64,000 bases of DNA from Peribolospora baueri (Eukaryota; Basidiomycota; Peribolosporomycetes; Peribolosporales; Peribolosporaceae): positions 1 through 64,000 of the forward strand of contig JAMDHS010000073.1 in NCBI GenBank assembly GCA_029717555.1, in the 5' to 3' direction. The translations under genes and the position numbers were made by a program. The notes beneath the pieces were generated by a model. It was not told the origin of the DNA. It did not search any database and worked only from the letters and a program-made list of their open reading frames with translations. Every line of letters starts with the position of its first letter. Position 1 is the stretch's first letter. Shown piece by piece: positions 1-64,000 of this stretch.

Positions 1-2137
1 ACTTGCACTAGAGCTGGAGAGGAGAAGGTTTGTTTTATATATTAATTAATAAAACCCTGTTTCTTTAGTGCAGCACTAAATTGAGTATCTCGATACTGAA
101 TAGCTGCTGCTAGTGCTGCTTCACTGCACCGGCATTGTCTGGCATCCCCGTCCATCCGTCCGTCCGTCCATCCGTCCATCTCGCCATGCATCGCTCGCTG
201 ACCGTCCGTCCGTCCGCCTCTGTCCAGTAGCTCGTGTCCCATCGCGTAGATCCGTTCCGTGCTCCCACCGTCGTTCATCCCTTCTCGCGTCGTCCGTGTC
301 GACTGGACCTGCCCTTAATGTCGTTTTTTTTTTTTTCTTTTCTTTCTTCTTGTCCCATGTTGGTCATGCTCCCTCCCTTGTCTATATCTCCCCTCCTTCC
401 TTTACTTTTTTTTGTCCTCCATTTCGCTCTTTCCTCCCGCCCTCGCCTCGCCCCGCTCGTCCGCGTCCGTCCGTCCGCCGTCGGTGGTACCCACCGCCCG
501 CCGGCTGGCTTTGTATGCTCTCGACCGTCTCCCCTCCCCTCCCCCCTCCTCACCTATCCTCGTCTCTTCTCGGTCGTCGCGTTGTAACTGTATCTATCTC
601 TCGTCCGTATGAATTCCCCTGTCCGGCTTCGCTTGGCGTCGGTTGCCTCTTCGTGGTACTACTCGTGCTCGAGTGTTCTCTTACTCGTGTGGACAGGTAC
701 TCGATTGTCGCTGGGTCCGATGACTACGATTCGTCGATGCGCTCGTTTCTTCGATTTCAACAGGATGGTTCGATTCGGTTCGACAGCTCTCGCTCGACTC
801 GACGCGGCTGTGCTCGTGACGTGACTTGTCGTGACTTGTCGTCGCGTGTCGTGACGTGACGTGACGTGACGTGACGTGACGTGGGCCGAGTCAGGTGGTA
901 GATGAAGGACAGCCATCCATCCCACCGTCTGGACTCGACTGACGCCGACGACGTGGTGGCGTGATGTAATGAAATGTAATAGCAATGCGATGCGATTCAT
1001 CCGGACGTCGTCGTCGCCGTCGTCACCGTCCCATTCATTCGTCACGCGCCCCTTCCCTTATCCGTCTCTCTCTCGCAAAGAAAGAGTCATTCCTTCGTGA
1101 TCGTCCGTCACTTCGCCCGGCTCTCGCTGCATCGCCACGCCTCGCTTCGCCACCGGCTCCACTCCGATCGTCCGTGCGCACTGACGGCCATCGCGTGGCG
1201 GTGGCCGTCACCGAACCCGAGCCCGAGCCGAAGGCCGAGACCGGCGTTTCAACCCTGCTGCGGCACGAGCAGAGAAGCATGACTCGCACTCCCTTCTCCG
1301 CCGCAGCCGCGTCGTCCTTACCCCTCTGTTGTATTGCCGTCTTACAAACGCCCGAAAGGGCGCCCTCGTGGACCGCGACGGCGCGTTGTAATCGGGTGTT
1401 ACGGCGGGGTGTAATGCGATTTCAAGTCTTCGCCATCGTTCGCCGCCGCTCGCCGTCGCCCCGCTCCGCCCGGCCGGCGGTGGCGAGTGTGGTGACTCGT
1501 CGAACACTCGACTCATCTCATCTTTCTCTTCCCCCACCGACTCACCGATGCTTCACCTCGTCCACACCTACAAATCCAAGCTGCCGCCCCCCATCGCTTC
1601 CCTCTTCCTCCACTCCACAACGCCCCTTCTCCATTAATCCCGTCGCCCAAGTTCAAGTTCGTCTCTCGCTCATCACCAACCTCGCGTCGCCTCGCACTCG
1701 CACCCACCCACCCCCTCTCCGGTCGCGCCCACCAACCGCCGCCTCGCCACCTGCGTTCTAGGGTGCGGGCCTCCTAGACACAAACAGTGAGTCCGAGCCT
1801 CCATCCGCTTGCTTCGACCGCAGTGCGCATCCCAGCCGAGCATCTCGTTCCCGCAGTCGGTCGTACTTTCTTCCTTCCGTGTGGCGGCCGCTCACCTGCC
1901 GCCACCCGTCTCGCTTCTCTGTGGCGATCCCCCTTTCTCCTAGCACTCCATCTCGCCTGTTTAAAATGTTCTTCAACGTCGCCAAGGCCGTCTCGGGGTC
2001 CCAGTAAGCTTTCTACCCAGAAAAGCTACTAGGGACCTCGGGGCACGTGGCCTCGTCCTCCGTCATCGTCAACAACTCGGTTTTCGTCGTCACCGGCTGC
2101 CTGTATTTTCTTCCAACCCCCCGCCCCCGCCCCCGCC
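1..2137. other. Left-edge non-coding stretch upstream of the cyclin gene
   Basis: The first 110 bases are AT-rich, unlike the rest. The remainder is pyrimidine-rich with short CCGT/TCCG runs and no reading frame that resembles a protein family. A short upstream frame starts with ATG at 1966 and stops at 2005-2007 (MFFNVAKAVSGSQ). It could be a leader uORF, or a first exon ending at the GTAAGC donor at 2004. I take the stretch as promoter and 5' leader. Confidence 0.5.
851..883. repeat. Tandem GACGT repeat (TGACGTG units)
   Basis: Six to seven perfect 5-bp units of GACGT follow a degenerate stretch with related GTGACTTGTC units. Each junction makes TGACGTG, which contains the half-site bound by CREB/ATF-type bZIP proteins. 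It lies about 1.3 kb upstream of the cyclin ATG. It may be a plain microsatellite or a bZIP binding array; the sequence alone cannot tell. Confidence 0.6.
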
Positions 2138-4018
2138 ATGACCTCTCCTCTTCCCAGCCCACTCCTCATCCGCCACGATGTATCCGACGACGCAGAAGCA
2201 AGGCCATGGCATCTGACCGGACAGCGCGGCCACTCGGCCGCCGCCGCCGCTCATCATGCCGACGCGTCTTCCTTCAGCGCCGCATCTTCCTTCTCCGCCG
2301 CTTCCGCCGCCACCTCCATCTCCGCTCGCATAACGCCACCCTTCTTGGCCGATGTCGCGAGCGATCTCTCCTATGCGCCCGACGCCGCCGCGAGGCCCGT
2401 CGAGCACTGCATGCGTCCTCATCTCTTTTGCTCTCACGACGTCTGGGCCACCGGTCCCACCGTCGTTCCCTTAGCGCTATGTGGTCGTGGTCGTACCGCG
2501 GCCGTCATGATGCCCACCAAGGTCTGTGGCGCCAAGAGGCGCCGCCCCGCCAATGACGACGTGCCTCCCTCGCCGCCTTCCTCCAATCCCTCTCTTTCCT
2601 CTCTCCCCAACGTTTCGCTCTCCGTCAGGAGCTCGTTCAGCACCCTCGGCAGCGGATCGTCGCGCAGCGCAGAGCAAGTCGATGTCTCCACCGCTGACGA
2701 GCCCAACGCCGCGCTTCCTCAGGTCAAAGCCAACGCCGGCCCCGACTGTCCCGTGAGCGGCGCGGGCGGAAAGAAAGGGGAGAACAGGAAGTGCAAGGCC
2801 GAGATCGTGACCGCACTCGTCGGTGAGTCGTCGTTGATGGGGTCGCTGATGTGACGACGGGAGCGGGCGTAGGGCGACTGCATGCTGTGGCGTCGTCTTT
2901 GTATGAGCGGATGTGCTGAGTGTGAGTGAGTTCGTCGCCTCATAGATACGGCCGCATCGACGATCGAGGCTATCTGGCAGCCCATTCCGCCTGCCACGCT
3001 CGCCGGTCGGAGCCTCAGTGCGGACGCCTCGTCGGGCGTGCTCCCCTTGCGTGTCTTCATCCAAGAGACCCTCCGTCGATCCCGGACCAGCTGCTCGACT
3101 CTCCAAGTCGCCCTGCTGTATTGCTTGCGTGGCTCCGAGGCGGTCAAGGATCGTCGGATGGCCCTCAAGGTTGCTGAGGAAGGTCCGTTGGCCAGCGTCG
3201 ACCTCGGTCACGAGATCGACGCCAGCGTCAGGACCGTCTTCGGTCTGCCTAGTCCAGCGCTCTCGTCGGCCAGCTCATTTGACGGGGTCGTCTTCAACGA
3301 CAGGACCGTCGTAGAGGTACTCGTCGACTTTGCCACCGCCTCGCCCCGGTCGTCGACCTTGTCGTCGTCGTCGTTGTCGTCGTCGTCGTCGTCGTCGTCG
3401 TCCACCGCGTCGTCACGTCGGAGTAGCCTCGCCGCCGGCTCTGTCGATAATGCATCTCCGTTTCCTCCCACCCCACCCTCGTCCCAGCCATCGCCGTCCG
3501 AGCGCAAGGCGTCGTCTCCGCTGCCCTCCATTTCGCCTTCGCCGCCGACGACGTCGAGCATTTCTGCTGATCCGACCCTATGCGGTCGACGGATGTTCCT
3601 CGCCTCGCTTATCGTGGCCAGCAAGTTCTTGCAGGACCGGAACTACTCGAACAAGGCGTGGAGCAAAATCTCCGGTCTGCCCGTCAAGGAGATCAACCGC
3701 GTCGAGCGTCTCTTCCTCGCCCTCCTCGGCTATGAGCTGAGCGTGAGCCCGGAGGTGTGGAAGGCGTGGATGAGGCTTTTGGAAGGCAGGGTCTTCCGTC
3801 TCGGCAAGGAGCGCGCTGAGGCGAGGCAGCGTGAAATGGCGCACGCCGTCGCGGACAAGCTCGAGCAGGCGCAGGCGCAGGACCGACGTCCGACCAAGAT
3901 GGCTCGGCGCGCTCTCGGGCGGTCTCACTCCGACCTCGTATCCGTTCCTCCTCCATGGTTTTCCCCCGCTCTGATGACTCCCCCATCCTTCCCCTGTACC
4001 ATCTCCCTGTCCGTCTAG
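2138..4018 (+). CDS. PHO85-type (PCL/PHO80-like) cyclin
   Basis: Two exons, 2138-2822 and 2946-4018, join in frame to 585 residues. The C-terminal part carries the cyclin fold of the PCL family: DTAASTIEAIW, then PLRVFIQETLRRSR, then after a Ser/Pro-rich insertion MFLASLIVASKFLQDRNYS and ERLFLALLGYELSV. Such cyclins activate a PHO85/CDK5-type kinase, usually in G1 control, polarity or phosphate and nutrient signalling. The insertion inside the fold includes a run of about a dozen Ser encoded by TCG/GTC repeats near 3360-3405. The N-terminal 120 residues are low-complexity, so the start is uncertain: the Met pair at 2507/2510 is an equally good start, which would leave an ACGCGT at 2262-2267 in the leader. 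Family assignment is firm; the exact PCL subgroup is not. Confidence 0.85.
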
Positions 4019-6520
4019 CCCCCTCCTTCTCCCCGCACTTTTTCTTTTTCTTTTTTTTTTTAACCTTTTGTTTTCCTTTTTTCGCCTTCCCTCTCCTTCC
4101 TTTCTTCGCGCCCGCCCGCCCGCCAGTGCGCGGTCGGTCCGCAGTGGCCGGTCGGCCCTTGCCTTGCGACCCGTTCGCCCGTCCTCGTCTTTTTTCGGTC
4201 GTCCTTCCTCCCTCCTGTTCCGCCAGCGTCTGTACACGTGTCTTTTTCATTTGAGTGTTTCGCCGCTTCCTTCGAATTGGTAATCCAATCCCATCCCACA
4301 ACATCCCATCCCATGTTTGATTCCCCTCTCGCCATTTCGTGCGATCGATCATTCGCGTTCGCGTCTCGCGTGCGACGTCGGGTGCCGCATTGGTGGGGCG
4401 ATTTTATGGAGGGACGAAGACAGGACCGGGACCGGGACCGGGTGGCAAGCGACCGTGCCGTGCCGTGCTGCGCGGTGCTGTAGCCGCAGTCGCAGCCGCA
4501 GTCGCAGCCGCAGCGACGTCAGCCCACCCCACCCATCTCTCTATCTATCTCGCTATCTATGCCATCTATCTATCTATCTATCCTGCTAGCGAGATGCGAG
4601 ATGCGAGATCGGCTGTGTTCTGCCTCCGTTGGGCGTGAGGAGAGGAGAGGAGGGGAGAGGTCGGGTGGGATGTTATGTAGCTGGCTAGCTGTTGTGTCTG
4701 TCTGTCTGTCTCGCTGGCTGGCTCATCGGATCGATGGGCGACGACGTGGGGTTGCCATCCATCCATCCATCCATCCATCCATCCATCCATCCATCCATCT
4801 ATCCATCATCTATCTATCTCTATCTGCGTGCGTGCGTGCCTGTCTGTCTGTCTGCCCGTCGATGGCCGCTTTTCTTGCCTTTGCTTTTTCTTTTGCTTCA
4901 TCATCATGATCATGGACGAGCGTGACCGAGCCGAAGAAAGTATCTATAGCGTTAACGACGGAGATTCGATTTCGCCGTTCGGTTCGCCGTTCGTTCCTAG
5001 CTCGGATCTGTCGGTGGGTGGGTGGGATGGGTGGACGATCAGATCGGGTGCGGATATGATCAGAGGGAATCATCGCGAGCACCTCCCACCCAGCCTGGCG
5101 GAAGCGGGCGCGGACGGGCGCGGATGGAGGGCGTGGGCGTTTTTATTTTTTTTGTTATTCTGGTTGTTGCTCGCTTTGGAGCTGCTCTTGTGAGAGTGTG
5201 ATACTGTCTGCGCTGGACAGACGGATCGGCTTTCTTTCTTTCTTTCTTGCTTGCTTGCTTTCCTTTTTCTTTCTTTCTTTCTTTCTTTTCGTTCCTTCTT
5301 TCCCTCTTTCCGTCCGTCCATCTATCTGCCTTTCTCCGTCCGTCTGTCTTCCTCCGGGCTGCTGTCGGCAAACGGGCATCAGATCAGGGACGGGTATCTT
5401 CGTGACGTGCAGCGCTCGTGCGACTCTCCCTCGAGTCTCCCCGTTCCTTCTACTCCACTCCCCTCGAATAGCTGGCTGTCATCGCCTTGCTCGCTCTTCT
5501 TCTCTCTATTCTCTATTCCTCCCTACGCCAGGGCCAGCGCCAAAGCCAGCGTTCGCTCCCGCCTCTCATCCGCCCGCCTGCCCGGCCAAGCACCCGGGCC
5601 CTTCCGGTCTGACTGACTGACACCTCCGCTCGTCTCCATCTATCCACGCACGCACAAACTCTTCATCCGACGTCCTCGTCACCATCCTTCCAACCACCAT
5701 CCTTCCTTCCTTCTATTCACTCCTCCATCCACCCTCCCTCTCCTCCCCTCCATCTCCACCCCACCTCCTCTCTTACGCCGCGTCCCCCTCCTTTTCCCCA
5801 GACGCCAGACGCCAGACGCCAGCTCGAGCTCGTGCGGATCCAGAATCCAAGCAAGGACCGGCCGGCACAGCACAGCATCGCATCGCACGACGTGCGCTCG
5901 CACAGTGGTGGCGTGAGTGCCTACGCTGGCGCTCTTACGATCGCAACGGACGAGCGAGACAAGAGACGAGACGAGGCGAAACAGACAAGAAAAGACGAGA
6001 CAAGACGGTGAGCGCGTGTCCCCCGTTCGAGTCGCTGTGTAGTCCGTTACGCATCAAGTTGGCGGCGCAGACACAGACACAGACAAGGGCAGAGGGTGCT
6101 CTGGCTACGACGAGCTGGTCAACGCCGTGTCTCCGATTAGGTCGCGACCGCCGAACCTTGTGCTCTCTCTCCCGCTCGCTGCTTCTCTCCGCCCGCCGTG
6201 CTCACCGTCGTCGCTCGCTCTCCTCTCTCATCATCATCACGACGACAACGACGACGACGGCGATACCACCACCCTCTCGTATCTCTTCACCCCATCGACG
6301 ACCAGACGCTCTCTGACCACCGAATACCACCGCCACTCCCACCTCCCTCCCCCTCTCCTCCCTCGTCCCCGGCCCCCGCCTGCGATCGCCCACCATTCCC
6401 TCCTTCACATCCTCCGCCTCTCCTAACCCTCCCCCATCACCACGACGACCAGCCCCGACCACTGATCGTCGCATAGGCTTCCAACCAGCCCATTTGTCTT
6501 CTCCCTCCTCTCTCCACAAC
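4019..6520. other. Intergenic stretch between cyclin and areA with many microsatellites
   Basis: No frame resembles a known protein. It holds T-runs and CTTT runs (5230-5290), CCAT and TCTA tracts (4755-4822), GCAGTC/GCAGCC repeats (4482-4520) and CT-rich sequence up to the areA start. The last kilobase is probably the areA promoter and long 5' leader. Confidence 0.6.
4755..4822. repeat. CCAT and TCTA tetranucleotide microsatellite
   Basis: About eleven CCAT units run from 4755 to 4799 and are followed by TCTA-type units to about 4822. A related TCTA tract lies at 4546-4580. No gene overlaps them. Confidence 0.85.
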
Positions 6521-12049
<5,529 letters not shown>

Positions 12050-12739
12050 CCACCTTTTTTTTCGCTTCTTCCTCCCTTTTCCTCGATGCCCGTTGGCCCC
12101 GATTCGCCCGCCCTCCAACAGATCGCAGCGCCTCTTTAAAGTCTTCTCTTCTCGCCTCCGCCGTCTCTCGCGTCTCCCTTCTCCTTCGTCTTTGGATTTT
12201 CCGGCGTCGCAGTCTTCCACTTTCTTTCTCCTCCTTTCCCTGCTTTTCTTTGCCCCCCGGTCCGTCCGTCCGCCCGCCCAAGTCGGTGATAGAGTCGCAA
12301 ACCCAACCGTGTACTTGTAGCGATGTCGCTTTTCTGTCTTCCCTCTTGTCGGTCGATCTTACCTGCCTCCCCTTCTTCCTCTTCCTTTCACGCCGTCATG
12401 AACTTCGAATATCTACCCCGGTGACGCACCATGGGGCTCCCCGCCGGAACGGAAGACGAATGATATTGCTCCAGATTACAAGAAGCCGCCGAACCAAGCT
12501 GATCATGTCAAGCGTCCGTCCGACAGACCATCAAACATCTCCGTACCGCTCTCGCGCACCTGTAAAGGGGAAAGAAAGGAAAACGAAGAAGAAAAAAGAC
12601 CGAGCGGCCAAGGGGATTACGATGGGGGCCGATGTTAGCCATGTCCATGCTTTTCCTTTTTTTTCCCTGCGAAAGAGAGAGAGAGAGAGAGAAAGAGAGA
12701 GAGCGATGCCACAGTGAGGCCATATATGGCCTGGTTGGG
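12050..12739. other. Shared 3' region of convergent areA and RBM5-like genes
   Basis: CT-rich sequence follows the areA stop, with a GA-repeat patch near 12675-12707. No protein-like frame is seen. The two genes converge here, so their 3' untranslated regions may overlap. Confidence 0.6.
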
Positions 12740-15700
12740 TCACCGCTCGTGTCTCGACAGCTGACCATCCTTAGCTTGCTGCAAATAGCCTTTCCAACCG
12801 CCGCTCTTGTAGTCGGCCATCGCCGAGGCATCTCTCTTCTTCGACGAGCCCAGTCCCGCCCCTTGCGCGTAGACCGCTGCTTGAACGGGGTCCGTTCGCC
12901 CTTCGCCGGAGGCGCCCAAACCCACGCCCTCGGCCCAGCCCATCTTTCGAAGCATCTGGTTGCCCACGTTCGATTCCTCGATATTATCCTTCTTCGGTTC
13001 AGCCGGAGCGGGCGGCGGGGGCGAAGGCGCCTTAGGTCCTTCGAAGAAGCGCTGCTGACGTTTGCGAGACGCGTTCACCGGCGGCACTTCCGGCTGACCG
13101 TACACCGCTCGGCGTAAGAGTGCCCGATCGCGATACTTGGGTTGCCCGCCTTCGCCGGCCGTCTCGCCTCCGGCGCCACCTCCGGTCTGGGCCGAAATGG
13201 GTACGAAGCCGCCGCCCGGCGTGCTGCTGCTGGCGGCAGATGCTTGCGATGAGCCTTTCCGTTCGGCTCCTTTCTTGCGCGCCACCGGGTCTTGCAAGTT
13301 TCGCTGTGGACAGTTCGAAAACGAGTCAGAAGGGGCACGATGCTTGGGTTAGCCTTCGGTCCGGGGACGCGGGAGGACCGAGGATGATCATGAGAAGGTT
13401 GCACACGGCTAGGGAGAATTCGAAAGGAGAGAGGAGAAAGATGCGAGCCTTGTGTAAGTCCGATTCTCTCTCGTGGCGCTTCAGCCTCTCGGACGACTTG
13501 AACTGGCGCTGGCAAAGTAAGCAAGCCATGCGCGATGGGTCGGCGAAGTCGAACTGAGCTGCAATGTCAACATCGTCTCGGGGCTGAGCCGCGGCAGGCG
13601 CTACTTCATCGACGGGAGGCCCCTGCACGTCTTCGTTGTCGCCAAAGGCCGACGCGAGGGCATTCTGACGGTGAGAAACATAGCAGTTCCAAGGGCGAGC
13701 ACGTCAGTTGTCTGTTCAAGACGGACAAAGTCACCGCAATGCGGCGTTCGAGTCCCACAGGTTTCCCAGCTGGTCCCACCACATTATCTGTCTCTTCTTT
13801 TGGTGTCCTCAGCTCGTCTTGCTTCACGTTCCATTTCTGGATATTGATGGCAATCTACGTCGTAGGTGGAAGCGAATCGCAAGAAGTATGAGAGTAGTTC
13901 TGGCGGCCGAACAACGTGGCCAGGACGTCGCTCACCTTCTTACTGCCGACAAGTGCAGACGGCTTTTTCGCTTTGTCGGTCTTTCGCGCTGTGTTAAGAC
14001 AGTCCGCAAATTGGAGAGTGAGATGGCTGTTTGGAGCGTGTGAGAACATCGGGTTTAACAAACCCTTGGTTTCGACGCTGCGAGCAGGCAATGAAACAGG
14101 AGACAAAGGTTAGCGCGAGCATCATCGGACCCAAGGACAATGCCACTGACGAGGTGATCGTCGACTCAGGAGCAGCCTTGGACTTGTTCGATGCCTCTTC
14201 TTCTGCAGGGCGGATAAAGGACAAAGATCGGACTCCTTCCGGATGAGCAAATGGAACCCTACTTTCTCTCCCTTCCATCGTTGCATTACCTTCCAGCTTG
14301 GCCTTCTTGGACGGCCGCTCCTCCACCGCATCCCGTCCATTCTCTCTCGGCCTGGCATGCCTATTCCTCCAAACGCCGACTCTGGCGCCCTTGTCCCAAT
14401 AGATTCTTTCCTTCCCATCGACGTCGCGAAACGACCAGGACTTCTGCTGCAAATTTTGAGGATCGGCAAGCGGGAAAGCCGATTCGGGGTTGCTGAACGT
14501 CACCGCCAGAGGCGGTCCTCCTCCGTCCTTGCTCCTGCTACCGGTGGACTCAGACGGCTGGATGCGGAAACCTGTAGGGAAGGCTTGGGGCGAGAGGATA
14601 CGAGCAAGCGCTTGCTTTGCGGCCTGTGGGAATGGAGGAGTGAGCAAGGACTCGCAGGTTTATTTCGGCGAAGCGAACGATAGCAACACTAACCTCGACA
14701 TCGATGTATCGGGCGAAAGCGAACTCCCAACTGCCGTTCGTTTGGCGGTCTCGAACAAGCAAGACCTCCTTTAGCTCTGAAAGGGCCTCGCTACCGACGT
14801 CTAGAAGCGACGCTGCGACATCCACCTCACGGACATGAGGGCGGAGACCGCGAAGGAGTAACGTGTCGCTGGGCTGAGCGCCGATGTCCCTACTACCGTC
14901 GTTACCGTGTGCGTTGAGTGGCGCCTTGGACGATACGGTGGGGCGGTCGTTGGTCCTCTCCTCGTTTTTGGCGAAATCGAGACGGATTCTCCGTCTCTTC
15001 TCTAACATTGTGCCTCCACGGGGAGGCTCACCTTCGCGTGAAGAAGGCAATGGGCCGAGGAAGCGCTCAGGATCGTCGATACCTGGATAATACTTCTCGA
15101 CGAAATCGGTTGCGGCATCGACTGTTGCGAAGCGAAGGAATGCATAACCCCGAGGAAGGCCAGTGGTCCGGTCTCGGATCGCCGAAATGGTCGGAAGAGG
15201 TACGTCGGGGAGAAGGGAAGACACGAGTGTGTGCAGCTGACGAGTGACAATATACGCGTCAGACCGACACGCTAGAGGAACGTCCACTATGCCAACGAGC
15301 CGAGTGTCAACTTCTAATGGTTTCTCGCTTACCTTGGCTTCGTCCACATCCTTGTCTAAACCCTGTAGAATGACATCCGTGCTAGGCTCTGTCGCTGTAA
15401 ACGGCCTGGACCTGCTTTCCTCGGAAACGTCATACGGCGAAGCCCGACGCCGGTGGAAGAGATCATGCTCCCATCGGTCGTATGGTCTATCGCGCGAGTC
15501 GCGAACTTCGGCCCTTCGATAGGGCGGCGGAGAACGCGAGCGGCTCCGAGACCTTCCCCTTCTGTAGGGAGGCGGCGAAGGCGGTGACCGAGGCGGCCCT
15601 GAACGGCGGTAATACGGCGGACTAGGGGAAGAAGAGGAAAGACGGCGTCGACGCCCATATGGAGAGACAGATCTGGACCTGGACCTTCGTCGGGATGGAG

Positions 15701-16571
15701 ATGGCGAGCGCAAGGGTGGGTAGCCCCTTGAGGGAGGACTGTCGCGGTATCTCCGCGGAGGGGGAGAACGCGACCTCCGTAGTGGAGTCGGTGAGCGACG
15801 GGGAGGAGGGGGACGTCTTTGAGTGTCTTGCGGAGGGCTCGCCGGGCGAGGAGGAGGAGCTCTAGGTGTGGGATCATAGTCCTCATTCGCGCCCGGAAAG
15901 GGTGTTTTTGATGTGCCTGGCCGCGCAGGCTTCAAATTGTCGTACTGGTGGTAGGGGGCATGTAAAGGAGGCGGCTGATGCCTCGGAAGGCCTTCCTCCA
16001 AAGGCCGGCGGTCATATCTCTTTTCGGTTCGCGCCATTGGAGGCACAGGTGGACCTTGCCAGGGCGGAGCGAAGTTCGGTGGCGCTGCACGAGCCAGTTC
16101 GGGAGGAGGGTGCGCTGACTGTCCAGAGTAGCTTCCGTCCGGTTCAGAAGCATTCGGGTGGCGAGAAAGCGATGGAGGATATGAATAAGAACGATATGCC
16201 TCTCCTTCAGCTGAGCCTCGATATATGGGGTCATTGCTCGTCGATGGTGACACGGCGTTCAGAGAATGGGGAGCCGGGGGCGAGCGTGCTGGGAGACCTT
16301 CACGCGACGGAGGCATAGGTGGAGCTGGAGGAAACGCCACGTACCGCCTGTCACCATCGTCGGGACGAGACGGATGCCTGGAGTAGCCGTTCCAGTTGGG
16401 CGGTGGCCTTGACGGGTCAAAGGGTGGGAGGCCACTATTCGGTGGAGAAGCTTGTGAAGGCCAGGGAGGCGACGGACCCGGGGGTTCGTGCGAGGGTGGA
16501 TGGTAAGAAGGCGTACCTGCGGGTGGCGGCTGGCCATACCCGTATGGGAAAGGCGGTGGCCGTCCTGCCAT
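12740..16571 (-). CDS. RBM5/RBM10-like splicing factor (RS, two RRM, C2H2, G-patch)
   Basis: Reading from 16571: a Pro-rich N-terminus (MAGRPPPFPYGYG), then an Arg/Ser region with RSRSRSPPPYRR. RRM 1 has VILQGL and RGYAFLRF and is split by an in-frame 96-base intron (15237-15332). RRM 2 has TLLLRGLRP and SWEFAFARY. Then come a C2H2 finger CLLCQRQFKSSERLKRHERE and a C-terminal G-patch NQMLRKMGWAEGVGLG. This order is that of RBM5/RBM10, nuclear proteins of the early spliceosome. Clear exons: 15333-16571, 14694-15236, 13449-13664 (finger) and 12740-13303 (G-patch). The exons between 13936 and 14623 are uncertain at one donor, and the intron after the finger begins GC rather than GT in my model. 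An upstream in-frame Met at 16769 is possible but would sit in the shared promoter. Confidence 0.82.
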
Positions 16572-16794
16572 ATTGTCAAGTCTGGTCTGCACCGATGCGC
16601 TGGCCTCGTATCCAAATGGTGGTGGTGAACAGGCAAGGGAAGGGGAGGTGGAAAGGGTGGTTCGGTTGGAAGGTGGCACGAAGTGCAAGGCCGATCCGGT
16701 AACCCTAACCTGCGCGCCCGGCTGATGTCGCCGGGTGACGGGCGACGAGAACATAGATATCGACCACAACCATCGTCAACCAAAGCTCGCAACA
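16572..16794. promoter_or_regulatory. Short divergent promoter with telobox-like AACCCTAACC
   Basis: Only 223 bases separate the RBM5-like and NDUFB4 start codons. AACCCTAACC at 16701-16710 resembles the telomere-repeat box bound by Myb-type factors (Tbf1, Teb1) in some fungal promoters. Its use here is inference. Confidence 0.45.
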
Positions 16795-17554
16795 ATGGCT
16801 GGAGGAGACTTTCGTGAGTAAAGGAGGCCACTCTTCAAGCCTGGATCGTTTCTCTTCGGCTCAACTAAAAGCATCCTGTTGCGCTTCCCGGCGTCTGTTT
16901 CGCTGCTCTCCCTACAAGACCCGGTCAAGGTAAGCGGTCAAAATGGAGAGGGTCTTCACTGAGATATGGTAGGCGGCCGATCTCTGACCAGCCCATACTT
17001 TTGCTCCTCGCCCATTTCGTTCAGATCGACCCCGCCATTGAGCGGTGGAACATGATGGTGCGTCTTCCTACCATCTTCCGTCATCTGCGACCTCTCACCC
17101 GACGGCCACCTCGCCTCCCCTCTTCTCCGGCCAGGACTGACCTACCGTTCTCCCCCGTCCACGCCTCCCTTCTTCCACACTTTCTTTCTCTCTCCGACGC
17201 AGCGTGATACGGTGTACCAACGTTTTCGTTTCGTTCCTCGCGCTACCAAGGCTGTCCTCGGTCTCGTCGTCGTCGTCCCCGCGCTGGCCGCTTATGTAGC
17301 CATCGACACGGACGTGAGTGGTGCAGTGTCCTTCCCTTCGAGGAAAGAGACAGAAGTGGACGTCATCGGGTTGGCTTTCGAGCCATTCCGCTCCGTTGAT
17401 TACAGGCATCTGACCCAGCTTGTTCCCCCGTTTGCCTCGTGATCTTGGTTCTTCTCGCAAACAGCGCAAATGGGACTTGCGAGGCAAGCGCCGCACCGAG
17501 TCGCTCTTACGTCAGGCTCCCGCTTCTGCGGCCGGTGAAGGCGATGAGGAATGA
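16795..17554 (+). CDS. NDUFB4: NADH:ubiquinone oxidoreductase subunit NDUFB4 (B15)
   Basis: Five exons (16795-16813, 16919-16929, 17025-17057, 17203-17313, 17465-17554) give 87 residues. The protein reads MAGGDFHPVKIDPAIERW, then YQRFRFVPRATKAVLG, one hydrophobic segment of about 20 residues (LGLVVVVPALAAYVAI), and RKWDLRGKRRTESLL. This matches the single-pass B15 accessory subunit of respiratory complex I in the inner mitochondrial membrane. No cleaved presequence is evident. Exon 2 is only 11 nt; it is needed to join HPVK to the DPAIERW block in frame. A larger exon 2 that uses an upstream acceptor breaks the frame. Confidence 0.87.
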
Positions 17555-18276
17555 TTTCTCCGGTCCCTGTCTGTGTAGAATCTCGTCTTCCCCTAGGCCG
17601 GAATGATAAGTTGCATTGGATATTGGGAGTGGACGGCTAAGCGTATGCCTCCGCCCTACAGGTAGCTTCTGAATGGGCAGACGCTCTCGGCGCCTCTCTC
17701 GGCCGTCAAGTATGCCCTCCGGGATTGATTGTGCCACAGCGAGATGATCAGGAGGACTTTGTGAAGTCGATTGCACGTGTTCTTCTGGATTGCGTTATGG
17801 AGACTGCGACTGAGCATGAGCAGAGTGAGGACGAGAGATGAGAGATGGTAGGATGGACGAAAGTCATGGCGGGAAGAGACGAAAGGAACGGGAAGATATG
17901 TGACGCGGCGACTGGAACGGAACGTTGGAAAGCGAGAAAGCGAGGGGGGGTGAAGAAGGAAAGACTATGGACAGGAATAAGGAAAGCAAGACAAGGCGTG
18001 CGGATCAAAGGCCGTTGGTGATATGTTGAAGGACGTGCGCCCTTGAGGCCAGAAAGACGAGAGGTCGAGAACATGACACGTCGAGATACAGGAAGAGAGC
18101 GTCCGGTGATGGCAGTATGTAAGGGGCGTCTTGAGGAACGAGAAAGGTGTGCAATTGAGCTAAAAGAGGGGAAGTTCATCACCCGCAACAAAGCGAAGAG
18201 GAAGGCGAGGAAGGGGCGAGGACAAAGTGGGCCGCCTCTCGCGGGCTACTCGAGTTCAATGATGGAGCACATGTAA
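17555..18276. other. 3' region between convergent NDUFB4 and DCP1
   Basis: No family-like frame on either strand. A 147-codon open frame on the minus strand (17748-18191) has Arg/Ser-rich composition but no recognisable domain. I treat the stretch as untranslated. Confidence 0.5.
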
Positions 18277-20523
18277 CTAGCCCTGCACGCCATCGCTCTC
18301 TGCTCCCATCCGGGAAAGGTACCGCCCATAGAGGGCGTCTACGAAGGCATCGTCCGTCTGCAAGAGAGCAAGTTTGCGCGAAAAGCGTGTCAATAAAGTG
18401 CTTCCCGACAGGCCACCAAGAAGATATAGGAGCCAGAGGCGCCCCCTCTTGACTTGCACGTCATCAAAGTCCAGCCGGTTAGATGGCACTCACATGGATC
18501 AAGCTGAGCACTTCTCTAACAAAGTCCCTCCTCCCCAGCACCACCACCTCGTTCTCTGCACTCTTCCATTCCTCCCCCTTTCCATTACCGTTATTATTAT
18601 CTAGTTCTCTCCTCCCCTTGGCCATCTCTGCCGCCAACTGTCCGTTCAGTACGTCCACGGCCAAGCCAGGGTTGAGCGGTACGTCGGAAGACTGCTTGAC
18701 CTTCGTCTTTGGAGTATCAGGTGCAGCTGTTGACGAGGCGGCCGAATTCGCGCCGAGGTCATCTACTCCTCCGGGCCATCTCTCCTCCTTCTCTTTCTTG
18801 TTCCCTCGTGTACCGCGCGATCTCGATCGTTTGGCAGCTCCGTGTGCTGGCTCACCGACAATAGACGATGACGACGACCCGCTCGTGACGTTCTGAGAGG
18901 ACGGCGTCGGGAGCATTTGCGCTGCAGGTCCGTTGGCGTGTGGTCCGGCCCTAGACGGCCCGAGCTGCGTTCTACTATGGCCAACCCCGCCGACTGCCGC
19001 ATTCGATACCTGACGAGTCGCCCCCCTCCCCTTCGCCTCGATGGCCGCAGTGGTAGCCGAAGCAAACAAAGCATCCAGCCCACTCGTCTGCGTCGTGTGA
19101 GCTTGCTCGTGCGTTCGAGACGGGGCGGGAGCCGGAATGAGCGGGGGTCCCGGCGGAGGCAGGGCGTGTGGAGGTGGGAAAGAGGTGTTGGCTGGGATGG
19201 GGAGGCGGAAGAGGCCAGACGAACCTGGTGGAGGAGGCCCTGAGGGTAGGCCAAGCATGGCCATCAGCTCGTCTCTGCTTCCAGCTGGCGAAGCATTGAA
19301 AGGCGGCTGCGAAGGCGTCACGGCTCGTTGAATTTGCTATTGAGCGAGAACGGGAGAATAAACAACCGTAAGAACTATGGTCGACGTCTTTCAAAAAGTA
19401 ATTTTCCTCCGGATCAATTGAATGGAGGTCCGCCTTCAAGACGCATCACTTACGGGCGATTGTCCAGTCTGAGAAGTTCCGTTCGCCAGGCTTGCATTTT
19501 TGAAGAGCGAATCGAGTAGCGCAGCACCACTCAAAGGCGCCTGGCCGTTCGCCTGGCCTGTCTGAGCCTCGGATTTCGGTGGCATTGTAGAAGAGGGTGG
19601 TACGGGCGTCCTAGAAGAAACGTCTGCAGGGGCGGGATCGCCGCCGAACAACGTGGCGAGACTTATAGACTGACCGGGTGAAGGGAATGACTTTGGAGCG
19701 GGTAGCGAAGTTGGCTTCGGAGCGGGCGGGTTCTTGAGAAGGCTGGAAAATGAAATAATTCAAAGGGAATCCGGAGGTTAGTGGACAAAACGATGATGGC
19801 ACTGCGAACGAGAACCAGACGGAAAGCGAAAGCAAGGCTCACTCTTCCATCCGCTTCCCAATCGATTTGCGCTGAGAGGGCTCAAAAACCCAAATACCAA
19901 CAACTTCCTCTGAAATACACGACAATCAGGCCGCAACGCGCAAATAGTGAGAAAGAGAATAGTGAGAAAGAGAATACCGTGGTTTCCAAGTACGGCGAAA
20001 GGACCTACCAGTCTCGCCGTTCTGGTAGATGATATACTCCGGTGTCACTTCGATGTCGTCGTCCGATCGCAGATGGGCAGAGTAGTTCTCGATGCCGTTT
20101 CGGTTAAGGATGAAGAATCCGTGATGGGGTGCTCGAGACCTGTACGTGAAAGAGGCAAAAAATAGCAAAACAATACGTGAGGATGCTGAACCCAGGAAGG
20201 AGAGCGGAGTGCGATAGTGTGTCTTCGCTCTCTTACCTCTTGAACACGAACATCGGGCCTTCAACCCCCATCTTGGTCTGTAAGCACAGCACGGTCGTGA
20301 CACGCACAAGCGTCAGCTGCAAGTCCTCCCACACCCTCCATCCGCTCCTTTCCAGTCCGACCGATGGTCATGACAGCGAGGCATACACACTCACCCACTG
20401 ATTGCCATCGTGCGAGTAGAGCACGACGAAGCTGGCACTCTCAAGGATCTCATCGATCGCGGGGTCGTGCCGGCGCAGAACGCTCATGTTGAGCTGTCGC
20501 CTGGCCTCCGCGTCGCCGTCCAT
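18277..20523 (-). CDS. DCP1: mRNA-decapping enzyme subunit DCP1
   Basis: Seven exons close in frame: 20395-20523, 20237-20277, 20009-20139, 19843-19909, 19454-19742, 18494-19336 and 18277-18357, for 526 residues. The first 120 residues are the EVH1-like DCP1 fold: LNMSVLRRHDPAIDEIL, FVVLYSHDGNQW, GPMFVFKRS, HHGFFILNRNGIENY and VGIWVFEPSQRKSIGKRM. A long Pro/Ser-rich linker follows. The C-terminus holds a short helix LLDSLFKNASLA and a last segment DDAFVDALYGRYLSRM that may correspond to the DCP1 trimerisation helix. DCP1 activates the DCP2 decapping enzyme in cytoplasmic P-bodies and starts 5'-3' mRNA decay. Intron 3 carries a tandem AATAGTGAGAAAGAG duplication near 19946-19976. Confidence 0.92.
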
Positions 20524-20989
20524 TGTGGCGATGGTTGAAAGGGACTGGAGGCCCGTGTGATTGGGAGAAGGATGAAGAGGGAGCGGGCAAAGGCAGGGCA
20601 AGAACGAGACGGGCGTCGGTGGCCTAATATAAGACTGGACGTGATCGGTGGGACGATCGCACTCGACGGCTTGCCGCAGTCGTACCCGTCTTCCTTTCTC
20701 TTCTTGGAGGCGGACGGAGCGAGCGTATTGAGCAACTGCGAACCAACGCCCTGCTGAGAGCGAGAAGAGGGAAGCCTAGAGAGACACGCAGTCCGCCTTG
20801 GAAAAACGCTGTACAGAGAGCAAACGGGGAAGAGGCGAGGCGGAGGTCGTCGGCCTGACGGGTCAGACTCGCCCAACGATAAACGACGTTTGTGATCGGC
20901 GAGGTCGCGTGCTGGACGAGTCGAGTCGAGTTCAGGAACAGCTCGTCGTCGTCCTTCCTTCTCATGATAGGACCACGACGACGGATGCG
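20524..20989. promoter_or_regulatory. Divergent promoter DCP1 / START-domain gene
   Basis: A 466-base head-to-head region. No strong known motif was recognised apart from short GATCG-type palindromes and CT-rich patches. Both leaders must lie in it. Confidence 0.5.
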
Positions 20990-23900
20990 ATGACACCGGC
21001 TGTCTCTCCCTCCTCTTCTCCCTCCTCCCCCTCCTGGGTAGACGTACCCGTCGCAGCGAGCGACATCGACGAGCCCCTCGAGCTATTGCGCCGCTTCCTC
21101 GTCATCGCCGACCCCGACGCCGCATCTTTGCTGCCACCGCCGACGACGCCGACCTCGACCACGGCCACCGCAACCGAGCTGGATCTCCCTATCGCCCAGT
21201 GGAACGTCCTCCACACTACTTCTTCACCATGTCCCATCGTCGTCCGCGCTCACCCTTCGCCGGGCAAGAGCTTGTATTCCGTCCAGAGCGATCTGCCCGG
21301 CATCTCCGTCAAGCAGTTCTGGAACCTCATGGGCGTCAGCGCGAATCGTCCCCAATGGGACAATACGTGCCAGGAGACGACAGAAGTCGGACCTTGGCTT
21401 CCGGCTGCGAAGAGCGCCTCGTGGAAGCGAAAGCTGATACGTGGCTTGGGCAAAATCGAGTACCTAGCTTTCGCTGGCATCATGATGATCGCCAAGCCGA
21501 GAGACATGATCATCCTCACCGCCTCAGCCCGACTCCCATCTCGTACTTCTCCTCTTTCCCCAAGTCAAGCGTCACCTCCTTCTTCGCCTCCGCACTCTCG
21601 CGACCCTTCGTCCAAGCTGTCATTCCGCCGTCGGGCGCGAAGGCGGCGCTCGGCTTCGCAGCCGAACGTTGACGTTCAAATAGATCCGGAGGACAGCGAA
21701 ACTTTGCAACCCCCGTACCGGCTCGTGTCGACCTCCCAGTCCATCTCCCATCCCAATTATCCCGTTCGAAAGGGCTACAACCGCTTCGATCTCGGCTTAG
21801 GCGGATTCATGATCGAGGAAATCTGGGTGGAGGAGAGCAGGGGCAAGAGCAAGAACAAGGGGAAAGCGCCAGTCAGGGGCGTGAGAGTGACGCAGATTAG
21901 CGATCTCGGCGACGTCGCTTGTGAGTGGGTCATTCCGCTCTTCAGTGTTGTCAGCAACCGATTATTCCCATCTCCACATCTCTCCTTCTTCTTTAGCTTG
22001 GGTCCCGGCGACCGTCGTTCGAATGGTCGCGCAGACGCTCGTGCCCCGTTCGATTGGTTCTATCGCCAAAGCGAGCGCAAGGCTCCCTCTGCCTGACGGC
22101 GACGAAAGCCTATGGATTCCGGGACTCATGGTCGGCCAGGGCTTCTTGGGCGCCACCACCTCGCGCTCTCCTCCCATGACGCCTGTACCCGCTTGCCAGG
22201 CGCTCAAGCCTGGTTCGCCTGTCACCTCCTCGTCACCATTGCATGCTCCTCGGCTTGACGACATGGACGAACCGGTGATAGGAGGAGGAACGACAAACAT
22301 GCGGTCGTCTCCAAACTCACCATCGCAGGTACGCTCTTCGCGCTCCACTGTTGCTGCAAGCGGTCTGCAGTCGCACATCGAAGACAAGGCAACGAGTTAC
22401 AGGTCCGACCAAGTCGACTCGGTCAAGAGCCCGATGGAGGAGGCTGTGAGACGCTTGGAGCACATTCTTCTAGAACACCAAGGGACAAACAGCTCGAGCG
22501 AAGAAGTTGCAGGGGAGGCCGTACAACGAACAGGCGTGACCGACACTGACGGTCAGCTGCGAGTGCAGGAAGCTTCAGCCATCCTTCCCTCTTCTGTGGG
22601 ATCTACGAACGACACAGCGATCACCTCTTCAACATCCATGTCTCCCTCGCCCCCGCAACTGTCGTCGCCCTTGACTCCCATCTCATCCCCTCGCAAGCGT
22701 CCTCCCTCTTCTTTGCGCCAGCTGAACTCACAATCAGACGTGTTCAGCCTTTCGGATAGCCTTACCAGCAGGAGTCCGAGGGAAGACTTCGAGCGTACAA
22801 TCAGGAGGATGAGCCAGGCCTTTCTCGATATGGAACGAGACAGGCAGCAGAGGCTCGACGGGCGGCACGCGGCGTCTTCGAGCCCTAACGCCAAGCTCGC
22901 CTTCGATGACGCAGTGGATGACGGCGACAAGCACGACATGGGCATTGCTTCGCTCGTTGCGGACGCATTGCACGGAGACACTTGCTCTCCATTCTCCTCA
23001 CCCGCGGCCTCGCCGCTGGGACTGCCTATCGCAATCCCTTCCGCATCCCCGAATCGCTCCCGTTCGGGCTTCCCGGCTTCCTTCCGTGACGGTTGCAGTG
23101 GCATATCTCCTTCTCCTGAGTCTCCGGCTCAAGCACAACAAAGCCCCGTCCGGCATGCCTCCTACCCCGCCTCCCCGAAAGACTCTGAGGGCTTACGTAG
23201 AGCGAGCGCCGTTTTGCTTTCGCATTCGGATCAGGTCGCACTCCTTCTCGCACCCGCTGCAAGGGAGAGTTCTGTGTGCAGTCCCGCTTGGGGATCTTCG
23301 TTTAACAGCCCTGGTACGGAGGACGAGTATGGTGTCGAAGCGGAGGACAGGTGCCCGGGCACACCCTCATCCACGTCTGCTGCCGAAGCTGCCAATGTGT
23401 CTTCCTCTTCCTCGACGGCCACCACTACCAAGCCCCCTGAAAACCTTGCCCGCTCCCGACTGCCCTCCTCCCTTTCCCTGTCACGCAGCAATTCGACGCG
23501 CACGTCCAAATCCTCCGCCATATCCGTATCGACATCGACGACGTCTGTGTCATCCCTCCTCGAGATAGGTATAGGCCCCGCCGCCACCGTTGCCGCCGCC
23601 AAGAGACCTTTCCCGCTCGCACCGGCTATGACGGTCGCTACCGTCGATGGAAAAACTAGCAGGGATGGGATTGCGCGTTCCTTGCAGCACGAGGGCGAGA
23701 GGAGCGAGAGCAAGGCAAGGTTGGTCAAGGTAGCCAGCTCTTTGGCTTTGGGGAAGGGCGTAGAGAGGTGGAGGGTGAAAGGTAAAGTCGGGAGGAGCGT
23801 GCGGAGAGCTTATGGCAACACTGCACGAGCAGATGCTTCTGCGCCTGGAGGAAGTAAAGTGGATGTGGATGGAAAGGCGCAAGCAAGAGGGGAGATGGGT

Positions 23901-24140
23901 AGCCGTCCTTTCGTTTCGGATCCCTCAAGCAGCAACAGCTGGTCCGTCGCGCCCTATCACCTAATCGTCGGTCTTGTCTCGCTCGTTTGGGCATCTGGGA
24001 CCGACACCGACGGCGGTGTGGAAGTGGACGAGATGGAGGGAGAATATGGAGTTGAGGGCGAGAGCGAGGACGAGGGCGAGGGCGAGGGCGAGGGGGGGCG
24101 AGGAAATGGAGCGAGAGCACGGGAGGCTTCAAGGTTGTGA
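20990..24140 (+). CDS. START/StARkin-domain protein with long disordered tail
   Basis: Exons 20990-21920 and 21997-24140 join in phase 1 to give 1,024 residues. Residues about 20-390 look like a START-type lipid-binding fold: DEPLELLRRFLVIADPD, WNVLHT, LPGISVKQFWNLMGVSANRP, RGLGKIEYLAFAGIMMIAKP, GGFMIEEIW and a closing amphipathic helix SWVPATVVRMVAQTLVPRSI. Such domains carry or sense sterols, phospholipids or ceramides. Roughly 550 Ser-rich residues follow, then a single hydrophobic stretch near 958-978 (APYHLIVGLVSLVWASG) and a Glu/Gly repeat tail, which could be a tail anchor. The start was chosen as the first Met after the in-frame basic leader. The ligand cannot be inferred. Confidence 0.68.
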
Positions 24141-24727
24141 AGCCCGTGCGGGTCTGTTCGGCGAAACAGCGCCCGATGAGGAACATGAAACCATCCAGGG
24201 CCTTCTGGCCGTGGTTGCCCCCCCAGACGGAAGGAACAGCCACAATGTTACCCACGTCGTCCGGCCGGCGTTCCATTGCCGTCGGTCTGCGCAGTCTCTC
24301 ACCATAACCAATGGATTTGTGCACTTGACAAAATACCTTCTCATATTGTAGATACCTTTACCCAGGCAAAAGAAGGAATCGCATTATGTTTATACCTTCC
24401 CACGCGCTGTCCCCTCGCTTCGACGTCGTGTTCCTCCACTTGAGAGCGCACAACTCTCACAGCAAGAGATCGGTTTTCCTCGGCAGCTAAGCGATCACCA
24501 CCGCAGGCTCGTGCACGGGGAATAATAACGTTTACAAGAGTCTACAAGACACGACACAACGTAACAGAGCAAAGGTACGAAAGCGGAGACAGGTGTGAAG
24601 CGACGGTTCGAAGAGGTACATGGCGACGAGAGGGAAGGAGCAGGCGAGCAAATGTATCGCAAGGGGAAGCTGAGAGCCATGCTGCTGCTCCCCTTCGAAG
24701 TCAATTCTACTCGAGGACGGTGGGTCA
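24141..24727. other. 3' region between convergent START gene and CDC45
   Basis: No protein-like frame. An open frame at 24595-24873 on the plus strand is the antisense shadow of the last CDC45 exon plus flank. Confidence 0.6.
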
Positions 24728-27700
24728 TCAAGCCATCCTTAAATGAAGGTTTTCCACGAACGTTTGAAGATCATCCCGGCGCACTTCGACCACACTGGTC
24801 TCGAACCGATCGTGTCGCGTACGTGCGCCGGATCGCTCTGCAGCTTCTTGGAAAGCGAGGCCAAAAAGACTGAGCAGTGATCGGGTAGTGACGAAGGAGA
24901 ATGAGAATGAAAAAAAAAAAAAAAAAAAAAAAGTTTAACATATCGCTCGAAGCCGTTGTGCCAGACGAAAGGGCAGATTGGGAGATGAGCGACTCACTTC
25001 TTTCGAACGTCACCATAGTCAGGAGCTCCCGTGACACCCACGACGAGGAAAGCATCCCTCTGCTCATCCAGGCTAGCGACGACGAACGGCAGCTGTGTCC
25101 GCCTTCGCCTGCTCTCCGTATCAATCGACTCTTCCGCTCCCTCTTTTTCAGCCTTCTGCGCTCTCGCTCGCTCTTCCTGACTCGCCACAATGTCCCTCAG
25201 CGCGTCGACAAGCCAGAGCGCAAGTCTGCCGAGGGTGGCGGGATGAGCAAAGATGGGCAGGTCGGGTCCTTCCTTGATGACCGCGAGGCGAAATCTCCGC
25301 AGGGAGCGGATCGCTTGCTTGTCGATTAGAGATGCGCCCTGCCGGATCACTGCGCGATGGACAGCGCGCGAGAGGGCGAGTGACCGGCGGAGGAGAGTGA
25401 CACTGTACGGTAATAAAATGCAAGGTGGTCAAGGCAACAAATAGCGGCACGGGTGAGCTCGGGAGGCGGCTTAGGTCGGTGCACTGCTGTCGGAAAGGAG
25501 AAGACGGAACTCACTCTGACCCTAGCGCATCGAAGGCCTTCCAGAAGCTCCTCACCCACGCCTCTTCGCGTTTCTTTTTGGCTTTTCTCCCATCTGCCGC
25601 CGCTGCCGCCGCCGCCGTCACTGCAACAGCACCGGGAGCAGCGTTCTCCTTATCTTCTTCCGCCAACGCCTCCTCATACATCCACTCATCCCCGACGCTC
25701 CACAATTTTCCGCCTCCAAACGCGCCCATGTCGTCCTTCCACGCCTCTGTTCCCGCATTCGCCCCATCGACGCTGCCACCGGGTGCATCGACATCAATGC
25801 GAAGACCGTACGCAGCCTCAAGCAGAGCACCTAAACCCTCCACTACGTCGCCAGCAGACAGGAGCTCGGAGCGGAAGCCGTAAGATCGGAGGAAGGAGGG
25901 ATAGGTGAGCTCGACGAGGCCGTACTCCGGCGCTATTCGTGAGATTTGATCTGAGAGCGAGCGCTTTAAATCCATGTCCATATGAGAGTAGTATTGTTGG
26001 CACTGTTGGAGCGAGAACCTACCCGAAGAAGGTAAGCCAAACCGACAAAAGAACTTGTGAGTACAATGCTGGTCTGGTCAAGCAGTAAATGACGCTGTGG
26101 AGTGCTCGTTCATTACACTTACCCCATCTTAGCCAGCAAGCCTCTCAATTTCTTCCTCCCTTTCTCCTGCCAAATGCCGAGCTTCCCGGCCACATAAGCA
26201 GAGTGGTACATGCTCTCGTACAGGTTCCAGTGGCGGTAGAGCGTGAAGCGCATTTCCTCGGTGGGCCGGATGCTCGTATCGTCCGGATCGAGAGGTCGGG
26301 CGGAGGCGGCATCCGATGTGGAGGAGGAATCGGAGGCATAGGGCGAGGAGCGAGAAGAAACTGGTCGCGGTGGGTTGTAGGCCGCAACAGCGCCACGGAA
26401 GTGAAGGACGTAGTCCTCGTATACGTCACGATCGATCTGGTTCGCCAGGTATTGTGACGTGTGTCCTAGGATAGCGAGCCTGAGAGCGAGTCGGATTCCC
26501 AAGCGAAACGTTTTGCGAATTATAGTCATTTACGTGATGCGCGAAGCAGTGAAGTGAAGCAGGTGCCGAACCATCCACTCGCCGCACCAAACAACAAAGG
26601 ATGCAGAAAACTCACCAAAGCCCCTCATTGTCCCCTCGGCCCAAGCTCTCGGCGAGCAAATTGACTTGAACCGCCACGCTCAACCCATAGGATGTGCCCA
26701 GCTGATAATAACGGGCGATGCGCATCCTGTGCGCTCGTCGCTCCGACCGAGATATGCGTTTCAGCTTTCGCCGTCGTCTCTTTCTTCGAGTGTATGGTTC
26801 TGCCTCCTGTTGGAGAGGAGAGCGGAAGAGAGGGTAGGTGGAAGGGATGGTTGTGAATGGGGGGTTAGAGACTGGACGTCGTCAAACTCGCGTGAAGTCG
26901 AGCCCACCTCTTCGTCCCCTTCCTCGTCACTGCCGGAAACGCGTCTTCTTTGTCGTGGTCTCCCCTCTCCCTCCTCCTCCGCTTCATCCTCGCTCGTAGC
27001 ATTCGACTGGTCCTCCTCCGAATTGGCTTCGGACTCAGAGTCCGAATAATCTGAGGCTTCGGAGTCCGACTCGGGCTCGAACTGGGGGCGACACTCGCGT
27101 CAGCCTTCGCCACTTTCCCCCCACTCTCATCGCAGCATGCTTATAGCGTCAGCAACACAGGGAATCTTACCTCGATTGCCTCATACGCTGCCCTCTCATC
27201 CTGCAGCCTCTTCTCAATGTCGCCATCGTCCCATATCACAATCCTCTCGGCGTCGCTGCCGGACGCAAAAACGTTGTCCAAGTTCCACGGTCGATGCGAG
27301 TCAAGGACATGTGCGGTGCAGCCAGGGGGGAGACCGAGGTAAGAGGGCAGGGATAGCACCGAGCCGAGGTTGAGGAGGATGATCGTGTGCACCTGGACGG
27401 GAGAGCCGGGAGACAAACGAATAGAGGCACGAGTAAGATCGAGGTGCTACAACGACTTCTGCCCTCATCCTGGCACTCACCTCGTTATTACCGGTAACAC
27501 TCTCGTCAATCGTCTTCCTCAATAGTCTGTACCCATCTACGGGTATGACTTTGTGCGGCACACCATCAGCTCTAAACAAGCCGACGAGCAGCTTGAGGGC
27601 GCAAAGCGCGTCGACGTCCGGGCTAACAAGGATGAGAACGGCAGATGCTGAGGAAGACGGGGAGGAGGCCTTGCGGAGGCGGGCGGCGCGGAGGATAGAC

Positions 27701-27792
27701 GAGTAGGCGTCTGCGTAGGTCCGTTGGAGACGCGACGATGAATGCGAGGCGTCAGCGGAGGACGCATCGCGCGGCCGGTGGATGTAGACCAT
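24728..27792 (-). CDS. CDC45: Replication initiation factor CDC45
   Basis: Eight exons close in frame: 27481-27792, 27171-27392, 26908-27081, 26616-26806, 26123-26479, 25515-26018, 24998-25402 and 24728-24869, for 768 residues. The N-terminal DHH-like fold shows ADAYSSILRAAR, VLILVSPDVDALCALKLL and HVLDSHRPWNLDNVF. An acidic linker (SDYSDSESEANSEED) comes next, then the helical CMG-contact region with LGHTSQYLANQIDRDVYEDY, MRFTLYRHWNLYESMY, MGFSLQQCQQYYSHMD and VVGVTGAPDYGDVRKN. The end reads FETSVVEVRRDDLQTFVENL. CDC45 joins MCM2-7 and GINS to form the replicative helicase. The last intron contains a 20-plus base A run on the plus strand. It is head-to-head with SPT6; the shared promoter holds an ACGCGT cell-cycle box. 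Confidence 0.95.
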
Positions 27793-28227
27793 GGCGGCGC
27801 GACGGTTGAAAAATTGAGAGAAGAGAAACCTCAAAGAAATCGCTCGCGTGACATCTGGAGGACGTGAAGGAGGGGCACAAGAAGGAATGCTCCAGGCGAG
27901 ACTGGCGGTAGTTTGGCGGTGACGACTGACGGACTTGCCTGGCCTCCTTGGGGAATGGGCGCGGCACGCGTCGCGTCTATGCCGTTGCCGCAGCATCGTG
28001 TTAAGTGCGAGTGGGAAGGCGAGGTGATCGGGCGTTGAGCCCGCCTTACACCGCCTAACTGCGTAAAGAGGTCGACCCAATGTCCAGAGACGAGCCGGCC
28101 GCATTCTTTCGTTCTCACCTACAATATCGCCACCTCATCTTACCCTCTGTCTTTCTCCCTCCTTTCTCGTGCCTAGTCTTCTCGTGCCTAGTCCTCCGCA
28201 TCATTTGTTTCTGCCGCCCTGGTTGTC
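27793..28227. promoter_or_regulatory. CDC45/SPT6 divergent promoter with MluI cell-cycle box
   Basis: ACGCGT at 27966-27971 lies 174 bases upstream of the CDC45 ATG and continues into a second CGCGTC. ACGCGT is the MCB site bound by MBF at G1/S, and CDC45 is a known G1/S-periodic gene in yeasts. Function here is inferred from motif plus target. Confidence 0.6.
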
Positions 28228-31200
28228 ATGTCTGACTCGGAGGAGCAGATTCCAGACTACGGCGCGGTACCTGCTTTTCAAGACGACGAAGAGGGCGGGG
28301 TGCCCGCCGATCCGGAGCCCGTCGAGCGCGATGGCGAAGGGTCACGCGCGCACGACGCTGAGGATGGAGATGATGATGACGAGGCGGAAGGGGAGGGACT
28401 GGAACAGGATAGTTCTGAGGAGGAGGACGAGGACGACCCGGAGGAGGCTCGGAGAATAGCTGAGGGGTTCATTGCTGATGAGGAAGAGGACGATGAGGAG
28501 GAGAGAAGGCGACTACGGCGAGAAAGACGCAAAGAGAGGAGAAAGAGGAAGCAAGGTGTGTAATGTCTTTTTCTTCAATCTCTCCCCATTCAGATGATCC
28601 GGAGGCCGGGTCACTTGCTTCACGCTCGAGGTCTTTGCTCACCCATGTCACCTTCGAACCGTTTCAGAGGAGGAAGAGGAGGGATTGGATGAGGACGACC
28701 TTGAGCTGCTGGAGGAAAACACAGGGCAAAGGATTGAGAGGCCGGAAAAGGTGAGCTATTGTTGTGTCAATCATCCAGCTTCCTCCGTCGCTGATCCCGT
28801 CGTCCAATCCACATTTATCGCATTCACCAGCACCGTCTCAAGAGGCTTCGCCGTCACAGGTCTGATTCGGACTCGCAGGTGGAAGCGGAAACAACTCGCC
28901 CAGTGCGAACGGATCTTGAGCACATTTTCGACGACGAGGAAAACATTTCCGACGTGAGGCGTCGCGGAGATGGCATGCTAGGCGATGAGGAGCTGTCCGA
29001 CTCTGGTCTTCCTACTGATGCCGCCGCCGCCGCTAGTGGCGCCATCAAGCAGCTGGCTGAGCCTGCGCGACGGAGAGGTGGATATGATGCAGGTGCGCCT
29101 GTGGTGGATGAGGACGACCTGGATGACTTCATCGAAGAGGACGATTTGGAGGAGGAAGAAGAAGGCATTGATGAGGAGGAAAGGGAACGCAAGAAAGAGG
29201 AGAGGCGGCGGTTGAGGCTGGAGCAGAGGAGAAAGCGACCCGAGCTTCAAGGTGTCGCTGCCGAGTAAGTTTCGCCACGAGTTGCACTGTTAAGGCGCGT
29301 CGATTGTATGACTTAACTTTTGTTCCATGTTTTGGCAGTGCTTGGGACGAAGTCGAGGGTATCTTTGGCAACGGAGAGGATTACGACTGGGCTCTCGAAG
29401 TCGATGACGAAGAGGTCGAGGTTGAGCCCAAGAGGATGGAGTACAAGGACGTAAGTTCTACTCTATTGTTGTTGACAACTCACGGCACAAGTCCGAACTT
29501 GTTCCAACTGACGTTATCTCTCTGACTATTCCGCTTGGCGGTCCAGATCTTCGAGCCCGCGCAGATCAAGGAGCGCCTCCTGACCGAAGCGGATGAGCTC
29601 ATCAAACAGCAGGACATTCCAGAGCGTTTCCAGCTCGCCATGCCTGGCGATGACGGTCTGCGCCTTCTTGAAACCAAAGTCGAAGGCGAGCTGCTTGACG
29701 CCGCCGTATCTTGGGTCGCCCCTCGCATCTCCGACCGGACTTGGCGCCTGTTCCTTGCGGAACGCTCGGAACAGAACCCCATGGGCGCCGAACTGGTCCA
29801 GCTCCGACCCCGATTCCTGTCGGCTGTCCGAGACGTCCTCAGTTTCATCATGAACGAGAGCCTGGAGGTACCGTTCATCTGGGTGCATCGGCGAGACTTT
29901 GTCACTTGCATCGACACCTCTCCAAATGGAGGTCGCCGCATTCGGCGCGACCTCCTCAATCGCTCTGAGGTTTGGCGTGTCCAGGATCTCTCGATGAAGT
30001 GGCGAGCGCTCCAGGACCGAAAAGCGGACATCGAAAGGACATGGGAGCGCATGCATGCTCGTCCAACGACCGCCGCCACAAATGCGGATGGGAATGACGG
30101 AGAGGATGGGAATGACGGAGAGGAGGGCGAGGCGCCGCAGCACTCGAGCCTCAATGGCCCAGCCTCGTCGTTCCGAGACGAGTTTTTCGAGATGATGAAG
30201 GCCAAGGTGGAGAACGTGGAAGAAGTTTCGGATCTCGTCGAATGGCTTGGCATGCATTATCCTGAGCGCCTCAAGGACGTCCAGGCCCTCGTCGCTTCAG
30301 AGTCGGGTGCAGTCATCGACGCTGACGAGGAGCTGCACGCCGACGGCATTCCCGTCGATGGCGTCAATGGTCGCAAGCAAAAGAGCACGTACAAACGACC
30401 TACCGTCGTTAGTCAGTACGAAAGGGCCAAGGCGAGCCTTGCGAATGAGTTTGCGAAGGTGAGCTGGAGTAGATCATTATTTCCTGATCAAAATATCGGG
30501 TTCACGGCGGTAGTATTTTATCATTGGTATTTGCTAACATTGTGACGTTGGATGCCACATTGCATATCAGAACTTCGGCATCTCTGCTTCTGAGCTCGCC
30601 GTCAACTTCACATCCCGAAACAAGCAGTACTTCCCGGATGACCAAGCCGTCCCGCCTGATGTGTACTCTCAAGGCTTTGCGATGGAAGGCACAGACGTGC
30701 CTAAACCTGAGATAGCACTAAGATGGGCCAAGATCATCCTTATTGAGGAAATCGGGAGAAATCCCTTGCTCAAGAAGGAGGTCAGGCAACTTTTTAAGAT
30801 GCACGCCGTTATCAGTGTCGAGCCGACTGAGAAGGGCATGACCAAGATCGATGAGCTCCATCCTTACTACGTGAGTGGGCGACACCAATTTCCCCCCTTC
30901 TTTTTTTTTTTTGCCCTCGTCCCGCTAACACTTATGTCGACCCGTTTTCCTCTTTGGTCTTCCTCGTTTAACAGACTTTCAAATACCTTAGAGAAAAGCC
31001 TGCCCATCAACTCCTCAATTCATCCCAGTACCTCGCCATCCTGGCCGCCGAAGCCGAGCACCTCGTTACCGTCAAGGTCTCTATACCGGGGCCGCAGAGT
31101 AACTCCTTCACCCACGATCTTTATGAATCTTACTGCTCAGACAACGTTAGTGATGTTGCCAAGGCTTGGAACGAGCAGCGGAGAGAGATCCTCGAAGCTG

Positions 31201-33934
31201 CATTTCAGACTCTACTCGTGCCCACGGGCATGAGGTGGCTGAGGGAGTGGCTCAGGGACGAGAACGAGGATTGGTTGGCGAGGCGGTGTGGCGAAGAGCT
31301 CTTCAGGGTGAGTGTAATGCTTTACTATCGAGGCACGCGACGACTTTCGGATCGTGAAGTCATTTCTGATCCGACGCTTAATTTTTGTTTCTACTTTCAT
31401 CTCGCACAGCGCGTCAACGTAGCTCCATTCCGTACGGGGGAGATGGATAAGGGCGAGATACCCAACGTACTTGCGGTCACGTGGGGTAACGGCGACATGC
31501 GCCGAGACGACATTTGCACCGTCTTCGTCGATGATGACGGCCGTGTGCGCGAGCACCGCAAGTTCCAGTCTTTCAACGCCCGACCGCCTGTCGTTGAAGA
31601 CGAGCGATCCCGGAGGAAGGCTGAGCAGATGGACGACCGAGCAGAGTTCCTCAAACTTCTCGAGAGTCGCAAGCCCGATGTCGTCGTGGTGGGTGGATTC
31701 AACATCAAGACACTCCACTTGGAGAACGCCGTGAGGGGCTTGGTGGATGAATACAACATGCGCATGTACACCGAAGCGCAGCTCACCGCTCAGGACAACA
31801 ACGAGGAGCCTCCTGATCGGACTAAGATGCAGGTGCCGATCGTCTACATGTACGACGACGTCGCGCGCATCTTTCAGAACAGCAAGCGCGCCGAAGAAGA
31901 GTTTCCCGAGCTCAAACCTCTCTTCCGGTACGCCATAGGGCTGGCGAGGTACGCTCAGAGCCCGCTCCAGGAGTTCGCAGCCCTCGGCAAGGATTTGACG
32001 GCCATCCGGTACGACAAGGACCAGAAGTTCCTGGCCAAGGACAAGCTCAAGCAAGCTCTCGAACGTGCCCTTGTCAACGTCACCAACGATGTCGGCGTCG
32101 ATATCAATCGCGCTGCCTCGAATACTTATTACCAACACTTGCTCCAGTACGTCAGCGGGTTGGGCCCGAGAAAGGCACAGAGCTTCATTACCCTCATACA
32201 TCGTCATGTAAGCTGCCCATCCTTTTAGCTTGCTTACCTTTTCTCACATCGACGTTACTCATCGTCTCTTCTCACTCGCCGCCTTTGTACGATTGTAGGG
32301 TGGCACGTTGATCTGCCGGGAGGATCTCGTCAGGGAGAACATTACCACGGCAGCCATCTTCATGAACGTCGCGGCGTTCCTGAGAATACCCCAGGAGATC
32401 CTCGACAAGTTGCCAGAGGACTCGCCCGTCGACCCGCTCGACGACACGCGCATCCATCTCGAGGACTACGCGTTTGCTCGAAAAATTGCTGCCGACGCAC
32501 TCGAGCTTGACGAGGAAGATATGATCAACAAGCACAGGTCTCAAGTTGTCCTCGATTTCATGAACGAAGAGGATCGCGCCAACAAACTTAGCGAGCTGAA
32601 CCTTGACGACTATGGCGACGTCCTCGAGGGTGCTGGACTCCGCAAGCGTCTGACGCTTGACCTTTGTAAGGGAGAGCTGCTCTATCCGTTTGTGGACAAG
32701 CGGGACGACTTTCGACCACTGAGTGCGGAGGAGAAGTTCACGATGATCACCGGCGAGGCTCCCAATACTCTTCGCAAAGGGTTCATTATCCCCGTCGTCG
32801 TCACAGGCGCTGACCGTACCGTGTTGTACGTCCGGACGGGTTCCGGCATTGAGGGCAAGATCAACACGGTGTATTTGACCGATGACGGCTACAACAACCC
32901 ACAAGATATGTATCGGAAAGGGCAACTCATCCAAGGTGTGGTGCTCGATGTGAACCGAGAGACGTTCTCTATCGAGCTTTCCCACCGGCCAATGGATCTC
33001 CAACATGGGGACCTACACGTGCGCGCTGTGCCCTTGGATCCATACTTTGATCGTGAAAGAGCCGAAAAAGACAGGGGCGACGCGACTAGGAGGCAGAAGA
33101 GCAAGGAGGCTCGTGCGGCTAGGGTGGTCAAGCACCCCAATTGGAGACCGTTCAAGTCAGGCCAGGCGGAGGAGCATCTCGCCAACCAGCCTAGGGGCGA
33201 CGTCGTCATCCGGCCCAGCTCCAAGGGCAACAACCACTTGGCAGTTACTTGGAAGGTCGCTGATGGCGTTTACCAGCATATCGGTGAGCCCGCGTCACTT
33301 CCGGCGCAGATGCTTTTCCTCGTACGATTGGTTGACGATTTCTTGCTCATACGGTTCCCCCCCCCCCCCAAAAAGACGTCGTCGAGCTCGACAAACCGAG
33401 CGAGTATGCTCTAGGTCGTGTGCTTCGAGTGGCGGGAAAGTACTCGTACTCGGACCTGGACGAGCTCATCGTGTCCCACATCAACGCCATGGCGAGGAAA
33501 GTGGAGGAAATGATGAACCACGAGAAGTACAAGGGTTCAACCGAACAGGAGCTCCGTGAGTTGTCGCACGCTATATCACCACACGGCATCCTGTGGGCTT
33601 TTCGACCACAGCCATGAGTGCTGACGACGTCGGAATCGCACCTTCCATGCTCCGCCATGCAGACAAGTACTTGACCAACTACTCCTTGGCCAATCCGACC
33701 AAGTCAAACTACGCCTTCGGTCTCGATCGCAAGCATCCCGGCTACTTCCTCTTGTGTTTCAAGGCTAACAAGGACAGCGCCATCCAAACATGGCCAGTCA
33801 AGGTCATCCCGGGCGCATTTCAGCTGTTCGAGACAGAGATCCCAGACGTGCCTAACCTGTGTAACGCGTTCAAGATGCGGTACATGGCCCAGTTCCACGC
33901 AACGGCAGATCATGCTGCGCTGCGACAAGTTTGA
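28228..33934 (+). CDS. SPT6: Transcription elongation factor and histone chaperone SPT6
   Basis: Eleven exons close in frame: 28228-28555, 28668-28750, 28831-29264, 29339-29450, 29547-30458, 30571-30870, 30975-31307, 31410-32207, 32299-33283, 33376-33555 and 33612-33934, for 1,595 residues. The order is an acidic N-terminus (about 1-240) with [14 protein letters not shown] and [19 protein letters not shown], a helix-turn-helix core, a YqgF-like domain (about 840-1000), tandem helix-hairpin-helix [19 protein letters not shown], an S1 domain near 1280 ([19 protein letters not shown]), and the tandem SH2 module from [16 protein letters not shown] to the end with [14 protein letters not shown]6 travels with RNA polymerase II, binds its phosphorylated linker through the tSH2 and reassembles nucleosomes. 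The protein ends right after the second SH2. Intron 10 has a run of about 13 C before its acceptor. Confidence 0.96.
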
Positions 33935-34228
33935 TTGTTCCCCTCTGTTAATACCCACTCTGTGGAATAAAACGCATCAGCTCGTGCAGCAAGGAGAGGG
34001 CTTCCCATTTCCGCAGCGATATCTCTTTGTACATACTAGGCCGAGTGATGCTAGGTGTGGCAGACGGAGAGCCGTGCCGACCAGCAGCTGCGGTGCGCCG
34101 GTGTCGGGATGATCGGGTAATCAGGTAATAGAACGCAGCCGGGACCTGCCGCAGTGCTTCCCACATGCACTCCTTCTCGCCAAGGCAGGGAGCGACCGTG
34201 AGTTACGCTCCGTCTCTTACCCGAAAAC

Positions 34229-36306
34229 ATGTCGAGTGCCCTGAGAGCTGTGCGGTGTTGCCTCTGTTCACAATCTAGCAGAGGCGGAGCTCGGTTGGCG
34301 AGCCGCACTGTCTCTCGCTCGCTGCTGAGCGCCAGGAGCAGTGTGAGAAGTGGGTCTGGAGCTGCCAACTTCGCGGAGCCTGTGTGGGATGCACGACGGT
34401 CTCTCGTTCGAAATTATGCTGCAAAGGTAAGGCCAGATGTATTTGCTTTCTGTGCTAGTTGCTGCCTTTTTGCTTACTATGGCTCTTGTTGTGGTTCATC
34501 CACTCGCCAGGCAAGCGTTACGCCAAGCTTCGGTTCGCCATCAGCAGTCTCCCGCCCCGGTCCGCCGGTCGAAGTGGAAGGCCGCACATACGCCCGAGAC
34601 GAATGGACAAATGCGACGCCTACGGTGCTCTCTAGAGTAGAGAGACGCTTGCATCTCCAACCTTCGCACCCTATCGGTATTTTGAGGGACCTCATCGAGT
34701 CCCACTTCTCCTCCTACACCCACCTCAACTCACTCTCCCCTATCGTGACGCCCAAGCAGAATTTTGACGACCTCGGCTTCTCCGCGGACCATCCTGGAAG
34801 GGCAAAGACAGACACGTACTATCTCAACGCGGATGCTATGCTTCGCACGCACACCTCGGCGCACGAAGTGGAGACCTTCGCCAAAGGAGAGGACGCATGG
34901 CTGCTTACGGCAGACGTGTACAGGCGGGACGAAATCGATTCGAGCCACTACCCCGTCTTCCATCAGATGGAGGGAGCTGAGATCTTCACTTCTGAGCAAA
35001 TAAAGGAGGAGCTTCCGAGAAGAAACGCCGAACTGGAAGAGAGACTGCGGACGGCAGACATTGTGATCGAGGACGAATCGAGCGGCGGGCAAGGCAATCC
35101 TTACCAGGTCGGACATCGTCCCGAAGACGCGGATGAGGTAGTTCGGCATTTGAAGAACAGCTTGAACTCTCTCGTGTTGGAGCTGTTCGGCGGCAGACAC
35201 CAAGCGGGCAGCGGCCATGAGGGCGCCGAGGGAACGAAGACGGAGCCGCTGAGGGTTCGGTGGATCGATGCCTACTTCCCTTTTACGAGCCCGAGCTACG
35301 AGGTTGAAGTTTTCTATCAGGGAAAGTGGCTCGAAATCCTCGGTTGTGGCGTTATTCAGCAAGCCACGCTTGACAGAGCTGGTGAGGCTATTGGTGGTTC
35401 ATTACCTTCTGATGGTCCGGCCTTCGCGTCGGGACGAGCTTAGCCGGCACCGCCAGCCTTGTTTCTGGATCATCAATTCGGGTCGCTCACGTCATCTCTC
35501 TCCCAAATGTTTTGTTGGAAGGTGTGCCGAAGAAGATGGGCTGGGCTTTCGGTCTAGGACTGGAACGAATCGCAATGGTACTCTTCTCCATCCCCGATAT
35601 CCGCCTCTTTTGGTCGCAAGATCCTCGCTTCCTCAGACAATTCTCCCAGCCCTCCACGGCTTCTCCCGCAACCCTAGCAGCAGCAGCTGCCAATCCTAAC
35701 CCAGCGCCCGGAGGACACGCCAAAAGTCGATCAAAGCCAGAGATAACGACGTTCAAGCCTTTCAGCGTCTTTCCTCCCTGTTACAAGGACGTCAGCTTCT
35801 GGGTTCCCGATGGCTTTCATGAAAACGACTTTTTCGAAGTCGTCAGGGATGTTGCCGGAGACTTGGCGGAGGAGACTAAGCTAGTGAGTGGACAGCTGAG
35901 TCCAGCGAAGCGCGATGTTTTCAATCCCTAACGCTGGGCGAGGTCGTAGAGAGAGCCAAGCCACTCACAGTCGCCTGAGCCGGCTGAGAAGAAAGCTCAC
36001 CGCCCGAGATGATCTTTTGCTCCGTCAATGCCACGTTTCATTGAAATCAGATCGACGAGTTTGTCCATCCAAAGACGCAGCGACGATCGCTCTGCTACCG
36101 GATCAACTACCGAGCCATGGACCGGTGAGCGACGCGGGTCTTGCCGCCAGTATGTGCCGGCACTTCCATGCTGACATTGCGGCTCGTGACTCTCTGCTCT
36201 CACCTTTCAACTCTCTTCCAGGAGCCTCGAGAACGAAGAGGTCAACGTACTGCAGAAGAATGTGCTCGACCGTCTGGTGGCGGAGATGGGCCTAGAGCTT
36301 CGTTGA
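34229..36306 (+). CDS. MSF1: Mitochondrial phenylalanyl-tRNA synthetase
   Basis: Exons 34229-34426, 34511-35381, 35522-35883, 36051-36124 and 36222-36306 give 529 residues. Residues 1-65 are basic and Ser-rich without acids ([20 protein letters not shown]...), a typical matrix-targeting sequence, and exon 1 is almost exactly that presequence. The class II catalytic core follows: [60 protein letters not shown] (motif 2 region), [14 protein letters not shown] and [20 protein letters not shown] (motif 3). The C-terminus is the ferredoxin-fold anticodon-binding domain: [54 protein letters not shown]. The enzyme charges mitochondrial tRNA-Phe as a monomer. It lies in tandem 294 bases behind SPT6. 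Confidence 0.94.
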
Positions 36307-36659
36307 AGAAACGCGGACGTTCACGTGCCTCTTTGCTCAACGGCAAGTTTTGTTGTATTGGAAAGTAGACATCACTCTGGAATGTGTTGCATGAAGCAGC
36401 AGGAGCCACAGGAGAGATCTAGGGTCTTCTGAGACGTTCTGTTCTTCAATGTGGTGGGGGGGGGGACGACCGCGGGGAGTGCTTCAAGTTCTTTTACAAT
36501 GATACAAAGCACATTTGGCTCTAGAGTCCTGAACTATAAATGCACGGCAGTAATCGACAGCTTGGCACCGCACCCATCGTATCGTCTTTCCCAGCCAAAG
36601 CCAATGGACGGAGAAAGAGAGAAAGGACCCGCGCTTTTTAAGCGGTGTACGCGTCCAAC
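36307..36659. other. 3' region between convergent MSF1 and SNU13
   Basis: No coding signal. A G run of nine near 36451-36465 and an AT-richer patch around 36480-36545 may belong to the 3' ends of the two genes. Confidence 0.55.
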
Positions 36660-37623
36660 TCAGATGAGCAGCTTCTCGATAGCGAGCTGTTGAAAACGAA
36701 AGCGGAGTCGAAAAAGAGGCTATTAGCTCAGTCGGCCAGACGTCTTCAACTTGTCACAATAGCACAGCCCCGGTAACGCACCTTGATAGTCTGGATCTGG
36801 CTGGTAAGCTCGCGCGCCTCGCTAGTGGTCACGGAGGCAGCGATGACGGGGCGGGACACGCCGCACGCACGACCGAGGGCAGTCTTGGACGGGACGAAGA
36901 CGTAGGGAACGTTCTGCGCAAGGGACAGGCAGAGCGGCGAAGGGCAAACACGGAGGCAAGATCAATAAGGCGATGAAAAAGAAGAGGGAAGGAGAACGCG
37001 CAGAAATGAGAAGGAGATGAGATGCGCACCTTGTCCTCGCAAAGAAGGGGAAGGTGGAGCAAAATCTCGATCGGCTCAGTGTCAGCGGTCATGACGATGA
37101 ACTCGCAAATCTTATAGGCAAAAAGCAAACAAAAATGATAGCGAGGAATATTTTACGTGAGTTGCGATGTTCGTGAGGGGAGGAGCAGGCAGAAAGGAAA
37201 GACTGGACGGGATGACTTACACCGCGGTTCAGAGTCTTTGTGGCTACAATGAGCAAAGGTAATAGAGCAAGCATCGGCGGCGGTTAGATAGGAATCTACA
37301 GCTGGGCAACCAGACTGAAATACAAAAATGCCTAGACGCTCACCCTCGTTGGCTCCCTTCTTGAGCTGCTTGTAGTGGCTCGCCTGCTGGACCAGGTCGA
37401 GGATCTGTGAAATAGAGGGAAGAGAGAAGGACGTCGGTCAATCCGTAACCACGTGCGCGAGCCATATTGTAACGTGAGATCGAGACTGTATCTTGAAACA
37501 AGGCAGCAACAACACGATGGGCTTGACGCCTCTGTCTCTTCGCTCCATCTTCAACGTTCCGCTTACCTGGTTGGTCAGGTTGGCATCCGCCAGAGGGAAG
37601 GCCTTGGGGTTGGGAGCAGACAT
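36660..37623 (-). CDS. SNU13: U4/U6.U5 snRNP and box C/D snoRNP protein SNU13 (15.5K)
   Basis: Six exons close in frame: 37567-37623, 37344-37404, 37221-37243, 37030-37110, 36782-36913 and 36660-36686, for 126 residues, exactly the yeast SNU13 length. The L7Ae/L30e fold is complete: [75 protein letters not shown] and [19 protein letters not shown], ending LAIEKLLI. It binds kink-turns in U4 snRNA and box C/D snoRNAs. Six exons in 126 codons is dense even for this window. An upstream TTAGGGTTA lies 202 bases before the ATG. Confidence 0.96.
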
Positions 37624-38105
37624 GTTGCAGGTCAACAAAGACACAAAGCAAATATGAGGGGTTGGGAGGGCAAAAGTTGGATGACCTCGCGGCTAAGGGT
37701 CCTTGGTCGATGGATGGAGGCTGGGAGTGTGGAAGAAAGACGAGTGTGAGCGGGCGAGGAGCAGCTCGTGCGTGAGTGAGTTAAGAAAGTGCTGCGGCCG
37801 ATTGGATGCGACCAGGCACATAAGTTAGGGTTACGCGAGTCCGGCTCAGTCGCTCCAGCCAACACCGCGAAACGGGGCGAAACGCCTATGCAAGGCCGTC
37901 TTCTTCTTGCGGCCACTCCTCTCCTTCTGGTGGACCGCTCGGTTGGTCCTACTTTTACATGTGCCTTCCCATGCAGTATTCACATCAAACGAAAGATGGT
38001 CCGCTCTTATCTCTGGCGAAATGGGCGTGCAAGCGATTCAATGTCTCCTATTCCAGCGACGATTGGATGTATACAACAAAGGCATGTACGAAAGACCAGA
38101 GTTCC
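37624..38105. promoter_or_regulatory. SNU13 promoter region and NDUFA6 3' region, with TTAGGGTTA
   Basis: TTAGGGTTA at 37825-37833 is a perfect telomere-type box on the strand opposite the gene. No coding frame is convincing in this stretch. Confidence 0.45.
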
Positions 38106-38889
38106 TTAGCGCCCCTCGTCGCGCCCTGCGTAGAACTTCTCTAGGAAAGTTTGGGGTTTTGCTGTATGTCGTATAGGGTGCGAAAGGACGGAGCGAGGAA
38201 GGGGTCAGAAGACGCGTTAGGGGTATCGAAGTAAGCTTTAAACGTGCAAACTTACGTGGAGCCTGAATGCGAAGAAGCGTGTCCGATCCAACATAGGAAA
38301 GACGAGTGGTCAGCAAGAAAAATTGAATGAGGAGAGCAGCCACGACATCTGCCCCAGAGCGACACCGGCCTCCAAGCCGTTCTCTCTCCTATGGCACTTT
38401 GGGGCGTAACACAAACGCAGCAGCCGCACTCACATCCTCCTTAGCAAACATGTTCATGATGTGTGGAATCTGCTTCCAGGCGTTGAGCGTCTCCTGGTAC
38501 TCCTGCCGGCCCTTGAAGATGAGCCGGTCAATGACCCGCAAGTCGTCCACGTCCCGGTTCTTCTCGAACATCTCGCGGACCTTGCCGCGGATCGCGGAAG
38601 GAGGCACGTCGAGCGCGTAGAGGGAGCAGATCTCGGGAGCCTATGTGGAGAGAGAGAGAGAAGAAAGGAGCGTGTGAAACCTTTCAGCACGCCCTTTCTC
38701 CTTGATTCCACACAACTCCATGCAAACCCTGCAACGCATGGAAACGTCGACCGTAAGGAAACTGGACCGAGAGAGCTAACTCACCGCTCTATACCAATCC
38801 CGATACAGCGTCAGAGCCCTCGACCTGGCCTCGGCATGGTTCGCGGAGACGCGAGCGACTTGGGCGAGGCGGGATGGGATGGTGGTCAT
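38106..38889 (-). CDS. NDUFA6: NADH:ubiquinone oxidoreductase LYR subunit NDUFA6 (B14)
   Basis: Exons 38785-38889, 38434-38640, 38256-38262 and 38106-38140 give 117 residues. The protein reads MTTIPSRLAQVARVSANHAE, then the LYR signature ALTLYRDWYRAAPEICSLYA, then VREMFEKNRDVDDLRVIDRL, IFKGRQEYQETLNAWKQIPH and a short end KFYAGRDEGR. LYR proteins of this type sit at the matrix arm of complex I and bind the mitochondrial acyl carrier protein. The third exon is 7 nt (GCTCCAC) in my model; it restores the frame into the KFYAGRDE block typical of fungal homologues. A longer exon here is not excluded but I see no better splice pair. It is divergent from DAD4. Confidence 0.85.
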
Positions 38890-39206
38890 GGTCGACAGTG
38901 CTGTGACGGAGGTGGACAAGAAGGGATTGGAGGGAGGAGAAGGGAGAGGAGGAGCAGCAGCTGCTGATATACCGTAGCAGATCGGCTGCTCTGTTATGGC
39001 TAGGCGGGATGTCTCTTGAGGTGGGATGGCGGCGACGTCGTCCGTTCGGAGACCGACGGTCGTGCGAATCGGGTCGGAGGCACGTGACTGACCGACTGCG
39101 GCCAGGTCGCGATGCGTGCAGGGCGCGTTCACCGGGGCGACCGTTGACCACAAGCAGTCCGCGACACGGTTAGGGCTAAGTAGCTCAACTTGCGTCGATC
39201 CCAGCG
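38890..39206. promoter_or_regulatory. Divergent promoter NDUFA6/DAD4 with TTAGGGCTA
   Basis: A 317-base head-to-head region. GGTTAGGGCTAAG at 39168-39180 is one base off the telobox-like TTAGGGTTA seen in two other promoters of the window. Confidence 0.4.
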
Positions 39207-39798
39207 ATGGAGAACCCTCACGAAGAGAGGCAGAACATTCTGCTCACCCGCATAATAAAGGTAGGTGTGTCACTCTGCTCCTCCGGAAAGCTGGTTGGAG
39301 GAAACGGCCTATTTTGAGGCGCCGCGTCGCGCGTGCCACGATGGCAGCTCGCGGGAACGTCGTCCCTACCGCACTTCTCTTGCTGATCCTTTTCGCCCCC
39401 TCTCTTTTTTGGCCCTGCCTTGAAGAACGTTGATCTTCTCAACGATGCTCTTATAGAGCTCAACCGCTCTATCCACGAGATCAACGTGCATAACCAGGAC
39501 GTCACGCTCGTCAGCCAGATGTTCGCGAACTATTCCCGTTGAGTGTCGTCCGGACAACCGTATCCGTCTCGTCTCGTCTCGCGTCGTTCCCGCTCCTTTG
39601 TTCAGAAAGAAGAGGCGGGGATTGAGGAAAGGGTAAGGGGAAAAGGCTGACATGGCGTGTGATTGGCGCTCCCCGTTCGACCTTTGTCTTCCCTGTCAAT
39701 CCTCTTTACCGTGTTGAACAGGAAACACCCAGTTCAACCTCGCCGCCCTGGCACAAGACGAGGAGGAGCAGAGCAAGGCCGGCGGAGAGGCGCAATGA
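39207..39798 (+). CDS. DAD4: DASH/Dam1 complex subunit DAD4
   Basis: Exons 39207-39260, 39426-39537 and 39722-39798 give 80 residues: MENPHEERQNILLTRIIKN, VDLLNDALIELNRSIHEIN, VHNQDVTLVSQMFANYSRN, TQFNLAALAQDEEEQ. This is collinear with DAD4 of yeasts, including the invariant MENPHEE start. DAD4 is part of the ten-subunit ring that couples kinetochores to microtubule ends, a fungal-restricted complex. Donor 2 is GTTGAG rather than GTGAGT. Confidence 0.95.
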
Positions 39799-40706
39799 GA
39801 AAGCGATGTTTTCCTGGGGGCGAAAGCGCGATGTTTGGACAAGTGCCGGCGGTTCGGATGAGGACGACGGCGGCAGCAGCGGTGGTGCAAGGTTTGCTGA
39901 ATCCGGAAGGCCTCCCTTCCCCAAGTCGCACCTTATTTCGATCATGGGTCCTCAAGCTCGGGTCTCAGCCTGCGCTTAGTCGGGCGAACAAGTTCGACAT
40001 AGGATCCACGGTCGAGCACTAGACGAGGCGACCGAGACGGTCTGACCAGCCTAACCGTGACCCGGACGGGAAGGGACTGGAGAATCGGACGACGGCGGGC
40101 ACGGCGCGGCGAGCCGATCCAACCGTCGGCCCATCGGCGCACACGAGCCCGGGTAAAGCCGGACGAGAAACGACGACATGTCTCCCTGCCTCCTCATCCA
40201 AACAGGCCCCACTCACCCTCGTCGTTCATCTCACCGACGCACGCTCAGCCGTGGGGCGGTCCTGGCCAAATTTGGACGATAGGTGGACAGGTCAAATCAA
40301 TCTTTACAAGCTCGCCCTTTAGATGTTATCGTCGGATGATAAGTTCAAAGACGACGCGTTGCATTCCAAGCCATGCGTCAAGTCCCGAGCGGCGTGCGAA
40401 TCAAGAGTGCGAAGAGATGGGCGCGGACGCGACGCTTAGAGCGTGCGTGCGACGGAGACGGCGCTCACATTCGTCGGATCTCAGAGCCGCAACGCTCTGT
40501 GAACCCTACGGACGACGATGATGACGAGTCGTGCCCGAGGGAGGAGCGAGGGGGGAGAGAGAACACGGAGAAGAACGATCGTCGTTTGTTTTAGACCTTT
40601 GAAACACATTGGACATGGCATCTTCGGGCGGAGGGAAGGGGGAGAGGATGTGCCTGAACTCGACTCGACTCGAGTCTGAATGAAGGAGAGGTTCGATCGG
40701 GGACGT
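39799..40706. other. 3' stretch between convergent DAD4 and aldo/keto reductase
   Basis: About 0.9 kb with several open frames of up to 154 codons on the plus strand, all Arg-rich and without family resemblance. I see no supported gene or RNA. Confidence 0.5.
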
Positions 40707-42740
40707 TCACCTGCCGTACGTGCGGGGCGTGCCAGGGTTGTTGTCCAAGACCTCCTCGATCTTGGCCATCACCTCTGGCGTCAGCTTCTCTATGACGTTC
40801 AGCGCCCTCCGAGGAGAAAAAAAAAGAAGGAAGATAAGCTAGTCGGTCGGTGCGTGGGGTGTGTAGAACGGTGGGAGGACCCAAGGACTTGGGGATCGGA
40901 GAAGATACGCACTCGAGGTTCTGCGTGATCTGCTCCGGACGAGAGGCACCGAGGATGATTGAGGAGACATTCTGCGAAAGAAAAAGGAGGGGCAGATGAG
41001 GACAGACCCGAGAAGGATGGATGGGATGGAAGGGAACACGACTAGGGACGGGCCCCGCTCACCTCGTTCTTGGCGCACCAAGCGAGCGCGAGCGCGGCGC
41101 TGTTGGTGCCGAGCTCCTCGGCGATCTTTGCAATCTTCTGCACCTTTTCGATCTTTGCTTTGCCCTCGGGTGTCTCGAAGAGGGACTTGATAGTGTCCTG
41201 GAAGACGCTCTCGCTGGTCTTGAGCCGGCTGCCCTCAGGAATACCACTCGCTAGGAAAGAGTGGAGTGGAGGATGGCCGGTGATAAGCGATCCGACTTAA
41301 CCATTCGCGACTTGGCGGAACGAGTTGGACAAACGTCGTGTTGGGAAGGGAAAAGGCGGCCACCAGACCCGGGAAAGATTCGAGGGTGAGTACGCACCGT
41401 ACTTCCCGGTGAGGAGGCCGGACGCGAGGGGGCTCCAGATGGTGGTTCCGTACTTGTACTTCTTGAACAGGTGGTAGTACTCCTTCTCGAAGCGTTCGCG
41501 CGTCAGCATGTTGTACTGGGGCTGATCGGCGATAGGGGCGATCTGGGAGGCAGGACAAAACGAGTGAGATACGGGAGACCCAGCCCTTCGGACACGGTCA
41601 CAGCTTCCACCGTGTCGGGTCGAATGCTGAGCGTCGCGCCTTTTACCGTCGTCTCACTTACGAGGTTGTGCGCCTTGGCGATTCCCTGCGCTTCCTCGAT
41701 CTGCTGGGCGCTCCACTCGGAGGTACCCCAGTAGAAGGCCCAACCACGCTCGATGACGTGGTTGAAGGCGCGTACGACCTCGAGCATGGGCGTGGCCACA
41801 TCGGGGCGATGGGCGAAGACGACATCGACGTAGTCCAATCCTAGGCGCTCAAGCGAGGCCTGGAGGCCCTCGACGACGTGCTGTGAGGAGGGGCGAGCAA
41901 GAAGACGACGTGGTTTCAGGGCGGCGCGAGCTTGGATTGAGCGCAGAGGGCGTATGAGCTTACCTTGCGGCTGAGGCCAATCCCATTAGGCTCCTTGGAA
42001 CCTGAAGGGGGCATGCAAGCGAGCACATATGTTCAGCCTCGGAGAAAGAGGGTGGGCTCCCGTGCCGAGGCATGGACATCGGTCATCAGACCGCGTGCTC
42101 ACCCGTTCCGAAAAAGATCTTGGTGGAGATGACGACCTCGGAACGAGCCCAGCCGAGCTCCTTGATCACCCTGCCCATCTCCCTCTCCGATTCGCCTTTC
42201 GCGTACGTCTCGGCGCTGTGATTGGGTTGAGAGGAAATTAAGGGAGGACGATGATCGGTCGGCTTCTGGTGATCGAACCGCGTCCCAAACGCAGATCTGA
42301 CTGCAGGAAGATGCTCACGTGTCGAAGAAGTTGATGCCGGACTCGAAGGCGGTCTTCATGCACTCTGTCCGCGGAAAGCATGTCGGAATAGGGGTTGGAG
42401 AACGTCAGAGGGTTTGGCTTTCCGAGCGCACACGAGAGGGCGTCTGTGTGTGTGTCTTACCCTTGACCAGGTCGCCCTTGACCGAGCTGCCGTAGGTAAG
42501 CCACCCTCCACTTAGAGAGGTGAGAAGGAAGGAAGCGAAGGGGGTGAGCACGGTACAAACGACTGTCCGCTTGCCTGCTTTCCCCAAGGTAGCGGGGCGC
42601 TGTTGCACGCTCGAGCACGGCGCGGGGAGAGGAGATGAGGCGCAGACTCACAGGGAGAAGAGGGAGACGCGGAGACCAGAGTCTCCGAGGTTGCGGTAGA
42701 TCATGTTCTTGGGGTCGAAAGTGTAGTTGGACGTGGACAT
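40707..42740 (-). CDS. Aldo/keto reductase of the voltage-gated potassium channel beta type
   Basis: Ten exons close in frame: 42652-42740, 42461-42510, 42319-42364, 42103-42215, 41964-42001, 41662-41880, 41398-41542, 41063-41250, 40913-40971 and 40707-40806, for 348 residues. The barrel is complete: [40 protein letters not shown] (catalytic Asp and Tyr), [35 protein letters not shown] (catalytic His region), [46 protein letters not shown], and the NADPH-binding end [20 protein letters not shown]. Members are NADPH-dependent oxidoreductases; fungi often use them for aldehydes rather than with a channel. The cytosolic substrate is unknown. Confidence 0.92.
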
Positions 42741-43884
42741 GGCGGCAATCGAGGCTAGTCTGGGAGGGGTGAAGCGAAGAGGGATTGAAGGCGTGGATGT
42801 TGAGGTGAGGGAGGCGAGGCGGCGAGGACGGATGTGGAGACGCTGTTTTACGTTTATATACGACGACATGCAAAGTCGATGTCTAGACGTGCGTCAGTCA
42901 GCCTTGCGCTGGCGGCAGCGCACACATTCGAGCCGGACCTTGGTGTCGGCCTTGGAAAATTGCGGGCGCAGCGTCCATCCGTGATATATCCGTGGCGGGC
43001 CGAGCGGAGGTAGTCAGCGTAACTTTCCCGTTCCTCCCGAGTTCGGCAACCGACCTTTGCTCCAGGGCCAAGCCGAGACGCGATAGCCGGCGCTAGAGAT
43101 CATGCAAGGACGGAGGGTGGAAGGGAGGGAGGGATAAGAAAGATGAATCCGACGGATAACAAATCGGCTTTGCAAGGTGGAGGTGGAGGCTCCTGATCTC
43201 TGTCGCCGTCGCCGTCGCCGTCCCCGATCGCAGGACTGAGATTACCTAAGCCGAGTTCTTCATCAGCCGCCCGGTGACCCCGATCCGCCTCCTAGCGTCC
43301 GGCGGGCGTGACGGTGTGGACGAGGGCATGCAAGCTCGGGGCCATAGGCGCCTTCGATGGGTGCGTCTCGTGGGTGACGGACGAAAGCGATGCGATCGAC
43401 CGACCGATCGGCACTTCCAAGTGGGTGAAGCGGATCGGCACTCCAGATTGGCGAAGCTGGAACGACGCCGGCGGCGCTGACGAAGACGGCGACGAGGTGG
43501 CCGTCGACGACGCGACGTTGGGAACACGAAGCTAACACAAAGTGGACGCAAGCTGACTAAGCTGGTACGAAAGCGTATCTGACCTTCACAATGTCATTCG
43601 GGGACAAGGAACGAGGCGTCGTTCCGCGCCGGCATTTCCTGCTTGCGGGCTTCTCTTTCTCTGGCTCGACCACCGTTCGCCGACTTGGATGGACACACAA
43701 GCAGCAAATGTGGTGAAGTTAAGTGCATGGGGCGCGTCGGCTGGTCGCGCTGTCTCTACTACATCCACACTCCCAGACGTTGAGGTCCACGTCGAAAGTC
43801 TGAAACAAAACTCGTCCACCCACCCACGGCGTTGGGCGGGTGAGGGCGATCCCCGACCGGCTGATCTTTCACTTCGTCCTCTAA
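42741..43884. other. Intergenic stretch between aldo/keto reductase promoter and aspartic protease 3' end
   Basis: The part next to 42741 must hold the aldo/keto reductase promoter; TGATATATCC lies at 42982-42991. A GTCGCC hexamer tract runs at 43201-43222. Open frames around 43246-43551 look compositional only. Confidence 0.5.
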
Positions 43885-46800
43885 CTATCCGTCCATAAGT
43901 CCATCCTCTACAGCCGACGTGGGAATGGCGATGCCGACGCACCGGCTGGCCAGGTCGAAGACGGTGTAGAACGTCTCCATGAGGGGTGCGCCTGAAGAGA
44001 GTGCAAGGCCCGAGAGGACGGGAAGGTGAGAAACACGACGAGCGCCTAGAAGCCACAGTGATCTGCCACAGCACACCCACCGATGAGCCAGCTGCCGTCC
44101 GTCGTGATCTCCCATCCTATCAGCTGTAATACACACCGCGCCTTCTTGTGCGACTCTGGATCCTGACTCAGATATAGTTTCTTCTCCGTTTCGTCCACAA
44201 AATCGAACCGTAGCGCATCCTCATGGATGTTGGCAGATATGTTACCGAACCGGAAGGCCACCGTGGGCGGGTCGTAACAGGGGTATTTCGCCATGAGGAA
44301 CTTGTCGTCCTGACGACCGGGAATCAATTCCAGTCCGTTTTCCTCGAAGAACTCGCGCGCATCCGCCAGTGGAGCGATGATTTGCTGTGAGAGAACGAGG
44401 GCAACCGGGTGTTCATGTCGTGTGCACCCATGCCGTTCGCGTCGTTAATAGTACGGCGGGGGAGCGTACCTCAGTTCCGCTATCGAGTATCATGAGAATA
44501 TCCTTCGTCCAAGACCCGACGTAGACGGTGGAATTGAACTGCCAAGTATCTAGTGCCGTCGCTTGCCCCCTGCTCGGAGAAAACAATTTTGCTCAGCCCG
44601 TATGCCAATGGCCGCATCTAACACACGAGCAGAAGAGAAGGCGGATGCAGAGAGTTTGAACGGCAAGCGACTCACGTCCAATGCAAATCGCCGGCATACG
44701 CCTTCTCATCATGCCCGCCGAGCAATACGCTCTTGTTGGGCTGGGCCCTGGTAATGTCGAAAGCGAACTGGTTTGCGGGAAACTGGCCTTGTTCCCACAG
44801 GGTGCTAGGTGAAATAATGAAAAAGAAAATAAAGTGAGGGTGGACACGAGAAGGAGCTACAGATTTGTCCAACAAGCTCTGAATCGTCGGGCCTCACTTG
44901 AAGAGTCCAGGCACTTGATGGCCGCCAGCGTCGAGAAAGCCAGCTTGTTCCACAAAGGATAGTCCGAGGATGCCCTGAACGTCTGATCGGTTTGGCTTTT
45001 TGTTCGCCAGTCCAATCCACTGATCCCTGGCCACAGCCCCGCGAGACCCTTGGAGCGGGGAAGACGCGACTTGGATGGGCACGGACGAGTCGTGATGTGT
45101 GTCCTTGAGGCACTCGTCCCGGTTCGACGGCACCAACGGCTCCTCAAACCTTGGTTTAAGGTTGGTAAGAGCATCCACAAAGTCGCGGTCGAGCGGACTC
45201 TGTCGTCCCTTGTTGAGTTTTCTGTTGATGAAGTGCTTCGCGCCGTGACTCCATTTCCGGCCGGAGCCGCAGAAAGGCCAGCAGTTCCGGTCCAACACCT
45301 CATCGAGCCAGGAGTCCCATTCCCTGCGGTACCTGGCCTCTCGGGAGTTGTCGTCGGCTTGGGCGTCAGAGCGAACACACCCCGCCGACAAACATCCGGC
45401 ATCATCGTCCTCACGCAGGGCGACGATATCGCGATACAAAAACCCCTGATAGGTGTCGGATGCAGCTGTCCCACCGTACACTGACCAGGCAGGACGGATG
45501 TGGATCACGACCCGACCGCAGCTTCGTCAGCTCGTGATGCTTTGTGAAGCGAAACACGAGGGCTTTTCGACACTCACTAGACTCGAAAGGGATTCCTGTG
45601 TTGTTGGATGTACTCGACTCCTCAGGCTTGTACGCGCCCGGCTGTGGAAGAGTGTGGCTAGCTCAGTAACGGTCCTTTGGTTGAGGTTGCCGAGGAAAGG
45701 GGTCTCATTCCGTAGCTCACACTAATCAAGAGGTCTTCGCTTCCGGTGTCGAGGACCAGCGACACCTCTGCGTGGAAAAACGGTCGTGAGACCATCACGC
45801 AAACTCGATGAAGCTGTCCTTCGGACTTGCAAGCCCCATGACAGTGTACGCTACTCACTCTGCCCAGGCGTGCCAAGCCAAATCGAGCCTTGATACCTAA
45901 AGTCATCGATCTTCTTCACGTCGAAAAGATATTCACTTCTCGTCGGATAGGTTGCCTGAGGGTCAGGCGCGTGGTGAGCGACAGCCGGACTATGAACGAC
46001 CGGTGCAGCTTGATTCTTTATCTTTTGAATCAAAGAAGATAGAGTGCCGGCGTCGGAGAGCAAGTCGGCGTCAACCCTTTGCAGGGTCTTCAGAGACTCG
46101 TCCGGACCAGACTTGGGATTCTGGCTGTTGGCGATGAGGCTGCGCTTACCGCGCAGGGAGCGAACGCCTGGTTGAGGGGCGGTCTTGTGCTGTACCTTGG
46201 CCAGCAGCGCCACGTCCATTGTCGGCTCTTCTATCTCTGGGCTTCCGGGTACCTCTGGAGATGGAGTGGTCCGGTCCGGCTGGCCATCGCCCACGGTCGC
46301 TTGCTCAGTCGGATGGGACGAGGACGCAGTCACCGTGACGGTCTTTGTGACGGTGACGGGAGAGACATGCGTGCAAGCGCTCAAGCTCTCGGACGCGCTT
46401 TCGCCCTGGTGACCAGCCGATGAGCCTTTATTACTGGTCGCGTGGATCGTGGGTATTGGGCGCGTCGAAAAATTATGAGCTTTATCCGTGCTAGCGGAAA
46501 CGTTGGCCGACTCTATCAGCGATGGGGTGGACGACTTTAGATCATGATAAGTTGTCGTCGGAGGCGGAGCAGACAGAGTAGACGCAGTCTCGTTGGTCGA
46601 GTTACTGGGCACTGAGGGCTTCAAATGTTCCGACGAAGTACGAAGGTCCGGCAAAGTTTGGGCAAAGTCGTCCGTCTCGTCTCGTTTTCCAGCCAGTAGT
46701 TGGCCGTGCTGTCCAGATGAATCACCAAGGGTTGTGAGACGGGTGCGGAAAGCGAGTAGGCAGATCAGATGCTAATAATGGACGTCCGTCGTCCACGCAT

Positions 46801-48490
46801 TCACGCTGCGCTCACGTTCCTAGGTGGTACAGGAGATTTGACTGTATGCGTCTCAGAGTCGTCCGTCTTGGCCCGGAGAGACATCCGAGGCTGCCATTTG
46901 CTAACAGTATCCAAGAGACGGTCGAGAAGACGAGGGTGAGACGTCAACTACAGTTTCACAGATTACTCTCTCGAACGGGTCGTGAACGTACCGGTGGGTG
47001 CGAGCCACTTGACCTATCAGCTCGTCTAATCCACGGGGCCGAATGCTGGCGTCTTCATCATATCCGTGACGAGCATCCCGGATCGCGAGCCTGACGGGCT
47101 GAGGAGAAATGGCGGCTGCGGGGCATGCGGTTCGGGAAGGGTCAGAAGAAGATACGGCGCTCTTAGAAGACACGGTGACCGACGAAGAGTCGGAAGCCGG
47201 AGAGGACTGGGGCTGCGAAGAATATGCGGAACTAGTTGAGGTCAGAGTCGAGCGACCGTCATATGAGGTGGGGTCGGTGCCGAGGCCAGTGGCAGACGCC
47301 GAAGCGGTTGACGTAGGGGACCCGTTGACGTCCAGCGAAAAAGGCTGGCTCGTAGACAAAGTCGTGTCCAATGAAGTGGGATCGACGCTCGATCCGGTGG
47401 CAGACGCTGAGGAAATCGGCAAATTCGACGCGCCGCCTAGCGAAGAAGTCACGTCCATAGCGCCAGATGAGGTGGGATCGAAAAGGGCGCCAGTAGCAGA
47501 CGCGGTGGGGTACGTGGACCAAGCCGCGTTAAGCGAGACGGGGTCTGCACACGTATCAGCGGCAGACGCAGACGCAGAAGAGGTCGACGTGGCCGATTCA
47601 GCTTCAGCGCCTAGCGAAGATATTGGATCAGCAGAAAAGGTGGCGTCAGATGAGGTGGGACCGCCACTCGCACAGCCGGCAGATGCTGAACAAGTCGGCG
47701 TGGACGATCCGGGGTCTACTTCCAGTGACGAGGCTGGATCCGTAGCCAAAATCTTGTCAGACAAGGCGAGGCTTTTCGACGAATCCTTGTCCAATGACGT
47801 AATCGAATCTTCTGTCACATTTGCGCCCTTCGACGACGTCGAAGTCATAGCAGAGCCGGTTACAGATGGCGACGAAGTTGGCGTCGATCTGGCCTCAGCC
47901 GAAGAGACGGAGGTAAAGCCGGCACTCGGACCAGTGCGAAACGCTGAAGAGAAGAGAGGTAACTTGGCGTTGGCGTCCAGTAAATAGGTAGAGTCTACAG
48001 ACGACGGGATTTCAGTCGAGATGAGGCCTCTCGATGAAGCCGCGTCTGTTGCCGCAACAGAAGTTGCAGACGAGCTCGCACGATTTGATAAGGCCGGAGT
48101 CGTATAAATGCTGGTCACAGACGGTGACCAAGCCAACGTCCGTCTATCGTCAGATGAAGCTGCAGAAGTCGTGCTCGAGTCGACGTCAGGCGGAGAGAAA
48201 GGTTTGGAAGACGAAGGGGAGGCGGAGGCGATGGTAGACAAGGTGGTACCAGCCACGTTGGCGGTAGACGGAGTCAGTGTGAACCGGAGATCGAAACTGC
48301 CAAACTCTTGGAGAATGACGAGGACAGGGTCTGAGATTGGGTTCGGAACTGGGGTCGAGGGCGACAGGCCCGGCGAGGAAGCCGAGTCCGAGCTGGGATC
48401 AGTAGATTGTGCCCTCGTAAGAGGCAAAATGGTCAAGGAGGCGGAAAGAGCCAAAATGACGAAGAGGCCACCGAGAAATGCCACTCTCAT
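43885..48490 (-). CDS. Giant secreted aspartic protease (family A1) with N-terminal Ser/Thr stalk
   Basis: Ten exons close in frame: 46992-48490, 46816-46900, 45859-46708, 45721-45767, 45578-45641, 44898-45480, 44676-44804, 44470-44569, 44081-44384 and 43885-43991, for 1,255 residues. Residues 1-27 are a signal peptide (MRVAFLGGLFVILALSASLT). Residues 28-500 are Ser/Thr/Ala-rich with degenerate DPTS/DPIS-centred repeats. The catalytic part begins with FRYQGSIWLGTPGQ; the first Asp is in VLDTGSED (about 818), the flap-like Tyr in YGGTAASDTYQGF, the second Asp in ILDSGTE (about 1115). The gap between the Asps is about 300 residues, roughly 100 above usual, because of a charged insert with several Cys (CLSAGC, CWPFC). 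There is no C-terminal GPI-type tail. I infer an extracellular or wall-spanning protease; the target is unknown. Confidence 0.85.
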
Positions 48491-49633
48491 GGTGGACGTG
48501 GTGCGACGAAAGAGCTCTCGAACTATTGGCCAAGGAGTGGCGACGTCAACGCTGGAAGATGGTGGAGGATAAGAAGGTGTGGGAAAAAAAAAGGAGAGGA
48601 GTAGAGGAGGTGGAAATGAAGAGGAGCACGACGATCCAAGGCAAAAAATCTTGCTCTTCCTCAGGTCATCCCAATCGACGGTTCAGCAGGACCGCGACGC
48701 GACATCGCGAGATCTGGCCTCGTGCCTTCAAATCTCGTCGAAGCAAGGCAAGGCCCGATCAGCGCTGGCCCGACGGTCGGCCTACGTAAGGCCCCACTAG
48801 ACCTGAAATGTGTCAGAAGAAGATCAAGTGAGCTAAAAATGTGTTTTTCCACCTCTCTTCTCGCTGGCAGTCGAGAGAAAGAAAACCGAAGCATCGTCAT
48901 GTCCTATGGAGAAGAAACGGCGGGAAGACGTGGATGAGGAGAGAGGTGCGGAGGTGGCTCCGTCCTTCGAAGCGTCTAAAAATATGAACATCTGGGCTAG
49001 CCTGACGAGCGGAGCCGGGGTGCAAAGATGGCGGGTGAGGAGAAAAGCGATGAGACCAGTGGTCTTCGGAATGATGCCAAGTCGGGTGGGAAGCCGCCGG
49101 CAGTGTCGAGTCTCACATTGCCTGTCACGTGCACGTCGGCTAAGGCTGGCCTACAACCTCCGCACATCATCACCTGCTTCAGCCCAAGTCTCGACGATGG
49201 AGTCAGTGTTAAGGACAAGGTGAGCAGCATGCAAGTGCACCCCTCGTTGGTGGTAGTCGAGACGACGCCGCCAGCCCCGTTTATGGCCGCTTAATCCCGC
49301 GACCGGGCGGGCGACAAGATCCGAGCCAGCCGACACCGCCACGCACGGCCGTCGCCGAGATTGCGGTTGCGAACGTTGGACGACGTGCAAGTAATTGCAA
49401 GTGCATATGGACGTGCAGATCTGACTCGTGTTCGTGCTTTTCCAGCTGCCGAGAAGTGGAGGGACAGAGGGGGCTACATAAGGGCTGCTGCTTCTTCCGC
49501 TCACTCGTTCCCCCCTCACGCATGTCGACCGACCTGTCCAGGCATTACTCCGCAGGTCGGCCGTCGTCTCACGTCCCTCTCTACCTATCCTTGTTCTCCC
49601 ATCTTCGTTCGACCACCGACGAGAAGAGCCAGA
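48491..49633. other. Divergent intergenic region, protease / FAD monooxygenase
   Basis: Holds both promoters. An 88-codon open frame with a good ATG context (49028-49294) is followed by a GTGAGC at 49228, but it matches no family I know. It could be a short peptide or leader exon. Confidence 0.45.
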
Positions 49634-50926
49634 ATGGTAGCTCACAGCGCTCAAGTGACGATCGTCGGCGCCGGTCTTGGCGGCCTCACCCTCGCACGCG
49701 TCCTGCAGCGCCGGGGCGTGCCCGTCGCGATCTACGAGCGCGAGCGCTCAGCCTCGACGCGCGACCAGGGCGGCACGCTGGACATGCACGCCGAGACGGG
49801 CCAGGAGGCGCTGCGCAAGGCGGGCCTATACGACCGCTTCGAGGAACTGTGCAGTCGCGAGGCGGACCACATGCGAATCCTCGACAAGACCGGCGCCGTT
49901 CGATTCGAGGACGGCGGTGGCGGTGGTGGTGGTGGTGGTGGTTCGGACGCAGGCCAGGGACGGGGACCCGAGTTCGACCGGCCGGAAGTGGATCGCGGCG
50001 CACTTCGCAAGGTTCTCCTCGATTCTCTCCTTCCCGACACGGTCGCCTGGGGTCGTGCCTGCCGTAGCGTGGAGGAGGTCGAGGAAGGGCGAGGCGGGGC
50101 GGCGGCGGGGCGGACGTACGCGCTGAAGTTCGCCGACGGCCAGACCGAGGTAGTGAACGGCTTGCTGGTCGGCGCCGACGGCGCCTGGTCCAAGGTCAGG
50201 CCGCTCGTGTCGGAGGCCAAGCCGGCCTACTCGGGCGTGACGTTCGTGGAGCTGTCACTGAGCCAAGTGGAGGAGCGGCGGCCGGAGGTGGCGGCGCTGA
50301 TCGGGAGCGGGAGCATGTTCGCTCTGGGGGAGAACAAGGGGCTGATCGCGCAACGCAACTCGGGCGACCAGGCGCGCGTCTACGTGACGCTCCGCGTCCC
50401 GCTCGACTGGCACGAACACTCGGGCATCGCCGTCGGCGGCGCGGACGAGACGCGCGACCGATTGTGCGCCCTCTTCGCCGGCTGGAGTCGATCGCTGTTG
50501 GAGCTCATTCGGCAGGCGGACGACAGCCGGGGCATCGTCCCGAGGCCGCTGTTCGCCCTTCCCGTCGACCACGCTTGGCCGACGCGCGCGGGGGTGACGC
50601 TCTTGGGCGACGCGGCGCACCTCATGACGCCCTTCGCTGGCGAGGGCGCCAACCTGGCCATGATCGACGGCGCAGAGCTGGGCGAGGCGATCGCCTCCGC
50701 GTGGCGCCGACCTGATGTTACTGTTGATGACGATGGTGATGGCGACAACGCAGCGCTCACGGACGCAGTGAGCGCATTCGAAGCTCGCATGTTCGAGCGC
50801 GCCTCGAAGGCGGCCAAAGAGTCAGCGTCGAACCTGGACGTGTTCGTCAGCGACGACGCCCCGGACGGCGCCGTCGAGCGGATGAACTGGCTCATGAGCC
50901 AAGCTGGTCCGCCCTCGCCCCAATGA
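49634..50926 (+). CDS. TetX-like FAD-dependent monooxygenase
   Basis: A single 430-residue exon. The flavin motifs are complete: dinucleotide fold VTIVGAGLGGLTLARVLQRR, substrate/FAD loop DQGGTLDMHAETGQEALRKA, DG motif GLLVGADGAWSKVRPLV, and GD motif GVTLLGDAAHLMTPFAGEGA. The block order and DRGALRKVLLDSLLPDTV match the TetX/aromatic-hydroxylase branch of class A flavoprotein monooxygenases, which hydroxylate small aromatic or polyketide-like substrates with NAD(P)H and oxygen. A polyGly run of about ten residues, from GGT repeats at 49914-49942, sits where TetX has a short loop. No signal peptide; probably cytosolic. The lack of introns beside intron-rich neighbours and the bacterial-like family are compatible with old horizontal transfer but do not prove it. 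Confidence 0.88.
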   Translation: MVAHSAQVTIVGAGLGGLTLARVLQRRGVPVAIYERERSASTRDQGGTLDMHAETGQEALRKAGLYDRFEELCSREADHMRILDKTGAVRFEDGGGGGGGGGGSDAGQGRGPEFDRPEVDRGALRKVLLDSLLPDTVAWGRACRSVEEVEEGRGGAAAGRTYALKFADGQTEVVNGLLVGADGAWSKVRPLVSEAKPAYSGVTFVELSLSQVEERRPEVAALIGSGSMFALGENKGLIAQRNSGDQARVYVTLRVPLDWHEHSGIAVGGADETRDRLCALFAGWSRSLLELIRQADDSRGIVPRPLFALPVDHAWPTRAGVTLLGDAAHLMTPFAGEGANLAMIDGAELGEAIASAWRRPDVTVDDDGDGDNAALTDAVSAFEARMFERASKAAKESASNLDVFVSDDAPDGAVERMNWLMSQAGPPSPQ

Positions 50927-52154
50927 TCCCAGGCCGGCCTGGCGAGGGGGAGAGGGGGGCGGCCGCGCGGCGTATACAAACTTTGCGACTGGGCCCCGGA
51001 TGCGTCCGTCCCACTTGTATGTATGTATGTATGTAGGTATTACCCCGTCGGTTCGTTCATGACGTCGTACTGGAATCTCATCCTTGGCATGCACAGACAG
51101 ACAGACAAGGTCACACTACGGGTCGGGCCCGGGCGCGGTCGACAAAAGGGACGGACGGACGGACGGAGGGAGGTGCAAAGGGGATTGATTGCTCGTGCTC
51201 GTGCTCGTGCTCGTTCATGATCCTGCTTCTGCTTCTGCTTCTGCTGCTGGACTGCTGCTGCTGAACTGCTGCCGCTGCTGCTACTGCTACTGCTGCTGCT
51301 GCTGTACCGGAAACGACTTCGTACTCGTGCTCGCCCTCCCGCCCGTCCCACCCGCCGCTCTACGACTCGGCCGCCCGGCTCGACCCGCGAACCCGTCCGT
51401 CCGTCCGCGGCAGTCCGTCGTCGTCAGCGGAGACGGAGAGGGGAGCCGACATCGGCGGCGAGGCCGAGACCAGAAAGGAGAGGGGAGAGGTGGGAGAGAA
51501 AAGAAAGAAAGGGTAGAGGAGAGGAGGAGAAGAGGAAACGGCGAAACAGGGAGAAGAAAAGAAAAGAAGGGGGGAATCGAGGCGAGATGACGGAGTGACT
51601 GAAAGGAGATGCGGAGCGACAGAGAAACGGTCCAGGAGACGTCCGACCGACACCGGTAAAGAGGGATGTGGGGAGAAGAGAGAAAAAAGGGGGTCTCTTG
51701 GTCGAAGGAGGATATGACTGCGTTGGTCGCTCGTCCGTGACGGCGAGGTGAGGTGAGGTGAGGATGGATGGGATTGGAGGATGGATGAAAGAAGGAGAGG
51801 AGACGAGATCGGGGCCAGCATTGAGTAAAAAAAAAAAAGAAGAAAAATGGACTTGGACTAAGTCTCCACCACGATTGTCCATCCATCTCCAACCGCGCAA
51901 ATCCGATCAGTCCCATCCAACCCAATCCAATCCACAAACGACTAAAGATCAAAAATCGGTAAACAAGTGTCCGTACGGATCCGGTCCGTCCGCCGAGTAC
52001 TCTGAAATATTTGCTTCTGGGTAGCGTTCGAACCTGTGACGGAGTAAAAAGGGATGTGCGAAAGGAGGAAGAGAGAAAGAGGTGGCAAGCAAGGGTCAAC
52101 TTCGCACACGACGCGAAAAAAAGAAATTTAAAGAGCTTATGGCAACGCCGACAC
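50927..52154. other. Repeat-rich 3' stretch between convergent FAD monooxygenase and PKA genes
   Basis: Contains a TGTA tract (51014-51035), GGAC units (51152-51166), GTGCTC units (51194-51215) and CTTCTG/CTGCTG repeats (51223-51304), then purine-rich sequence. No protein-like frame. Confidence 0.65.
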
Positions 52155-54000
<1,846 letters not shown>

Positions 54001-54809
54001 GTACGAGGGAAGAGGCGAGGACGAGGGAGGGAGGGCGCGTGAAGAGGGACGGGGTAGAAGGAGGGAAGGTGAGGGTGGGTGGGTAGTGTAGTGTAGTGTA
54101 GTGTAGTGTGGTGGCGCGATCGAGTGCGCGAGCGCGAACGCGGGCGGAGGTGGGGGTGCCTGAAAACACGGCGGACGGAGCGGGGGCGTGGGAGAGCTGG
54201 TCTGGTGGGGCAGACGGAGGCGGAAGGAGAAGCGGGGACAGGGACGGGTGGGGTGGATGGAAGGGGGAGAGAGAAGATGGGATGGGATGACGAGATGGGA
54301 TGATGGGTTGAGAGTCCGGCGGTGGTACAGAAGGAAAGGCAAGGAAGGCGCGATGCGATCGCGGCTAGCTCGGCTGGAGACAAAAGGAGAGGCCAGCGAC
54401 AAGGCGGACGGTGGTGGTGGTCGTGTCTGGCTCGTTGTTATGTTTCCTTATTTGTCTATTATTTTATTTCTATTCTATTTTACACACCGTCTACCTCCGC
54501 CTCGCACTGACAGCCCTGCCGGCCACCGACACGCACACGCCCTCGCACACGGACCGCACACGCCAGCCACCGCACCGCGACCACCACCACCGACGGCCCA
54601 GCCCCGCTTATCGCCGCCTCTTCTCGCCGCATTCTTTACCGTCCGTCCATTTCAATCTGATCCATGCAAGCGAGCGAGTCGTGGCCTGGATAGATAGATA
54701 GATAGATAGACGAGGGCGATGGCCGGAAACAGAGAGAGGTGTGCACACGGACGGAACAGAGGAAGAGCACGGATCGACACACCAACTCGCCTGCGAAGCA
54801 AGGCTCGGA

Positions 54810-54845
<36 letters not shown>

Positions 54846-55619
54846 AAAAAAAGTCCCATCTAAATCTTACATTCACAGACCGGCGTTCTCTCAACTCGCC
54901 AGCGTCAGCGTCAGGACCGACCCGTCAGCACGTCTTCTGCTGCCCACGGACGCGTCCTCGTCACACAGGCCGCTGTCCTCGTCCTTCGAAGCGCTTCGGG
55001 AGGACTACGCCAGCGTCGTCCTCCTTGTCTGTCGCCGTCCGGTCGTCCATCTTCTTACCCACCCTCGACCCAGCCCATTTCCGTGCGCGGCCAGACAAGG
55101 GCTCGGCCGAGAGCGGCGATACGCGCGTCGCGCCCGCTCCGCTCCCATCCAACATGCCCATCAGACTCGCCGGCGGTCGGTTTGGTCCACCGTTCCGTTC
55201 TCTCACCCAAGCTGCCCGACACCGACACCACGGACAGGATAGCACGCCGGTGACGACTTGCTTGCGCTCCCGCCTCACCCACCAACCAACCACTCCCATC
55301 CTTTCCTTTCCCTCTCCCGCCGCGCCCTCAGTCGAAGTCGTTCTGCCGTAGTCCTCCCGCAGCGTGTCGCTGTTCCGCTCGTCACCGCCGGCGCGCCAAA
55401 TCTTCAGGCGCCCCTCCCACTACGGCAGCCCGGCGGACAAACACACACACACAGACAGGACGACGGACGGACGGACGGACGGACAGGTCACAGCGTAGCT
55501 TTTAGGCAAACAGAAAAGGCGCACACTTCCTCCTTTCTTCTCGCCCTTCCCTGCTACGGCTGGCTTCTCTGCGCGCCCGCCAGCGGACTGCTAGCCAGTC
55601 GCTCCTCCCAGGGCCCGAC
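54001..55619. other. Divergent intergenic region, PKA-C / SMI1
   Basis: About 1.6 kb with TAGTG (54087-54110), GATA (54690-54710) and AAAG (54810-54845) tracts, a CA run and GGAC units (55440-55484). It must hold both promoters and leaders; no further gene is supported. Confidence 0.6.
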
Positions 55620-58328
55620 ATGATCAAGCGGTCCGCCTTCTTCTCCACCCTGTCCTCCTACTTTGGCGTCGGCGGCAACACCGGCTCAGGAGACGCTTTT
55701 CCCACCACCACCTCGCGCAGAGACCCGAGGCGACGCGCCGGCGACGACCCTTGGTCGCTCCCCTACAGTTCCTCCAGGCTCGACCTTGGCCCAGGCGCTT
55801 CCACCTACTCCCTCGCCGACCCCTCCTCGCCCGGCTACTTCATGCCCAGCCAGCCATACGCCAAGGGCGGCGGCAACGGCGGCACCGGCGGCGCTCAAGC
55901 CTCTTACCCGCCCCGACAGATAGACGGCGTCGACAGCTCGTCTACGCTCGCCCTCAACATGTCCAACGGCATCCAAGCGGCCCCCAGACCACCCCGCGCC
56001 CCGCTCCAGTCCATCTCCTCCCCTAACCTCCCCGCGAGCGCATACCCTCCCCTCCGGCACACCTGGGACCGCATCCGAAATTGGTGCCAGCAAGAGTACC
56101 CCGAGCTCGGCGACACGCTCAACTGGCCCGCCCTCGACGCCGACATCGACGCGTTCGAGCTCGCCATCGGCTTCGCCCTTCCCCCGGCGGTGCGGGAGAG
56201 CTACCTGTGCGTCAACGGCCAGGAGGGGGAGAGCGCCGCCGCCTGTACCGATGGCCTCCTCTTCGGCATGGCCCTTCTCACTCTCGACGAGGCCCTCCAC
56301 GAGTGGCGCTTCTGGCGCAGCGTCGACAACGACCCCGACACGGGCGCCAACCCTCGGGTGCGGGCCATGATGAGCTCCGTGCCCCCTCTCTGGGTCCGCG
56401 AGGAGTACAGCTGCCGAGGCTGGATTCCGCTCATCACCGACAGAGTGGGCAACTACATCGGCGTCGACCTCGCTCCCGACCCCAACGGCAGCGGCGCCCC
56501 CGGTCAGGTCATCCTCTTCGGCCGCGAGTTTGACACAAAAGTGGTCCTGTGGAGGGGAGAGGGCGAGGGAGGCTGGGGACGCTGGTTGCAGAGCATCGCC
56601 GACGAGCTCGAGGCCGGCGAGACGTGGGAGCTTGACGACGGGAGCGGCGTCGCCGACAGCGCCGAGGAGGACGAGGACTCGGTCGGCTACGCGAGCTACT
56701 TCTCCGGCGGCGGAGGCGGCGGTGGTCGCGGCGGAGGCGATCGCGGAGGGGAGGGCGCTGCCGTCTTTAGGCTCACCGGCGAATACCGCGGATGGCCCGT
56801 CCTCGAGGCGTTTGCGGATAAGAGTATGCGAAAGTGGTCAGAGGTCGGTCTTGGTCGCGAATCGGCCGCCAGTGGCAGCAATGGCCCCCGTCCGCCGTCG
56901 GTGCGACTCGACGGCGCCGACGCCGACGCCGCCGTCGCCGCCGCTGCTGCTGCTGCCGCCGCGACTGCATCCGCGCAGACCGACGCCGCCGCCGCCGCCG
57001 GCCCATCTCGCGTTGGCGGCCACGTCCCCAGGGAAAGCCTCGACGGTTCCGAGCGGATAGGTCTCCACGCCCCGAGCCATCCTCTCGAATCCGTCGCAGA
57101 GACGCCGGGGAGCCCGGTGTTGAGCGCCGCCGAGGACGGCGCGCTACTTCAGTCTTTTGCGAACGATGGCTCGCCGTCGTCAGAGGACCTCCGCGTCGAC
57201 GTATCCGTCACTACACTCAACTCTACCTCGGCTTCGGCACCGCAAAGCCGAGATCCCGCCGGCTCGTCCCAACTCTTGTCTCCTCCGCCGCCGAGCTTCA
57301 AGTCACCGATCCGGAACAACGGCAAGCAGCGGGAGCGACAATTCTCGGCGGCCGGCAGCAACGACGAGGTCGAGGACCTCTCCGTGCCGCCCGGACCGAC
57401 GCGGGAGCGGCCGCTGAGCCAAGGCCCGCCCGCCGCGCCGCTCGACCTGCCGACGGTCGACGACGTACGTGCGGCGCAAGCGGCCGCGATGGCCCAACAC
57501 CGAACGAGCGGCCGATTCACCCTAGAACCTGGCGGCCGCCACGACTACGACTCGGGCGCGATAGACCTCGGCGCACCGAGGTCGTCCTCGTCGTCCTCTT
57601 CACCCCGCCAGGGTCGGCCGACGAGCAATGCCAACGGTGTGCGAACGACGGGCGGCCCGACGACGGCGTTGGCTGACGTCGTCATCGACCCTTCTATCGA
57701 TCCTCTCGGCGGCGGTGCTGCGGGCAGGAACGGGGCGCGGCTGAGCTCTAGTTCGAGTCCGCGCGGGTCGAGCGAAAGCGCGTTGGCGAGGGCGGGTCTC
57801 ATGGGCGGCAGTACGCCCAAGGTGCTCACGCCCACCACGTCGTCTCGGGATAGCACGGCGGGCAAGGCCTTGCCGCCGCTGGTCGACTCGCTGGTCGACA
57901 CCACCACCACCGCATCTCCGTCTCCATCCCCGACTCCTTCGCCCGCCAAGGTCAGATCGCCGCTGACCGACGGCATCGTTTCTTCGCCCTTGGAGGAATC
58001 TCCCCGTTCGCCGACGTCGACGTCGTCTGGCTCCGTCTCCGGCTCGAATTCCAATTCGGTCACTCCGAGGGCCATGTCTCCCGGGAGCGCCGCGTCAGGC
58101 GGTGGAGGACAAGGATCACCAGGCGGCGAGCTGAGAGACGGAGACGGAGACGGCGAAGGGCAAGGGCATGGATCGACGACAAAGTTGGCAAAGCGGCTCA
58201 GCATCACCGGCGGCCCTCGCCCGGCGGGGCCGAGGACGAGGCATCTGAGGAACGATAACCACGGCGTAGGCAGCATTGGCAGCCTTAAGGAGCTCAATCT
58301 CGATGATGGCCCTGGGGCGACTACGTAA
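55620..58328 (+). CDS. SMI1: SMI1/KNR4 cell-wall assembly regulator
   Basis: A single 902-residue exon that starts MIKRSAFFSTLSSYFGVGG. The SMI1/KNR4 fold occupies about residues 140-330: TWDRIRNWCQQEYPELGDTL, IDAFELAIGFALPPAVRESY, GLLFGMALLTLDEALHEWRF, YSCRGWIPLITDRVGNYIGV, DLAPDPN and GQVILFGREFDTKVV. The family scaffolds wall-stress signalling (SLT2 MAP kinase) and glucan/chitin synthesis in yeasts. The second half is a Ser/Pro-rich disordered tail that begins with a polyAla tract (near 56920-57000). Length and layout match basidiomycete homologues with long tails rather than the shorter yeast KNR4. Confidence 0.9.
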   Translation: MIKRSAFFSTLSSYFGVGGNTGSGDAFPTTTSRRDPRRRAGDDPWSLPYSSSRLDLGPGASTYSLADPSSPGYFMPSQPYAKGGGNGGTGGAQASYPPRQIDGVDSSSTLALNMSNGIQAAPRPPRAPLQSISSPNLPASAYPPLRHTWDRIRNWCQQEYPELGDTLNWPALDADIDAFELAIGFALPPAVRESYLCVNGQEGESAAACTDGLLFGMALLTLDEALHEWRFWRSVDNDPDTGANPRVRAMMSSVPPLWVREEYSCRGWIPLITDRVGNYIGVDLAPDPNGSGAPGQVILFGREFDTKVVLWRGEGEGGWGRWLQSIADELEAGETWELDDGSGVADSAEEDEDSVGYASYFSGGGGGGGRGGGDRGGEGAAVFRLTGEYRGWPVLEAFADKSMRKWSEVGLGRESAASGSNGPRPPSVRLDGADADAAVAAAAAAAAATASAQTDAAAAAGPSRVGGHVPRESLDGSERIGLHAPSHPLESVAETPGSPVLSAAEDGALLQSFANDGSPSSEDLRVDVSVTTLNSTSASAPQSRDPAGSSQLLSPPPPSFKSPIRNNGKQRERQFSAAGSNDEVEDLSVPPGPTRERPLSQGPPAAPLDLPTVDDVRAAQAAAMAQHRTSGRFTLEPGGRHDYDSGAIDLGAPRSSSSSSSPRQGRPTSNANGVRTTGGPTTALADVVIDPSIDPLGGGAAGRNGARLSSSSSPRGSSESALARAGLMGGSTPKVLTPTTSSRDSTAGKALPPLVDSLVDTTTTASPSPSPTPSPAKVRSPLTDGIVSSPLEESPRSPTSTSSGSVSGSNSNSVTPRAMSPGSAASGGGGQGSPGGELRDGDGDGEGQGHGSTTKLAKRLSITGGPRPAGPRTRHLRNDNHGVGSIGSLKELNLDDGPGATT

Positions 58329-59956
58329 TCGGCATCCCAACCAACCCAACCTCGCTTGCGTCCTTCGCGCCGTCCCCTTCCCACACCGGCACCGGTCTCA
58401 TCTTCTCTCGTTCGTTTTCATCGTTATTCGAGCCGGTCATGCCCCTCCCTTTGCGCTTGCGCCTTCAACATCCCCTCCCACCTAGATGCTCGTCCACTCT
58501 CTTCGTCGCTCCCTCGCACGTGCCCGTCCGTCCGTCCGTCCAACCAAGCCAGCCAAGCCAAGCCAGCTTACCAACTTGCCAGCCAGCTAGCCAGCCAGGC
58601 GCCCTATACCCTGACACACATCGGCCGAACAAATTTTCCTCTCTTTTCCCCGCCATCCATCTTCCTTTTTTTGCCTCTTTTTTTTTTTTTTTTTTCTTCC
58701 CTTCCCGAGACATAGTCCGGACCCTTGCGTCGTCGACTCGCTTCTCGTACCCATTATCGGGCCCCCGACGTTCTCCCGCCTCGTTTCCCCTACGCCGACG
58801 GCCCAAGCGGCCCGGCCCGAGCCCGAGCGGGTGTCTATCTATCTCTTGGCGTCTTATTAGCCCCCTTTCTTTCTATGTTCTGCGCTTCTAGTGACGAGAC
58901 GGATCGTTTACCCCGATTCGGTGATCCCCTTCGTTTCGTTCTCGGCACGGACTAGATCTGTCCTTTTCCTTCTTCCTTCTTGTTCCTTCTTGGCTCGTGT
59001 TCATATTTTCCTCGTTCGCTAAACTTCTTTGCCCCTCTTTTGCGCGCATAACAAAACCGTCTTTCCTTTTTTTTGTCTTTTCTTTGTTTCATCCTCGCTT
59101 CGCTTCTAACCCCGATCGATCGATTCCTTCCATTCCCCTCGTTCGTTGCCCACATACGCGTGCTTCGATGCCCCTCCTTCGTCACAAACCCGCACCGAAC
59201 CCGTCTCTCGTCCACACCGTCCTTTTTCTTTCCTTTCCTCTTATTTTTTTTATCCTTTTTCTTCTTCTTCGTCTTCGGTCGGCCAGCCCGACCTTTGGCA
59301 TTCCTTCTCTCGACCCTTTGGACACTTTGGGACGAGGAGCAGCAGCAGCAACAACAACAACGGCAGCGCCATCCCTCATTCGGAGCGCAAGCAAGCGTCT
59401 GTTCTTCTTTTCTCCCGCTTTCGCCTCGCTTCGGCTTTGTCGTCGCTTCCCTTCTTCTTCTTCCGTCCAGAGTGTTTCTTTTCTTCCCTCCTTGCTCGTT
59501 CGTCCCCCCACGCGCTTCGTCCCTCCATCCGTCTATCCCACCGTCCCTTCCACCGTCCGTACCCCTCTTCGGTTCCTCCGTCGGGTCCCGTGTCGTTTTG
59601 TCGTTCAGCCTGTCGTCGTCGGACTTTTTGGATGAGATGAATCAAGGGCCGACTGATCGATCGTGATCGTGTGCCTGCTTGTCTGTCTGTCTCTGTCTGC
59701 CCCGTCTAGTCGCCCTCTCGGGCTGGCCGAGGCTCGAGCGAGCGAGCGGATGGCTGGCCGATCGGACCCCGATCGCGGCGTCGCGCGGTGGGCAGGTCGC
59801 GCGTTATCTCGGTTGGGCCGATGCGGTGGTCGCCGTGATGGTGGTGGTGGTCGTCGTCGTCGTCGTCGCCGGTCGTGTGGATATATACATACTGACTGAC
59901 TGTCTGACTCCCTCCACTCCCTCCACCTCCATAACCACCCCACCCACCCGCTCACC
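58329..59956. other. Intergenic stretch, SMI1 3' end to xanthine dioxygenase promoter
   Basis: T-rich and CT-rich with several long T runs (58671-58696, 59240-59275). Overlapping open frames near 58997-59666 are Phe/Ser/Pro compositional artefacts. The last 150 bases form the xanthine dioxygenase promoter. Confidence 0.6.
59804..59887 (+). promoter_or_regulatory. Xanthine dioxygenase promoter: GATA site, near-palindrome and TATA
   Basis: TTATCT (AGATAA on the other strand, a HGATAR site) at 59804-59809 overlaps TCGG-N5-CCGA at 59809-59821. That is one base short of the TCGG-N6-CCGA spacing described for the purine activator UaY. ATATATA at 59881-59887 lies about 75 bases before the ATG. Confidence 0.45.
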
Positions 59957-61967
59957 ATGTCCTCGCTCACCTTCGAACCCCTCCCCGCCTCCGCTATCCC
60001 CGGCGCACCCTCCCCGCGGCGCGACCCGAACTTTGGGCGCATCGTCCGTGGCGTCGACCTGGCCAACCTATCCGACGACCAGCTCGAACAAGTCAAGCAC
60101 GCCCTCTACACTCACTCCCTCCTCCTCTTCCCCGCCACCAAGCTTGAGCCCGACGCACAGTACCGCTTGACCAAGGTCCGTACAGTCCCAGTCCTCACCC
60201 CCGCTCTGTGATGACCGCCGACGCCCCCTCGGCTGATCCTTTCTTCACCGCCCTTCGTCTCCTCGGCGTATCGTATCGAATCGTATCGCATCGTTACGAC
60301 GCCCGACCCGCCCTCAGGCTTTTGACGTGAGTCGCTGTCGAACCCTCCGTCGCCAAGGACGAGGACAAGACGAGACGGCAAGACACTCAGACTCGCTTTC
60401 TTCCACCCCTCGCCGCCTCGCAGCCGACGTCCGAGTCCTACGGCCACGGCAACAACGGCCGCCAAGAAAAATCCGTCCTCCACCCCGACCTCAAGACCAT
60501 CCCCGCCGTGCCCCAGGTCCAGCTCATCGGCAACGGCCTTGTCCAGAGCCACTACGGTCTCCAAGGCGCACAGCTCAAGCACCCGCATCACAAGACTTTT
60601 CACAAAACACACGTCTCCGATGACGACGAGGCCCGTGGGTTCACGAGGTGCGAGAGCGGCATGCCCTCGTTTCATACGCCTCCTCCTCTGTCCTCCGTCC
60701 CGCTCCGTCGCTGACTCGGTCTCCTTCCGCCTCGCCTCGCCTCCGTCCCAAAGATTCTACCGCTGGGTACGTTTTCGTCTCCTACCTCGCCCTCGCCCTC
60801 GCTCGTTCGCTCACACAGACGACCTTTTGTTTCCCCGCAGCACATCGACGCCGCTCTGTACAAACTCTCCCCTCCGCGCGTCACGACGCTGTATGCGCTC
60901 AAGGTGCCCAAGGGAGCGCCTCAGATGGTGAGGTGAGTAAATGCGCTGAACGTACCGAAGGGTCATACGATTCGAGAGGGCGTGCACGAAAACGCTCACC
61001 GCCACCTTGCGCTCGGCCCTAGATACGACGACGGCACCGGCGACGAGCTCCCCGTCCCCCTGGGTACGACAGCGTGTGAGTGCGCGAGTCTCCCGACCGC
61101 TGCGTTTACGCCAGTGTCGACCACCGACCGACCTGGATTGCCTCTCTCTTCTACAGTCGTTTCGGGCGCGACCATGTTCGACCGCCTCTCTCCGGCTGAA
61201 AAGTCGCTGGCGGTGCGGACGACAGTGCGGTATGCGCCTCATCCGTACGTCTGGATGGGCCCCGCACGATCCAAGCCCACGGGTCTCGGCTTGGAGGACG
61301 AAGGGAGGGAGATGAGCTTGGAGGACTTGCCGGAGTGGCGGGAGGACGAGGTGAAGCAACTTCCCATGGTGAGCCGTCGCCGCGGGAATGGAGAGCGACG
61401 GGGGGCGGAGGCGGATATTCAGACGTTCAGATTCACTCACCCGTCCCCGCCTTGGCCTTGGCCCCCACTCGCAGTTGTGGACGAACCCGGTGACGGGCCG
61501 TCTGCACTTCCAGGTCCACCCCTCGGCGGTACAAGAGCTCATCATCGACTCCATCGATGCCTCGGCCGGATCCAAGGTGCCCGAAGGCGAGCGGCTCTTC
61601 CCGCAAGGCGCGCACATCAAGGACCTGGCCGAGGTCAGGAAGATTGTGTACGAGTGAGTCGGTCGAACCGTCTCGTCTCGGCTTTGTTTCGTTCGTTCGT
61701 GGCCGTCGAGGTCGTGGTCGTCTCGTCTCATCGCCTCGTTCGCGGGCCTCTTCTGCCAGCCTCCAACGACCGGCAATCGACCCGTCGCTGGTGTACGCCC
61801 ACGATTGGGAAGAGGGCGACATGTGCCTCTTCCACAACCAGGGCGTCCTCCACTCTGTCGTGGGCGCCTTCAAGCCCGACGAGGTGCGCATGTTCCACCA
61901 GTGCAACCTGGCCGCCAGCGAGGACCCCAAGGGCCCGTCCGACGAGGACGTGAGCGCCTTTGCGTAG
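59957..61967 (+). CDS. xanA: Alpha-ketoglutarate-dependent xanthine dioxygenase (XanA type, TauD fold)
   Basis: Nine exons close in frame: 59957-60175, 60318-60326, 60424-60647, 60754-60766, 60841-60932, 61023-61075, 61157-61368, 61475-61653 and 61760-61967, for 402 residues. The core is a TauD-type dioxygenase with the Fe(II) facial triad: HIDAALY gives His-X-Asp and LFHNQGVLHSVVGAF the distal His, with 2-oxoglutarate-binding Arg candidates after it. Fungal XanA-like features include RRDPNFGRIVRGVDLANLSD, ESYGHGNN, LGTTAFVSGATMFDRL and VYAHDWEEGDMCLFHNQ. XanA converts xanthine, 2-oxoglutarate and O2 to urate, succinate and CO2. Exon 2 is 9 nt (AFD) and exon 4 is 13 nt (RFYRW). The neighbour, hydroxyisourate hydrolase, acts two steps later, which supports the purine role over other TauD relatives. 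Donor 1 is GTCCGT. Confidence 0.85.
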
Positions 61968-62354
61968 CGTAGCGTAGTAAGTAAGTTAAGTATGTATGTG
62001 TGTATGTGTGTATGTATGTATGTATGTAGTGCGCCTGTCCGTCCGTCGGTCTGTCCGTCTGTCCGTGGGTGGGTGCGGTGCGGAAACAAAAGCGTGCGTC
62101 GTCGCAAAACCTTTTCCTATTCCCATCGGTTTGTACTTTTTTTCCTCTTTTCTTTCCCGCCGCCTCCCGCGAACGTCTCCCTCCGACTCGTCTCGTCTCG
62201 TCTGTCTCGTCTCGTCTCGTCTGTCTCGTCTCGTATTTGTACGTCCGAAGAACCGGGCTTCACGCCCAAACAAACGACGGTCTGTGTTGCATGGTGCGCT
62301 AGCGTGGGCGAGACTTTACGAAATTTTCGTACGATCTTCCTTTCTAGCGGCCAG
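61968..62354. other. 3' region between convergent xanA and hydroxyisourate hydrolase
   Basis: Only a GTAT/GTATGT microsatellite (61990-62030), CCGTCTGT units and TCGTC repeats (62190-62232) are seen. The two genes converge on fewer than 400 bases. Confidence 0.65.
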
Positions 62355-63076
62355 TCATGACCCGCGATACTGGACGGAGAGAGGTGAGACGGGGGCGATG
62401 GTGCGCATGGATGGATGAGTGGATGAGCGTCCGCCGGCCGAGTTGGATGAAGAGAGAGGGAGCTCGAGAGCACTCACGGTGGTGTAAGAGTGGTTGGAGA
62501 GCAGCAGAGGGATGTGGTAGTGCGCGTCCGGCGGGTCTTGGACGGTGAAATAGATCTGGCGGGAGCGAAGTGGAAGGACGTTTGTTTGTCTGTCTCTGTC
62601 TTTCTGTCTTGTCTGTCTATCTATCTGTCTTGTGTCTTGACGACGGATATGCGCCGGTCAGCCCGCGCTTTAGTTTTGCTCACCTCGACAAAGGGAAAAA
62701 AGGTAGGCCTCGCCTTCCGGTCAAAGTAGTCGCCCGTCTCGAACCTCATCTTGTACACGCCCGGCTCGAGGACGTGCGTTAGCGAGAGAAGGTTCGTTGC
62801 TCGGCCGTCTGAGTCGGTCTCCCTGTTGTCGTGTCGCGGCCGTGGCGGTGAGAAAGGGAAAGAGAAGAGGAAAATCTTTCTTTCTTTCTTTCTTTCTTTC
62901 ACTCACCCCTCGGCCACCGTCGCAAACGCCACTCCCTGCCCCTGCCCCTGCTGCCGCTCCAGGCGGACGGAGACGCCGTCGCCCGGCTTGCCCTCGGTGG
63001 CGTCCAGGACGTGGCAGGTGATGGGCGACTTGTGCGGCCGCGCGGTCATGGTCGTCGTCGTCGTCGTCGTGGTCAT
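62355..63076 (-). CDS. 5-hydroxyisourate hydrolase (transthyretin-like)
   Basis: Exons 62907-63076, 62684-62822, 62478-62555 and 62355-62369 give 133 residues. The protein shows the family blocks SPITCHVLDATEGKPGDGVS (His of the active site), TDSDGRATNLL, YKMRFETGDYFDRKARPTFF, PFVEIYFTV, AHYHIPLLLSNHSYTT and the C-terminal tetrapeptide YRGS, the signature that separates the hydrolase from transthyretin hormone carriers. The last exon has 15 nt and encodes only YRGS and the stop. The enzyme turns 5-hydroxyisourate into OHCU in the urate-to-allantoin route. No PTS1 is present, so it is probably cytosolic. Two Mets are possible; the first (63076) adds nine residues, eight of them Thr, before MTARPHK (63049). 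Intron 1 has a TTTC run at its start. Confidence 0.93.
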
Positions 63077-63824
63077 CGTCGTCGGTCTGGTGCTGAGCGG
63101 CGACGAGACGGAGATGGAGACGGGAACGACCGACGACGGTGGGTTATCGGTTATCGGTTATCTCCGCCGGAGATGCCTCGGTCGAGCCGAGGCGATAAAA
63201 TAGAGTCGCACGGGAGCGGACGGCGATCACGAACGCCGGCGGCCGTGTTTGTGTCGCACGACGGACAGGTTGGTGCTCCTCCTCCTTCTCCCTCAGCAGC
63301 CCTCGTCGCTCCTCACTCGCACTCGCACTCGCACCCACCCACTCGGGCCTGCAAGAGAACAAAGAACAACTGTTCGAGCTCATGTCGCCCCCCCTTCAGC
63401 ACTCGGCCGCCTCTGTCGCGGATGCTTCGCGGCGAGCGGGCCAGCGATAAGACCAGCCAGCCAGCCAGCCCCAGCCAGCCCGTCACCGCGCCCGGTCTTC
63501 TTATCTCGCATCTTCGCCCTCTCTAGCGTCGCCTCGCTCAGGAACAATCTATCACCGCTCACCGTCGTCCATGACAGGAGACGACGGATGGAGGAGCGGC
63601 GGATCGCTCCAGGACGGCGCGGCGCGGCGCGGTTCGGACGGCGGCCAACGACTCCCTCTTCACCTTCGTCCCTCCTCCACCGCTGACACCGTTCCCTCTT
63701 TTCCTCCTGCTTCACCTCCCCCTCATCGTCGCTCCAACGCCGTTGTCTATAGCGCGGCTAGCAAAGTGCAGTGACTTGACGGACGGACGGACGGACGGAC
63801 AGGGACCCCGGTGCACGAGCGCCC
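63077..63824. other. Divergent region between hydroxyisourate hydrolase and the last gene
   Basis: Besides the cluster at 63121-63166 it holds CGATAA (63193-63198), CGATAAG (63445-63451) and TTATCT (63501-63506), CCAG tracts (63451-63480) and GGAC units (63779-63800). No coding frame is supported. Confidence 0.6.
63121..63166 (-). promoter_or_regulatory. GATA triplet and two CGG-N6-CCG palindromes upstream of the hydrolase
   Basis: TTATC (GATAA on the gene strand) occurs at 63144, 63151 and 63158, spaced exactly 7 bases. CGG-N6-CCG occurs at 63121-63132 (followed by A) and at 63155-63166 (preceded by T); the second overlaps the last GATA site. The centre is about 45-90 bases upstream of the ATG at 63076. 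HGATAR is the AreA target and TCGG-N6-CCGA the UaY purine-inducer target in Aspergillus; these are close matches. Confidence 0.6.
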
Positions 63825-64000
63825 ATGGCAACCGTCTTCCCCGAAAAGGCCGACGTGGCGTCCTCGCACATCGTCACCGTCGAGCCCAGTCACACCGCCC
63901 CGCCCTCACCCACCCGACCTGGCTCCGAGGACAACGACGGCGACGACACGCGAAGCCGCCATGCCGCTTCGCCCTCGCCAGATTTGCCCCCCGGCTTACG
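63825..64000 (+). CDS. Start of an unidentified gene, cut by the window edge
   Basis: An open frame of 58 codons begins MATVFPEKADVASSHIVTVE and is still open at the last base, reading SPDLPPGLR. The visible part is a hydrophilic, Pro/Asp-rich N-terminus as found in cytosolic tails of fungal transporters, but no domain is visible. It is divergent from the hydroxyisourate hydrolase and has GATA sites upstream, so a purine or other nitrogen-compound permease would fit; this is context inference only. Confidence 0.5.
   Translation, partial: MATVFPEKADVASSHIVTVEPSHTAPPSPTRPGSEDNDGDDTRSRHAASPSPDLPPGL

Follow-up and report, generated by a model that had tools for sequence, protein, structure and literature searches.

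The window analysed here is a stretch of 64,000 nucleotides of Peribolospora baueri DNA that begins a contig of 105,217 bases. Towards its right end lie, in order, a gene for a XanA-like dioxygenase (referred to as xanA), a gene for 5-hydroxyisourate hydrolase and the beginning of a gene for a UapA-type permease, which runs past the end of the window. Spliced models place all three on the one contig. The first two genes are convergent, with 387 bases between their ends (61967 and 62355), and the second and third are divergent. The initial annotation had described a convergent pair of xanthine dioxygenase and hydroxyisourate hydrolase, and had suspected a third member beyond 63825. The pair is real, both genes having spliced frames and family matches where they were placed, and the third member turns out to be the permease, whose first exon starts at 63825 and whose gene ends at 67063. 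The features of the locus are as follows.

59717..59731, no strand: palindrome CTCGG-N5-CCGAG, 225 bp 5' of the xanA ATG
59804..59809, minus: HGATAR site (GATA-factor type), overlapping the xanA near-match by two bases
59808..59822, no strand: near-match CTCGG-N5-CCGAT, 134 bp 5' of the xanA ATG
59957..61967, plus: xanA-like Fe(II)/2-oxoglutarate xanthine dioxygenase gene (open spliced frame, TauD match)
59957-60175, 60318-60326, 60424-60647, 60754-60766, 60841-60932, plus: dioxygenase exons 1 to 5
61023-61075, 61157-61368, 61475-61653, 61760-61967, plus: dioxygenase exons 6 to 9, including the stop codon
62355..63049, minus: 5-hydroxyisourate hydrolase gene (spliced frame, TIGR02962, PF00576)
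62907-63049, 62684-62822, 62478-62555, 62355-62369, minus: hydrolase exons, including the stop codon
63050..63824, no strand: divergent promoter shared by hydrolase and permease, the interval between the two ATGs
63144..63163, minus: three tandem HGATAR sites (63144, 63151, 63158) beside the shared-promoter palindrome
63177..63191, no strand: palindrome CTCGG-N5-CCGAG within the divergent promoter; the hydrolase ATG is 127 bp away, that of the permease 633 bp
63193..63198, plus: HGATAR site, one base past the shared-promoter palindrome
63825..64000 (continuing to 67063), plus: start of the UapA-type urate/xanthine permease gene (spliced model, structure match)

The dioxygenase gene has nine exons and eight introns, all of them GT-AG, and encodes 402 amino acids between an ATG at 59957 and a stop codon ending at 61967. 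Its product matches a single Pfam family, TauD (PF02668, 113.5 bits, cut-off 27, residues 24 to 382), and carries the metal triad HxD...H as H156-I-D158 and H365, the distal histidine being assigned by the family pattern. The motif HQCN stands at 380-383. Candidate substrate-site residues are Q107/Q109 and Q381-C382-N383, which would correspond, at steady offsets, to Q99/Q101 and Q356-C357-N358 of Aspergillus nidulans XanA. Other TauD-family enzymes were considered and rejected, since their NCBIfam equivalogs score far under cut-off; the taurine dioxygenase model, for example, gives 30 bits where 313 are required. Matches in the PDB are distant, the best being a putative 2,4-D dioxygenase (E 1.6e-5), followed by taurine-type and similar enzymes (E 0.04 and worse). 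No close bacterial or archaeal relative was found: 20 pattern matches yielded two confirmed ones, with 26-27% identity over part of the protein. The assembly contains one xanA-like gene, the dioxygenase as query retrieving itself alone, and 10 exon-level TauD matches in all, so other TauD-family genes exist.

The hydrolase gene consists of four exons joined over three GT-AG introns (the splicing was checked by script) and encodes 124 amino acids, starting from the ATG at 63049. There is also an alternative in-frame ATG at 63076, the position at which the interval of the initial annotation ended. The protein scores 131.5 bits with the NCBIfam equivalog TIGR02962, above the cut-off of 87.45, and 126.9 bits with PF00576, and it resembles the HIU hydrolase 2h1x in the PDB (E 2.3e-25), the alignment with solved HIU hydrolases extending to the C-terminal end of the present protein. 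That end reads HYHIPLLLSNHSYTTYRGS, closing with YRGS. Both PF00576 matches in the assembly are exons of this gene, the one hydrolase gene found there. The enzyme identities first proposed from the HxD...H and YRGS motifs have held up.

The permease gene runs from 63825 to 67063, with 13 exons, 12 GT-AG introns and a product of 620 amino acids. A few residues are uncertain at two of the introns, 64115-64185 and 66022-66115, where the borders are weak. Compared with the solved uric acid-xanthine permease 31ew, the protein gives an E-value of 1.3e-161, with identity at 264 of 516 aligned positions. Nearly the same score is obtained with the solved structure 5i6c, which I take to be UapA. All four PF00860 matches in the assembly fall inside this gene, the one such permease gene found there. 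The available text of PMC5972032 gives the NAT motifs as Gln-His in TMS1, Glu-X-X-Gly-Asp in TMS8 and Gln-Asn-X-Gly-X4-Thr-Arg/Lys/Gly in TMS10. The corresponding sequences here are LQH (within LQHALAML), EAIGD and FAQNNGVIALSR, the last departing from the printed motif at one residue, Ser in place of Thr. A weak splice donor lies immediately 5' of the TMS10 motif.

An SMI1/KNR4 gene is found to the left of the dioxygenase gene. To the right of the permease come a sirohaem synthase gene (Met8 type), then genes for a CDP-alcohol phosphatidyltransferase and a Sec7 protein and, farther off, a GH63 family gene. A scan of 30 flanking open reading frames found no purine family, though genes of short exons could escape it. 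Between 30000 and 58400 the scan took in 10 of the 29 frames that have 190 or more codons, and between 66000 and 105217 it took in 20 out of 162 with 110 or more. A wider cluster embracing the whole pathway was rejected on the strength of that scan. With urate oxidase, OHCU decarboxylase, allantoinase and allantoicase placed elsewhere in the assembly, on different contigs, and no purine family found in the flanking frames scanned, the cluster is one of three genes only. The small purine cluster foreseen in the initial annotation therefore stands at that size, with non-purine genes on both sides. The rightward extension that it had recommended brought the purine permease it had listed among the possible finds; the urate oxidase, OHCU decarboxylase and allantoinase also listed are elsewhere. 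The three genes fit the structural definition of a fungal metabolic gene cluster, which asks for at least three neighbours that serve the same pathway without being homologous.

The remaining pathway genes were sought exon by exon in the assembly, a single genome of 22,138,560 bases (22.14 Mb) in 178 contigs. Urate oxidase, which had been said to be missing from the window, indeed has its three exon matches all on contig C178, at 82 kb. OHCU decarboxylase is on C25 and allantoinase on C22, the best allantoinase exon scoring 218 bits, where the whole-protein cut-off of 357.85 is beyond single exons. Allantoicase and ureidoglycolate lyase lie side by side on C178 at 348-350 kb, and their last exons join over one GT-AG intron into one frame containing both Pfam families. 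For xanthine dehydrogenase, the exon-wise search of the assembly gave no match either to PF02738, the molybdenum-binding domain, or to TIGR02963; PF02738 is the better test of the two, TIGR02963 presumably being modelled on a bacterial subunit. Since no xanthine dehydrogenase was found in the assembly searched, the dioxygenase is probably the only route of this fungus from xanthine to urate. Loss of the molybdenum enzyme, with an enzyme of the XanA type instead, is known in basidiomycetes: the accessible part of PMC6458111 gives the example of Lepista sordida, which lacks xanthine oxidase but has six candidate xanthine dioxygenases.

The promoters of the cluster contain the inverted repeat CTCGG-N5-CCGAG. 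Sites with the 5-base spacer were first spotted by eye in the cluster sequence, and TCGG-Nk-CCGA was then counted over spacings from 0 to 12. In 213 kb the commonest spacing was N5, with 13 sites (the next had 9), and half of the eight N5 sites on contig C149 were in or adjoining cluster promoters. The UaY site of Aspergillus is TCGG-N6-CCGA; the same count found no site of this N6 type in the cluster promoters.

The strict palindrome occurs five times in the 213 kb examined, each time 127-265 bp before a purine gene. The distances to the ATG are 127 bp for the hydrolase (in the promoter shared with the permease), 129 for allantoicase, 136 for allantoinase, 225 for xanA and 265 for urate oxidase; when the xanA near-match at 134 bp is counted, four genes have a site or near-match 127-136 bp from the ATG. 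The 500 bp upstream were tested in six purine genes (these five and OHCU decarboxylase, the permease not being counted apart), and five contain the palindrome, the sole exception being OHCU decarboxylase. It is absent as well from the permease's own 500 bp, the nearest copy being 633 bp off, on the hydrolase side.

When all 5-mer inverted repeats with gaps of 0 to 12 were compared across the six promoters, this palindrome stood alone at the top, every other repeat occurring in at most one of the six. In 200 dinucleotide shuffles the maximum sharing was one promoter 179 times and two promoters 21 times. The same palindrome is at the top with 4-mers (5/6), and there CGGC-N1-GCCG reaches 3/6, so that short repeats are less telling. 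As the cluster itself had supplied the motif, a fair test has to use the four genes on other contigs: the 1 kb regions before them hold 3 sites in 4 kb, with 0.014 expected (Poisson p 4.6e-7, or 6e-6 when multiplied by the 13 spacings tried). I infer that the palindrome is the putative site of a purine-specific activator, UaY-like but with a 5-base spacer, and new here. A literature search, in sources available in part, found no purine-gene regulator from basidiomycetes.

GATA-type sites accompany the palindrome to a degree that varies with the distance chosen. The comparison set the five purine palindromes against 49 non-purine ones among the matches listed, and so covered 54 of the 78 genomic copies. 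An HGATAR site lies within 20 bp of 1/5 purine palindromes and 2/49 others (p 0.26), within 30 bp of 3/5 and 3/49 (p 0.007), within 40 bp of 4/5 and 6/49 (Fisher p 0.003), within 100 bp of 5/5 and 10/49 (p 0.0009) and within 180 bp of 5/5 and 19/49 (p 0.013). None of the GATA sites comes within 60 bp of the strict palindrome of xanA. Some of the 49 comparison sites may themselves belong to the regulon. One GATA-linked palindrome on C22, at 150936 and 15 kb from allantoinase, was considered and set aside, as it lies inside a low-complexity frame of 780 amino acids with no purine gene recognised.

How the dioxygenase gene came to lie where it does can be read in other ways. If its product used a sulfonate, an aryloxyacetate or some other substrate of the TauD family, its place beside the hydrolase would be an accident, which I regard as highly improbable. 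TauD is the only Pfam family it matches, the best PDB matches are 2,4-D and taurine-type enzymes, the 10 exon-level matches point to further TauD-family genes in the genome, and XanA paralogues with other likely specificities are reported in the accessible text of PMC5611559; yet the taurine dioxygenase equivalog remains far from its cut-off. Take the dioxygenase away, moreover, and no xanthine-to-urate enzyme is found in the assembly, and the gene has purine genes as neighbours and carries their palindrome. HQCN and the spacing of the metal ligands agree as well with the XanA residue numbers assumed above. The initial annotation had rested the pathway membership of the dioxygenase partly on context; context still counts, and to it are now added the failure to find xanthine dehydrogenase in the assembly and a palindrome held in common with urate oxidase, allantoicase and allantoinase. 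It is also improbable, if not to the same extreme, that the three genes adjoin by chance, their adjacency having no functional meaning. If 8 pathway genes were placed at random among roughly 8000 (both numbers assumed; 7 pathway genes were actually located), the expected number of runs of three neighbours would be about 5e-6, and the divergent promoter of hydrolase and permease carries both palindrome and GATA sites. This has to be set against the dispersal of the other pathway genes, three of which have the palindrome without being neighbours, so that co-regulation does not need clustering.

The palindrome might, for its part, be a general promoter element or the site of a non-purine factor, its association with purine genes being a coincidence or a nitrogen-wide signal. 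The strict form occurs 78 times in the 22.14 Mb, 1.7 times as often as the reversed control (45 sites), 73 of these copies lie outside the purine promoters examined, and the OHCU decarboxylase promoter does without it. Against these figures stand the position of all five strict copies of the 213 kb, each shortly before a purine gene, and the solitary rank of the palindrome among all 5-mer inverted repeats, and on balance I consider this reading of the palindrome unlikely.

It is quite likely, then, that the three genes form a purine-utilisation cluster for entry into urate breakdown, switched together with most of the dispersed genes. The permease would import xanthine and urate, and the place of the molybdenum enzyme would be taken by the XanA-type dioxygenase, which would use Fe(II), 2-oxoglutarate and O2 to hydroxylate xanthine to urate. 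From urate, 5-hydroxyisourate would be made by urate oxidase, whose gene lies on a different contig; the clustered hydrolase would turn this into OHCU, and the steps on to allantoin, allantoate and urea would fall to the dispersed genes. CTCGG-N5-CCGAG may be bound by a purine-specific activator, probably a Zn2Cys6 protein, that induces the cluster and most dispersed genes together, and the nearby GATA sites would carry nitrogen repression via a GATA factor. At nadA of A. nidulans, according to the available text of PMC8478523, the sites of UaY and of the GATA factor AreA, each of which binds there, are 3 bp apart, and this closeness is described as likely steric interference, not help; with such interference on record, the GATA effect here could have either sign. 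With somewhat less confidence, I favour the broader reading that the entry cluster and the dispersed urate and allantoin genes belong to one basidiomycete purine regulon, which has a palindromic operator of its own, CTCGG-N5-CCGAG, set near GATA sites; regulator spacing and gene order would have changed relative to Aspergillus, the logic having been kept.

The closest parallel in components is A. nidulans (xanA, uaX, uapA, uaZ, uaY, AreA), which has the same enzymes and permease type. Its UaY spacer is N6, in contrast to N5 here. The dispersal of purine genes in Aspergillus, which the initial annotation had contrasted with the pair, is found in print: in the part of PMC5611559 available, none of 17 purine genes of A. 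nidulans is clustered with another, whereas three adjoin here. Xanthine dehydrogenase, not found in this assembly, is present in A. nidulans alongside XanA (PMC5746545, in its accessible part). As for UaY itself, nearly all filamentous ascomycetes are reported to have it (PMC3998117, likewise in part).

Among basidiomycetes, Cryptococcus neoformans (URO1, URO2, URO3, DAL1, DAL2,3,3) has, in the available text of PMC3646786, a hydrolase with YRGS at its end and, as here, allantoicase fused to ureidoglycolate lyase; the fusion has two lyase modules in C. neoformans, one being seen here. The same text reports such fusions from Basidiomycota only, and it is the fused frame that supports the basidiomycete label of the initial annotation. 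It describes the DAL homologues of C. neoformans as unclustered apart from the DAL2,3,3 gene fusion, and makes no mention of what adjoins URO2, of a xanthine dioxygenase or of a permease. The DAL cluster of Saccharomyces, like the present one, combines fungal purine-breakdown genes with a permease, but represents the allantoin half of the pathway, and the present cluster the xanthine/urate half. In the puc genes of Bacillus subtilis, urate transporters stand in one cluster with pucM, a transthyretin-family hydrolase by the title of a paper cited in the accessible part of PMC3646786. That cluster is bacterial and includes pucL. A search of titles and the beginnings of abstracts, with most subscription journals outside its reach and hence weak evidence, found no published report of the three-gene arrangement.

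Purine breakdown is a standard example of a pathway whose genes lie dispersed in Aspergillus, while in Saccharomyces clustering is confined to the allantoin half. Finding the xanthine/urate half clustered, in a fungus seemingly without xanthine dehydrogenase, offers a further data point on why fungi cluster some pathways, one that joins uptake, an O2-dependent step and the clearing of an unstable intermediate. The palindrome provides a concrete candidate operator for purine regulation in basidiomycetes, and a lead from sequence to the regulator and to the remaining regulon. XanA of A. nidulans takes xanthine and not hypoxanthine (available text of PMC5746545), and if the dioxygenase likewise refuses hypoxanthine, growth of the fungus on xanthine and on urate, though not on hypoxanthine, is to be expected.

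The allantoicase and ureidoglycolate lyase of contig C178 are one fused DAL2-DAL3 gene, as judged from the spliced reading frame, in which PF03561 (positions 101-154) comes first and PF04115 (positions 4-99) follows:

C178 of the whole assembly (G000), 347.8-348.6 kb (stretches L037/L038), minus strand: fused DAL2-DAL3 gene, PF03561 and PF04115 in a single spliced frame.

The corresponding fusion in C. neoformans carries two lyase modules, whereas only one has been seen in that of C178. No match to xanthine dehydrogenase was found in the whole assembly by searches with PF02738 and TIGR02963.

The palindrome CTCGG-N5-CCGAG is present in 49 further stretches of the assembly (L056-L104), six of which have a GATA site (HGATAR) no more than 40 bp from it. 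These six copies could be members of the regulon or could have arisen by chance; the one examined further, at C22:150936, lies inside an open frame.

Two more features lie in the window and one to the right of the permease gene:

Window 49295-50923, plus strand: open frame of 543 aa with a FAD_binding_3 domain.
Window 59279: additional loose TCGG-N5-CCGA site, which precedes the ATG of xanA by about 670 bp.
L017:3258-4244, minus strand: Met8-type sirohaem synthase (NAD_binding_7, Sirohm_synth_M and C).

Sirohaem synthase functions in nitrite/sulfite assimilation, and a gene of that process adjoins the purine cluster.
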